From Alphaproteobacteria bacterium (lineage in GTDB: Bacteria; Pseudomonadota; Alphaproteobacteria; UBA9219): a DNA stretch of 45,218 nucleotides. The stretch spans positions 1 to 45,218 of the forward strand of contig JAMFSS010000008.1 in the NCBI GenBank assembly GCA_026225415.1, written 5' to 3'. The position numbers and the translations under genes are program-made. Numbering within the stretch: position 1 is the first letter of the stretch; every line of letters begins with the position of its first letter. Positions 1 to 45,218 of this stretch are shown here, in pieces. The notes beneath the pieces are model-generated. The model was not told the origin of the DNA and did no database searches. It saw nothing but the letters and a program-made list of their open reading frames with translations.

Positions 1-30
1 AATTGATTTTTAAGGTTAAAAAATAGAGTG

Positions 31-59
31 TTGCGCTTCGGGGCTGTGGGCTTTATACA
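31..59 (+). promoter_or_regulatory. Promoter of tRNA-Asn
   Basis: A -35 box TTGCGC (31-36) and a -10 box TATACA (54-59) are separated by exactly 17 bases. They lie so that transcription would start around base 66, a few bases before the mature tRNA 5' end at 71. The same TTGC-type -35 box occurs in front of tRNA-Pro in this window, which supports both calls. Confidence 0.6.
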
Positions 60-70
60 TAGCCCCCGAT

Positions 71-145
<75 letters not shown>

Positions 146-165
146 TTTTTTGGCTTTGATACGCC

Positions 166-546
166 TTACGCGTCCACTATGTGATTGGCCACGCCCAGCA
201 CATCCATATCGCCCAACATATAGGTTTCGACATCCAAAGTGATGCATAGGGAAATGCCGCCCTGTGCGACCAAAGCCGATTTTTGCCCCTGTTTCGGCAG
301 CATAATATTATTCTCAATACAAAAACGGATCATCACAGGCACCAACAAGCTGTCCGTCACAACAACCTGTTTTTTGTCGGTTGATCCTTTGGGTATGAGG
401 GTCACGTTAATACTGCTCGCATCAATGACATCAAAACCGTCAATCGCGCCAGCGGGCAGGAAATTTCCGGCGACGGTGCGATAGGCATTGAGCGCCTGAA
501 CAAGCTCATCCGTATTGAGCGTAACGCGGCGAATATCCTGAACCAT
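166..546 (-). CDS. Conserved-looking small protein of unknown function
   Basis: The reading frame gives about 126 residues, ending -VDA just upstream of tRNA-Asn on the opposite strand. I chose the ATG at 544-546 over the GTG at 553-555 because a GAGG ribosome-binding site sits at the right distance from the ATG, while the GTG would overlap that site. There is no signal peptide and no membrane segment. The protein alternates hydrophobic and polar residues, as expected for a small soluble alpha/beta fold, with an internal stretch PKQGQKSALVAQGG. I do not recognise the family. The gene is monocistronic, with its stop facing the tRNA, and its codon use looks like that of the surrounding genes. 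Confidence 0.7.
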   Translation of the reverse strand: MVQDIRRVTLNTDELVQALNAYRTVAGNFLPAGAIDGFDVIDASSINVTLIPKGSTDKKQVVVTDSLLVPVMIRFCIENNIMLPKQGQKSALVAQGGISLCITLDVETYMLGDMDVLGVANHIVDA

Positions 547-761
547 TATCCTCACCCGTGAAAAATCAATTTATTCAAACGCTTCTTTTTAGAAAATTAA
601 AATTGCCGCAGAAAGAACCACCCCTTAAAGAACCCCAAACACTTTTAGGCTTTTATGCTAATAGCATATCATTAGGTGGTAAATATTTGGTTCTAATTTG
701 GTTCTAATTTCGCCATACATGCTCTTTTTCATGCGTTTTATGGTTAGAATTTCCTTAACGC

Positions 762-2138
762 CTATTCGGATAAAGAATCCGCCTTGCGTCCCTGCTTCAG
801 ATAATCGGCAATCAAAAACGCCAATTCCAAAGCCTGCGTCCCATTCAACCGCGGGTCGCAATGTGTTTCATAACGCGCCGCCAAACCGGCATCGGTCACG
901 GCCGACATGCCGCCGGTGCATTCGGTGACTTCCTGCCCCGTCATTTCCAGATGCACGCCGCCGGGATGCATGCCTTCCGCGCGGCAAATATCGAAAAAGC
1001 CGCGCAGCTCGGTCATCACGCGCGAAAAATCGCGGGTTTTGTATCCGCTGTCCGACACATGCGTGTTGCCATGCATCGGGTCGCTGCACCACACAACCGC
1101 TTTGCCAGCCTTTTTCACCGCGCGCAACAAAGGCGGCAATCCGATGGCGATTTTCTCATCCCCCATACGGGTGATAAGCGTTAAACGACCCGCTTCATTG
1201 GCGGGATTCAGAATATCGATCAGGCGCAACAAATCATCCGGCGCCATTGTGGGGCCGCATTTCAACCCGATGGGATTTTTTACGCCGCGCAGAAATTCGA
1301 CATGAGCGCCGTCAAGCTGTCTCGTGCGTTCGCCTATCCACAACATATGCGCCGACACATCATACCAATCGCCGGTCGTGCTATCCACGCGCGTCAAAGC
1401 CTGTTCGTAAGGCAATAACAAAGCCTCATGCGAGGTGTAAAAATCCGTTTCGCGGATTTGCGCCGATGTTTCCGCGGTGATATTACACGCCGCCATGAAA
1501 TTCAGCGTTTCACCAATCTGGTCGGCCAGTTTTTCGTAACGCTCGCCTTGCAAACTGCTGCCGACAAAATCAAGATTCCATTGATGAACCCGATGCAAAT
1601 CGGCATAACCGCCTTGCACAAAGGCGCGCAGCAAATTCAATGTCGATGCCGATTGATTGTAAACCTGCACCATCCGTTCGGGGTCATTCACCCGCGCTTC
1701 GGGCGTGAAATCGATGCCGTTGATGATATCGCCGCGATAGCTGGGTAATTTCACCCCGTCACGTACCTCAAAATTATCCGAACGCGGCTTGGCGAATTGT
1801 CCCGCCATGCGCCCGACCTTCACCACCGGAATCCCGCCGCCGAAGGTCAACACCACGGCCATCTGCAAAATCATGCGGAATGTGTCGCGGATATTGTTGG
1901 CGGAAAATTCGGCAAAGCTTTCGGCGCAATCGCCGCCCTGAAACAAAAACGCTTCGCCATTGGCTACGGATGCCAGCTTCTTCTTCAATTTGCGCGCTTC
2001 ACCGGCAAAAACCAAAGGCGGCAATTTCGCCAACCGCGCCTCTGCCGAGGCCAGTTTCGCCGCATCCAGATAGGTGGGCATTTGCCGCGCGGTTTTGCCG
2101 CGCCAGCTGTCGGGAGTCCAGAGAGCCATATCTGCCAT
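762..2138 (-). CDS. aroG: 3-deoxy-7-phosphoheptulonate synthase, class II (plant type)
   Basis: This enzyme condenses phosphoenolpyruvate and erythrose 4-phosphate to DAHP, the first step of the shikimate pathway to aromatic amino acids. The 458-residue length and motifs are those of the class II (AroA-II) family. QGGDCAESF contains the Cys (C71) expected to bind the metal, followed by [12 protein letters not shown] for substrate binding. [26 protein letters not shown] and THCDPRLN supply the His, Glu and Asp metal ligands. The start is the ATG at 2136-2138, preceded by AGGA; the protein opens with the typical tryptophan-containing WTPDSWR. No partner shikimate gene is adjacent. The symbol varies between species (aroG, aroF, aroA-II), so only the enzyme class is certain. 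Confidence 0.95.
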
Positions 2139-2312
2139 TTTAATCCTGCATTAATTTCATAACCAAAAAACCGCATCACCCAGACAAATTATACAAACAA
2201 TCCATATAATTACAGCTTTTTCTTAAGAACGCTTTCAAGATGACTTCAGGGGCCTGTTTAGCTAGAATAACAGCGCATTAGCATAAAAAACAAAATATTT
2301 TCGGAGAAAAAT

Positions 2313-3023
2313 ATGTTTCCAAACCCTTTTAGAAATTTTGGATCGCGCGACCCACTTGATGAACAAATCGAGCTGGCCAGAAAATATTTTCATGAACAAT
2401 TAAAAAGGAAAACTGTCGCGCAAGCCTGCGACGAATGTTTTCAGGTGGTCAGCTCCCGGGAAACCGCCATCAGAACCGGCGTTGTAAAAGCTCAACGCAT
2501 GTTTTCAGAATATTTCATCAGCGCGCATTTCACGGAAGGAAGCGCCGAACGCGGCAAACTGATACAGGAAGTTAATGATACGATTAATTTATTCAGAATT
2601 GGGCAGGAAATTCACGCGAAAGCGATCACGAGTTTGTACGCTTTTTTCTATGCGAGCGGGTTAAAAGCCCCGGCTGCGACAAAGATGCTCAATAAATATC
2701 TTTACGCACTGGAACAGGAAACATCGACCAAAGCCGAAAACATTCACACGGCCCTCGATACGTCTTTTGCCAAGGGTTTCCCGGCAAGCAAGAATTATAT
2801 TGAAGGATGTTTTTACACGCTAACGGCAGCAAGCGCCTTTTACAAAATATCCCTTGAAGCGCCTAAAGAACATATTGAATGGCTAAAAAATGTTCTTAAA
2901 AAGCTTGATACGGATGGCAAGGGCCTCATTGATGAAAGCATTGGCCTAAAGGCGGAAATCCTGCAACGGGAAGACACCACAAGCCCAAGGGGCAAAGCTG
3001 CCATTCTGCGGGCGACCGCCTGA
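2313..3023 (+). CDS. Unknown helical cytoplasmic protein
   Basis: The protein has 236 residues and starts at an ATG with a GGAG ribosome-binding site seven bases upstream. It is rich in Lys, Glu and Ala and appears almost entirely alpha-helical, with no signal peptide, membrane segment or recognisable catalytic motif. The N-terminal residues FGSRDPLDEQIELARKYF introduce a helical body with aromatic-rich patches around the middle (ITSLYAFFYASG and YIEGCFYTLTAASAFY). The 174-base gap before it separates it from the divergent DAHP synthase and probably holds both promoters. It reads towards ettA, 84 bases away. I cannot assign a function. Confidence 0.8.
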   Translation: MFPNPFRNFGSRDPLDEQIELARKYFHEQLKRKTVAQACDECFQVVSSRETAIRTGVVKAQRMFSEYFISAHFTEGSAERGKLIQEVNDTINLFRIGQEIHAKAITSLYAFFYASGLKAPAATKMLNKYLYALEQETSTKAENIHTALDTSFAKGFPASKNYIEGCFYTLTAASAFYKISLEAPKEHIEWLKNVLKKLDTDGKGLIDESIGLKAEILQREDTTSPRGKAAILRATA

Positions 3024-3107
3024 TAACCCACTTTCTTTACTTTGCTTGCAAAGCCTATCCTGTTTGGACTAAAACCCTTGCGAACCCCAAACGATGGATA
3101 ATGCCCC

Positions 3108-4793
3108 ATGGCCGCCCACAACCAATTTATCTATGTCATGAAAGGCCTGTCCAAAGCATGGCCGGGCGGCAAAAAAGTTTTGGATGATGTCTGGTTGTCT
3201 TTCTATCCCGATGCGAAAATCGGCGTCCTAGGCCCCAACGGCGCGGGTAAATCCACCCTGTTAAAAATCATGGCCGGCCTCGACACCGATTGGTCGGGCG
3301 AAGCATGGGTCGCCGAAGGTGCCGTTGTCGGTTACCTACCCCAAGAACCGCAACTCGACCCCAAATTGAACGTGCTGCAAAATGTCATGTCGGGTCTGGG
3401 CGAAAAGAAAATCATCCTCGACCGGTTTGAAGAAGTCAGCAACAAATTGGGCGAAGTTGAAGACCCCGATGAAATGCAGAAACTGATCGACGAACAAGCC
3501 GAGTTGCAAGAAAAAATCGAAGCCCAAAATTTGTGGGATCTGAACCGCAGTATCGAAATCGCGCTCGACGCGCTGCGTTGCCCGCCGCCGGAATCCGATG
3601 TCACCAACCTGTCGGGCGGCGAACGCCGCCGCGTCGCGCTCTGCCGCCTGTTGCTGCAGAAACCTGATCTCCTCCTGCTCGATGAACCGACTAACCATTT
3701 GGATGCGGAATCCATCGCGTGGCTGCAACAATATCTGGCCGAATATACGGGCGCCGTCGTTATGGTCACGCATGACCGTTACTTCCTTGATAATGTCACC
3801 GGCTGGATCCTCGAACTCGACCGCGCCAAGGGCATTCCCTACGAAGGCAACTATACCGCGTGGCTGGAACAAAAACATAAACGTATGGAACAGGAATCGC
3901 GCGACGAAACAGGCCGCCAAAAAGTTCTGGCTAAAGAATTGGAATGGATACGCCAATCGCCCAAAGCCCGTCAGGCCAAGAGCAAGGCGCGCATCAATTC
4001 CTATGAAGAATTGCTGGCGCAAAGTGCCGATGCGTCATCCGACACCGCGCAGATCATCATCCCCGCCCCGCCGCGTCTAGGCAATGTGGTTATCGAAGCG
4101 ACCGATTTATCCAAATCTTTCGGCGACCGTTTATTAATCGACAATCTGTCCTTCAAACTGCCACCCGGCGGCATTGTCGGTATTTTAGGCGCGAATGGCG
4201 CGGGTAAATCGACCCTATTCCGCATGATAACAGAAACCGAAAAGCCAGACAGTGGTTCTATCCGCATCGGCGATACGGTGAAACTGGGTTATGTTGACCA
4301 AAGCCGGGACACGCTCCGCGCCGATAAAACCGTGTGGGAAGAAATCTCCGACGGGCTCGACATCATCGACCTCGGCAAAAAAACTATGCCGTCACGCGCC
4401 TATGTCGCCGCCTTTGGCTTCAAGAGTGTCGACCAGCAAAAGAAAGTCGGCATCCTGTCGGGCGGCGAACGTAACCGCGTCCATATGGCCAAAATGTTGA
4501 AATCGGGTGCTAATGTCTTACTGCTCGATGAACCGTCGAATGATTTGGATGTCGATACGCTGCGCGCGCTGGAAGACGCGATTGTCGCCTTCCCCGGCTG
4601 CGTCGTCGTCATCACCCATGATCGTTGGTTTATGGATCGCGTGGCCACACATATTTTGGCGTTTGAAGGCGATAGTCAGGTTGTGTGGTTTGAAGGCAAT
4701 TATGCGGAATATGAAATCGACCGTCACCGCCGTCTGGGGACAGATGCCGACCAACCGCATCGGATTAAGTACAAGCCGATTACAAGGAGCTAA
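3108..4793 (+). CDS. ettA: Energy-dependent translational throttle protein EttA (ABC-F)
   Basis: EttA is a soluble ABC-F ATPase that binds the ribosomal E site and gates the first elongation step according to the ATP/ADP ratio. The 561 residues hold two nucleotide-binding domains. The first has Walker A GPNGAGKST (about 42-50), signature LSGGERRR (about 168) and Walker B LLLLDEPTNHLD. The second has GANGAGKST (about 361), LSGGERNR (about 450) and LLLDEPSNDLD. Between them lie the arm insertion (about 95-140, rich in Glu, Gln and Lys) and a charged linker with KARQAKSKARI, typical of the P-site-tRNA interaction motif. No membrane segments are present, which rules out a transporter. The length matches the EttA subfamily. 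Confidence 0.96.
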   Translation: MAAHNQFIYVMKGLSKAWPGGKKVLDDVWLSFYPDAKIGVLGPNGAGKSTLLKIMAGLDTDWSGEAWVAEGAVVGYLPQEPQLDPKLNVLQNVMSGLGEKKIILDRFEEVSNKLGEVEDPDEMQKLIDEQAELQEKIEAQNLWDLNRSIEIALDALRCPPPESDVTNLSGGERRRVALCRLLLQKPDLLLLDEPTNHLDAESIAWLQQYLAEYTGAVVMVTHDRYFLDNVTGWILELDRAKGIPYEGNYTAWLEQKHKRMEQESRDETGRQKVLAKELEWIRQSPKARQAKSKARINSYEELLAQSADASSDTAQIIIPAPPRLGNVVIEATDLSKSFGDRLLIDNLSFKLPPGGIVGILGANGAGKSTLFRMITETEKPDSGSIRIGDTVKLGYVDQSRDTLRADKTVWEEISDGLDIIDLGKKTMPSRAYVAAFGFKSVDQQKKVGILSGGERNRVHMAKMLKSGANVLLLDEPSNDLDVDTLRALEDAIVAFPGCVVVITHDRWFMDRVATHILAFEGDSQVVWFEGNYAEYEIDRHRRLGTDADQPHRIKYKPITRS

Positions 4794-4794
4794 C

Positions 4795-5103
4795 TCAGAA
4801 ACCCGGCTCAAATCCATGAGCCTTACACTCCGATCTTGCTGTATTAGCCCGTTTGGGATTATTGTTACCAGCAACATCAACCATGGCCGCACCTGGTCCC
4901 CCTACCATCGAAGATATAATCCCAAATTTACAATCCAGTTTTCCATTTATCGCACTGTAATACTCACCACCAAGATCAATCACAAAATCCTTATCTGATG
5001 CTACTCGTGGTCGGGATTTTCCAGATGATTCTGGTAAGTTGTTACACGCCGCAGTCATCAAAACTGCTGTAACACACATCATGATTTGTATTTCTGATTT
5101 CAT
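4795..5103 (-). CDS. Small predicted lipoprotein of unknown function
   Basis: The 102-residue product begins with a short charged segment and a hydrophobic stretch ending in the lipobox LMTAAC, which puts the lipidated Cys at residue 20. The mature part of about 80 residues contains two further Cys (in DCKFG and SECKAHG) that could form a disulfide in the periplasm, plus a Gly-rich centre. The start is well supported: GGAGGAG lies three bases before the ATG at 5101-5103. The gene converges on ettA with one base between stop codons. I do not recognise the family; envelope location is inferred from the lipobox only. Confidence 0.75.
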   Translation of the reverse strand: MKSEIQIMMCVTAVLMTAACNNLPESSGKSRPRVASDKDFVIDLGGEYYSAINGKLDCKFGIISSMVGGPGAAMVDVAGNNNPKRANTARSECKAHGFEPGF

Positions 5104-5268
5104 AATCTCCTCCGAGTAAAAATTTGAAGCAATCCCAAAATGTTACATGAAAGTAACCGCAAAAAAAGAAGATAGTATGGTTAACAAAAACCAAAAAGCC
5201 AGCCGCAATCCACACAATGTGAAAGAACTGTCTACACTACCAAAAAAAGTGGTGCTTGGATAAGGATG

Positions 5269-5892
5269 CTACTGTGGCGTCAACCCATCACGACGCGCAC
5301 GCACTTCGTCCAGAATACCCTCGACGCCGTCCAGTTCGATCAGGGTTTCATTGGCCTGATCCCAATTCTCGCCACGCAGGGCCTGCATCAATTGCATCAC
5401 GCCTTGCTCCAACGCTTGCCCCGCCCGTTGCGCGATAGTGTCGCACTGGCTGGGTTCGGTCGCGTCGGTCAAAGCCTGACGCAATTCACCGACCAACACA
5501 TTGGCGGCCACGGCTTCGTTGAAAATCTTTTCGTTTAGCTTGAGCCAATAACGCCCGCGCTGCAAAGGATCGCGCAATGCGTTATAGGCATCCTTCAAAG
5601 CTTCAAGCTGTTTCGCCGCATGGCCACGTTCGCCCATACCGCGGATTAAAAACCGTTCAGGGTCGAGCGCGCGCTCCAGCGCGGCATATTGGCGTTCCAG
5701 CATCTCAATATCGATATCGATGCGGCGCTCCATACCCAAACGGGCAAAATGATCGATCTCGCGCACCGGCTGGATAGTGCCGCATTGGTGGCAAAACAAA
5801 GCGCGGGTCGAAACCGGCTTTTGACAAAGCCAGCAATGCGAGTCGCCATTCGCCATGCCACAAAACTCATTCATTCCTACGACGTTAAACAT
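5269..5892 (-). CDS. hscB: HscB-like J-domain co-chaperone with zinc finger; HPD motif altered
   Basis: HscB delivers the scaffold IscU to the Hsp70 HscA during iron-sulphur cluster transfer. The 207-residue product has the alphaproteobacterial/mitochondrial layout. An N-terminal Cys4 finger (C20, C23, C34, C37 in CWLCQKP...FCHQCGTIQP) comes first, then a J domain beginning DHFARLGMERR, then a helical C-terminal domain (from about residue 120) that in the family binds IscU. The odd point is the J-domain loop: HPD is replaced by D77-P78-E79 in ALDPERF. The His and Asp of HPD normally trigger Hsp70 ATP hydrolysis. I chose the ATG at 5890-5892, preceded by GAGGG; a longer frame would read into the palindromic repeat at 5918-6000. 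The gene lies 142 bases downstream of the cysteine desulfurase on the same strand. Confidence 0.85.
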   Translation of the reverse strand: MFNVVGMNEFCGMANGDSHCWLCQKPVSTRALFCHQCGTIQPVREIDHFARLGMERRIDIDIEMLERQYAALERALDPERFLIRGMGERGHAAKQLEALKDAYNALRDPLQRGRYWLKLNEKIFNEAVAANVLVGELRQALTDATEPSQCDTIAQRAGQALEQGVMQLMQALRGENWDQANETLIELDGVEGILDEVRARRDGLTPQ

Positions 5893-5917
5893 TAAACCCT
5901 CTTTCTCTTCTTGTTTA

Positions 5918-6000
5918 CCTCTACCCCGCGAGGGGGAGAGGAAGTGAAAACTTAGGTTTGCGCTCTTAAGGCGCAAGCCTTAGTTTTCACAGGTGAGGGG
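5918..6000. repeat. Palindromic intergenic repeat, copy 1
   Basis: Two nested structures occur here. The first is an imperfect hairpin of CCTCTACCCC with GGGGGAGAGG (5918-5941). The second is a long hairpin of about 21 base pairs with a few mismatches (5944-5990), opening GTGAAAACTTAGG and closing CCTTAGTTTTCAC around a TCTTAA loop. It ends in AGGTGAGGGG. A clearly related element with the same order of parts is at 41089-41182. It separates the cysteine desulfurase from hscB and may limit read-through or protect mRNA ends. Confidence 0.75.
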
Positions 6001-6034
6001 ACGACCATCCGCATGTGCATCACAAGCACAAAAA

Positions 6035-7144
6035 TCACGCCGCCCTTGATTTACTCACCACCGTCCGCTGATAAACCCCACGCCAAGCCTCAACACATCG
6101 CTCAATATCCGACCCCTGATTGTGCCAACCCAACGAGATGCGCAACGCGCAGCCCGCAATTTCGGGCGCATAACCCATGGCCTGTAAAACATGCGAAGCC
6201 TTGACCTTGCCGCTGGAACAGGCCGAACCTGCGCTGACCGCAACGCCCGACAAATCCATGGCCGCCACTTGCGTTTCGCCACTCACGCCGCGCAAGGCAA
6301 CGCACAAAGTATTGGCTACGCGCGGCACCTCTGCACCGATAATCTCGATATCTGCGCCGCCAATTTCCATCATCCGCGTCTGCAACAAATCACGCATCGT
6401 CGCCAACCGCGGCATATCGCGCAAATCATCCATCGCCAATTGGGCGGCTGTGCCAAACCCGACAATACCGGCAACATTTTCGGTGCCCGCGCGGCGATTG
6501 CGTTCCTGCCCGCCGCCGCGCATGGCGGGTTGCAACGGCAAACCTTCTTTGACAATCAACGCGCCAATCCCCTGTGCCCCAGCAATTTTATGGGCAGACA
6601 GGCTTAACGCATCAACGCCCAGCGCATCAAAATCAATCGCCAACCGTCCGGCGGCCTGAACCGCATCACAATGAATCCTGTGGCCATATTTTTTGGCCAA
6701 CGCGGCGATTTCGGCCACCGGCTGAATAACACCCGTTTCGTTATTGACCAGCATCACGGATATCAGCGACCCACGGGGCGCATTTTTAATTTTTTCTTCG
6801 GCGGCAGCGACATCAATCACGCCAAACCGCGTCACGGGTAATTGATTTTCCGGCGCGCAAAATACCCGCACCGATTCATGTTCGATCGCCGAACAAATCA
6901 CTGACGCAAAATTTTGCAGGATAAGATTATTGGCTTCGGTGCCGCTGCCGGTAAAAATGACCTGGGCCGGTTTCACGCCCGCCAATGCCGCAACCGATGC
7001 CCGCGCATCTTCCACATACCGACGCGCAATCCGGCCATAGCGATGCACGGAAGATGGATTGCCATGGCGTTCCATCGCTTCCATCATCGCGGCACGCACA
7101 GCCGGTTTCATCGGCGCGGTTGCATTGGCATCCAGATAGATCAT
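6035..7144 (-). CDS. Cysteine desulfurase (class V aminotransferase, IscS/NifS type)
   Basis: This PLP enzyme takes sulphur from cysteine as a persulfide for iron-sulphur clusters and thio-modified tRNA. The 369 residues start MIYLDANATAP, the typical N-terminus. The start is the ATG at 7142-7144 with GGAGAG just upstream. Seen motifs are FTGSGTEANN (cofactor phosphate), SAIEHESV (His stacking on PLP), HCDAVQAAG (Asp/Gln), LSLSAHKIAG with the PLP lysine K186, and SAGSACSSGK with the catalytic cysteine C309 on the mobile loop. The short, Ser-Gly-rich active loop suits IscS/NifS-type enzymes more than SufS. It is followed by hscB and is divergent from the alpha/beta hydrolase, a neighbourhood known from alphaproteobacterial isc/suf clusters. 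IscU, HscA, ferredoxin and an Rrf2 regulator are absent here. Confidence 0.92.
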   Translation of the reverse strand: MIYLDANATAPMKPAVRAAMMEAMERHGNPSSVHRYGRIARRYVEDARASVAALAGVKPAQVIFTGSGTEANNLILQNFASVICSAIEHESVRVFCAPENQLPVTRFGVIDVAAAEEKIKNAPRGSLISVMLVNNETGVIQPVAEIAALAKKYGHRIHCDAVQAAGRLAIDFDALGVDALSLSAHKIAGAQGIGALIVKEGLPLQPAMRGGGQERNRRAGTENVAGIVGFGTAAQLAMDDLRDMPRLATMRDLLQTRMMEIGGADIEIIGAEVPRVANTLCVALRGVSGETQVAAMDLSGVAVSAGSACSSGKVKASHVLQAMGYAPEIAGCALRISLGWHNQGSDIERCVEAWRGVYQRTVVSKSRAA

Positions 7145-7160
7145 ATCTCTCCACAATCCA

Positions 7161-7187
7161 GTCATTCCGGCGAAATCCGGAATCCAT
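7161..7187. repeat. Short REP-like palindrome
   Basis: An inverted repeat ATTCCGG (7164-7170) and CCGGAAT (7177-7183) is followed by CCATC. The pattern GTCATTCCGG...CCGGAATCC resembles the common short palindromes of alphaproteobacterial intergenic DNA, and a longer relative (CATCCCGG...CCGGGATCC) lies at 42971-43034. It sits directly in front of the cysteine desulfurase start. Confidence 0.55.
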
Positions 7188-7336
7188 CTTGCTAACTTCT
7201 AAACGTCACAAAATCGCTTAATTGATTGTTTTTCCACATAAAGCCACCTATAGTAACTTCTGAGAGGCTTATTCCAAAGCATTGAATTACTTGCTTGAAA
7301 TTAACCTTCCGGATTGTGCTAGAATACGGTCGAAAC

Positions 7337-7360
7337 CCCATTCCTTTAAAAGGAAGGGGA
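7337..7360. promoter_or_regulatory. Hairpin in the leader of the alpha/beta hydrolase gene
   Basis: CCCC and TTCCTTT pair with AAAGGAA and GGGG, with one unpaired base, to form a compact stem. It lies about 50 bases before the hydrolase start and downstream of a possible -10 box TAGAAT (about 7320). With no U tail it is unlikely to be a simple terminator. It could be an mRNA leader structure or a protein-binding palindrome; the role is unknown. Confidence 0.4.
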
Positions 7361-7407
7361 TTATAGCAGATTTCACAAGTTTTTGCAGCAAAAGTTAGGT
7401 GACCATA

Positions 7408-8076
7408 ATGCCCGAAGTTCTTTTTGCCGGCCCCGCCGGACGTTTAGAAGGCCGTTATAGCCCCGGCAAATCACCTACCGCGCCAATCGCGCTTGTCCTC
7501 CACCCTCATCCGCAACATGGCGGCACGATGAACAACAAAGTTGTTTATTCGATGTATAACGCCTTTGCCGAACGCGATTTCGCGACTTTGCGTTTCAATT
7601 TCCGCGGCGTCGGCCGCAGCCAGGGCGTTTATGACCGCGGCGAAGGCGAACTGAGCGACGCGGCAAGCGCATTGGATTGGCTGCAAACTATCAACCCCAA
7701 TGCACGTACGGTCTGGGTTGGCGGCTTTTCGTTTGGCGCGTGGATTGGCATGCAATTACTGATGCGCCGCCCCGAAATCGAATCTTTCATTTCGATCGCA
7801 CCGCCTGCGAACATGCTCGACTTCAACTTCCTGGCTCCCTGCCCGGCTTCGGGTCAGATCATCCATGGCGAGGCTGACGAAATCGTGCCCGAACCGTTTG
7901 TGCAAAAACTGGTCACGAAATTGTCCAGCCAGAAAGGCGTGAAGATCGACTACCGCGTCATTCCGGGTGCCAGCCATTTCTTCGCCGACCATCTGCCGTT
8001 GCTGACGGAATATGTCGAAGACTACCTCGACCTCGCTCTGTTCCAACGCCCCGTAAGTCTGGCAGGCGCGGCGTAG
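7408..8076 (+). CDS. Alpha/beta hydrolase of the iron-sulphur gene neighbourhood
   Basis: The 222-residue protein is an alpha/beta hydrolase of the short dienelactone-hydrolase-like type often found beside isc/suf genes in alphaproteobacteria. The strand-turn motif HPHPQHGGTMNN (about 32-43) forms the oxyanion region. The nucleophile elbow is G-F-S-F-G with S108. HGEADEIVP supplies the acid and GASHFF the catalytic His, so the triad is complete. There is no signal peptide or membrane segment. The ATG at 7408-7410 is preferred because AGGTGA lies just upstream and partly overlaps the alternative GTG at 7399. Its natural substrate is unknown, and a role in cluster biogenesis rests only on gene neighbourhood. 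It is divergent from the cysteine desulfurase. Confidence 0.85.
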   Translation: MPEVLFAGPAGRLEGRYSPGKSPTAPIALVLHPHPQHGGTMNNKVVYSMYNAFAERDFATLRFNFRGVGRSQGVYDRGEGELSDAASALDWLQTINPNARTVWVGGFSFGAWIGMQLLMRRPEIESFISIAPPANMLDFNFLAPCPASGQIIHGEADEIVPEPFVQKLVTKLSSQKGVKIDYRVIPGASHFFADHLPLLTEYVEDYLDLALFQRPVSLAGAA

Positions 8077-8092
8077 CAAGAGGAGTAAAATA

Positions 8093-8356
8093 ATGGAAAC
8101 AACTGAAGCTGTTAAAAAAGCCAAACAATATGCCCGCGAGATATTTGCCGAAGAAGGGCTTTCCGACCTTACGTTAGAGGGGATTTCATTTGATGATAGG
8201 CATCTCGTTTGGAACGTAACACTTGGTTTTTCAAGAACAGATGGGGCAAGCCCTTTTCTTTCCGCACTTGGGGCATCAAAACGTGATTATAAAATCGTAA
8301 GAATTTCTGATGCAGATGGCAAACTCGTGTCACTCGACAGAGAAAAGATGCAATGA
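8093..8356 (+). CDS. Small protein paired with PIN nuclease (putative antitoxin or partner)
   Basis: The 87-residue product starts METTEAVKKAKQYA with an AGGAG site eight bases upstream. A short N-terminal amphipathic helix leads into what looks like a small beta-rich domain (LTLEGISFDD, LVWNVTLGFSR, DYKIVRISDADGKLVSL). Its stop codon overlaps the start of the PIN gene (ATGA at 8353-8356), so the two are translationally coupled. The pair is visibly richer in A+T than its neighbours, hinting at acquisition. No known DNA-binding antitoxin fold (helix-turn-helix, ribbon-helix-helix, AbrB) is apparent. Function unknown; partner or antitoxin of the PIN protein is inference from the coupling. Confidence 0.75.
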   Translation: METTEAVKKAKQYAREIFAEEGLSDLTLEGISFDDRHLVWNVTLGFSRTDGASPFLSALGASKRDYKIVRISDADGKLVSLDREKMQ

Positions 8357-8826
8357 GCAAGACTATCGTGCTTGATACGAATCTTCTTATCCTTTTTATC
8401 GTCGGTACAGTTAGCAAGCACTACATCCCTGCCCATAAAAAACTGCACCCAGTCTATACTTCCGAACATTACGATTTACTCATAGAGCTCATAAAAAAAG
8501 CCGAATTTCTTGTTACCCCCCACACGCTTACCGAAACTTCCAATCTCTTGAAACGAATTAATGACCCTGCAAGAACTGAAATTTATCAGTATTTTCAGAA
8601 TTTGATTGGCAAGGTACAAGAGCGTTATGTTACGGCACAAGATGCTTCAAAAAGAACTGAATTTATTCATTTAGGTATTACAGATTCAATTTTGCTAGAA
8701 CTAGGAAAAGAAAATATAACTCTTCTTACAGCCGATCATCAACTACATTGTGCCGCATTGAACAGCAACCACCCCACCGTTAATTTTTGGCATGTTGCCA
8801 CAGAACGCGGTTTATTTGCTACCTAG
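8353..8826 (+). CDS. PIN-domain ribonuclease-like protein
   Basis: The 157-residue protein opens with the classic PIN start TIVLDTNLLILF. The four acidic positions that bind metal in PIN nucleases can all be placed: D8 (VLDTN), E61 (LTETSN), D111 (GITDSILLEL) and D128 (LLTADHQLH). The active site therefore appears intact. PIN proteins are metal-dependent ribonucleases, often toxins of type II toxin-antitoxin systems. This one is somewhat longer than the usual VapC toxin (about 130-140 residues), and the upstream gene does not look like a VapB. It overlaps that gene by four bases and ends tail-to-tail with adk over a CTAG. RNA target unknown. Confidence 0.85.
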   Translation: MSKTIVLDTNLLILFIVGTVSKHYIPAHKKLHPVYTSEHYDLLIELIKKAEFLVTPHTLTETSNLLKRINDPARTEIYQYFQNLIGKVQERYVTAQDASKRTEFIHLGITDSILLELGKENITLLTADHQLHCAALNSNHPTVNFWHVATERGLFAT

Positions 8827-9479
8827 GCAGGCGTTTGGTTCAAAACCGCTTCAATCGCCTTGGTCACATCATGCATGTCGGCCATGCCGTCGACCACTTT
8901 CAACAAACCCTTGGCCTGATAATAAGGCAGGATAGGCGCGGTTTGTATGCGGAACACTTCCAGACGCGCTTTCATTGTTTCGGCATTGTCATCGGGGCGA
9001 CGCGTGAATTCCTTGCCGCCACAGGCGTCACACACATTCGGCTTGGTGGTCGGCATATAGGTGTCGTGATAGCTGGCACCACAATTCGCACAGGCAAAAC
9101 GACCCGACACGCGCGCAATCAAGGCGGCCTCATCAACTTTTAATTCGATAACGGCGTCCAGCTTTTTACCCTGCGCCACCAGCATTTTATCCAAAGCTTC
9201 GGCCTGCGGCACTGTGCGCGGAAAACCATCCAGTATAAAACCCCTGGCGCAATCGGGCTTGGCGATACGCGCTTCGATCATGCGCACCATTAAATCATCG
9301 GGCACCAATTTACCCGCCGCCATCAGGCTTTGCGCCTCCAAGCCAACGGGCTCCTCATGCTTGATCGCGGTGCGCAACATATCGCCGGTCGAAAGCTGAA
9401 TCATTCCATGCTTTTCTTCCAGAAAATGTGACTGTGTGCCTTTGCCGGCACCCGGAGGCCCAATGAGGATGATGTTCAT
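8823..9479 (-). CDS. adk: Adenylate kinase, long form with zinc-binding LID
   Basis: Adenylate kinase interconverts ATP + AMP and 2 ADP in the cytosol. The 218 residues begin MNIILIGPPGAGKGTQ, with the P-loop at about 7-15. STGDMLR, the AMP-binding GFILDGFPRT and the long LID follow. The LID carries a Cys4 site (CANCG ... CDACG) expected to bind zinc, which is not present in the E. coli enzyme but is common in other bacteria. RRPDDNAETMKARL supplies the conserved Arg/Asp residues. The gene lies nine bases downstream of secY on the same strand, the conserved secY-adk order, but rpsM/rpsK/rpoA do not follow. Confidence 0.97.
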   Translation of the reverse strand: MNIILIGPPGAGKGTQSHFLEEKHGMIQLSTGDMLRTAIKHEEPVGLEAQSLMAAGKLVPDDLMVRMIEARIAKPDCARGFILDGFPRTVPQAEALDKMLVAQGKKLDAVIELKVDEAALIARVSGRFACANCGASYHDTYMPTTKPNVCDACGGKEFTRRPDDNAETMKARLEVFRIQTAPILPYYQAKGLLKVVDGMADMHDVTKAIEAVLNQTPA

Positions 9480-9488
9480 ATTATCTCT

Positions 9489-10829
9489 CTATTTGCCTTT
9501 AATCTTCGATTTCTTAATCAACCCCTCATATTGGTGAGCAATGAGGTGCGACTGGATGCGGGAAATTGTATCAATCGTCACGCTGACCACAATCAAAATC
9601 GACGTGCCGCCCAGATAAAACGGTATCGCGCCACGGCTCATCAAAAATTCGGGCAACAAACAAATCGCCACCAGATAGGCCGAACCCAACACGGTTAAAC
9701 GCGTCAGAACATAATCGAAATAATCGGTGGTGTTTTTGCCCGGCCTGATCCCCGGAACAAAACCGCCATATTTCTTCAGATTATCGGCTGTCTCCGCCGG
9801 ATTAAACACCACGGCGGTATAGAAGAACGAGAAAAACACAATCATCGCGGCATAAAGCACCATAAACAAAGGCTTGCCATGCCCCAGATTGGTGACGATA
9901 TCGGCCATGATGCCGCCCTTTTCCTGAACATTGGAAAAGCTGGCGAGCGTCAGCGGGAACAACAGCAAAGAGCTAGCGAAAATCGGCGGGATAACACCCG
10001 ATGTATTGATCTTCAACGGCAAATGCGAAGCCTCGCCACCAAACATTTTATTGCCGACCTGACGCTTGGGGTACTGAATCAAAATCCGGCGCTGGGCACG
10101 TTCACACGCCACACACACCGCCAACACAGCGACGATAATCACGATAATCAGCATAATGAACCAGCTGGACAAAGCGCCGGTACGACCCAATTCCAATGTC
10201 TGCGCGACAGCATTGGGCAGATTGGCGACAATACCGGCATAGATAATCATCGATGTACCGTTGCCGATACCGCGCGCGGTGATTTGTTCACCCAGCCACA
10301 TCAAAAACACGGTGCCGCCGGTCAGCGTGATCATCGTGCTGATACGGAAAAATGTTGCCGAAATGACCATAACGCCGCCATTGGCGCCCATCATATTTTC
10401 CAACCCGACCGCCAGCGCATAGGATTGCACCATGGCAAAGGCCACCGTCAGATACCGCGAATATTGGTTCAACTTCACGCGCCCCTGTTCGCCTTCTTTC
10501 TTCAAGGATTCAAAGTAAGGCAGAATGGCCGAAAGCAACTGCACGATAATCGATGCGGTGATATATGGCATAACGCCAAGCGCGAAAATCGTCATACGGC
10601 GCAAAGCGCCACCCGAAAACATGTTGAACATGTCCATAATGCCGCCGCTGTGCTTTTTAAACACTTCGCCCAACATGGCGGGGTCGATGCCCGGAACGGG
10701 AATATAAGTCCCGACGCGATAGATGATCAGCGCCAGAACGGTAAACCAGATGCGGCTTTTCAGTTCGGTGGCCTTGGAAAAAGCCGACATATTCATGTTG
10801 GCAGCAAGGGATTCAGCAGCAGAAGCCAT
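9489..10829 (-). CDS. secY: Protein translocase subunit SecY
   Basis: SecY forms the channel of the Sec translocon in the inner membrane. The reading frame is open further upstream, but the family N-terminus MASAAESLAANMN, continuing into KATELKSRIWFT, fixes the start at the ATG 10827-10829, giving 446 residues. Ten membrane segments are expected; seen landmarks are YRVGTYIPVPGIDP, GIMPYI-like GVMPYITASII (plug region and TM2), QYPKRQVGNKMFGG and the cytoplasmic loop RPGKNTTDYF. No strong ribosome-binding site is visible. secY normally follows rplO in the spc ribosomal operon. Here the upstream neighbour is a divergent unknown gene, so secY-adk has been separated from that operon. Confidence 0.97.
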   Translation of the reverse strand: MASAAESLAANMNMSAFSKATELKSRIWFTVLALIIYRVGTYIPVPGIDPAMLGEVFKKHSGGIMDMFNMFSGGALRRMTIFALGVMPYITASIIVQLLSAILPYFESLKKEGEQGRVKLNQYSRYLTVAFAMVQSYALAVGLENMMGANGGVMVISATFFRISTMITLTGGTVFLMWLGEQITARGIGNGTSMIIYAGIVANLPNAVAQTLELGRTGALSSWFIMLIIVIIVAVLAVCVACERAQRRILIQYPKRQVGNKMFGGEASHLPLKINTSGVIPPIFASSLLLFPLTLASFSNVQEKGGIMADIVTNLGHGKPLFMVLYAAMIVFFSFFYTAVVFNPAETADNLKKYGGFVPGIRPGKNTTDYFDYVLTRLTVLGSAYLVAICLLPEFLMSRGAIPFYLGGTSILIVVSVTIDTISRIQSHLIAHQYEGLIKKSKIKGK

Positions 10830-11053
10830 GGGAAAATCACAGGATTGAAGTGTTAACGGATGAAGAGACAAGAGATATAAGGGCTTAGCCCCCATAAAAC
10901 AAGTGATTGATGTTTTGCAGTGCGAAACCGGTTTTTGCAGGAAATTCAACCGTTTCAGACTGTTTCCAAACCTGAAACTAATATCGCCCTTCGGATAAGG
11001 CCGGAAATACAGTATATTCCCGGTGCATTCTAAACATTTGGATGGGGCCGATT

Positions 11054-11491
11054 ATGACAACACAAGTAATTAAGCGCGGCAATAATAAACAGAACAGCCT
11101 TCATCCTGCGGTAACAGGACTGGCGATTGCAGGGCTGGCAGCTTGGACAGCCCACACCATCGCGCCAAATTTCAATATTCTGTCTTTCCAGGATTCGGCC
11201 AAGCACACGACCGCACCCGTCGCCCCATCCCCATACATTAAACCGTTGCCGGTTTTCACTATTGTTCCCGCCGCGCCAAAATCCACCCAACCCGCATTGG
11301 TAGCCACGCACCGAATCATGGTTAAGCCTGCCAAGCCCAAGACCGCAGCCGAATTATCACTTGAAAACACCAGACGCATAGAAGACCAAGTTGCTAACCA
11401 ATACAGGCTTTGCATTGAAGCATCCCGCCCAGACAGCGATCTGAAAAAATTATACGCGGAAAATGGCAACCGCCCTCTCTGCGGCGGCTAA
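11054..11491 (+). CDS. Unknown membrane-anchored Pro/Ala-rich protein
   Basis: About 145 residues if translated from the ATG at 11054 (an in-frame ATG at 11042 is possible; GGGG lies in front of the second one). A basic start is followed by a hydrophobic segment AVTGLAIAGLAAWTA that could be an uncleaved anchor, then a Pro/Ala/Lys-rich linker (about residues 45-100). A short C-terminal domain with two Cys (YRLCIEASRPDSD and RPLCGG) ends the protein. The arrangement suggests a membrane-tethered periplasmic protein with a disulfide. It ends one base before the stop of the convergent ABC1 kinase gene. I do not recognise the family. Confidence 0.65.
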   Translation: MTTQVIKRGNNKQNSLHPAVTGLAIAGLAAWTAHTIAPNFNILSFQDSAKHTTAPVAPSPYIKPLPVFTIVPAAPKSTQPALVATHRIMVKPAKPKTAAELSLENTRRIEDQVANQYRLCIEASRPDSDLKKLYAENGNRPLCGG

Positions 11492-12835
11492 TCACAACCC
11501 GCAATCGCGCAAAGCCTTCGCCTGCTGTGCCGCGAGTTTTTTGACATCGAATCCATCAATCAATTCCTGGAACATCCGGTACCAGTTGATTTCGGCATTA
11601 AGACGCAAAAACACCGAACCCAACCCGATGGCGGCACGATCCATAAACACAAATTCGCGCGGCACCGACACGCCGCCAATTTTGCGCAATTCGGCATGGA
11701 CTTTGGCCGCAGTCTCGCGCCCATAAAGCCCCGTATTGGTTTCATCAATCGAACGCGTTTTATCTTCCAGCAACGGCGCATAAATAAATTTAGCCCAGAT
11801 ATTCAAAATCTCGACCAGCCGCTTGCTGGGCTTGGTGAATCCCCACGCCTTATAAGCTTCAACCGCCTCTTCCTCGCGCCCGTCGCGTAGCGCTTCATAC
11901 AGCTTGATAACGCCGCCAACCAGTTCCGGCTTGAATACCCGCACACATCCATAATCCAGCAGATTAATGCTCTGATCTTTGCGCACCGAATAATTACCCA
12001 AATGCGGATCGCCGTGAATAACACCATAAGAATAAAATGGCGTGTACCACGCATGAAACATATTCACCGCCACCTGATTGCGCAGCTTCAAAGATTTATC
12101 CCGCGCAATATCGGCCATGCGCTCGCCGTCCAGCCAACCCATGCTCAACAAACGACTGGTGGAAAGTTCGGAAATAAATTCCGGCACATGCACCGCATCG
12201 TTCGCCGCATGAATCAACCCATACAACCGCAAATGTTTCGCCTCGCGCGTGTAATCCAATTCCTCGCGCAAACGTTCGGCTATTTCGCTTTGCACATCCT
12301 TGGTCGATACCGCGCGGTCATAATGTTCGAACACCGCCATGACCAGTTTCAACTGCTTCAAATCCGCTTCCACCGCCGATTCCATATCGGGATATTGCAG
12401 CTTGCACGCCAGTTTGCGCCCATCCAGCGCAACAGCCCGATGCACCTGCCCCAATGATGCGGCGGCGCAAGCTTCATGCTCGAATGATTTAAATTTTGCT
12501 TCCCAATCGACACCCAATTCGGCCGCCATACGACGCCGCACAAAACCCCACCCCATTGACGGCGCGTCTGACTGTAACATCGCCAGCTCATCGGCATATT
12601 CTTTCGGCACCGCATCGGGAATGGTCGATAAAATCTGCGCCACTTTCATCAAGGGGCCTTTCAACCCGCCAAGCGCAAGGCGCAACCGTTCGGCCTGCTT
12701 CTGTCGATCAATATTCAAACCCAATTTTTGCCCCGCCACACGCGCGCCAAAACCGGCCATAGAGGTCGAAACCTTGGCATAGCGCGTGACACGTTTCCGC
12801 AATGAGGATTTAGAGGGTGATGTGAATTTCGGCAT
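11492..12835 (-). CDS. ABC1/AarF/UbiB-family atypical kinase
   Basis: ABC1-family proteins are atypical kinases or ATPases linked to quinone lipid metabolism (UbiB, COQ8). The 447 residues show the family signature region GLKGPLMKVAQILS (K64, Q67), where the usual KxGQ reads KVAQ. The Ala-rich loop AAASLGQVHRA follows, then the nucleotide Lys in KLQYPD (about 145), the acidic EELDYTREAKH, the catalytic loop HGDPHLGNY and the metal-binding LLDYGC. No transmembrane pair is seen at the C-terminus, which distinguishes it from UbiB itself. The KVAQ form is, to my knowledge, usual in a proteobacterial subgroup, so it need not mean inactivity. The gene precedes no ubiquinone gene here; the exact substrate is unknown. 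Confidence 0.88.
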   Translation of the reverse strand: MPKFTSPSKSSLRKRVTRYAKVSTSMAGFGARVAGQKLGLNIDRQKQAERLRLALGGLKGPLMKVAQILSTIPDAVPKEYADELAMLQSDAPSMGWGFVRRRMAAELGVDWEAKFKSFEHEACAAASLGQVHRAVALDGRKLACKLQYPDMESAVEADLKQLKLVMAVFEHYDRAVSTKDVQSEIAERLREELDYTREAKHLRLYGLIHAANDAVHVPEFISELSTSRLLSMGWLDGERMADIARDKSLKLRNQVAVNMFHAWYTPFYSYGVIHGDPHLGNYSVRKDQSINLLDYGCVRVFKPELVGGVIKLYEALRDGREEEAVEAYKAWGFTKPSKRLVEILNIWAKFIYAPLLEDKTRSIDETNTGLYGRETAAKVHAELRKIGGVSVPREFVFMDRAAIGLGSVFLRLNAEINWYRMFQELIDGFDVKKLAAQQAKALRDCGL

Positions 12836-12854
12836 CCGCGAGGATTAGCAGAGA

Positions 12855-13979
12855 TTAGCTTTGCAGCCTAGGGGCTTGCCCACCCGCGCCCGCCACAGGC
12901 CGCAAGGGCAAAGAATCTTCCATTTCCTGAAGAACATCCAGATAATGCATCTTCCGGTTATGCCCCATATTCGAAGCTTCAATGGAATTCCGCGCCAATG
13001 TAACGCAATCCCTCAAATCAATCTCGTCCGCATCAAGCAAAACGACAAAATTATCGACAATGTAGCCACCGAAATAGGCAGGGTCGTCGCTATTAATCGT
13101 CGCCTTCAATCCCGCATCCAACATTTTCCGAATAGGATGTTTCGAAATATCTGTGACCACGCGAAGCTTAAGATTGGAAAGTGGGCACACCGTTAAAACA
13201 ACGCCATCTTCACGAAGAGAGGCAACAAGCGCCGGGTCTTCCATAGCGCGATTGCCATGATCAATAATAATAGGTTTTAAAGTTTTAGACTTCCGATCAG
13301 CCTTTTTCGGCTTCAAGATTTTAAGCGCCTGTCGAACATATTTGGGCGGCCCTTCCTCGGCCGCATGAATAGAGTTTTCTTCCAAATCCATCTCAACAGC
13401 TTTTGCAATGACACGCGCGAATTTCTTCGGTGGGTTCCCTACTTCCGACGAATCCAGCCCCACACCAACAATCCGGTAAAAATCTTTGTCATCCAGATAA
13501 GGTTCGGCCATCGCCAGACTTTCAAACGCCGCCTCTTCCGTCAAATGGCGCAAAAAACTATGTACATAAGAAAATGTTATATCAAATTTTTCTGCGGCAT
13601 CATGCGCCGCGCGCACCAGCCCTTGAATAACCGCGTCATAGGAAATACCGCGATCAGTATGCGTTTGCGGATCGAAAAAAATTCTGGAGTCCACAACGCC
13701 ATCAGCGGCAGCATGTTCGAAATATTCCGCCGCCAGATCGTAAAAACCTTGCTCTTTTTGCAAAATGCCCGCGCCCGCATAATAAATATCCAGAAAATCT
13801 TGCAGGTTCGAAAATTGATAGGCGGCGCGAACTTCCTCAACCGACTTATAAGGGATTTCAATTTTGTTGCGTTCGGCCAGCTTGAACATCAATTCAGGTT
13901 CAAGCGTGCCTTCGATATGCACATGCAATTCGGCTTTAGGAAGCCTGCGAATAAAATCAATTTCTTCTTGCGTGGCCAT
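12855..13979 (-). CDS. Adenosine/adenine deaminase family hydrolase
   Basis: The 374-residue metal-dependent deaminase has all core residues of the family: HVHIEG (H19, H21) for zinc, HAAEEGPP with the catalytic Glu, IDHG for the third His, and NSDDPAYFGGY with the zinc-binding Asp. CPLSNLKLRVV and the YFGGY ending favour the adenine-deaminase (Aah1/ADE) branch over true adenosine deaminase. That would make it a purine-salvage enzyme turning adenine into hypoxanthine. A basic insertion (about residues 225-237, KPKKADRKSKTLKP) precedes the IDHG motif. The ATG at 13977-13979 is preceded by a GGAG box. It lies downstream of fabG on the same strand across a 25-base palindrome. Confidence 0.88.
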   Translation of the reverse strand: MATQEEIDFIRRLPKAELHVHIEGTLEPELMFKLAERNKIEIPYKSVEEVRAAYQFSNLQDFLDIYYAGAGILQKEQGFYDLAAEYFEHAAADGVVDSRIFFDPQTHTDRGISYDAVIQGLVRAAHDAAEKFDITFSYVHSFLRHLTEEAAFESLAMAEPYLDDKDFYRIVGVGLDSSEVGNPPKKFARVIAKAVEMDLEENSIHAAEEGPPKYVRQALKILKPKKADRKSKTLKPIIIDHGNRAMEDPALVASLREDGVVLTVCPLSNLKLRVVTDISKHPIRKMLDAGLKATINSDDPAYFGGYIVDNFVVLLDADEIDLRDCVTLARNSIEASNMGHNRKMHYLDVLQEMEDSLPLRPVAGAGGQAPRLQS

Positions 13980-14038
13980 TTTAAATCTCCGTAAAACAAT
14001 GCCAAACTATAGCATTCCGGAAATAAAATCGCCAAGGT

Positions 14039-14063
14039 TTTATGGTTATTCATTAACCATAAA
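14039..14063. promoter_or_regulatory. Perfect 10-bp inverted repeat between fabG and the deaminase
   Basis: TTTATGGTTA and TAACCATAAA form a perfect inverted repeat around the loop TTCAT. Read on the minus strand it lies between the fabG stop (14069) and the deaminase start (13979). There is no T-run after it on the minus strand, so it is a poor terminator. A dimeric regulator's operator for the purine gene or an mRNA-end structure are both possible. Confidence 0.45.
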
Positions 14064-14068
14064 TGGCC

Positions 14069-14809
14069 TTATATCATCGCCATCCCGCCATTGATATGCA
14101 AAGTCTGGCCGGTAATGTATTTCGCTTCATTCGAAGCAAGGAAAGCCACACCTGCACCAATATCCTCTGGCGCCCCCATTGAACCCGCCGGGATGCTGGC
14201 CAAAATCTTGTTCTTCTGGTCATCGGTCAAAACATCGGTCATGGCCGATGCGATAAATCCGGGCGCAACGCAATTCACGGTCACATTACGCGACGCAATT
14301 TCCTGCGCCAAAGATTTACTCATGCCGATTAAACCGGCTTTCGATGCCGCATAATTCGCCTGTCCGCCATTGCCGGTCACACCGACCACCGAAGTGATGC
14401 TGACAATGCGCCCCCAACGGCGCGACATCATGCCCTTCAACGCGCTGCGGCTTAAACGAAACGCGGCCGACAAATTAACATTGATAACATTATCCCAATC
14501 TTCATCCTTCATCCGCATCGCCAAACCGTCGCGCGTCAACCCTGCATTGTTGATCAATATATCAACGCCACCGCCCAGTTGCACTTCCGCCTCTTTCAGC
14601 AATTGCGCCGGAACGGCGGGGTCGGACAAATTACCGGCAACCACAAAGGCGCGATCGCCCAGCTCTGCCTTCAACGCGTTCAACGCATCAATTTTGGTGC
14701 CCGACAAAACAACCCGTCCGCCCTGCGCGTATAAAGCCTGAGCAATAGCCTTGCCCAACCCGCCCGAAGCGCCAGTGACCAAAGCATTTTTACCGGAAAG
14801 TGAAAACAT
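14069..14809 (-). CDS. fabG: 3-oxoacyl-[acyl-carrier-protein] reductase
   Basis: FabG reduces 3-ketoacyl-ACP with NADPH in fatty-acid elongation. The 246 residues begin MFSLSGKNALVTGASGGLGK, with the TGxxxGxG cofactor site at about 12-19. NNAGLTRDGLAMRMKDEDW is followed by the catalytic Ser in ITSVVGVTGN, and Y and K in NYAASKAG. The family ending GGMAMI is present. The N-terminus identifies the ATG at 14807-14809 as the start, although the frame stays open to 14872. The usual fabD and acpP neighbours are missing on both sides. Confidence 0.95.
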   Translation of the reverse strand: MFSLSGKNALVTGASGGLGKAIAQALYAQGGRVVLSGTKIDALNALKAELGDRAFVVAGNLSDPAVPAQLLKEAEVQLGGGVDILINNAGLTRDGLAMRMKDEDWDNVINVNLSAAFRLSRSALKGMMSRRWGRIVSITSVVGVTGNGGQANYAASKAGLIGMSKSLAQEIASRNVTVNCVAPGFIASAMTDVLTDDQKNKILASIPAGSMGAPEDIGAGVAFLASNEAKYITGQTLHINGGMAMI

Positions 14810-14865
14810 GGGGAAACCTGTGAGGTTGGCAGAGTGCTTGCTGATGAAACTTGCGAATCTTGATA

Positions 14866-15107
14866 CTACCAAAACCGCTTGCTGGCAAAGGCTTTGCCAG
14901 AACCACTCTTTAAATATTTTTCAAATGCATAGGCTTTATATTTATCTGGAAAAACGTGATAGCTGATCAATTCCCAAGGCATATATTTGGATGTGTGCTC
15001 GGAAAAGCCTTTATTGTGGTCGCTGAATCTCTTTTTAAATCTTCTGTAACGCCAACATATTTCTGTTCAGGATGGCTCTGACTTTTTAGAAGATAGACAT
15101 AGTGCAT
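14866..15107 (-). pseudogene. GIY-YIG nuclease-like gene broken by (or using) a -1 frameshift
   Basis: Reading from ATG 15105-15107 gives MHYVYLLKSQ...KYVGVTEDLK, the GIY-YIG start (here Y-V-Y and Y-V-G). The frame then shifts, and the -1 frame continues KRFSDHNKGFSEHTSKYMPW and ends KYLKSGSGKAFASKRFW before a TAG at 14866-14868. The joined product would be about 80 residues, the normal size of the small UPF0213/YhbQ-like family, with its conserved LKSGSG(K/R)AFA ending. The shift falls at TTTAAAAAG (15039-15031). TTTAAAA is in the correct phase for a slippery heptamer (T TTA AAA), so loss of one A and programmed slippage are both possible. Everything outside this point is intact, which implies a recent or tolerated change. 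Confidence 0.8.
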
Positions 15108-15197
15108 GTAGGCCTATGTGCTTTGTTTTCTATTGTTAAGGAAATAAAGAACGGCAACCAGCCCTACTCCGCCTTCGCTTCGCTCGGCTCCGAAGGG

Positions 15198-15252
15198 CAT
15201 CCTACGCCTGCGGCCTCAGATGGCTGCGCCATCCGAAGCCGCAGGCGTAGGA

Positions 15253-15254
<2 letters not shown>
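15198..15254. repeat. Long palindrome abutting the tRNA-Pro 3' end
   Basis: A perfect 17-bp inverted repeat opens CATCCTACGCCTGCGGC (15198-15214) and closes GCCGCAGGCGTAGGATG (15238-15254). A second, inner stem GATGGC/GCCATC lies around a TGC loop. The outer arm overlaps two bases of the encoded CCA of tRNA-Pro (15253-15255). No T-run follows. The flanking DNA (CTCCGCCTTCGCTTCGCTCGG) shares the CGCCTTCGC core with the sequence beside tRNA-Val. Confidence 0.8.
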
Positions 15255-15329
<75 letters not shown>

Positions 15330-15338
15330 ACGGGCACA

Positions 15339-15367
15339 GAGATAATCAAAAAAGCTTGTATCGGCAA
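15339..15367 (-). promoter_or_regulatory. Promoter of tRNA-Pro
   Basis: On the minus strand, TTGCCG (15367-15362) and TATCTC (15344-15339) are 17 bases apart, and the -10 box ends ten bases before the tRNA 5' end. The arrangement mirrors the TTGCGC-17-TATACA promoter of tRNA-Asn. Confidence 0.55.
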
Positions 15368-15426
15368 CCTTATAGTTTAGGTTGGGCAAAGATTTTTCAT
15401 TATCGCCGTCAAACCACGGGTTTATC

Positions 15427-18027
15427 ATGCTCGCCGCCCTCCTCACCCGCCTTGTGGATACCAGCCGCCGTTTGGCTATGCCGGTTGCCCTTTTCGCGCT
15501 TGTGGCCAGCATCGGGCTGGGGTTTTATGTGCAGGGGCATATCCGCATCAACACCGATATTAACCAACTTCTGTCCGACAATCTGGGCTGGCGCCAACGC
15601 GAAAAGGCTTTGGAACGCGCCTTTCCCGATAAATCCGATAATCTGGTGGTGGTGATCGACAGCGACAGCGCCGACAAAGCCGATGCCGCCGCAGCATCGC
15701 TGGCCGCCAAGCTGGACACCATGAAGGATTTATTCCCCTTCGTGTCGCGCCCCGACGCGTTGCCCTTCTTCCGCACCAACGGACTGCTTTTCCTCTCCAA
15801 AAAGGAACTCGGTGCGACTCTGGATCAGATCGCGCAATCGCAACCCTTGATCGCGATGATGGTCACCGATCCTTCACTGCGCGGATTTTTCGGCACCATC
15901 GGCCTCATGATGCAGGGCATACAGGCAGGCGCCATGGACCCCAAACAAATCGAAGCGCCTTTGACTGCCATTAACCAGACAATCAAGGCAGCGCTTGCGG
16001 GGCAAGATGCGCCGCTCGATTGGCAGAAAATGACGCCAGACGCGATGGCCGCCAACCCGCATTTGTTGCGCAAATTTATCGTCACCAAACCCGTTCTGGA
16101 TTACAGCGCCCTGCAACCCGGCGAAAAGGCAACGCAAGCTGTACGTCAGGCGGCGCTTGATCTTGGCATTACACCCGCCAATGGCGTGCGCATGCGCCTG
16201 ACGGGTTCCGTTCCGTTGAATGACGAAGAATTCGCCAGCGTCAGCGAAGGCACAGGCACCGCCACCATCCTGTCCGGTGTATTGGTTCTGGTCTTGTTGT
16301 TTTTCGCGATGCGCAGTTGGCGTATTGTTCTGCCCATCATGCTGACTTTGTGCGTTGGGCTGGTTGCATCGACCGCATTCGCCACATTCGCCGTTGGCTC
16401 GCTTAATCTTATCTCGGTCGCTTTCGCAGTCATGTTTATCGGCATCGCGGTCGATTTCGGTATCCAGTTCGGCGTTCGATACCGCGACCAACGCCACAGC
16501 ACCCCCGACCACGCCACGGCCCTGCGCCAAACCGCAACCCTCATCGCGGTGCCCCTGGCCATGGCGGCGGGTTCGACCGCGTTGGGCTTCCTGTCTTTCA
16601 TCCCCACCGATTACCGCGGCGTGTCCGAACTTGGCCTCATCGCGGGCAGCAGCATGGTCATCGCCTTCATCCTCAACATCACTTTGTTACCCGCCTTGAT
16701 GACGCTCACCAATCCACCGGCGGAAGCAGAAATGGTTGGCTATGCCTCGCTTGCGCCTTTGAATGCCTTCCTCGCCTCCAAACGCAAAATCCTTACCCCT
16801 ATCATTTTTGCCGTGGCATTGATCGGCTTGGTTATCGCCTCGCAAGTGCGGTTTGATTTTGATCCGCTGGATCTGAAAAACCCCAAAAGCGAGTCCGTCG
16901 CAACCATGTTCGATGTGATGCGGGACCCGGATTCGGACGCCTATGCCGCGCAAATCCTCGCCCCGTCTTTGGAGGAAGCGCAAAAACGCGCGGCAGAATT
17001 CGACAAGCTTCCCGAAACCGATCACACAATGACCGTCGCCAGCTTTGTTCCCGAAGATCAGGACACAAAGTTGAAAATGATCGCAGACACATTCGGTCTA
17101 CTCGCCAGCAGCTATACGTTGCCGCATCAACCGACCGCCACCGACGAAGACAATATGAACGCGATCCGCAACGCAGCATCCACCTTGCATCAGGCAGGCG
17201 ACAAAATGCCCGCCGCGCAAGCCCTCGCCAATACGCTTGACAGCCTGGTGAAAAACTATACGCCCGATATGTTGAAACGCGCGCAGGACAACATCATCCT
17301 TCCGCTGCAAGCCAAAATGGCGAGCCTGAAAAATATCGCGCCTGAAAAACCTGTGACGCTGGATGACATTCCCGCCGAGTTGAAAAAAGATTGGGTGACG
17401 CAAGATGGGCAATATCTGGTCGAAATATTCCCCAAACGCGCCGCGCCCGATAATCCGCGCGATCCGCAAACGCTTGAAAATTTCGTCAGCGCTGTCGAAA
17501 AAATCGCGCCCGATGTTTCCGGCTCACCGGTTTCCATTCGCGAATCCGCCCACACGATTATCTCGGCCTTCGTTCATGCGGGAATTTACGGCATAACCTC
17601 CATCGCTTTGCTGTCCTTGCTGGTGCTGCGCCGCCCACGCGATGTGATTCTGATGATCACCCCCTTGGTTATCGCGGGGATACTGACGCTGGCCACCATA
17701 ACCCTCATCGGCCTGCCCCTGAACTTCGCCAATATCATCGCCCTGCCCCTGCTGCTCAGCCTCGGCGTGTCCTATGCGGTGTATTTCGTGTTCTTTGCGC
17801 GGCAGAACAGGCGTGATTTCCTGCAATCCAGCATGGCGCGAGCGGTATTGTTCAGCGCCGCAACGGTCTTTGTGGCCTTTGCTTCCTTAACCTTTTCTTC
17901 ACATCCGGGCACAAGGGGTATGGGCGAATTATTAACGATTGCTCTGTTATATTCCCTGACATGCACGTTTATTTTACTGCCTATATTGCTTAGCGCGGCA
18001 AGACCGGATAGAAACAAACCGATATAA
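15427..18027 (+). CDS. hpnN: RND-family transporter, HpnN (hopanoid) type
   Basis: HpnN-type proteins are RND permeases of the inner membrane that move hopanoids towards the outer membrane. From the ATG at 15427 the product is 866 residues; the start MLAALLTRLVDTSRR matches the family better than the longer open frame. The architecture is two repeats. A first TM (about 17-37) is followed by a periplasmic domain, then five TM helices (about 285-450, including the SVAFAVMFIGIAVDFGIQFG helix and the GSTALGFLSFIP helix). A further TM (about 465-485) is followed by a second periplasmic domain and five TMs at the C-terminus. mlaA follows after 26 bases, so lipid export and outer-membrane lipid traffic are linked here. 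Confidence 0.9.
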   Translation: MLAALLTRLVDTSRRLAMPVALFALVASIGLGFYVQGHIRINTDINQLLSDNLGWRQREKALERAFPDKSDNLVVVIDSDSADKADAAAASLAAKLDTMKDLFPFVSRPDALPFFRTNGLLFLSKKELGATLDQIAQSQPLIAMMVTDPSLRGFFGTIGLMMQGIQAGAMDPKQIEAPLTAINQTIKAALAGQDAPLDWQKMTPDAMAANPHLLRKFIVTKPVLDYSALQPGEKATQAVRQAALDLGITPANGVRMRLTGSVPLNDEEFASVSEGTGTATILSGVLVLVLLFFAMRSWRIVLPIMLTLCVGLVASTAFATFAVGSLNLISVAFAVMFIGIAVDFGIQFGVRYRDQRHSTPDHATALRQTATLIAVPLAMAAGSTALGFLSFIPTDYRGVSELGLIAGSSMVIAFILNITLLPALMTLTNPPAEAEMVGYASLAPLNAFLASKRKILTPIIFAVALIGLVIASQVRFDFDPLDLKNPKSESVATMFDVMRDPDSDAYAAQILAPSLEEAQKRAAEFDKLPETDHTMTVASFVPEDQDTKLKMIADTFGLLASSYTLPHQPTATDEDNMNAIRNAASTLHQAGDKMPAAQALANTLDSLVKNYTPDMLKRAQDNIILPLQAKMASLKNIAPEKPVTLDDIPAELKKDWVTQDGQYLVEIFPKRAAPDNPRDPQTLENFVSAVEKIAPDVSGSPVSIRESAHTIISAFVHAGIYGITSIALLSLLVLRRPRDVILMITPLVIAGILTLATITLIGLPLNFANIIALPLLLSLGVSYAVYFVFFARQNRRDFLQSSMARAVLFSAATVFVAFASLTFSSHPGTRGMGELLTIALLYSLTCTFILLPILLSAARPDRNKPI

Positions 18028-18053
18028 CGATTCTGAAATTGTGAGTCTTAATC

Positions 18054-18821
18054 ATGCAACTACGCCAACTTCCCCTCTTCTTCATTCTTCTGGCCACGCC
18101 GTCTTTGTTCGCGGCCTGTGCGGAAGTCCCCAAATCGCCCGAGGCGCAAGCCGAAGCCGCAGCGATCGACGATCCTTTGGAACCGTTGAACCGCCGCATT
18201 TTCAACGTGAATGATTTTCTTGATCGCTTGCTGATCAAACCCATCACCGAACTTTATCGCTTTGTCGCCCCTGAATATGTGCGCGACCGCGTCGCCAATA
18301 TTGTGTCGAACATGGGCGAACCGGTTATCTTTGCCAACAACCTGATGCAGGGCCGCGTCACCGATGCCGGCACCACGGGCACACGCTTCCTCATCAACAC
18401 CACGGTTGGCGTTGGCGGCATCTTTGAAGTCGCCAATGATTGGGGCTATCAAAAACAAATGGGCGATTTCGGCCAGACACTTTACACATGGGGCATTGCC
18501 AATGGCGGGCCTTATCTGGTGTTGCCCTTGTTCGGGCCATCCAACTTCCGCGACGGCATCGGCCTTGGCGTTGATACTGTTATGTCGCCTTGGGGTTACA
18601 TCGCGGCCTATGGCGGCCAGGGCGATGAAAACCGCGTGAACTTCTCGTACTTTGGCGCCGATGGCATCACCCAACGCGACCAGAATATGGAAGGCTATGA
18701 CGCGCTCCGCGCCGGCTCGATCGACTTCTATGCCGAAATGCGTAGTGTGACGCGCCAATATCGCGACAAGCAGTTGGGCATCAAACCGACCGATCAGCCC
18801 GTATTCGAAGATTACAACTAA
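18054..18821 (+). CDS. mlaA: MlaA/VacJ-type outer-membrane lipoprotein
   Basis: MlaA sits in the outer membrane and removes misplaced phospholipids from the outer leaflet, passing them to MlaC. The 255-residue precursor has a lipoprotein signal with lipobox LFAAC (Cys22). It then shows the family core: DPLEPLNRRIFNVNDFLD, YVRDRVANIVSNMGEP, the N-N-L-L-Q-G-like NNLMQGRV, FLINTTVGVGGIFEVA and the hallmark GPYLVLPLFGPSNFRDG. It is encoded 26 bases after hpnN and the pair ends at the terminator at 18861-18896. Mla ABC-transporter genes are not in the window. The gene pair hpnN-mlaA suggests a shared role in envelope lipid asymmetry (inference). Confidence 0.95.
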   Translation: MQLRQLPLFFILLATPSLFAACAEVPKSPEAQAEAAAIDDPLEPLNRRIFNVNDFLDRLLIKPITELYRFVAPEYVRDRVANIVSNMGEPVIFANNLMQGRVTDAGTTGTRFLINTTVGVGGIFEVANDWGYQKQMGDFGQTLYTWGIANGGPYLVLPLFGPSNFRDGIGLGVDTVMSPWGYIAAYGGQGDENRVNFSYFGADGITQRDQNMEGYDALRAGSIDFYAEMRSVTRQYRDKQLGIKPTDQPVFEDYN

Positions 18822-18860
18822 GAAGAAACAACTTCCTCTCTTTGGAAGATGAAGAAAAAA

Positions 18861-18896
18861 ATGGGCTTATGCAGTCATGCATAAGCCCATTTTTTG
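18861..18896. terminator. Bidirectional Rho-independent terminator
   Basis: A perfect 13-bp stem (ATGGGCTTATGCA / TGCATAAGCCCAT) with loop GTCA is followed by TTTTTG on the plus strand. It is preceded by AAAAAA, which gives a U-run on the minus strand. It closes hpnN-mlaA from the left and the ATP12 gene from the right. Confidence 0.92.
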
Positions 18897-18932
18897 TAAT
18901 GAAAGAGCATGTCGTTTGTTAGCAAAACTTAC

Positions 18933-19640
18933 CTAGCCCAATAATTCGAACCACCGCGCGCACACATCCAAATCGCGCTTAATCCCCGCCTGCCGCGCCT
19001 CCACCACAGGATCACCGCCCCATTTCCGCGCCTGCCACAAAGCATCCAACTCGGCCGCAGCCAAAACCGCATCGGCATCCGCATGCCCCGCCACCAACGC
19101 AAGCCCCAGCACCAATGAACCCGAAACGCCCACAGCCTCGCTAACCCCCGTCAGCCAGAACGCATCGAAATTCTCGACAAAACCGCGCAGCTTGGCCAAC
19201 CCTTCCGCATCCTGCGAAAACGGCACAATGCCCGCGCCAATGCGCAACTCAACACCGAACTTTTCCGCGCACCAATCCAGATAAGGCTGCCACGCTTCAT
19301 GTTGCGCCAACACCAACGCATCCGGCTCGCTGGCGCGCTGGCACAGCAATTCCGTGTCGCCATAACGCACAATGCCGTCGATAACCTCGCCGCGATGATG
19401 CGCCGAAATATCAATCGCGGTCAGCGCCATCTGGGTCAAAGGCATCTGCCGTAAATCCAGCTTTTCACCCTGCCCCACCGCTTCTGCCACCAACGCATCC
19501 GCCAATTTCTCCGTCGGCAATGCAACCGGCAAACTGCGCGGCGTCTTCAACGGTTCCGCATCACGATAGACGGTGAACAGATCGCCTTCTTTCCTCACCG
19601 AAAAAACCGGCTGATGTTTGGGCTTCAACTCTGCGTTCAT
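18933..19640 (-). CDS. ATP12-type F1-ATPase assembly chaperone
   Basis: ATP12 family proteins bind the F1 alpha subunit during ATP synthase assembly and occur in mitochondria and alphaproteobacteria. The 235-residue protein shows FTVYRDAEPLKTPRSLPVALPT at the N-terminus (cut here for length: the core is DAEPLKTPRSLPVALPT). Next come MPLTQMALTAIDI and LCQRASEPDALVLAQHEAWQP, the best-conserved family motif (core RASEPDALVLAQHEAW). The C-terminal ELDALWQARKWGGDPVVEAR is also diagnostic. It overlaps the stop codon of the upstream AsmA-like gene by four bases (ATGA), so the two are co-transcribed. Strong call from motifs alone. Confidence 0.93.
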   Translation of the reverse strand: MNAELKPKHQPVFSVRKEGDLFTVYRDAEPLKTPRSLPVALPTEKLADALVAEAVGQGEKLDLRQMPLTQMALTAIDISAHHRGEVIDGIVRYGDTELLCQRASEPDALVLAQHEAWQPYLDWCAEKFGVELRIGAGIVPFSQDAEGLAKLRGFVENFDAFWLTGVSEAVGVSGSLVLGLALVAGHADADAVLAAAELDALWQARKWGGDPVVEARQAGIKRDLDVCARWFELLG

Positions 19641-22600
19641 TTGTCTTTTCCTTCTTCGGTGCGTTCGGGGATCGGCTCATCGGTCGCATCATCTTTAAAG
19701 AAAAGATTGCGGACAAAACCGGGGGTTAAAAGCGATATCGGGTTCACGGAAATATCGGGCTTGCCCAGATTTCCTGTGATCGTATAGGCAACCGCCAACA
19801 CGCCTTCATCCTTGCCGCCGGTTATCAAATCGCCCAGCAAGGGAATGGTATTTAACACGCTGTTGATAACACTGAACGGCACAACGGTTCCGGCCAGATT
19901 GGCGTCGCCCGAATTCACATTAATCTTGCCGTCCATATTAATGCCCACGGCGGAACCCGCGCCATGCGCCTTCATAAAAGTTATCTCATCGCCCTGCCAT
20001 TGCAGATCGCCTTCAAAACGGCTGAAATCGGTGCTGTCGGTCAATATGCCGGTAAACCCAAAAGGAGAAGCCGCATTCAACAACAATGCCAGCACCGGCA
20101 ATTTCTGCGCGGTGAAAGCGGTAATTTTCATCTTGCTGGTGATGACACGCGGGGCATCGACCGTGCTGGCGCCATCCACCGTAAATTTCCCGCCCTTGAT
20201 ATGGTCGGTGAAACCCAACCCCTTCATCATTTTGCCGAAATCATCACACGCCATCGTGAAGATGCTGTGCCCGTCCGGTTGCGGCTTTAAACTAATTGTC
20301 ATAGGCGCATCACCATCGGCCAACCCATGCATGTCAATCGTCCGCCAACCCAAACTGTCGCGGGTCACATTACCCTGCACCTTATCAATTTCGCCAATGT
20401 CGCCGTTATACAGTTTATCGACCTGCACCGTAATATCCTTGGGGCGCGTGTCGGCCTTGCCCGATGTATCGCTGTTCAACCCCGTCATATCAAAAGACGC
20501 GCCCATAACGCTGGCCTTTAACGCGCCACCGTCGCCATAGGATTGCGTCAGATGCAAAGACGCATTGCTGCGCCCCACCACCAACGGGGCCAGATTAAGC
20601 GACAACACATGCGACATATCCGGCGACAAAATGGCATCGCCCAAGGCCGTAACCTTCGCACCCTGTAATGCCAGCGATGTGACATTCACCGGCTTGTCAC
20701 CCGTCTGGTTGGCGGTAAATTTCAGGGTGGCGGGCGAATTGGCCGGTTTTTTCCAGTTCAACAACGGAAAGGACAGGGTCGAAGGCGTCATATCCAGCGT
20801 GCCGTTAAACAAGCTCTTGGCCTTGGTTGGCCGGTCGATATTCAACGCGACATTCATCGCGCCCTTGCTGCCATCAAACAGATCAATGCCAAAATTCTTC
20901 CATTGATCGTCTTTCACCACACCATTAATCGTCATATGGCTGAACAATTTATCGGGCGTGATGGTGAACGCTTCCTGCCATGCAATCTGAAACGGCACCT
21001 TGTCCAAATTCACAGGGCCTTTAAACGCAAATCCGTTCATATCCAAAGTCATCGCCAGATTGCCCTGATCAATCGCAATACCTGGCACCAGCTTGGTCGA
21101 GGCGATATTGGTGGTGTTGGCAGCAGCCGTGATATCCATATCCTTGATTTCCAACGTGCGCAGCAACGGGAATTTGAAACTGACCATACCGGACACCTGA
21201 CCGCCCAGATCATCCGGCGCAATGCCAAGCTTTTTGGCGTAACCCAGCGGCGCATAATCCAGCAACCGCAGAATTTCCGGCACCGGCCCCGCAACCTGTA
21301 ATGGGATTTCGATATTCTGGTCAGGGTCGGCCAGACCGGTGATATGCACCGTGAAAGGCGACACTTTAATATTGCCGATATTGCCGCTCATAATCGCGAC
21401 ATCCATTTTCTTTAAATCGAAACTGGCAATCGCGCTTACATTCTCCACCGGCGGCAACCCGTCCAGATAGGTAACGCGGCCACCCGTGGCGCTCAGTTTT
21501 CCGCTACCTTCGGCGATACTCACATTGGCCAAATCCTTCCACGCCAAATCCCCGCTCAGGGAAACATCCCCATGCGTAAAAATACCGTCGCGCAAATTCG
21601 CATCCAGCCAATAACGCGGATCAGGCAAAACCGCTTTGGGCCATAATTCGCCGTAACGGTTCATCGGCATATTTTCCACGGTGATCGACGCCGCGAAATC
21701 CAAATCCTTGCCGATATGCGTTGGCGGGCTGCCCTCAATCTCCAAACCCAACACGGGGCCCTCGAAATCAATCCTGGTGTCCGACACATCCAGCTTCTGC
21801 GCGGCGCGGTTATAAACCGCGTTCACATCCAATGATTTAACGAGGCAGGGTTTTTCCCAAAAATCGGCATAAACCAAATGCCCCGCGTCGCCGTGAATTT
21901 CCGCATCCAGATTATCGATGGCAAAATCCTTATCAAACGTCACTTTGACCTTGCCCGATAATGGCAAATCGGCAGCCGAAGCGGCGCCCAAACCCAAAGT
22001 TTCCAGATGACCGCCCGCGATAAAGGCCGGATCAACATCCTCAAAAACGGTCGAAAGCGTATGTTCCTGTTTATCCGGATCATACCCATATTCCAGATTA
22101 AGGGTCGCGACGGAATCCTTCTGCGTCACCTCAACCGCCAGATGCCCCTTCAACCCGCCCCATGAAAGCCGGTCATCGACATCGGCCAAAACATGCCGCG
22201 TCACGGAAATTTCGGGAATGGATACCGACCAGTCTTGTTGCGTTGCCTCGTCATGCACATCGAACACCGCCTGCGTCACCGATAATTTATGCATCAAGGC
22301 GGCATGGGATAGATGCTGCACAATGCCTTGCAAAGCATTGCCCGCGGTATCGGGCGATGAGGATGTTGCATTATCCGCCTGATTGACAGCCATACCGCCG
22401 AACACAAATGCGCCCTTGGCATTATGCACCAATTTAATTTGGGGATGTTCCACAGCCAAATCTTTCGGCACAAACTGGCCGAACACAATGCCGATAACGC
22501 TGATTTTGGCATCGAAAGACGGGATATTGGCGATTTCCTCGCCTGCCTTGTCTGCTACCTTGATACCGTCGGCATGGACAGAAACCAGCCTTTCGGCCGC

Positions 22601-22801
22601 ATTCCATGTCAACAAAGTCGACCCCACATGCACATCGCTGTCCGGGATGATGCCTTCAATCCCCGCTTCGATATAGGGTGTCATAAAGTCGGAAGTAACC
22701 GGGGCGCTGCTGAGCCGCCATGCCAGAAGCAATGCCAACACAATCGCCACAGCGATGAATCCGGCAACAATCTCGATGGCATAACGCAAAAATCGCAACA
22801 T
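19637..22801 (-). CDS. AsmA/YhdP-like envelope protein (DUF3971/AsmA_2 type)
   Basis: This 1054-residue protein has a single N-terminal membrane anchor (IVAGFIAVAIVLALLLAW, about residues 11-28) and a very long periplasmic part. Repeated beta-strand segments such as GKLSATGGRVTYLDGLPPVE and AGHLETLGLGAASAADLPLSG fit the beta-groove bridge proteins of the AsmA/YhdP/TamB group, which are thought to carry phospholipids across the periplasm. The C-terminal region (VINSVLNTIPLLGDLI, then GNLGKPDISVNPISLLTPG) is the AsmA-like C-terminal domain. ATP12 follows with a four-base overlap, and bcp is divergent 124 bases upstream. Lipid transport is inferred from the family. Confidence 0.85.
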   Translation of the reverse strand: MLRFLRYAIEIVAGFIAVAIVLALLLAWRLSSAPVTSDFMTPYIEAGIEGIIPDSDVHVGSTLLTWNAAERLVSVHADGIKVADKAGEEIANIPSFDAKISVIGIVFGQFVPKDLAVEHPQIKLVHNAKGAFVFGGMAVNQADNATSSSPDTAGNALQGIVQHLSHAALMHKLSVTQAVFDVHDEATQQDWSVSIPEISVTRHVLADVDDRLSWGGLKGHLAVEVTQKDSVATLNLEYGYDPDKQEHTLSTVFEDVDPAFIAGGHLETLGLGAASAADLPLSGKVKVTFDKDFAIDNLDAEIHGDAGHLVYADFWEKPCLVKSLDVNAVYNRAAQKLDVSDTRIDFEGPVLGLEIEGSPPTHIGKDLDFAASITVENMPMNRYGELWPKAVLPDPRYWLDANLRDGIFTHGDVSLSGDLAWKDLANVSIAEGSGKLSATGGRVTYLDGLPPVENVSAIASFDLKKMDVAIMSGNIGNIKVSPFTVHITGLADPDQNIEIPLQVAGPVPEILRLLDYAPLGYAKKLGIAPDDLGGQVSGMVSFKFPLLRTLEIKDMDITAAANTTNIASTKLVPGIAIDQGNLAMTLDMNGFAFKGPVNLDKVPFQIAWQEAFTITPDKLFSHMTINGVVKDDQWKNFGIDLFDGSKGAMNVALNIDRPTKAKSLFNGTLDMTPSTLSFPLLNWKKPANSPATLKFTANQTGDKPVNVTSLALQGAKVTALGDAILSPDMSHVLSLNLAPLVVGRSNASLHLTQSYGDGGALKASVMGASFDMTGLNSDTSGKADTRPKDITVQVDKLYNGDIGEIDKVQGNVTRDSLGWRTIDMHGLADGDAPMTISLKPQPDGHSIFTMACDDFGKMMKGLGFTDHIKGGKFTVDGASTVDAPRVITSKMKITAFTAQKLPVLALLLNAASPFGFTGILTDSTDFSRFEGDLQWQGDEITFMKAHGAGSAVGINMDGKINVNSGDANLAGTVVPFSVINSVLNTIPLLGDLITGGKDEGVLAVAYTITGNLGKPDISVNPISLLTPGFVRNLFFKDDATDEPIPERTEEGKDK

Positions 22802-22925
22802 GCAGAAACAACGATCCCAAACAGGTTTAAAGACGAATCCCCTGCTCTTTGGGCTTTCGCGCAGGCTTAGCTATACAGACCTATACCTCTATGCTTATAT
22901 ATTTTCTATCATAAGGAGGAAATCA

Positions 22926-23471
22926 ATGCCAACACCCACAAAAAAGGGTAATACCCCTGCAAATCCCGCATCCAAGCGCAGCGCAAGGGCGGCAGCCGCC
23001 ATCAAACCCGACGGTTTCGTGGGCAAACGCGCGCCTTCTTTCTCCGCCTCGGCCACTCAAATCGGCAAAATCAGCAGCGGCGCCCTGAAAGGCAAAGCGT
23101 TCATTTTATATTTCTATCCCAAAGACGATACATCCGGCTGCACCGCCGAAGCGTGCGATTTCCGCGATGCGTTACCGCATTTCACCAAACTGGGCATACC
23201 GGTGTTTGGCGTTTCCAAAGACAATCTGGACAGCCACGAAAAATTCACCAAGAAAAATAACATTTCCTTCCCGCTTATTGCCGATGTATCGGGCGATATC
23301 TGCGAAAAATTCGGCACATGGAAGGAAAAGAGCATGTATGGCCGCCATTATATGGGGATAGAACGCTCGACCTTCCTGATCGACGGCAAAGGCATCATCC
23401 GCGCCGTCTGGCGCAAAGTCAGCGTGCCGGGACATACAGAAGAAGTCCGCAAAGCCGCCGAAGAGATTTAA
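22926..23471 (+). CDS. bcp: Thioredoxin-dependent peroxiredoxin, BCP/PrxQ type
   Basis: BCP reduces hydroperoxides using thioredoxin. The 181 residues start at the ATG at 22926, preceded by a strong AAGGAGG box. A basic, Ala/Lys-rich N-terminal extension of about 28 residues precedes the usual start of the fold (GKRAPSFSASA). The active site is YPKDDTSGCTAEACDFRD, with peroxidatic C72 and resolving C77 five residues on, the atypical 2-Cys PrxQ arrangement. GVSKDNLDSHEKF and MGIERSTFLIDGKG complete the family pattern. The extension is longer than in E. coli and of unknown role. Its stop TAA overlaps the tsaC start. Confidence 0.95.
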   Translation: MPTPTKKGNTPANPASKRSARAAAAIKPDGFVGKRAPSFSASATQIGKISSGALKGKAFILYFYPKDDTSGCTAEACDFRDALPHFTKLGIPVFGVSKDNLDSHEKFTKKNNISFPLIADVSGDICEKFGTWKEKSMYGRHYMGIERSTFLIDGKGIIRAVWRKVSVPGHTEEVRKAAEEI

Positions 23472-24466
23472 TGGCTGTCATCACGCCTGTTGACGAAGCC
23501 TCTATCGCCCGCGCAGCCGCAATGTTGCGCGAAGGCAAGCTCGTCGCCTTCCCAACAGAAACCGTCTATGGCCTTGGCGCGGATGCCGCCAACGGCAAAG
23601 CGGTCGCCGCCATTTATGAAGCCAAAGGCAGACCTTCCTTCAATCCGCTTATCATCCATGTTGCCGATGCCCGCGCGCTGGATGATTTGGTGGAATGGAC
23701 AGACGCGGCGCATCTACTGGCCTCGTCCCTGTGGCCAGGCGCGATAACATTAGTGTTGCCGCGCAAAACAACATCGCCAATCTCACTGCTGGCCAGCGCG
23801 GGTCTCGACACGCTCGCGGTACGCATCCCCTCACACCCCGTCGCGCAAAAATTGCTCCGCGCCGCCGGTATCCCCATCGCCGCGCCCAGCGCCAATGCAT
23901 CAGGCAAGCTCAGCCCCACCTCGCCCCTTCATGTCGCGGAATCTTTGGGTGATAAAGTCGATATGATCTTGGCGGGCGGTCGCTCGCAAATCGGCGTGGA
24001 ATCCACCGTTGTGAATATGACCACCGCCACGCCCATAATCCTGCGCCCCGGCGGCGTAACACAGGAACAAATCGAACGTGTCCTCGGTTACAAAATAGAT
24101 TCCCATCACGACACATCAACACCCGGCCTTCGCCAAGAGGCTACGGACGGCAAAGCCTACGCACCCGCTTCGCCCGGCATGTTAGCAAGCCATTACGCGC
24201 CGCATCTGCCCTTGCGCCTCAACGCAGAACAACCCAACACCAACGAAGCCTTCCTCGCCTTCGGCCCCGACTCATTTATCAAAGGCGGCGCGGCGCGTTT
24301 GAACCTCAGCCCCAACGGCGATACCGGCGAAGCGGCAGCGAATCTTTTCGCGATGCTGCGCGAACTCGATACACCAGCCCACACCGGCATAGCGGTCGCG
24401 CCGATACCCGACACAGGTTTGGGCGTTGCCATCAATGACCGGTTGCGCCGCGCGGCGGTGCGATAA
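23471..24466 (+). CDS. tsaC: L-threonylcarbamoyladenylate synthase (TsaC/Sua5, two-domain)
   Basis: This enzyme makes threonylcarbamoyl-AMP from threonine, bicarbonate and ATP for the t6A37 modification of ANN-decoding tRNAs. The 331-residue product is of the long Sua5 type: a YrdC domain (about 1-200) and a C-terminal Sua5 domain joined by a linker with SPGMLASHYAPH. YrdC motifs are GKLVAFPTETVYGLGADA, AKGRPSFNPLIIHV, SLWPGAITLVL and RIPSHPVAQKLL, with PIAAPSANASGKLSPT and ESTVVNM. The start is the ATG at 23471-23473, whose first base is the last base of the bcp stop. It is followed with no gap by the first glycan gene. Confidence 0.95.
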   Translation: MAVITPVDEASIARAAAMLREGKLVAFPTETVYGLGADAANGKAVAAIYEAKGRPSFNPLIIHVADARALDDLVEWTDAAHLLASSLWPGAITLVLPRKTTSPISLLASAGLDTLAVRIPSHPVAQKLLRAAGIPIAAPSANASGKLSPTSPLHVAESLGDKVDMILAGGRSQIGVESTVVNMTTATPIILRPGGVTQEQIERVLGYKIDSHHDTSTPGLRQEATDGKAYAPASPGMLASHYAPHLPLRLNAEQPNTNEAFLAFGPDSFIKGGAARLNLSPNGDTGEAAANLFAMLRELDTPAHTGIAVAPIPDTGLGVAINDRLRRAAVR

Positions 24467-26068
24467 ATGACATCCCCCGCCTCCACACAAAAAGCCTATC
24501 TGATAACGCTGACGTTCTGCGCCGCGCTCTATCTTCTGGCGTGGTGCTGGCATCTCTATATCAACACGGCGGCGCTACGCGGTTTCTGGGGCGATGGTAG
24601 CATCGAATTTCTTATCCATCTTTCCCACACGCCATTGATGGGCGGCACCTCATCATGGGTTCATCTGTTTCCCGTTGGGATGCCACGCGATGGTTCTTTG
24701 TTCCTTAATGCCATCGGCTTGCAGCTGGCTTTGTGGGCGCACATACAAGACCCGCAAACTTACAAATATATCTATGTCTTCTGGCAATACGCCTTGCCGG
24801 GCTTCCTGTATCTTGCGCTCTTTTATTTCCTCTATCGCAATCGCTTGCTGGCATGGGCGGTTTTTCCGCTTCTGTCCTGGGCAATATGCAGCGTGGCGGT
24901 GGATTGGAGTGCCGTCAATAACACACGCTGGGCGGTACCCATTTTCTGGATGCATTTCTTTGTCGTGATCACCGCCAACCGCAACAGCGGTATCAAATCC
25001 TTTCTCGCGCTGGCCGCCCTATCGCTTCTCCTCTTGGCCGGATTATACGAAAGCGTCGTCGCGCAAACGGGGTTATTACTGGGGCTGGGCGCCTATTTTT
25101 GGATTTACAAAAATAACAATCGTCCGTTTTTCTATGCGCTGGCTGCCATCCCCGCCAGCATCCGCGCTTTGTATGACTACATCACCGTGGGGCAATATGA
25201 ACCCAACAGTTTCCACGGTTTTGCCCTCCAACAACTTTATGCGCATCCTTATGGTCAGGTCATCATGCTTGGGCTGCTTTTTCCGCTCGCCTTAATCGCC
25301 ACGCCGAAATCCGCGCGCGTCTTTCCTCTCGGCATTTTCTTGCTGACTTTCATCTATCTCGCGGTTCAACTGTTGCTTAACCCCGCTCTGTCACCGTGGA
25401 TACAATCCGCTTTACGTTTTGATTATATCGCGCTGTCTTTCGCCCTTATGGGCATCGCGGGCGTGTGTTTTTACCGCAACCAACCGCCAACCGATTGGGG
25501 GGCACCCACGGCCATTGCCGCCCTACTCATCGGCTCCCTCTTCTGGTTTTTCCAAACACTGCAAACCGATATCTGGCAATCCTGCACGCAAGAATATCAC
25601 CACATACGCGGCAATAAACCCCTGACCACCACCACAGGCCTTTCCCATTTCCTGACACCGAACGACAAAACAACCATCCTGTCGCCCCGCCAAAATCTGT
25701 GGTGCATCTGGGACTGGACGATGCCGTGGTTTGATCTTCTGACAGCACCCCAAGGCCGCGTAACGCAATGGCCGCTCTTCACCTTCTGGCAAGATTTCGC
25801 CTTTATTGAAAAAAATAACGCCGTTTACCTGCACACCAACAATTGGACGATGACCAGCCCATCGGTCATCGAAACATCGGTAGATTTACCGCTGCAAACG
25901 CCGCTTTATGACCTGACCCCGCTTTATCACGCCACAGGTTTGGGTGATCTGTATTCGCGCGACCATTGCATACAACCGAAAAATACGCCCGACCATTGGC
26001 CAAAACATTTGGCAACACTTGATAATGCGCACAGGCAGAAAATGCATGTCTGCCCCGCACAGGAATAA
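24467..26068 (+). CDS. Multi-membrane-span protein, possible GT-C glycosyltransferase
   Basis: The 533 residues hold roughly ten hydrophobic helices (first at about 12-30) and a C-terminal soluble segment of about 150 residues. In the first loop the acidic WGDGSIEFLIH stretch and the following PLMGGTSSWVHLFP are placed like the catalytic first loop of polyprenyl-phosphate-sugar-dependent GT-C enzymes, though no clear DxD motif is seen. The ATG follows directly on the tsaC stop (TAAATG), so translation is likely coupled. The next gene, of the same general type, begins three bases after its stop. I do not recognise the exact family; sugar transfer at the periplasmic face is inference from topology and neighbours. 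Confidence 0.75.
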   Translation: MTSPASTQKAYLITLTFCAALYLLAWCWHLYINTAALRGFWGDGSIEFLIHLSHTPLMGGTSSWVHLFPVGMPRDGSLFLNAIGLQLALWAHIQDPQTYKYIYVFWQYALPGFLYLALFYFLYRNRLLAWAVFPLLSWAICSVAVDWSAVNNTRWAVPIFWMHFFVVITANRNSGIKSFLALAALSLLLLAGLYESVVAQTGLLLGLGAYFWIYKNNNRPFFYALAAIPASIRALYDYITVGQYEPNSFHGFALQQLYAHPYGQVIMLGLLFPLALIATPKSARVFPLGIFLLTFIYLAVQLLLNPALSPWIQSALRFDYIALSFALMGIAGVCFYRNQPPTDWGAPTAIAALLIGSLFWFFQTLQTDIWQSCTQEYHHIRGNKPLTTTTGLSHFLTPNDKTTILSPRQNLWCIWDWTMPWFDLLTAPQGRVTQWPLFTFWQDFAFIEKNNAVYLHTNNWTMTSPSVIETSVDLPLQTPLYDLTPLYHATGLGDLYSRDHCIQPKNTPDHWPKHLATLDNAHRQKMHVCPAQE

Positions 26069-26071
26069 TCC

Positions 26072-27607
26072 ATGTCGGTAGACAAAATCGACAGATTTAT
26101 CCATTCATCCGAATTTCCCCACGCCCTGCTGGTGGGCACATTGATGCTGTTTTTTATCGCCACCGCCATTGCGGCGGGGCCGGATTTCAGTTGGGACTTA
26201 CAAAATTATCATTTCTATGCAGGCACAAAATTCCTGCATGGCGGCTACGACCAAAATCTTTTTCCCTCGCAAATCCAAAGCTGGTTCAATCCCGTCTTGG
26301 ACGGTTTCACCGTTTTTCTGATGGAAAATATGCCGCCCTTGCTGGTCGCAGCCACTCTGGCGCTTCTGCAAAGCCTTAATCTCCCCCTGCTCGCTATCCT
26401 CACCAAACAAATTTGCGCTGTCTCGTTTCCCGATATGTCTGGCACGCAAATCCACATTATCCGCGCCGCTTCCCTTATCATCGGCGCAACGGGATCCATG
26501 ACGCTTTCCGAAATTGGCGCCAGCAATGGCGATCTGCTAGTTTTTATCCCCATTCTGTGCGGCCTTATCGCGCTTAACAAACAACATTTTATCCTGTCCG
26601 GTTTTACCCTTGGCCTTGCGGCAGGCCTCAAACTCACGGCGGCCATCTATGCCCCCGCTTTTGTCGTCTATCTCCTTTGCCAGAACCGCCCTACCATCCG
26701 CATTTTTATATTCTTTGCCATCGGCATATTGACGAGTTTCCTGCTGACCGATGGTTTCTGGTTATGGAAATTGGCCAGCGAAACCGGCAATCCATTCTTC
26801 CCCGCCTTCAACCATTTGTTTCACTCGCCGTGGATTGGCGACACCACCACGCTCGATGACCGGTTTCAGGCGCGCTCGTTTATCGATGCCCTAACCTTCC
26901 CCTTTCGCATCGCGCTTCATCAACATCCGGGCGCGGAAATTCCCTATTATGATTTACGCCTCGTTGCGATTGCCATACTCATCCCTTTTGCGTTCTTTAA
27001 AAGCACGCGGCAAAAAAACGCGCTTATTCTTTTTTTCATCATCAGCTATGCCACATGGATCGCCCTGTTCGGCATCATGCGCTATATTATTGGGTTAGAG
27101 ATTCTAAGTGGTCTTGCGCTCATCCTCCTCTGCCGCATCATCCCCGCACGCCACCGCATAATTGTCATCGCCTGCCTTACCTTCCTTCTCTGCCTGACAA
27201 ACCGCACCCCGTCATGGAGCGGTAACGCCCAATGGATTCAAGCAGAACAAGGCAATAACTGGTTTAATGTGCAAGTCCCGCCCGAGCTGCAAGCACAGGA
27301 CGCTATGTTTCTTATGCTGTCCGATGCCCCCATGGCCTATGTCATTCCATTCTTTAATCCACACGCCATCTTTGTGCGCCTGCAATCCAATATTGACCCA
27401 CAACCCGGCACTCTGCTTGATACACGCCGCACTGAAACCATCGCCGCGCATAACGGCACTTTTTGGACGATCGCGCCTACGCTGCCCACCGAAACCCATC
27501 TTCAACTTCTGGCAACCCATCATCTGCATCTGCGCGCCCAACCCTGCTTGGCAATCCCCACCGTCACCGCCGTATTTGCCGCCTGCCCGCTGGATCGCAC
27601 CGAATGA
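26072..27607 (+). CDS. Multi-membrane-span protein, possible GT-C glycosyltransferase (GT87-like)
   Basis: The 511-residue protein has one N-terminal TM helix (about 19-36) followed by the loop GPDFSWDLQNYHFYAG, in which Asp residues lie where GT-C enzymes keep their catalytic acid. About nine further helices and a C-terminal periplasmic domain of about 130 residues with two Cys (AQPCLAIP, AACPLD) follow. LGLAAGLKLTAAIYAPAFVV is typical of the DUF2029/GT87 mannosyltransferase-like group. It starts three bases after the preceding gene. Likely role: adding a sugar from a polyprenyl carrier to a growing surface glycan; donor and acceptor unknown. Confidence 0.78.
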   Translation: MSVDKIDRFIHSSEFPHALLVGTLMLFFIATAIAAGPDFSWDLQNYHFYAGTKFLHGGYDQNLFPSQIQSWFNPVLDGFTVFLMENMPPLLVAATLALLQSLNLPLLAILTKQICAVSFPDMSGTQIHIIRAASLIIGATGSMTLSEIGASNGDLLVFIPILCGLIALNKQHFILSGFTLGLAAGLKLTAAIYAPAFVVYLLCQNRPTIRIFIFFAIGILTSFLLTDGFWLWKLASETGNPFFPAFNHLFHSPWIGDTTTLDDRFQARSFIDALTFPFRIALHQHPGAEIPYYDLRLVAIAILIPFAFFKSTRQKNALILFFIISYATWIALFGIMRYIIGLEILSGLALILLCRIIPARHRIIVIACLTFLLCLTNRTPSWSGNAQWIQAEQGNNWFNVQVPPELQAQDAMFLMLSDAPMAYVIPFFNPHAIFVRLQSNIDPQPGTLLDTRRTETIAAHNGTFWTIAPTLPTETHLQLLATHHLHLRAQPCLAIPTVTAVFAACPLDRTE

Positions 27608-27671
27608 CAGGCTTTACGGATTTGCCATTTTTCGGCATTATCGCAGGCCATCTTAACGCCAGGAAATAAAA

Positions 27672-28877
27672 ATGCTTTGCCGTGTTTGCGACTCTTCCCG
27701 TTTAGAACCCGTCATTGATCTGGGCAACCAACCCTGGTGCAACCATTTCCTGCGCAAGGAAGAAATTGGCCAAGAGCCTTTTTATCCGTTGCATGTCGTC
27801 TATTGCCATGATTGCCAAACGGCACAATTGGACTTTACGGTCAAAAAAGAAATCATGTTCGGCAACCACACTTATCTATCGGGTGTGACGAAATCATTGT
27901 CGGAACATTTCCGCCTGATTGCGCAGGAAACCGACCAACGCTTTTTCAAGGACACCGCAACAAAATCCGTCCTCGATATCGGCTCGAATGACGGCACCCA
28001 GTTGAAGCATTACCAAGCCCTCGGTTACGAAGTGCTGGGCGTTGAATCCTCAACCCCCACGGCGCAAATCGCCAATGATGCGGGTGTGCCGACCCTGAAC
28101 AAATTCTTCAATCAACAAACCATGCGCGATATCGGCAAACAATTCGATGTCTTTAACGCCGCGGGTGTTTTCTTCCATCTGGAAGAACTTCATTCAGTGT
28201 GCGAAGCCATCCGCGAAGGCCTCAAACCCCAAGGCGTGTTCGTTGTTCAATTTTTGTATATGAAAAGCATTATGGAAAATCTGGCCTTTGACCAGATTTA
28301 TCATGAACATCTGCTCTATTATACGCTGACCACCATTCAAACCCTGCTTGGCCGCCACGGGCTTGAAATGTTCGATGCTGATCTGGCGCCCATCCATGGC
28401 GGTTCCATCATCGGCTTTATCGGTCATCAGGGAACACGCGCGCCAACCGACCGCCTGATACAGATGCGGCACGAGGAAAAAGCATCAGGATGCAACAAGA
28501 TTGAATCCTATCACGCCTTCGATCGCCGCATCCAGATTATGCGGGATGAAAATATCGCCTATCTTCACCGCGCCAAGGCTGAAGGAAAGCGCATCTATGG
28601 TTTCGGTGCGCCGGTCAAAGGCAATACCATGCTGAACTATTTTGGCATCGGCTCCGATATCATCGATTGCCTGACGGAAAAAAATACCTTGCGGCGCGGG
28701 CTCTATTCACCCGGCATGCACATCCCCCTTGTGATGGAAGATGAAATAATCCAATTGCCCGATATCTATTATGTGCTGGCGTGGAATTTCAAAAAGGAAA
28801 TTCTTGCCAATAACCAACCCCTGATCGATCGTGGCGTGGTGTTTTATTTTCCTGTTCAACCAAAGGTAAGCGCGTGA
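27672..28877 (+). CDS. Zinc-binding sugar C-methyltransferase (TylC3/NovU type)
   Basis: Enzymes of this type add a methyl group from S-adenosylmethionine to carbon 3 of a nucleotide-bound keto-sugar. The 401 residues show three parts. An N-terminal zinc site (C3-x2-C6 and C45-x2-C48) comes first. The SAM domain contains VLDIGSNDGTQLKHY (about 100-114). A C-terminal domain contains YHEHLLYYTL, with the likely catalytic His-Glu-His and Tyr, and GAPVKGNTMLNYFG, the mark of the Methyltransf_14 fold. The AGGA box lies seven bases before the ATG. It overlaps the next gene, an epimerase, by four bases (GTGA), so both probably act on the same nucleotide sugar. Confidence 0.9.
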   Translation: MLCRVCDSSRLEPVIDLGNQPWCNHFLRKEEIGQEPFYPLHVVYCHDCQTAQLDFTVKKEIMFGNHTYLSGVTKSLSEHFRLIAQETDQRFFKDTATKSVLDIGSNDGTQLKHYQALGYEVLGVESSTPTAQIANDAGVPTLNKFFNQQTMRDIGKQFDVFNAAGVFFHLEELHSVCEAIREGLKPQGVFVVQFLYMKSIMENLAFDQIYHEHLLYYTLTTIQTLLGRHGLEMFDADLAPIHGGSIIGFIGHQGTRAPTDRLIQMRHEEKASGCNKIESYHAFDRRIQIMRDENIAYLHRAKAEGKRIYGFGAPVKGNTMLNYFGIGSDIIDCLTEKNTLRRGLYSPGMHIPLVMEDEIIQLPDIYYVLAWNFKKEILANNQPLIDRGVVFYFPVQPKVSA

Positions 28878-29785
28878 AAATTCTGGTAACCGGCGGTTCG
28901 GGATTTCTGGGGACGGCTTTGTGCCGCAGCCTTACGCAACGCGGCGACACTGTCACCGCGCCATCATCCCACCAATGCGATTTACGCCATGCCGCCAGCC
29001 TCGACGCTTTTTCACACACAAAATATGACCAGATTTTTCATCTGGCGGCATGGACACAGGCGGGCGATTTCTGCCTGACCCATCCAGGCGAACAATGGAT
29101 CATCAACCAGCAAATCAACACAAATCTATTGGCGTGGTGGGCGACACATCAACCGCAAGCCAAACTGATTTTCACGGGTACCAGCTGCGCCTATGCGCCC
29201 GAAACCGCGCTCGTCGAAACCAACTATATGCAGGGCGAACCGATCGACAGCCTGTATACCTATGCCATGACCAAACGCATGCTCTATCAGGGCGCCCGCG
29301 CCCTTGGCCAACAATTTGGTTTGCATTATTTCTGCGCGGTGCCTTCCACGCTTTATGGGCCCGGCTATCATACCGATGGCCGGCAAATGCATTTTATTTT
29401 CGACCTGATACGCAAAATCATCCGCGGCAAAGAATATGCCGAGCCCGTGATATTGTGGGGCGATGGAAACCAGAAACGCGAAGTGATTTTTGTCGATGAT
29501 TTTGTCAAAATCCTCCTCGCGCTCAACACCCGCCACGACAACGAGATCTTCAATATCGGCGCAGGCACAGAACATTCGATCAAGGAATTTGCCGCCCTTA
29601 TTTGCGATATCGTCGGTTATCCGGCGGCACAAATCACCTATGACACCGCCCGCTATGTCGGCGCGAAATCAAAAAATCTTTCGGTTGATAAAGCCAGAGC
29701 CGCCCTTGAATCCTATGACCTGACCGATTTGCGCGAAGGGCTCAGCCAGACCATCCAATGGTTCTATGCGGCGAAAGCCTATTAG
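28874..29785 (+). CDS. NAD(P)-dependent nucleotide-sugar epimerase/reductase (GDP-fucose-synthase-like)
   Basis: The 303-residue extended short-chain dehydrogenase starts at a GTG overlapping the stop of the methyltransferase gene. The cofactor loop is GGSGFLG (7-13). The active site is S/T in TGTSCAY and Y130-x3-K134 in YTYAMTKR. PSTLYGPGYH and the late REVIFVDDF resemble GDP-4-keto-6-deoxymannose epimerase-reductase (Fcl/WcaG) and its heptose counterparts. Next to a sugar C-methyltransferase and GDP-heptose genes, a role in finishing a modified 6-deoxy-heptose or branched sugar is likely but not proven. It ends over the convergent second epimerase gene with an overlap of four bases. Confidence 0.85.
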   Translation: MKILVTGGSGFLGTALCRSLTQRGDTVTAPSSHQCDLRHAASLDAFSHTKYDQIFHLAAWTQAGDFCLTHPGEQWIINQQINTNLLAWWATHQPQAKLIFTGTSCAYAPETALVETNYMQGEPIDSLYTYAMTKRMLYQGARALGQQFGLHYFCAVPSTLYGPGYHTDGRQMHFIFDLIRKIIRGKEYAEPVILWGDGNQKREVIFVDDFVKILLALNTRHDNEIFNIGAGTEHSIKEFAALICDIVGYPAAQITYDTARYVGAKSKNLSVDKARAALESYDLTDLREGLSQTIQWFYAAKAY

Positions 29786-30723
29786 ATGTTGGTGTAACGC
29801 CCATTACGCAACATAACATAGCCGCGCACCAACTCACGGATACCGTCATCCAATGTCCAATCCGGCGCATAGCCGGTCGCCTCGATCTTGGCATTGGATA
29901 CGATGTAATCACGCTTGTCGGGGTCTTCGCCAATAGGAGCCTCCAGATACGCAAAACCCGGCACATGCTCCCTGATTTTGGCGCAAAGCTGCAGCTTCGA
30001 CAAATTCGCCGATGACAATCCAACATTGTATGGCTGCCCACGCATCGCCTCATAATGCTCGATACCATGCAGGAAGGCTTTGGCGACATCGCGCACATGG
30101 ATATAGTTGCGGCGGAAATGCCCTTCAAAAATAACGGCTGTGCGGTCGGTCACCGCGCGCCAAGCCATATCATTGACCAACAGATCAAGCCGCATGCGCG
30201 GCGCCATACCAAACACGGTGGCCAGACGGAAAGAAATACCATTGCCGTCCGCAAGCACAGTCTTTTCCGCTTCCACTTTCGTGGTGCCATAAAGCGAGAG
30301 GGGGCGCAGAGGTGTCTCTTCGGTGCAAAACTGATCCTTCGCACCGATCCCGTAACCCGAATTGGTGGTGGGATAGAGAATTTTTTGCTGATTACTCATA
30401 AAGCTTTTCAACATACGAACCGCGTCGCCATTGACGGTCTGCGCGTTCAGGGGATCCTGTTTGCATAAGGGTGCCCCCACAAGCGCTGCCAATGGGATGA
30501 TAACATCAGCCTTGGCCACCAAAGATTTTACAAGGGCTTCATCCCGCACATCGCCTTTAACGGGCGCAAAATCGACCGAGGCGCAACAATCCGCCAATGC
30601 CGTGTCGCCGCGCGGAAATGAATCAAGAGCGATGACAGAAAACCCCTGCCCCAGCAAAGCCGGAACAAGGACAGACCCGATATAGCCGGCAGCGCCGGTA
30701 ACAAGAACAATGGGATTGGCCAT
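29782..30723 (-). CDS. NAD-dependent nucleotide-sugar epimerase/dehydratase
   Basis: A 313-residue extended short-chain dehydrogenase on the opposite strand. The start MANPIVLVTGAAGYIG fixes the ATG at 30721-30723; GAAGYIG (10-16) binds NAD. The active site is PTTNSGYG with Y145-x3-K149 in LYGTTKVEAE. RRNYIHVRDVAKAF and the C-terminal PYNVGLSSANLS are typical of the UDP-glucose-4-epimerase-like branch. It differs clearly from the neighbouring 28874-29785 enzyme, so the cluster has two separate sugar-modifying dehydrogenases. The two genes converge and overlap by about four bases. The substrate is unknown. Confidence 0.85.
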   Translation of the reverse strand: MANPIVLVTGAAGYIGSVLVPALLGQGFSVIALDSFPRGDTALADCCASVDFAPVKGDVRDEALVKSLVAKADVIIPLAALVGAPLCKQDPLNAQTVNGDAVRMLKSFMSNQQKILYPTTNSGYGIGAKDQFCTEETPLRPLSLYGTTKVEAEKTVLADGNGISFRLATVFGMAPRMRLDLLVNDMAWRAVTDRTAVIFEGHFRRNYIHVRDVAKAFLHGIEHYEAMRGQPYNVGLSSANLSKLQLCAKIREHVPGFAYLEAPIGEDPDKRDYIVSNAKIEATGYAPDWTLDDGIRELVRGYVMLRNGRYTNI

Positions 30724-30828
30724 AAACACATCCTTTTGCAAACATCATCGGCGATAAAGAAGCAGCTCCTTGCCTGCCCTGTCCATTCAAGCTAGGCTAA
30801 AAAACAACATCTTCAGGGGGCGCAAACA

Positions 30829-31743
30829 TTGCTTAAGAGAGTGAAACATATCGTAAACCGGCTTATCTATAAAGGCTATTATAAGATAAAAATTTACTTC
30901 CTTAAAAGGCCGCCCTCTTTTCTTTCGGTTTCTTTTTTTAAACTCGTGAATATAGCCTGCAAAATTCTATCTAACCGTCCCTTAATAAAAGATACGTCGC
31001 CACAGGTTCTGGCGCTCCGGCAAGATTATTTGCAAAAATATCCCACGCCGCCCTTTCGGCTCCTGACCGACGATCCTGTTGCCGTTGAATCCGATGACCA
31101 CAAACAGCCCCGCGGTTCGCTTTACGACAATCATAAAAATAATAAATTTAATGAAAAACTGTATGGTTACTTTCAGGGCATCAAGAATTTGCAATGCCTT
31201 GATCTGGGCTGCGCGGGCGGCGGGTTTGTTCACTCCTTTATTCGGGACGGCCACACAGCCCTGGGGCTTGAAGGTTCGGATATTTCAAAACGGCTGGGTA
31301 CCGGCGAATGGGGCGTTATCCCGCATCATCTTTTCACCTGCGATATCACCAAGCCTTTTACAATACAGTCTGTCGACGGGCAAACCGCTGACTTTCACTG
31401 CATTACCGCATGGGAAGTGCTGGAACATATCCCCGAAAGAGAACTTGATACCCTCATAGAAAACATCGTCAGGCATCTAAAGCCAGATGGGATTTTTGTC
31501 GGGTCGGTCAATTTTCTACCGGATGGCGATCCTCTGACAGGTGCCGTCTATCATGTGACGCTTCACGATAAAGAATGGTGGCTTGAAAAATTTCATATCC
31601 ATAATCTGGTGCCTGTCGAAGCGCATCCCTTCATCAAACAGGATTATGTGCGCGGACACGGACAAGGCCTTAAAGATTGGGATCCCGATGACGGCGATGG
31701 GTGCCATCTTGTCTTAAGAAAAAACAACACAAAAACGCATTAG
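30829..31743 (+). CDS. SAM-dependent class I methyltransferase (glycan cluster)
   Basis: The product is 304 residues from a TTG start at 30829, supported by AGGGGG about eight bases upstream. The N-terminal 50 residues are strongly basic with hydrophobic patches (KGYYKIKIYFLKRPPSFLS), suggesting peripheral membrane binding. The SAM site is LDLGCAGGGF (124-133), followed by LGLEGSD and the post-I motif AWEVLEHIPE. GSVNFLPDGDPLTG and the C-terminal HLVLRK complete a class I fold. Target (sugar, lipid or phosphate) unknown; the position between sugar-nucleotide genes argues for glycan methylation. It is the first gene of a second plus-strand run. Confidence 0.8.
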   Translation: MLKRVKHIVNRLIYKGYYKIKIYFLKRPPSFLSVSFFKLVNIACKILSNRPLIKDTSPQVLALRQDYLQKYPTPPFRLLTDDPVAVESDDHKQPRGSLYDNHKNNKFNEKLYGYFQGIKNLQCLDLGCAGGGFVHSFIRDGHTALGLEGSDISKRLGTGEWGVIPHHLFTCDITKPFTIQSVDGQTADFHCITAWEVLEHIPERELDTLIENIVRHLKPDGIFVGSVNFLPDGDPLTGAVYHVTLHDKEWWLEKFHIHNLVPVEAHPFIKQDYVRGHGQGLKDWDPDDGDGCHLVLRKNNTKTH

Positions 31744-31818
31744 CCCCCCTCTTTGCAATGATTGTCCTGCCTATAAATTAATGTTAGCTTCACCCCACCG
31801 CAACCTTTGGCGTATATC

Positions 31819-32862
31819 ATGGTTATTATCCGCACCCCTTTGCGCATTTCCTTCCTCGGCGGCGGCACAGACCACCCCGCATGGATCAAGGAACATGGCG
31901 GCGCGGTTTTGTCGGCATCAATCAACAAGTACGTCTATCTTCAAATCCGCAACCTGCCCTCCATATATCAATTCAATTTCCGCGTCGTCTGGCGCATCAT
32001 CGAACAGGTCGGCGGCATCGATGAAATCGAACATCCCGTTGTCCGCGAAGTGTTGCGCCATTACTTCCCCCATGCGCCGAAACGTTTTGAAATCGCCTAT
32101 AATGCCGATTTGCCTTCGCGCACCGGCTTGGGCAGCTCATCGGCTTTCACGGTCGCCATGCTGCAAGGCCTCTATGCCCAACAAGGCCAACTGATTTCCC
32201 AAGCCGAACTGGCGCGCGAAGCCATGCGCGTTGAACAGGATTTACTGAAAGAACCCGTCGGTTGCCAGGATCAGGTCGCGGTTGCCTGTGGCGGATTGAA
32301 CCGTATCGATTTTATCCAGGATGGCAGCTTCCGCGTCGTGCCCCTGCCCCTAACCGCCACCAAACGGGATGCGCTTGAGCAGCATTTGATGCTCTTCTTC
32401 ACGCATTTCGATCATGATGCAGGCACAATCGAATCCTCCAAGCTCAAAAATTTCGGCAAGAAGCAATCAAATCTGCGCCGGATGCAGGAAATGGTCGATG
32501 AAGGCCAGGCCGGCCTCCTAAGCGCCGCCGATTCCATCAGCCGTTTCGGCAATCTGCTTGATGAAGGATGGAAACTGAAACGCGATTTGTCCGATCTGGT
32601 GTCCAATTCAGAGATTGACCAAGCCTATCAGGCGGCCATCAGCGCAGGCGCATCGGGCGGCAAATTGCTGGGCGCGGGCGGCGGCGGCTTCTTGCTTTTT
32701 ATCGTCGAACCGCATTTGCAGCCCAAAGTGCGCGAAGCCCTGAAACATATGGTCGAAGTCCCCATCCGCTTTGAATATCGCGGCAGCCATATCGCGCTTT
32801 ATGACCCCGAACTGGATTCGGTCAAAAGCGACGATAAAATCAAACGAAGTGGCGCCCTATAA
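31819..32862 (+). CDS. hddA: D-glycero-D-manno-heptose 7-phosphate kinase-like (GHMP family)
   Basis: This GHMP kinase would phosphorylate heptose 7-phosphate to the 1,7-bisphosphate of the GDP-heptose route. The 347 residues begin MVIIRTPLRISFLGGGTD, the hallmark of HddA-like kinases; an earlier TTG at 31807 is possible. The phosphate loop is LPSRTGLGSSSAFTVA (G103-S108), with the substrate motif EPVGCQDQVAVACGG and the C-terminal GKLLGAGGGGFLLF. Its 3' end overlaps by 23 bases the convergent nucleotidyltransferase, the next step of the same pathway. Fucokinase-like relatives share these motifs, so the exact sugar is inferred from that neighbour. Confidence 0.85.
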   Translation: MVIIRTPLRISFLGGGTDHPAWIKEHGGAVLSASINKYVYLQIRNLPSIYQFNFRVVWRIIEQVGGIDEIEHPVVREVLRHYFPHAPKRFEIAYNADLPSRTGLGSSSAFTVAMLQGLYAQQGQLISQAELAREAMRVEQDLLKEPVGCQDQVAVACGGLNRIDFIQDGSFRVVPLPLTATKRDALEQHLMLFFTHFDHDAGTIESSKLKNFGKKQSNLRRMQEMVDEGQAGLLSAADSISRFGNLLDEGWKLKRDLSDLVSNSEIDQAYQAAISAGASGGKLLGAGGGGFLLFIVEPHLQPKVREALKHMVEVPIRFEYRGSHIALYDPELDSVKSDDKIKRSGAL

Positions 32863-33556
32863 AATCATCCGCCCGCGCTATGCTTTCGGGCGTGCCAATA
32901 TCGATAAAGGGCGTTCCGGCTTCGGCCTTGACGACATACAGGGATTTTCCTTCGGCGATAAGACGGGGCATTACATCTTCTTCAAGGCTGATCATCTGGC
33001 CGGTGGGAACATTTTCCAAAATCTTTTTCCGCAACAGATAAAGGCCGGTATTGATAATACCGCTTCCCGCCCGCTTTTCCTGAAATCCCGTTAGCCGGTC
33101 GTCACCACCTATCATCAATGTGCCGTAACGCCCGGCATCATCCATGGGCAACCCCACCAAAACGCCATCTGCGCGCATATGGTCGAACAAATCAAAGACA
33201 GGGCGCAAAGGTTGTAAAATCAGAGAGTCGCCATTGACGATTAAAATATCTTCGCCACAAAAATCAAGACAGGCGCGCACCGCCCCACCGGTGCCCAAGG
33301 GCTGTTGTTCATGCGCAACATCCCACTGCGTACCGGCCATTACCGGCGCGTCTTTTAGCCAGCCTTCAATCTGGTCACCCTGATACCCAAGAGAAAAAAC
33401 AAAATGCCCATGCCCTTGCTGTTTAAGCCAGGTCACCAGCCAGTGCATAAAAGCCTGTCCTTTGACAGGCGCCAAGGCTTTGGGCGTCGCGGGATAAAGA
33501 CCCGACAGGCGGCTTCCCTTACCCCCGGCAAGTATGACAATTGTTTTATCGCCCAC
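32840..33556 (-). CDS. hddC: Sugar-phosphate nucleotidyltransferase, HddC-like
   Basis: The 238-residue enzyme has the nucleotidyltransferase start TIVILAGGKGSRLSGLYP and the conserved ATPKALAPVKG. GTGGAVRACL, then NGDSLIL (metal-binding Asp) follow, and the ending FIDIGTPESIARADDF is seen in the HddC/MPG1 group. HddC couples GTP to D-glycero-alpha-D-manno-heptose 1-phosphate to make GDP-heptose. I chose a GTG start (33554-33556), preceded by AAAGG, because family members begin right before the ILAGGKG strand; an ATG at 33611 would add 19 unrelated residues. It is convergent with the kinase gene (23-base overlap) and divergent from the next membrane protein, so it has its own promoter. Confidence 0.85.
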   Translation of the reverse strand: MGDKTIVILAGGKGSRLSGLYPATPKALAPVKGQAFMHWLVTWLKQQGHGHFVFSLGYQGDQIEGWLKDAPVMAGTQWDVAHEQQPLGTGGAVRACLDFCGEDILIVNGDSLILQPLRPVFDLFDHMRADGVLVGLPMDDAGRYGTLMIGGDDRLTGFQEKRAGSGIINTGLYLLRKKILENVPTGQMISLEEDVMPRLIAEGKSLYVVKAEAGTPFIDIGTPESIARADDFIGRHFV

Positions 33557-33636
33557 ACATAAGCCTTTCCATAAGAACTTTACTTGATCGCTATAACCGT
33601 CATTATAATGCATTCATCAAATCGGGAAATGGCTTA

Positions 33637-35217
33637 ATGGCGCGCAACCGAATTATGGGATATTTAATAATGGCGCTTGGCGGCATGGCCGCGGCCATGC
33701 TGTGCCTGCTCGCTTCATCCGGCATTTTGCCTATCAACACCAATGATGGCTCCAACTTTCTTTTACAGGCCCTCTATGCAGGGCAAGGGCTGGAACCTTA
33801 CAAGGATTATGGCTTTGTCTATCCGCCGGGCATCGCCCTGCTTTTCGGAAAATTCCTTGGCCTGACCCAGGGCGGCATGTTTCTCAGAACGGTCTGGCTG
33901 GCAGGCTTTTTGCTCATCGCCATCAATATGTTTCTTGTGACGACACTAAACACAAAGCCTTTCCGCTTTTTCATCAGCGGGCTTATGGGGCTGGTTTCCT
34001 CCCTTTTTGTCACAATTCTTTTTTACACCCACGGCACAGAACCCTTCACGACGCTTTTGCTCCTTACGCTGCTTTTACTTTCGGTGCAGAATCTATCATC
34101 CCCTTCAAGACAAAGGCTTGTCGCCATTTTTCTGTGCGGCTTCTGCATTACCCTCATTCGCTGGGACAGAGCCATAGCCGTTGCCGGTATAGATTTTGCC
34201 GCCACGCTTCTGCTGGGTGGCCTCGCATGGAAGAAGGCATCCCGCTCGCCCCTGCCCCGCAACATGATGAATGTTACACTTTCTCTGTGCGCTGGCATTA
34301 TCGCCGCAATGGGCTTTATGGCGCTTTATGCGTTGGGCACCAACAGTTGGGATGAAACTGTCTGGTTCCTGTTCGGCGTGCCGCAACATATCATGCCTTA
34401 TCGTGGGTTGCCGTTACCGTCTTTCAATATTTTCGATCCGTCGGCGCTCTTTTACACCAGCCTTGCGGCAACGGCCGTTTTGTCGGGTGCAGGCTTCTCT
34501 ATGTTTAAATCCGCGAAACCCGCCCGCCCGACAGCATTTGCCGAATGTCTTTTCCTTATCGCCGCCCCCATCGCCATGTTGCCCTATGCCCTTGGCCGTT
34601 CCGATTATGCCCATTTCATGCCTGTGGCGGGCATGGCAGCCGGCGCTCTGCTCATTGGCAGCGTTCTGTGGTCTGGCATTAAAATCAGAATAATCCTGTT
34701 GGCGATGTTGGTTATTTCTTTCGTGCCACTAACCGACTCTATCCGCGATCTCTCCCCGTGGCTTACTGCCAGAAACAGTAAAGGCTTTTTATGGCTGCAG
34801 GAAAGCAGCTTTAAGAAAAATATGGAAATAACAACGCAGGAGTGCACACATCTTATTCCACCCGAAGCCCGTTCCCTTTTTGTCGGGCGCTCATCCTATG
34901 CACATTTTATCGACAGCCCCATGATCCTCTATGCCGCTGTCCCCGCCCTAAGACCGGCAACCCTTTATATCGCCGAAGATCCGGGCATACAAAACGCCTG
35001 CGATTATGGCGCCCGCATAGCGCAACAACTTGACCGCGCGCCGCGCCCGATGGTCGCCTTCCTGTCCACAAGCCCCCAATGGCGCGAACCCAATGCCACC
35101 GAAACAATGACCAGCTGCAACCGGATTGAAAAATATCTGGCTGATTCTTCCCCCGCGCCGCTTGGCACCTGCCGGATCGGCCCCGACCTGATGAAAGCCG
35201 TCATTTATCGCTGGTAA
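33637..35217 (+). CDS. Multi-membrane-span protein, possible GT-C glycosyltransferase
   Basis: About 526 residues from the ATG at 33637 (upstream in-frame starts are possible). Around ten TM helices begin at about residue 6 (MGYLIMALGGMAAAMLCLLA in part). The first loop PINTNDGSNFLLQALYAG-QGLEPYKDYGFVYPP carries D/E residues and the YPP motif common to GT39/GT83-type sugar transferases using polyprenyl-phosphate donors. The last 110 residues form a soluble domain with three Cys. It is the third such protein in the block and differs in sequence from the two at 24467-27607, so three distinct transfer steps are plausible. Function inferred from topology and the loop motif only. Confidence 0.78.
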   Translation: MARNRIMGYLIMALGGMAAAMLCLLASSGILPINTNDGSNFLLQALYAGQGLEPYKDYGFVYPPGIALLFGKFLGLTQGGMFLRTVWLAGFLLIAINMFLVTTLNTKPFRFFISGLMGLVSSLFVTILFYTHGTEPFTTLLLLTLLLLSVQNLSSPSRQRLVAIFLCGFCITLIRWDRAIAVAGIDFAATLLLGGLAWKKASRSPLPRNMMNVTLSLCAGIIAAMGFMALYALGTNSWDETVWFLFGVPQHIMPYRGLPLPSFNIFDPSALFYTSLAATAVLSGAGFSMFKSAKPARPTAFAECLFLIAAPIAMLPYALGRSDYAHFMPVAGMAAGALLIGSVLWSGIKIRIILLAMLVISFVPLTDSIRDLSPWLTARNSKGFLWLQESSFKKNMEITTQECTHLIPPEARSLFVGRSSYAHFIDSPMILYAAVPALRPATLYIAEDPGIQNACDYGARIAQQLDRAPRPMVAFLSTSPQWREPNATETMTSCNRIEKYLADSSPAPLGTCRIGPDLMKAVIYRW

Positions 35218-35315
35218 ACGGCCTGTGTCGCCTGTGGCTTGGCCCGTTTTTGCCCTATCCCAAGCCGCTTTATCCCTGTTAGATTATCAAACTTTACCAA
35301 GTGCATGAGGTCGTT

Positions 35316-36041
35316 TTGCCCGCCCCCTTTTCCCTCTCCGAGCCCGTTTCTATCCTCATGCCCGTCTGCAATGAGGCCGATGTTATCGATACTGTTATTC
35401 AGGAATGGATAGATCAGGTCATCCGTTTTCTGCCGGAGGGCAGCGAATTGATATTGGATGATTGCTCCAATGACGGCACCGAAAAAAAACTGGCCGCGCT
35501 CGCGCAAAAACATCCCTTCATCCGTGTTAATTTCGCCAAGCGTGACGGTTTTTATAACAGCGCGATGCGGCTTTACCGCCTGTCCCGATGCCCGTTGGTT
35601 TTCTTCACCGATTCAGACGGGCAATATGTGCCGGATGAATTCTGGAAAATCGCAGCCTGTATCGCGGATCACGATATGGTGCATGGCGCCAAGCGAAACC
35701 GTCAGGATCCTTTTTACCGGATCAAGGCATCCTCGCTTTTCAACATTTTGTTGCGCCGCTGGTTTGGCTCGCGATGCGTGGATTGCAATTCCGCCTTTCG
35801 CCTTATCCGCCGCTCTGTGCTTGATTCCGTTCTGAACGAAATCAAGCTTTTTCACATGCTGCCCAATGCCGAACTTTATCTGCGCGCCGAAGCCAAAGGT
35901 TTCCGCATTAAAAACATCCCTGTCATGCACCGGCCGCGCCAATTCGCCGCAAGCCGCAGCCTGCCACTGCGCCGCTTTGGCTTTGAATGTTATCGCGCCT
36001 TTATCAGCGCAAGAAAATTAAAGAAAGAAATAAAGCCGTGA
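35316..36041 (+). CDS. Family 2 glycosyltransferase (GT2)
   Basis: Roughly 241 residues if started at a TTG at 35316, which has GAGG eight bases upstream; a GTG at 35301 without a binding site is the alternative. The GT-A fold motifs are VSILMPVCNEADVI, ILDDCSNDGT (first Asp pair) and FFTDSDGQY (DxD-type metal site), followed by the acceptor region DCNSAFRLIRRS. The C-terminal tail is rich in Arg and Lys. It has no C-terminal membrane pair, so it resembles polyprenyl-phosphate sugar synthases or soluble chain-adding enzymes. The next gene starts at a GTG overlapping its stop codon (GTGA). Confidence 0.85.
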   Translation: MPAPFSLSEPVSILMPVCNEADVIDTVIQEWIDQVIRFLPEGSELILDDCSNDGTEKKLAALAQKHPFIRVNFAKRDGFYNSAMRLYRLSRCPLVFFTDSDGQYVPDEFWKIAACIADHDMVHGAKRNRQDPFYRIKASSLFNILLRRWFGSRCVDCNSAFRLIRRSVLDSVLNEIKLFHMLPNAELYLRAEAKGFRIKNIPVMHRPRQFAASRSLPLRRFGFECYRAFISARKLKKEIKP

Positions 36042-37057
36042 GTAGCGCCAGCCTTTTACCCACCTTGCGCACGCGCGGCATGTCTTTCAGGATTGCGCTT
36101 TGGATCGCCAAACTTGGCATTCTTTCTTTCATTTCATACAAAATATTTTCAAAAATTCCTTTTGGCGAAACGCTTGCCCACATACAGGCGATTGCGCCCG
36201 CGACTGTCTTCTTTGTCCTCCTGCTCCTTATGGCTCATGCTGTGGTGTCGGCAGAGCGCTGGCATATTGTCATCAAAAATCTTGAAGGCAGCGCGGGCTG
36301 GAGGCCCATCCTTAAAGCGGTATTTGCCGAACGGCTGATTAACCAGGCCGTTCCCTCCACAATCGGCGGCGATGCCGCGCGCGTTATGATGATCGCGCAC
36401 GCTAATCTCCCATTGCCCAAAGCCTTTCTCAGCGTCCTGTTCGACAGGGTTCTGGCCATAGGCGGCATTATCCTTATGGTGGCGATATTCTATCCCTTGG
36501 CATGCCGGTTTTTCACCAACCGGTTTCTTCTTGATCTATTGGGTGCGCTTATCGGCATCTCTTGTGCGGGCATCCTCACTTTGTTCTTGTTCCCCCTCGC
36601 CCTTCTCAACCGGATGGCAACAAAAAAATGGCTTGCGCCCGCTGCGAAAACAATCAAAGCGGCACGCATCTTTTTTGCCAACCCTTCCGTCAGCCTCGCC
36701 GGACTTGGCCTCAGCGCGCTTACGCAACTTTTCCTGATTGTATCGTTTCAACTTATCGTGACGGGTCTTGGGGCAAAGTTTTCTTTCATCGACGCCCTTA
36801 TCACCGTCCCTGCCATCAGCCTTTCCGGACTTATTCCCCTTACCTTGGCGGGATGGGGCGTGCGGGAAGGTGCCGCGCTTATATTTCTTGCCCAAATCGG
36901 CATTCCGCCCGAAATCGCCCTCGCAGCCTCTATCCTCTATGGCATCCTGACTTTGCTGGCCGCAGCTATTGGTGGCATTTTCTGGCTGATGATAGCCGCG
37001 CTCCATCCCGCCCACCTCAATCAACCCATAATCCCGTCGGCCATCCATGATAGATAA
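36038..37057 (+). CDS. AglD/UPF0104-like integral membrane protein (LPG synthase TM domain)
   Basis: The 339-residue protein starts at a GTG overlapping the stop of the preceding GT2 gene; an ATG at 36080 is the alternative. It has seven to eight TM helices and the family marks AVVSAERWHIVIKNL, FAERLINQAVPSTIGGDAARV and LIPLTLAGWGVREGAALIF, known from lysylphosphatidylglycerol-synthase TM domains (UPF0104) and archaeal AglD. Members are linked to glycolipid or glycan assembly and may act as flippases or scaffolds. The flanking GT2 genes on both sides (overlapping each) support a role in a lipid-linked sugar step. Exact activity unknown. Confidence 0.82.
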   Translation: MSSASLLPTLRTRGMSFRIALWIAKLGILSFISYKIFSKIPFGETLAHIQAIAPATVFFVLLLLMAHAVVSAERWHIVIKNLEGSAGWRPILKAVFAERLINQAVPSTIGGDAARVMMIAHANLPLPKAFLSVLFDRVLAIGGIILMVAIFYPLACRFFTNRFLLDLLGALIGISCAGILTLFLFPLALLNRMATKKWLAPAAKTIKAARIFFANPSVSLAGLGLSALTQLFLIVSFQLIVTGLGAKFSFIDALITVPAISLSGLIPLTLAGWGVREGAALIFLAQIGIPPEIALAASILYGILTLLAAAIGGIFWLMIAALHPAHLNQPIIPSAIHDR

Positions 37058-37802
37058 TAAAAAAATTACCATTGTCATGCCCGCCTATAACGCGGAAAAA
37101 ACATTGCGCACCACTGTGACCGCCATACCGGAAAACTGCATCGACGATATTATTCTGGTCGATGATTGCAGCACCGACCGCACCGTGGAAATTGCCCGGG
37201 AACTCGGGCTGTTTTGCGTGTCCCACGACCGTAACAAGGGCTATGGCGGCAACCAGAAAACCTGTTACCGGTTGGCGCTGGAACGCGGCGCCGATATCAT
37301 CATCATGCTGCACCCCGATTATCAATATGATCCTCGCCTGCTACCCGCAATGGCATGGATGCTGGTGGCGGGGCCTTATGATGTGGTGCTGGCCTCGCGC
37401 CTTCTCGTGGGCAGCGCGCGTCTGGGCAAAATGCCGCTTTATAAATATATCGCCAATATCGCTTTGACAAAATTTCAGAATTTGCTTCTGGGTCAGAGTT
37501 TGTCAGAATATCACACTGGCTTCCGTGGCTATCGCCGCGCGGTTCTGGAAAAATTTGATTACAGTCACAATTCCGACGATTTTATTTTCGACAACCAGTT
37601 CCTGTCGCAAATCATCTATCACGGTTTCCGTATTGGCGAAATTTCCTGCCCCACCAAATATTTCGAAGAGGCATCATCAATCAACTTCCAACGAAGCGTC
37701 ACCTATGGCCTGGGCGTGCTAAAAACCAGCCTGCAGTTCCGCTTGGCGAAAATGTTTTCGGCAAACAACACAATATTTAGGAATGGGAAAACAAAGAACT
37801 AG
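37047..37802 (+). CDS. Family 2 glycosyltransferase, polyprenyl-phosphate-sugar synthase-like
   Basis: A 251-residue GT2 with KITIVMPAYNAEKTL, ILVDDCSTDRT, HDRNKGYGGNQKTCY and the DxD-like MLHPDYQYDP. EYHTGFRGYRRAVLE followed by FDNQFLSQIIYHGFRIGE is the pattern of DPM1/dolichol-phosphate-mannose synthase-like enzymes, which charge a polyprenyl phosphate with a sugar. Such an enzyme would supply donor to the GT-C-like membrane proteins of this block. It overlaps the AglD-like gene by eleven bases and is the last gene of the run; tRNA-Val DNA follows within 57 bases. Confidence 0.87.
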   Translation: MIDNKKITIVMPAYNAEKTLRTTVTAIPENCIDDIILVDDCSTDRTVEIARELGLFCVSHDRNKGYGGNQKTCYRLALERGADIIIMLHPDYQYDPRLLPAMAWMLVAGPYDVVLASRLLVGSARLGKMPLYKYIANIALTKFQNLLLGQSLSEYHTGFRGYRRAVLEKFDYSHNSDDFIFDNQFLSQIIYHGFRIGEISCPTKYFEEASSINFQRSVTYGLGVLKTSLQFRLAKMFSANNTIFRNGKTKN

Positions 37803-37829
37803 CCCGCCTTCGCAAGAGCTACGGCGTGG

Positions 37830-37860
37830 CATTTTTTGAACGCTTCGCGTCCAAAAAATG
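37830..37860. repeat. Palindrome abutting the tRNA-Val 3' end
   Basis: CATTTTTTGAACGC (37830-37843) and GCGTCCAAAAAATG (37847-37860) form a 14-bp inverted repeat with one mismatch around a three-base loop. On the minus strand it begins inside the encoded CCA of tRNA-Val, as the palindrome at tRNA-Pro does. It could serve as a terminator or 3'-processing signal. The adjacent CGCCTTCGC core is shared with the tRNA-Pro flank. Confidence 0.7.
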
Positions 37861-37933
37861 GTAGACGGTGAGGGGATCGAACCCCCGGCCATCTCGGTGT
37901 AAACGAGACGCTCTACCGCTGAGCTAACCGTCT
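37859..37933 (-). tRNA. tRNA-Val (anticodon TAC)
   Basis: On the minus strand the acceptor AGACGGT (37933-37927) pairs with ACCGTCT (37869-37863), followed by A and an encoded CCA. The anticodon stem TCTCG/CGAGA holds a TTTACAC loop with anticodon TAC, reading valine codons. The T arm GGGGGTTCGATCCCC is perfect. It lies 60 bases downstream of the HU gene on the same strand, a neighbourhood common in alphaproteobacteria, and may share its transcript. Confidence 0.95.
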
Positions 37934-37993
37934 ATATCTTCATCAAGAGGCCGTTTACATACGCAATTCGCGCCCATAAAGCAACCCCAAGCG

Positions 37994-38299
37994 TTATTTC
38001 TTGGCGGGTGCGCCGTTAACCACATCTTTCAGCAATTTTCCGGCCCGGAATTTGGGGTTTTTGGAGGCCTTGATCTGAATATCCTCGCCCGTACGCGGGT
38101 TGCGTCCTTTGGCCGCCGCGCGTTTGGCGACATAGAAATTGCCAAACCCCACCAACCGCACCTCGTCGCCCTTTTGTAGGGCGCGCGACACGGCATCCAA
38201 TGCGGCGTCAATCACTTCGGCCACGGTGCCTTTCGGCAAATCAAACTTTTCCAGATTTTTGCTTTCGCAAACGGCGGCGATAAATTCGTTCTTGTTCAT
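37994..38299 (-). CDS. hup: HU-family DNA-binding protein
   Basis: HU is a nucleoid protein that bends DNA as a dimer. The 101 residues start MNKNEFIAAVCESKNL and show the family core VRLVGFGNFYVAKRAAAKGR and NPRTGEDIQI (DNA-inserting Pro in the RNPRTG arm), then KASKNPKFRAGKLLKD. It is slightly longer than E. coli HU because of a short Ala/Pro/Lys tail and a five-residue longer loop near the start. No heterodimer partner or lon gene is in the window. Followed by tRNA-Val. Confidence 0.96.
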   Translation of the reverse strand: MNKNEFIAAVCESKNLEKFDLPKGTVAEVIDAALDAVSRALQKGDEVRLVGFGNFYVAKRAAAKGRNPRTGEDIQIKASKNPKFRAGKLLKDVVNGAPAKK

Positions 38300-38316
38300 T
38301 ATATTTTCCCTAAAAA

Positions 38317-39069
38317 TCAGTTACGCGCATGCGCAATAAAGAAATCCTGCACGCCATGCGCCTCGCGCAAACTGTCGCTCAGCTTGGTCAAAGTGCCACC
38401 CTTTTTCTTGCCCAACGACACAGCAACAAAACGCCATTCCATCCGGCCTTCCTTCTGATTAATGGAGAACGACCCCTTGGCAACTTCATAACCCTGCGAA
38501 TGAACCAAACGCGACAAATCCTTCTCTGATAAATCCGCATCTTTCTTGAAATGCAAAGTCACCGAAATCGCATGCCGCGCGGGCAACAGGTTTTCCAGTT
38601 TCGATCCCCACATCATAAACACCGCCGAAACCACAGACATCATGATCGCCGCGCTGTAAAAACCCACGCCGACCAAAATGCCAATCGCCGCAACCGCCCA
38701 GATGGAAGCCGCCGTGGTCAAACCGCTGATATTCATGCCGTCACGCATAATCACGCCCGCGCCAAGGAAACCGATGCCGGTGGTAATGCCCTGCATAATA
38801 CGGCCCGGGTCAACCGCGCTGACCGCCGCCGGCACATGCCCGCCATACCAATGCGCCGTATCGCCGGTGATAACGGTCAGGGCGCAAGACGCCATACACA
38901 CAAGCCCATAGGTACGCATACCGGCAGCGCGCCCGCGGAAAGAACGTTCATAACCGACCAGAAGCCCCAGAGCCAAAGCCCCGAAAAGATTCAAAAATAC
39001 ATTGAGATTGGTCGCCCATTCTTCCTCCGTCCAATAACCGAGAAAGGCATCCAGAATAGTGTGATCCAT
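38317..39069 (-). CDS. MgtC/SapB-family membrane protein
   Basis: The 250-residue protein begins at the ATG at 39067-39069; the open frame extends further but MDHTILDAFLGYW gives the family-like N-terminus. Motifs are NLFGALALGLLVGYERSFRG and AAGMRTYGLVCMASCAL. The strong GRIMQGITTGIGFLGAGVIM and GLTTAASIWAVAAIGILVGVG follow. Four to five TM helices are followed by a cytoplasmic ACT-like C-terminal domain of about 85 residues, which marks the SapB/MgtC long form. Members modulate membrane potential, ATP synthase or Mg2+ stress; exact role here unknown. It is 18 bases upstream of HU on the same strand. Confidence 0.9.
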   Translation of the reverse strand: MDHTILDAFLGYWTEEEWATNLNVFLNLFGALALGLLVGYERSFRGRAAGMRTYGLVCMASCALTVITGDTAHWYGGHVPAAVSAVDPGRIMQGITTGIGFLGAGVIMRDGMNISGLTTAASIWAVAAIGILVGVGFYSAAIMMSVVSAVFMMWGSKLENLLPARHAISVTLHFKKDADLSEKDLSRLVHSQGYEVAKGSFSINQKEGRMEWRFVAVSLGKKKGGTLTKLSDSLREAHGVQDFFIAHARN

Positions 39070-39190
39070 GTTTTTCTTTCGAATCGTTGAAGCCCCAAGA
39101 ATCCGCGAAACAAGCCCGTAACGCAAGATTTTATTGTGCCTGCTTCACACCCATGTCATAAAAACTGGTGATGAAATTGATAATTTCTGC

Positions 39191-39340
39191 CTTTAGTCCC
39201 TCCCCCTCTCTCAATGAGAGAGGGAACGCGTCCTTTATTCATCTTTCTTTTAAAACACCGTTTGACGCAACAAACGGCAAACGATGCAAGGACAAGTCCC
39301 CTCTCCCTCTGGGAGAGGGTTAGGGTGAGGGTCTAAAGCC
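39191..39340. repeat. Inverted-repeat intergenic element with GGGAGAGGG-type ends
   Basis: This gene-free 325-base gap (39070-39394) contains an element whose ends pair: CTTTAGTCCCTC at the left, GAGGGTCTAAAG at the right. Each side holds its own small hairpin (CCCTCTCTC/GAGAGAGGG and CCCTCTCCC/GGGAGAGGG). Inner marks GCGTCCTT and AAGGAC also pair. The motif GGGAGAGGGTTAGGGTGAGGG is a widespread bacterial intergenic repeat motif. It relates loosely to the elements at 5918 and 41089. Nothing coding was seen in the remainder of the gap. Confidence 0.65.
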
Positions 39341-39394
39341 AAAAGTTATAAACCCACTCATCACATTCCTATAATCTGGTAAGCTTTCTAAATC

Positions 39395-41062
39395 ATGTCC
39401 ATCTGCATCCAATATAGCCGCCCCGCATCGGGTGCGAGCGACAGCGAAATCTTCGGCTTCGATGTCGCCGTCACCAATTTCATGCGTGGCTATTTCCGCC
39501 ACAGCAACGCCTCGCAATTCATATGCCGCCCCACAGACCTGCCCAGCTTTGACCATTTCAAAGCTTTGGCAACGGCGGAAGGCATCGACGCCGACAAACG
39601 CGTTTTCGGGCTCGACCCGCGCCACCCCGAAAAAAACCTGCAAAGCATTTCCTGCATCTTCCGCCCCGACCCGCTGATCACAGACCTTATCTGGCGCCGC
39701 CCGCAAATGCGCGGCGCGGGCTATGCCACCTGCGGCCTGGTACATACCATGAGCGGCGAACGCATCGCCCGCGCCGTGGGCGATCTATGCTTTGCCCCCA
39801 GCGACGCCACCGACGCGCTTATCTGTCCCTCCCACGCCATCCGCGATGCGGTGCAAAGCCTGTGGGATATTCAGGCCGACTATATCAACCACCGTTTCGG
39901 CGGCAATTTCCAATGCCCTGTCCAAACGCCCGTCATTCCGCTCGGCATCGACACTGAAAAATTCGCGGCGCGAACGACGCCCGACAAACGCGCCGCGCAA
40001 CGCGCCGCATTAAACGTCACCGAAGACGAAATAATCATCCTGTTTGTGGGCCGCCTCAGCTTCGCCACCAAAGCCCACCCGCTGCCCATGTTTATGGCCG
40101 CCGAACGCGCCGCACAAAGTACCGGCAAAAAAGTGCGCTTGGTTCTGTTCGGCTATTTCAAACCGCTGGATATGGAAAAACCCTTCCGCGATCTGGCCGC
40201 GCAACAATGCAAAAATGCCCGCGTCGATTTCGTGATGAATGACGACCCGCGTTTTCCTGATGGGTTGTGGGCGGCGGGCGACATCTTCACCTCGCTGTCC
40301 GACAATGTGCAGGAAAGCTTCGGCCTCACCCCCATCGAAGCGATGGCGGCGGGACTACCGGCAGTCATAAGCGATTGGGACGGCTACCGCGAAGGCGTGC
40401 GCGATGGTTCCGAAGGTTTTCTGGTGCCAACCGTAACGCCGCCACCCGCCGCAGGCATGGCGATAGCCCAGCATTATTTCAATGTCGAAAATTACGGCGT
40501 CGCGTTGGCGGCATCGGTGCAAAGCACCGCCGTCGATATCGAACATTGCACACAATCATATATCGCGCTTATCGAAGACCCCGAAAAACGCCGCCAGTTC
40601 GGCGAAAATGGCCGCCGCCGCGCGCGTGAAGTATTCGACTGGAAACATATCATCCGCGCCTATGACGCGCTGTGGGAAAATTTATCGGAACAACGCCGCG
40701 CCACACCGCCTGCGCCAGCCTTGCCACAAAACTGGCAAGCCCTGCATCCGGGCTACCCCAACCCATGGGAAATGTTCAAATCCTTCCCCACCACACATCT
40801 GCAACCAACCGATATTTTGCAAATTGCGATGGATGAACCCGCCACAAGAAATATTCTGTCGAACAGCATGAATTATTTTGTGCCCGATTTGCTTCTGAGC
40901 GAAACACAACTGCTTGAACTAGCCAGCGTCATCCGCCGCGCCCAATCCGTCCGTATCCACGACCTCCTTGCCGCCTTCCCGTTCGACAGCCACCCGCTTA
41001 TCTGGCGCTGCATCGGCTGGATGCTGAAACATGGCGTCTGCACTTACCAACGCCTCACATGA
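39395..41062 (+). CDS. GT4-type glycosyltransferase with extra C-terminal region
   Basis: The 555-residue protein starts MSICIQYSRPASGASDSEIFG. A GT-B fold follows: an N-terminal Rossmann half, then IILFVGRLSFATKAHPLP (nucleotide-binding strand) and the E-x7-E motif ESFGLTPIEAMAAGLP (E307, E315). RREVFDWKHIIRAYDALW-like REVFDWKHIIRAY closes the GT4 domain near residue 430. About 125 further residues (from PPAPALPQNW) form a helical domain that ordinary GT4 enzymes lack. It is physically separated from the main glycan block by tRNA-Val, HU and MgtC genes, yet is likely part of the same glycan programme or of a separate glycolipid route. Sugar unknown. Confidence 0.85.
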   Translation: MSICIQYSRPASGASDSEIFGFDVAVTNFMRGYFRHSNASQFICRPTDLPSFDHFKALATAEGIDADKRVFGLDPRHPEKNLQSISCIFRPDPLITDLIWRRPQMRGAGYATCGLVHTMSGERIARAVGDLCFAPSDATDALICPSHAIRDAVQSLWDIQADYINHRFGGNFQCPVQTPVIPLGIDTEKFAARTTPDKRAAQRAALNVTEDEIIILFVGRLSFATKAHPLPMFMAAERAAQSTGKKVRLVLFGYFKPLDMEKPFRDLAAQQCKNARVDFVMNDDPRFPDGLWAAGDIFTSLSDNVQESFGLTPIEAMAAGLPAVISDWDGYREGVRDGSEGFLVPTVTPPPAAGMAIAQHYFNVENYGVALAASVQSTAVDIEHCTQSYIALIEDPEKRRQFGENGRRRAREVFDWKHIIRAYDALWENLSEQRRATPPAPALPQNWQALHPGYPNPWEMFKSFPTTHLQPTDILQIAMDEPATRNILSNSMNYFVPDLLLSETQLLELASVIRRAQSVRIHDLLAAFPFDSHPLIWRCIGWMLKHGVCTYQRLT

Positions 41063-41088
41063 CAATGATAAAACACAATAACCATAAG

Positions 41089-41182
41089 AAAGAAATCCCT
41101 CTCCCCTTGTGGGAGAGGAAGCAAAAACTTGGGTTTGCTCTTCTTGGCAAACCCTTAGTTTTTGCAGGTGAGGGGATTTCTT
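41089..41182. repeat. Palindromic intergenic repeat, copy 2
   Basis: The element is bounded by inverted ends AAGAAATCCCT and AGGGGATTTCTT. Inside are CTCCCC/GGGAGAGG and a long hairpin of about 20 bp with few mismatches (GCAAAAACTT...AGTTTTTGC) around a TCTTCTT loop, ending AGGTGAGGGG. Order, loop (TCTT) and spacing match the copy at 5918-6000, with compensating changes in the arms (for example GTGAAAAC/GTTTTCAC there and GCAAAAAC/GTTTTTGC here). This implies the fold, not the sequence, is kept. Confidence 0.75.
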
Positions 41183-41212
41183 CCTATCCATTCCTAATTA
41201 AAAAACTAACCC

Positions 41213-41533
41213 ATGCTTGACCTCCCCCCACCCTTCGACTCCATCATCTTTCGCGCCATCATCGGCGCCATTATCGGCGCATCGCTGGGCAGCTTCGGCA
41301 CCATGCTGGCCTATCGTGTGCCGCGCCGTCTGTCCATCGTCACGCCACGCTCGCATTGCCCGTCTTGCAACATAACGCTCACCACACGCGACCTCTTCCC
41401 CCTGCTCTCGTGGCTTTTCCTGCGCGGTGAATGCCGCCATTGCCATGCCAAAATCGGCAACCAATATCTGTGGATCGAAGTCGCATGCACCTTGATATGC
41501 GCCTTTATTGCCGTCGCCATTGGCCTGCAATAA
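41213..41533 (+). CDS. Stand-alone prepilin-peptidase N-terminal (A24_N/DiS_P_DiS) domain protein
   Basis: The 106 residues match only the N-terminal domain of type IV prepilin peptidases. A TM helix with GASLGSFGTMLAYRVPRR is followed by the cysteine motif HCPSC...ECRHC (Cys4, zinc or disulfide), with PLLSWLFLRGEC between, and a second hydrophobic helix (VACTLICAFIAVAIGL). In PilD this domain precedes the aspartic peptidase domain and, in some members, N-methylates the prepilin. The peptidase domain (two Asp) is absent: the frame stops after the second helix and no continuation is seen in other frames. It may be a remnant or a genuinely separate methyltransferase/regulatory module. The start ATG has no strong binding site. 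Confidence 0.75.
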   Translation: MLDLPPPFDSIIFRAIIGAIIGASLGSFGTMLAYRVPRRLSIVTPRSHCPSCNITLTTRDLFPLLSWLFLRGECRHCHAKIGNQYLWIEVACTLICAFIAVAIGLQ

Positions 41534-41572
41534 TTCTTGCACTCCCTCCTAAATATCCATACAATCATCCTC

Positions 41573-41629
41573 ATGAAAAATACTTCGTTCCTCGCAAAAT
41601 CCATCCGCCGCGACACACGACGCGCCTAG
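41573..41629 (+). CDS. Possible Arg-rich leader peptide before argG
   Basis: An 18-codon frame encodes four arginines in two adjacent pairs (CGC CGC, then CGA CGC two codons later), ending at a TAG 90 bases before the argG start. Arg codons in tandem before an arginine-biosynthesis gene are what a translation-controlled attenuator would use. A very short GCGC stem (41622-41635) spans its stop and precedes a T5 run (41641-41645). The start has only a weak binding site and no strong competing hairpins were found, so this is a candidate only. Confidence 0.3.
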   Translation: MKNTSFLAKSIRRDTRRA

Positions 41630-41718
41630 CCGCGCACATATTTTTCTGTCCCCCCACATCACCAAAAATTCTTTATCCACACATAGGATAACCGCATTTA
41701 AACTTACGGAGTTTTTTC

Positions 41719-42951
41719 ATGAATGTTTCCGACCTTAAAGGCAAAACAATAGCCTTCGCCGCTTCCGGCGGGCTCGACAGCTGCACCATCACCCATTGGC
41801 TGGCCGAACAAGGCGTCAAAGTCGTCGCCTTCACCGCAGACCTCGCCCAACCCGATGAAACCGATTTCGGCGCGATTGAAAAACGCATGCGCGCTTGTGG
41901 TGCTGTCGATTTTGTCGGCATCCAATTGCAAAAACCAATGGCCGCCATCGGCATCGAAGGCGTCCAAACCCAGGCCTGCTACGAAAGCCGTTACTGGTCG
42001 ACAACGCCCTTTGGCCGCCAAGTCACCGTCGCGGGCATTTTGCCGGAAATGAAAAAGCGCGGCCTGAAAATTTTCAGCCACGGCGCAACCGGTCGCGGCA
42101 ATGACCAGGTGCGCTTTCAACTTATCACCAATATGCGCGAACCGTCTTTTGATACATACGCCCCATGGCGCGACGAAGCCTTCCTGTCGCGGTTCAGCGG
42201 CCGCATGCAAATGATTGATTACTGCGAACAACATGGCCTGCCCATCAAAGCCTCGCGCGACAAACCTTATTCAACCGATGCCAATCTGCTCGGCCTTACG
42301 CATGAAGGTGGCAAGCTGGAATCGCTGGACACACCCGCGCGTTTCGTTACACCCGAAATGGGCGTGTGGCCGGAACAATCGCCCGACAAACCCGAAATCT
42401 TCACGGTACGTTTTGAAAACGGCCATCCGGTCTTGATCAACAACCAACCCGTCGATGATTTAAAGGCTATGCTGATCGCCAATGAAATCGGTGGCAAACA
42501 TGGCATCGGTATCGGCCTGCACATGGTTGAAAACCGTTTCGTCGGCGTGAAATCGCGCGGCATATACGAAGCACCGGGCATGGAATTGCTCGGCACCGCC
42601 TATGGCTTTTTGCTGCAACTGGTTATGGATCGCCGCACCAATGAAATGTTTACCACGCTCTCGGCGGCCATCACCAAACAATTGTATCAAGGCTATTGGA
42701 ACGATGTCGCCACGCGCATGGCCCGCAAAGCGATTGCCGAAGTGACGGAACTGGCGACAGGCACCATCAGTGTGTCGATCTACAAAGGCACCGTGTCCTA
42801 TGTCAATGCAACAGACGCGCCACACTCTTTGTTTTCGGCAGACGGCTCGATGGAAGACGAAGGCTCTTTCGACCACAAAGAATCCGAAGGCTTCCTGCGC
42901 GTCCTCGGCGTCCACGCCCGTTCTATCGCCAACGCCGGTCAGGTGGAATAA
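41719..42951 (+). CDS. argG: Argininosuccinate synthase
   Basis: ArgG joins citrulline and aspartate with ATP to argininosuccinate, the penultimate arginine step. The 410-residue protein has the N-type ATP pyrophosphatase loop AASGGLDS (14-21), FTADLAQPDETDF, the substrate region HGATGRGNDQVRFQL, DKPYSTDANLLGLTHE, and EIGGKHGIGIGLHMVENRFV leading into SRGIYEAPG. It belongs to the longer E. coli-like branch judging from YSTDANLLGLTHE. GGAG lies seven bases before the ATG. argH is not adjacent. A possible arginine-codon leader precedes it. Confidence 0.95.
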   Translation: MNVSDLKGKTIAFAASGGLDSCTITHWLAEQGVKVVAFTADLAQPDETDFGAIEKRMRACGAVDFVGIQLQKPMAAIGIEGVQTQACYESRYWSTTPFGRQVTVAGILPEMKKRGLKIFSHGATGRGNDQVRFQLITNMREPSFDTYAPWRDEAFLSRFSGRMQMIDYCEQHGLPIKASRDKPYSTDANLLGLTHEGGKLESLDTPARFVTPEMGVWPEQSPDKPEIFTVRFENGHPVLINNQPVDDLKAMLIANEIGGKHGIGIGLHMVENRFVGVKSRGIYEAPGMELLGTAYGFLLQLVMDRRTNEMFTTLSAAITKQLYQGYWNDVATRMARKAIAEVTELATGTISVSIYKGTVSYVNATDAPHSLFSADGSMEDEGSFDHKESEGFLRVLGVHARSIANAGQVE

Positions 42952-42970
42952 AACAAGCCGGCTCTAACGT

Positions 42971-43034
42971 CATCCCGGAAGTTTTGCTTTTTTCCGCGCC
43001 AAAGCGCGGGAAAATGCGAAACTATCCGGGATCC
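42971..43034. repeat. REP-like palindrome after argG
   Basis: Outer arms CATCCCGGAAG and CTATCCGGGATCC pair and enclose TTTTGC/GCGAAA and an inner TTCCGCGC/GCGCGGGAA hairpin. The stem is of REP type (relative of the copy at 7161) and lies 20 bases after the argG stop, so it may stabilise the mRNA end or terminate it. It occupies the first third of the 346-base gap 42952-43297. Confidence 0.65.
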
Positions 43035-43102
43035 AGTTTCCCTCTCCATACGACCCCACTTTCATTATTATGGAAATATCTTTCTAGCATGTGATTTTTC
43101 CC

Positions 43103-43131
43103 TTGACAATCATCCCACCCCCTGCTAAAAC
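43103..43131 (+). promoter_or_regulatory. Strong candidate promoter before a structured transcript
   Basis: A perfect -35 box TTGACA (43103-43108) and TAAAAC (43126-43131) are 17 bases apart. The expected start near 43138 coincides with the first base of a hairpin (GCATCCT/AGGATGC). It faces into a region with no plus-strand gene other than the short frame at 43162-43272. Confidence 0.55.
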
Positions 43132-43137
43132 AAACCC

Positions 43138-43280
43138 GCATCCTCTAAAAAAGGATGCCTGATGAAACCGGCTTCCCCGCCAGCCATGGATGAAAGGGAA
43201 GCGCAGGCCCTCAGGGTTGTTGACGTACGTCCTGCCTTACACAGGACGCCTGCAGGGACTGCCATTTTGTAACGAGGGGA
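43138..43280 (+). ncRNA. Candidate structured small RNA or 36-residue gene
   Basis: Right after a good promoter lies a series of perfect local stems. These are GCATCCT/AGGATGC (43138-43158), GCTTCCC/GGGAAGC (43171-43202) and an outer GCAGGC/GCCTGC (43203-43253) around an inner GTCCTG/CAGGAC. Within it a frame from ATG 43162 to TAA 43272 could encode 36 residues (starts MKPASPPAMDERE). Its AGGA binding site (43152-43155) is inside the right arm of the first hairpin. No clear U-rich terminator ends it. It is convergent to greB. I know of no matching RNA family; the call is structural. Confidence 0.4.
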
Positions 43281-43297
43281 ATAAGAAGGGGAATTAT

Positions 43298-43846
43298 TCA
43301 AACATCATAAACAACAGACAGAATTTCAACATACTCCACACCGGAAGGCGTCCGCACGCCCACCTCGTCGCCCGCACGCGCTTTGAGCAAAGCCTTGGCA
43401 ATGGGTGAAATCCAACTGATTTTACCGGCGGATAATTCGGCTTCATCCACGCCGACAATCATCACACATTGCTTGCTGCCATCCGCACGCGCATAACACA
43501 CCGTCGCGCCAAAAAACGCCTGGTCCCGGTTTTTCTGTTGTTGCGGGTCGACGACAACCGCCGACTCTAAACTTTTGGTCAAATACCGCACGCGGCGGTC
43601 AATTTCCCGCAACCGCTTTTTGCCATAAATATAATCACCATTTTCCGAACGGTCGCCATTACCCGCCGCCCACGAAACCACCTCCACCACTTTGGGGCGC
43701 TCAACGCGCATCAATTGGCGCCATTCGTCACGCATCGCTTCAAACCCGCGCGGCGTAACATAGTTTTTGTAATCTATCGGGCGGTCGGCGGCGATTTCAT
43801 CTTCGTCATCCGCGCCGTCGCCTTCTTTGGTAAATGCTTTACTCAT
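43298..43846 (-). CDS. greB: Transcription elongation factor GreB
   Basis: GreB rescues backtracked RNA polymerase by stimulating cleavage of the transcript 3' end. The 182 residues consist of an acidic N-terminal extension of about 20 residues (EGDGADDEDE). The coiled-coil domain (YVTPRGFEAMRDEW ... WAAGNGDRSENGDYIYGKKR with the conserved Asp/Glu tip; core GDRSENGDY) follows. The FKBP-like domain ending SGVEYVEILSVVYD follows. The core GDRSENGDYIYGKKRLREID is typical of GreB rather than GreA. The extension is longer than in E. coli GreB. It is convergent with the structured-transcript region. Confidence 0.93.
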   Translation of the reverse strand: MSKAFTKEGDGADDEDEIAADRPIDYKNYVTPRGFEAMRDEWRQLMRVERPKVVEVVSWAAGNGDRSENGDYIYGKKRLREIDRRVRYLTKSLESAVVVDPQQQKNRDQAFFGATVCYARADGSKQCVMIVGVDEAELSAGKISWISPIAKALLKARAGDEVGVRTPSGVEYVEILSVVYDV

Positions 43847-43942
43847 CAGGATATTTATACACAGTTTATGGGTTTGCCCTTACATCCTATTGGAAATTTA
43901 CGCGCGTTTCTCCATTAAAAATGGCTAGGGAGAAACAATAAT

Positions 43943-44209
43943 ATGGACAATTTAACTGCATTCAAAGTCATTGGCTTTCTGATGACAGCAACAGGCGCCG
44001 CCAACCTTATACGATACAGAACGGGCGCCACAACGGTTCTGGTGGGGCTGGGATTGATGGTCGCCGATGATTATTCCACAACCTGCCTCCGGCTGGATGA
44101 AGACCTTACGGCATTTTTTGTCGATGGCGGAAAAATGGCGGTTAACATTGTCGATTCTTTGTTAGTCGGCGGCGATCATGTTATAAGGCACACAACGCCT
44201 CACCCATGA
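43943..44209 (+). CDS. Small unknown membrane-associated protein
   Basis: The 88-residue product, from an ATG with GGGAG about eleven bases upstream, has two weakly hydrophobic stretches (AFKVIGFLMTATGAANLI and ATTVLVGLGLMVA). The remainder contains a Cys and several acidic residues (TTCLRLDEDLTAF, then VDSLLVGGDHV). No known motif was recognised. It is followed after 13 bases by the MaoC gene on the same strand, with which it may be co-transcribed. Short length makes it less certain than neighbours. Confidence 0.55.
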   Translation: MDNLTAFKVIGFLMTATGAANLIRYRTGATTVLVGLGLMVADDYSTTCLRLDEDLTAFFVDGGKMAVNIVDSLLVGGDHVIRHTTPHP

Positions 44210-44222
44210 AAAAACGCGCCCC

Positions 44223-44660
44223 ATGCTCACCTTGCAAAATCTATCCGTCGGACAGACATTCCAATCCGGCAGCCACACGCTAACGGCACAAGAAATCAAA
44301 AACTACGCCGCGCAATTCGACCCGCAACCTTTCCACATGGATGAAGAAGCGGCCTCACACAGCATCTTTGGCGGGCTGGTTGCCAGCGGTTGGCACACCG
44401 CCTCGCTTAGCATGCGCTTGATTGTGGAGAGCGTGGAACTGGAAGGCGGATTGATCGGCCTTGGCGGCACGTTGCGCTGGCTTAAACCCGTTCGACCCGA
44501 TACCACCCTCAATGTCCAAAGCACCATAACGGCCATCACCCCTTCGCAAAGCAAACCGGGACAAACAATAGTCACATTGCATTGCATAACACGAAACGCC
44601 AAAGGTGAAACGCTTATCGAGTTCGAACCCCAGCTGATGGTTTTTTCAAAACCGACTTAA
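44223..44660 (+). CDS. MaoC-family (hot-dog fold) dehydratase
   Basis: A 145-residue single-domain hot-dog protein of the (R)-specific enoyl-CoA hydratase/MaoC group. The active-site motif FDPQPFHMDEEAA (Asp and His pair) is followed by FGGLVASGWHTASLSMRL, the conserved Gly/Ser turn. GLGGTLRWLKPVRPDTTL follows. It would hydrate or dehydrate acyl-CoA (or related) substrates. It ends four bases into the convergent NDUFS4-like gene. The substrate is unknown; many alphaproteobacterial copies are of unassigned role. Confidence 0.9.
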   Translation: MLTLQNLSVGQTFQSGSHTLTAQEIKNYAAQFDPQPFHMDEEAASHSIFGGLVASGWHTASLSMRLIVESVELEGGLIGLGGTLRWLKPVRPDTTLNVQSTITAITPSQSKPGQTIVTLHCITRNAKGETLIEFEPQLMVFSKPT

Positions 44661-44971
44661 GTTCTTTCCTCATCTTGCGGACGCACGATTTTAAAATTAT
44701 CCAAATAATTCCGCGGCTGCACGCGGCGTTCGGCCGGTTCTTCCACAATCACTTCCCAGCCCTTGTTTTTAACAAAGGCCAACGCATCTTCCTGCGAAGG
44801 AAAATTCAAGCGGTTTTTCATTTCGCCTAACGTATCGCCCGCGCTGGCCCAACCCATAATCGGTTCGGGGATACGTGCCGTCAACAATTCGGGCTCCACA
44901 ACCCATTGGTGCGTTTTCGCGCGCCCTGATTGGGCGGCAGATTTGGCGGGACGGAAAATACGGACGCGCAT
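44657..44971 (-). CDS. NADH dehydrogenase (complex I) accessory subunit, NDUFS4-like
   Basis: The 104-residue protein carries the ETC_C1 family pattern: VRIFRPAKSAAQSGRAKTH followed by QWVVEPE, then MGWASAGDTLGEMKNRLNF, EDALAFVKNKGWEVIVEEP and the C-terminal RRVQPRNYLDNF. The mitochondrial NDUFS4 subunit stabilises the N-module of complex I, and alphaproteobacteria keep the homologue. It supports the taxonomic call. Other nuo genes are not in the window. It precedes mrp on neither operon evidence nor overlap; 54 bases separate them. Confidence 0.93.
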   Translation of the reverse strand: MRVRIFRPAKSAAQSGRAKTHQWVVEPELLTARIPEPIMGWASAGDTLGEMKNRLNFPSQEDALAFVKNKGWEVIVEEPAERRVQPRNYLDNFKIVRPQDEERT

Positions 44972-45025
44972 GGAACACCTTCACATTAATGGACAGCCCC
45001 ACTTTCCCCGCGCCGCTGCTTTCTG

Positions 45026-45218
45026 TCAAGGCACCAACTGCGCCCATAAAGCATCGGCAATCGCGCGATACTGCGCGGCTATCGCGCCTTCGGGGTCGGC
45101 CAGCACCAACGGCGTTCCGGCATCGGATTTTTCACGCACAGCGATATCGAGCGGTATTTCGCCAAGGAACGGCAGGCCCAGCCTGTCCGCTTCGGCATGC
45201 GCGCCGCCATGGCTGAAA
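45026..45218 (-). CDS. mrp: Mrp/ApbC-type iron-sulphur carrier ATPase (partial, C-terminal end)
   Basis: Only the last 63 residues lie in the window; the 5' end runs past base 45218. The visible frame reads FSHGGAHAEADRLGLPFLGE, then IPLDIAVRE and SDAGTPLV, ending with YRAIADALWAQL and TGA (45026-45028). This is the conserved C-terminus of Mrp/ApbC P-loop proteins that carry 4Fe-4S clusters to target enzymes. The ATP-binding part is outside the window, so the assignment rests on the C-terminal motifs. Confidence 0.85.
   Translation of the reverse strand, partial: FSHGGAHAEADRLGLPFLGEIPLDIAVREKSDAGTPLVLADPEGAIAAQYRAIADALWAQLVP

Follow-up and report, generated by a model that had tools for sequence, protein, structure and literature searches.

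The gap of 346 nt that separates argG (plus strand, ending at position 42951) from greB (minus strand, ending at 43298) in the window—the whole stretch of 45,218 nt analysed here—carries one copy of a dispersed multicopy gene family, which we consider likely to encode a small non-coding RNA of ~130–145 nt that associates with itself through copy-group-specific pairing of the apical loop of its second hairpin, P2. RNA polymerase would start a few bases before the first hairpin (P1), and most copies would end at a U-run after P3. The P2 apical loop would offer a palindrome of 6 nt, in most copies preceded by G and followed by A, to which its counterpart on another molecule could pair, so that the RNA self-associates and, with different palindromes on different copies, each copy group pairs with its own kind; further contacts, and with them larger assemblies, may come from two more palindromic sites in P3 (B and C). 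We infer transcription, intermolecular pairing and specificity from comparison of the copies; as to the cellular role, our guess is that it serves as a scaffold that assembles itself or as a regulatory RNA that works as a dimer. The case draws its strength from homologues that were invisible to the original prediction, and the window copy taken alone is a modest finding.

A dispersed multicopy family

BLAST searches of the window's own genome (G000) revealed near-complete copies on contigs C6 (93%) and C3 (91%), as well as a diverged copy on contig C1, alike in promoter and first hairpin and diverged over the remainder. At least seven copies of the window type (type i) were present in a congener, G006. 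The C1 copy, used as a query, led to the same promoter ahead of a second type of RNA (type ii) with a different first hairpin, represented by at least five copies in G000 and by more in G006 and G002. Covariance models were built from type i (R1), from type ii only (R2) and from 50 copies (R3). R1 matches the window copy, which belongs to its seed, over 43135–43216 (70.2 bits). R2 matches two type-i loci (L051 at 6.3e-7 and L040 at 4.2e-4) and R1 matches a copy in G015 (5.9e-6); since R1 and R2 each find members of the other type, the two types were treated as one family.

Within the taxonomic family, eight of the 24 genomes searched had R1 matches, of which that in G004 (L083, E 0.03) was judged false and dropped, as its sequence is unlike a copy; across the 33 genomes of the order, R2 found matches in seven and R3 in nine. 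We accepted at least 59 copy sequences at no fewer than 58 loci in ten genomes, which fall into two genera of one alphaproteobacterial family. Each count per genome is a minimum, as the model searches scored no more than 135–150 initial candidates in any one genome: 26 sequences in G006, ten in G000, seven in G015, four in G009, three each in G002 and G007, two each in G004 and G008, and one each in G001 and G005. Two G006 sequences (L172 and L175), both at contig ends, share an overlap of exactly 141 nt and so represent one locus, leaving at least 25 loci in that genome; counts given below over 58 copies include both sequences, and hence cover 57 loci, to which the G005 copy adds the fifty-eighth. 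Carriers comprise nine of the ten genomes of genus g1 and the sole genome of genus g7 (G015). With R2 and R3, no accepted copies were found in the tenth g1 genome (G003) or in any of the order's 13 further genera. A class-wide R2 search gave 0/385, under filters so strict that the window's own genome was also missed, and shows little.

Pattern matching in genome contigs returned 34 matches, 16 of them in five metagenome-assembled genomes that carry the family. The other 18 were judged to be chance matches, with model scores that were weak (five matches) or absent; the weak scorers were L136, L144, L162, L163 and L165 (the best, L165, at 24.7 bits, E 0.002), and the sequences of L136, L163 and L165 were read. 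A viral origin was considered on the strength of two exact pattern matches in viral contigs and rejected, both being judged chance: one (L167) has no model match at E 0.5 and the other (L168) matches R1 weakly (21.6 bits, E 0.011), with neither promoter nor family layout.

No Rfam family matched over the window copy at gathering score. At loose thresholds, sub-gathering matches were the only ones over or beside the window copy, L003 and L009; these were of microRNA and snoRNA type and were judged chance. A further 16 loci searched at loose thresholds gave no match over the copies. Altogether 21 of 58 loci were tested against Rfam, and no match to the OLE, ROOL or GOLLD covariance models was found over the copies in those 21. 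At L062 (G006, contig C126), an Alpha_RBS match of 47.3 bits (gathering cut-off 38) lies at 1863–1962, ~160 nt beyond the copy.

Comparison of the nearest flanking frames (blastp, 1e-8, with crude frame finding) yielded three matching pairs, all within G006. In the relatives' loci examined, no argG match was found beside greB. As there is no constant neighbour, the family is not the leader of one gene, and a cis-acting leader (riboswitch or thermometer) was rejected: neighbours differ and the window copy points at the 3′ end of greB, as originally described.

Several G006 copies (on contigs C187, C83, C173, C159 and C175) are located no more than a few hundred bases from the end of their contig. 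Together with the 141-nt overlap of C159 and C175 inside one copy, this suggests that the repeats probably break the assembly. One further G006 locus (L173, contig C89) looks like a mosaic, with a P2 of the CTATAG class and a 3′ half resembling the CGTACG class, which suggests gene conversion between copies.

Gene anatomy and covarying helices

Most copies share a layout of promoter-like sequence, 5′ hairpin (P1), long interrupted hairpin (P2) and P3—a hairpin set within an internal loop of larger size—usually followed by a U-run. One copy (L071, at 10402 on G006 contig C57) is missing most of P3 and passes from P1–P2 nearly directly to a terminator-like hairpin, so P3 seems to be a separable module. 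P1 loops are often of GNRA type in type ii and A-rich in type i; among the 53 that were read, GAAA occurred 14 times, GCAA nine times and GTAA four times.

Upstream DNA was readable for 57 copies, and 43 of these score at least nine of 12 sigma-70 matches at a spacing of 16–18 nt, a count that takes the best of several spacings and has no shuffled control. In these 43, the −10 box ends 3–5 nt upstream of the copy. The remaining 14 score 5–8, with no clear promoter; several of them are type-i copies from G006 and G007 that, by our own reading, have TTGCAT-like −35 boxes. A further upstream motif, ATGTGATTTTTCCCTTGAC, occurs at 11 sites in G000 (≤3 mismatches), against none for the reversed control; eight of the 11 precede RNA copies. 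The other three (C1:141427, C1:25196 and C5:5813, loci L196, L198 and L199; 1–3 mismatches) yielded nothing with R2 and nothing but a 7.4-bit fragment with R1. On account of these three RNA-less places, the notion that this motif marks an element-specific regulon was dropped; the motif appears to be a promoter type in general use in G000. A strong terminator-like hairpin occupies the apparent leader at L198.

Base pairing was assessed in an alignment, A8, of 50 of the 58 copies (R2 at E 0.5), 47 of them distinct; the window copy, L002, L003, L004, L045, L048, L084 and L093 are left out of it. Among 21 helix pairs, 19 have changed on both sides, with 93.1% of cells paired against 75.7% when shuffled, a score of 0.468 against 0.181, and 28–58% paired in slid controls; A8 was itself fitted to the structure under test, which favours that structure, and many of its rows are close relatives. 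All five P1 pairs have changed on both sides. The P2 helices covary too, the inner pairs being weakest (helix 5: 79.2%). On these comparative grounds, the copies constitute a structured RNA gene family with covarying helices and, in most copies, a promoter-like sequence.

At the window locus (Table 1), the promoter boxes and their spacing are present as originally predicted, and so are the stems: P1 (seven pairs), GCTTCCC/GGGAAGC and CGTCCTG/CAGGACG. Our promoter scan requires a T at the last −10 position, and it missed the boxes of the window copy because that final T is lacking. Folding of the window RNA beats dinucleotide shuffles moderately, with z −2.69 for 161 nt (two of 200 shuffles equally good) and −2.26 for 147 nt (6/200); two near-identical paralogues gave −0.66 and −0.39, for folded stretches that started inside their P1. 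The longest reverse-strand frame listed there has 58 codons (43125–43301, TTG start), rather than the 47 claimed.

Table 1: Features of the RNA gene copy in the window, with the evidence behind each.
Feature	Positions	Strand	Basis and remarks
Upstream motif ATGTGATTTTTCCCTTGAC	43089–43107	+	Covers most of the −35 box; common to other copies
−35 box TTGACA	43103–43108	+	Sequence; family promoter comparison
−10 box TAAAAC, after a 17-nt spacer	43126–43131	+	Sequence; family promoter comparison
P1, 5′ hairpin with AGGA in its 3′ arm	43138–43158	+	Stem scan and fold; covariation in A8
P2, long hairpin (outer CTGA/TCAG, inner GCTTCCC/GGGAAGC)	43159–43214	+	R1 match; A8 covariation
36-codon frame, judged incidental	43162–43272	+	ORF list; paralogue comparison
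P2 apical loop G-CCATGG-A	43183–43190	+	Palindrome A at 43184–43189; proposed symmetric kissing loop
Site B, ACGTACGT palindrome, 5′ side of P3	43223–43230	+	Weak support; not retained in C6 and C3
P3b hairpin CGTCCTG/CAGGACG	43228–43248	+	Compensated changes in C6 and C3
Site C, CCTGCAGG palindrome, 3′ side of P3	43249–43256	+	By eye, tentative; retained in C6 and C3
Short U-run past P3, possible 3′ end region	43265–43268	+	Sequence

The terminator scan found no terminator-like site on the plus strand of the window copy. The sole such site listed here is formed by P1 on the minus strand (43158–43138) together with a T-rich stretch, and could also end greB transcripts, ~140 nt past the greB stop. 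Downstream of argG lies an inverted repeat, CATCCCGG...CCGGGATC (window 42972–43032), which is distinct from the RNA element and has only sub-threshold microRNA matches, surely spurious; GTCATCCC stretches also occur near L004 and L043. An 88-codon frame past greB (43943–44209) has no Pfam match.

A palindromic loop that differs between copies

In most copies, the P2 apical loop reads G, a six-base palindrome, then A, and the palindrome itself varies. We counted 13 hexamers over 58 copy sequences, with the G..A flanks in 48 of them: CTGCAG (17), CCATGG (11), CGTACG (nine, counting one locus twice), CGGCCG (five), CTATAG (four), GCCGGC (three), GGCGCC and TCATGA (two each), and AGCGCT, GTTAAC, TGCGCA, CCCGGG and GCATGC (once each). 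Eighteen of these assignments were made by hand and 40 by a pattern of the listed hexamers. Six hexamers occur within G000 and five within G006; as copies in one genome carry different hexamers, pairing should be copy-group-specific. Among the paralogues of the window copy, for instance, that on C4 carries GTTAAC and that on C2 AGCGCT.

A less subjective count came from scanning offsets in the 43 distinct A8 rows that have letters in all loop columns. At the aligned loop, starting from its second base, 41/43 rows hold a palindrome and the other two, both GCCGGC rows, hold one a base earlier; every other offset from −25 to +25 gives palindromes in 0–2 rows. An R1 alignment that includes the window copy (A9) is palindromic in 25 of 26 rows (CTGCAG 13, CCATGG 11, GCATGC 1), the last row being unaligned there. 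Treated as pairs, the A8 loop hexamer has 98.4% of cells paired, against 64.2% when shuffled and 18.6–60.5% in slid controls, with 43 cells changed on both sides against 10.8 and a score of 0.735 against 0.168. Neither the tally of loop pairs showing both-sided changes (3, shuffled 2.1, 54/500) nor that of further pair types (6, shuffled 6.8, 490/500) exceeded shuffles. Many copies are close relatives, so these counts overstate the number of independent events, and alignments and models alike were made after the palindromes had been noticed.

As control loops, P1 and P3b contain no six-base palindromes (0/53 and 0/56, respectively) and palindromes of at least four bases in 4/53 and 4/56, a weak control because many of these loops are too short (4 bases). 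Copies found after the palindrome idea had been formed brought four new hexamers, all palindromic (GCATGC, CCCGGG, GCCGGC and GTTAAC), and the G005 copy, found last (E 0.013), has TGCGCA inside a 10-nt palindrome. Under unconstrained minimum-free-energy folding of P1–P2, 35 of the 58 copies have a palindromic hexamer exactly centred in the hairpin. In the window copy, one of the 23 that do not, the best fold pairs part of CCATGG, the open loop being 2.1 kcal/mol worse. In three G000 copies, A..T around the hexamer extends it to a longer perfect inverted repeat.

Being neighbours, the two middle bases of the hexamer are unable to pair with each other in a single strand; that they covary implies either pairing between two molecules or action at the level of DNA. 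By sequence comparison, a loop able to pair with itself is kept by covariation, which is the mark of a symmetric kissing-loop RNA.

Two further palindromic sites may exist in P3. At site B, 23 of the 42 type-ii copies have a palindrome in exact register (GCATGC 21, GGTACC 1, GTATAC 1) and 19 do not, four of which have a palindrome shifted by a base. Site C, read by eye in 16 type-i-like copies, is CCTGCAGG, CCCCGGGG, TCCCGGGA, CCCGGG, CCCGCGGG or GCGCGC; in type ii, it forms the core of what is probably the terminator hairpin, and a palindrome there says less. The G005 copy, also by eye, has GCATGC at B and GCGCGC at C. Opening A, B and C together in the window copy costs 15.5 kcal/mol, which makes the part played by B and C tentative and counts against all three acting at once here. 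If real, B and C would, tentatively, make the RNA multivalent. An extended reading, possible but doubtful in our view, is that the copies form orthogonal multivalent RNAs, in which loop A would serve as a ‘barcode’ and act with B and C to build homotypic particles, fibres or condensates, and in which duplication and palindrome switching would give rise to new assemblies that do not mix.

Competing explanations

The palindromes could instead belong to a mobile or repeated DNA element (MITE- or REPIN-like), as sites for a recombinase or a dimeric DNA-binding protein, with the RNA fold a by-product. Copies are indeed dispersed without neighbours in common between genomes (the three blastp pairs all falling within G006), copies that are nearly identical occupy different locations, and some of those in G006 resemble segmental duplicates or mosaics. 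However, 13 unrelated hexamers at one position are hard to square with one DNA-binding specificity, the helices tolerate G-U pairs (for example nine and seven U-G cells in P2) that would be mismatches in DNA, the flanks of the hexamer are usually the non-complementary G..A (48/58), and promoter-like sequence is kept in 43/57. We regard this reading as unlikely; even a mobile route of spread would not exclude an RNA function. As DNA-level readings fit less well, we take a symmetric kissing loop to be most likely, with self-association as the working mechanism that the comparison suggests.

Somewhat less probable again is an ordinary trans-acting small RNA, the loops of which would pair with mRNAs or bind a protein and whose self-complementarity would be incidental or merely stabilising. 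Size, promoter, 5′ hairpin and U-run all fit such an RNA, and multicopy small RNA families, with several paralogous genes per genome, are known from alphaproteobacteria. Target pairing, however, does not explain why a palindrome should have been re-created in 13 forms. GGA motifs in the loops resemble CsrA sites and suggested a CsrA sponge of the CsrB/RsmZ type, a candidate dropped when no CsrA gene was found in G000 by PF02599, which matched three of 14 control genomes. A hammerhead-like or C/D-box-like core was likewise discarded, as the CTGATGA of the type-i copies in G000 is not kept elsewhere.

A regulated microprotein or dual-function RNA, in which the first stem would mask the ribosome-binding site that serves the 36-codon frame, we judge very improbable: frame, stem and AGGA (6 nt before the ATG) all exist, the C6 copy retains 36 codons and a frame of 30 codons or longer occurs in 46/58 copies (ATG, GTG or TTG starts; many clipped by the 150-nt limit set), yet the C3 frame ends after 20 codons through a one-base insertion, and starts, frames and peptides differ between RNA types. 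C6 differs from the window copy at four codons, all non-synonymous. Two of these differences, CGT/CAT and ACG/ATG, together make up a single P3b pair that reads G-C in the window copy and A-U in C6; C3 holds a further compensated pair in P3b. Within the first 26 nt, AGGA is found in just six of 58 copies, GAGG in nine and neither in 43, so hiding a ribosome-binding site is no general trait of P1. To judge from these paralogues, changes between near-identical copies track base pairing, not peptide, and both the frame and the hidden site look incidental. What survives of the original prediction is its proposal of a small RNA, which the comparison supports through a promoter-led, covarying family in ten genomes; the copies show covarying helices and no conserved reading frame.

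Relation to known self-associating RNAs

Symmetric kissing-loop RNAs are a known kind. For OLE and GOLLD, symmetric kissing loops have been argued from covariation of adjacent loop bases, and the loops there switch between short palindromes, with switching cores of a tetranucleotide and a dinucleotide (PMC12286853). The family described here resembles OLE, GOLLD and ROOL in being a bacterial non-coding RNA in which the same loop of two chains would pair with itself, a pairing proposed here from comparison. OLE has 577 nt in that work and the others are also described as large (PMC12286853), against ~140 nt for our family. It differs too in its dispersed loci, at least 25 in the richest genome, and in its 13 hexamers.

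The dimerization loop of HIV-1 has nine nucleotides and the loop here eight. The viral loop presents a six-base palindrome between conserved purines and makes a homodimer by loop–loop pairing (PMC7357161); the family has a similarly flanked palindrome, for which we propose such pairing from sequence. The HIV-1 site is a packaging signal of a viral genome, in contrast to a diversified bacterial gene family. In designed RNA nanostars, the loop sequence likewise sets which molecules associate: sequence-orthogonal designs formed separate condensates, and one design used the palindromic HIV loop GCGCGC (PMC11289419). Nanostars are synthetic and have three consecutive arms, whereas the RNAs here occur in nature and have a single palindromic loop with good support, plus two tentative sites.

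In the open-licence literature that we searched, no small RNA family with a switching palindromic loop was found. The resemblance to alphaproteobacterial multicopy small RNA families lies in the several paralogous genes per genome. To our knowledge, no small bacterial RNA family with many copies and a diversified loop has been described before.

Natural RNA homo-oligomers are described as rare (PMC12286853, PMC7357161). The best documented bacterial examples are very large RNAs, and the present family is small and multicopy. Its 13 self-complementary hexamers provide unusually clean comparative evidence for intermolecular RNA pairing, and it offers a short, easily synthesised system in which to test copy-specific RNA self-recognition in cells. 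Because a single mutation breaks the pairing of a dimer at two places, the family may also serve as a model for how palindromic contacts evolve.
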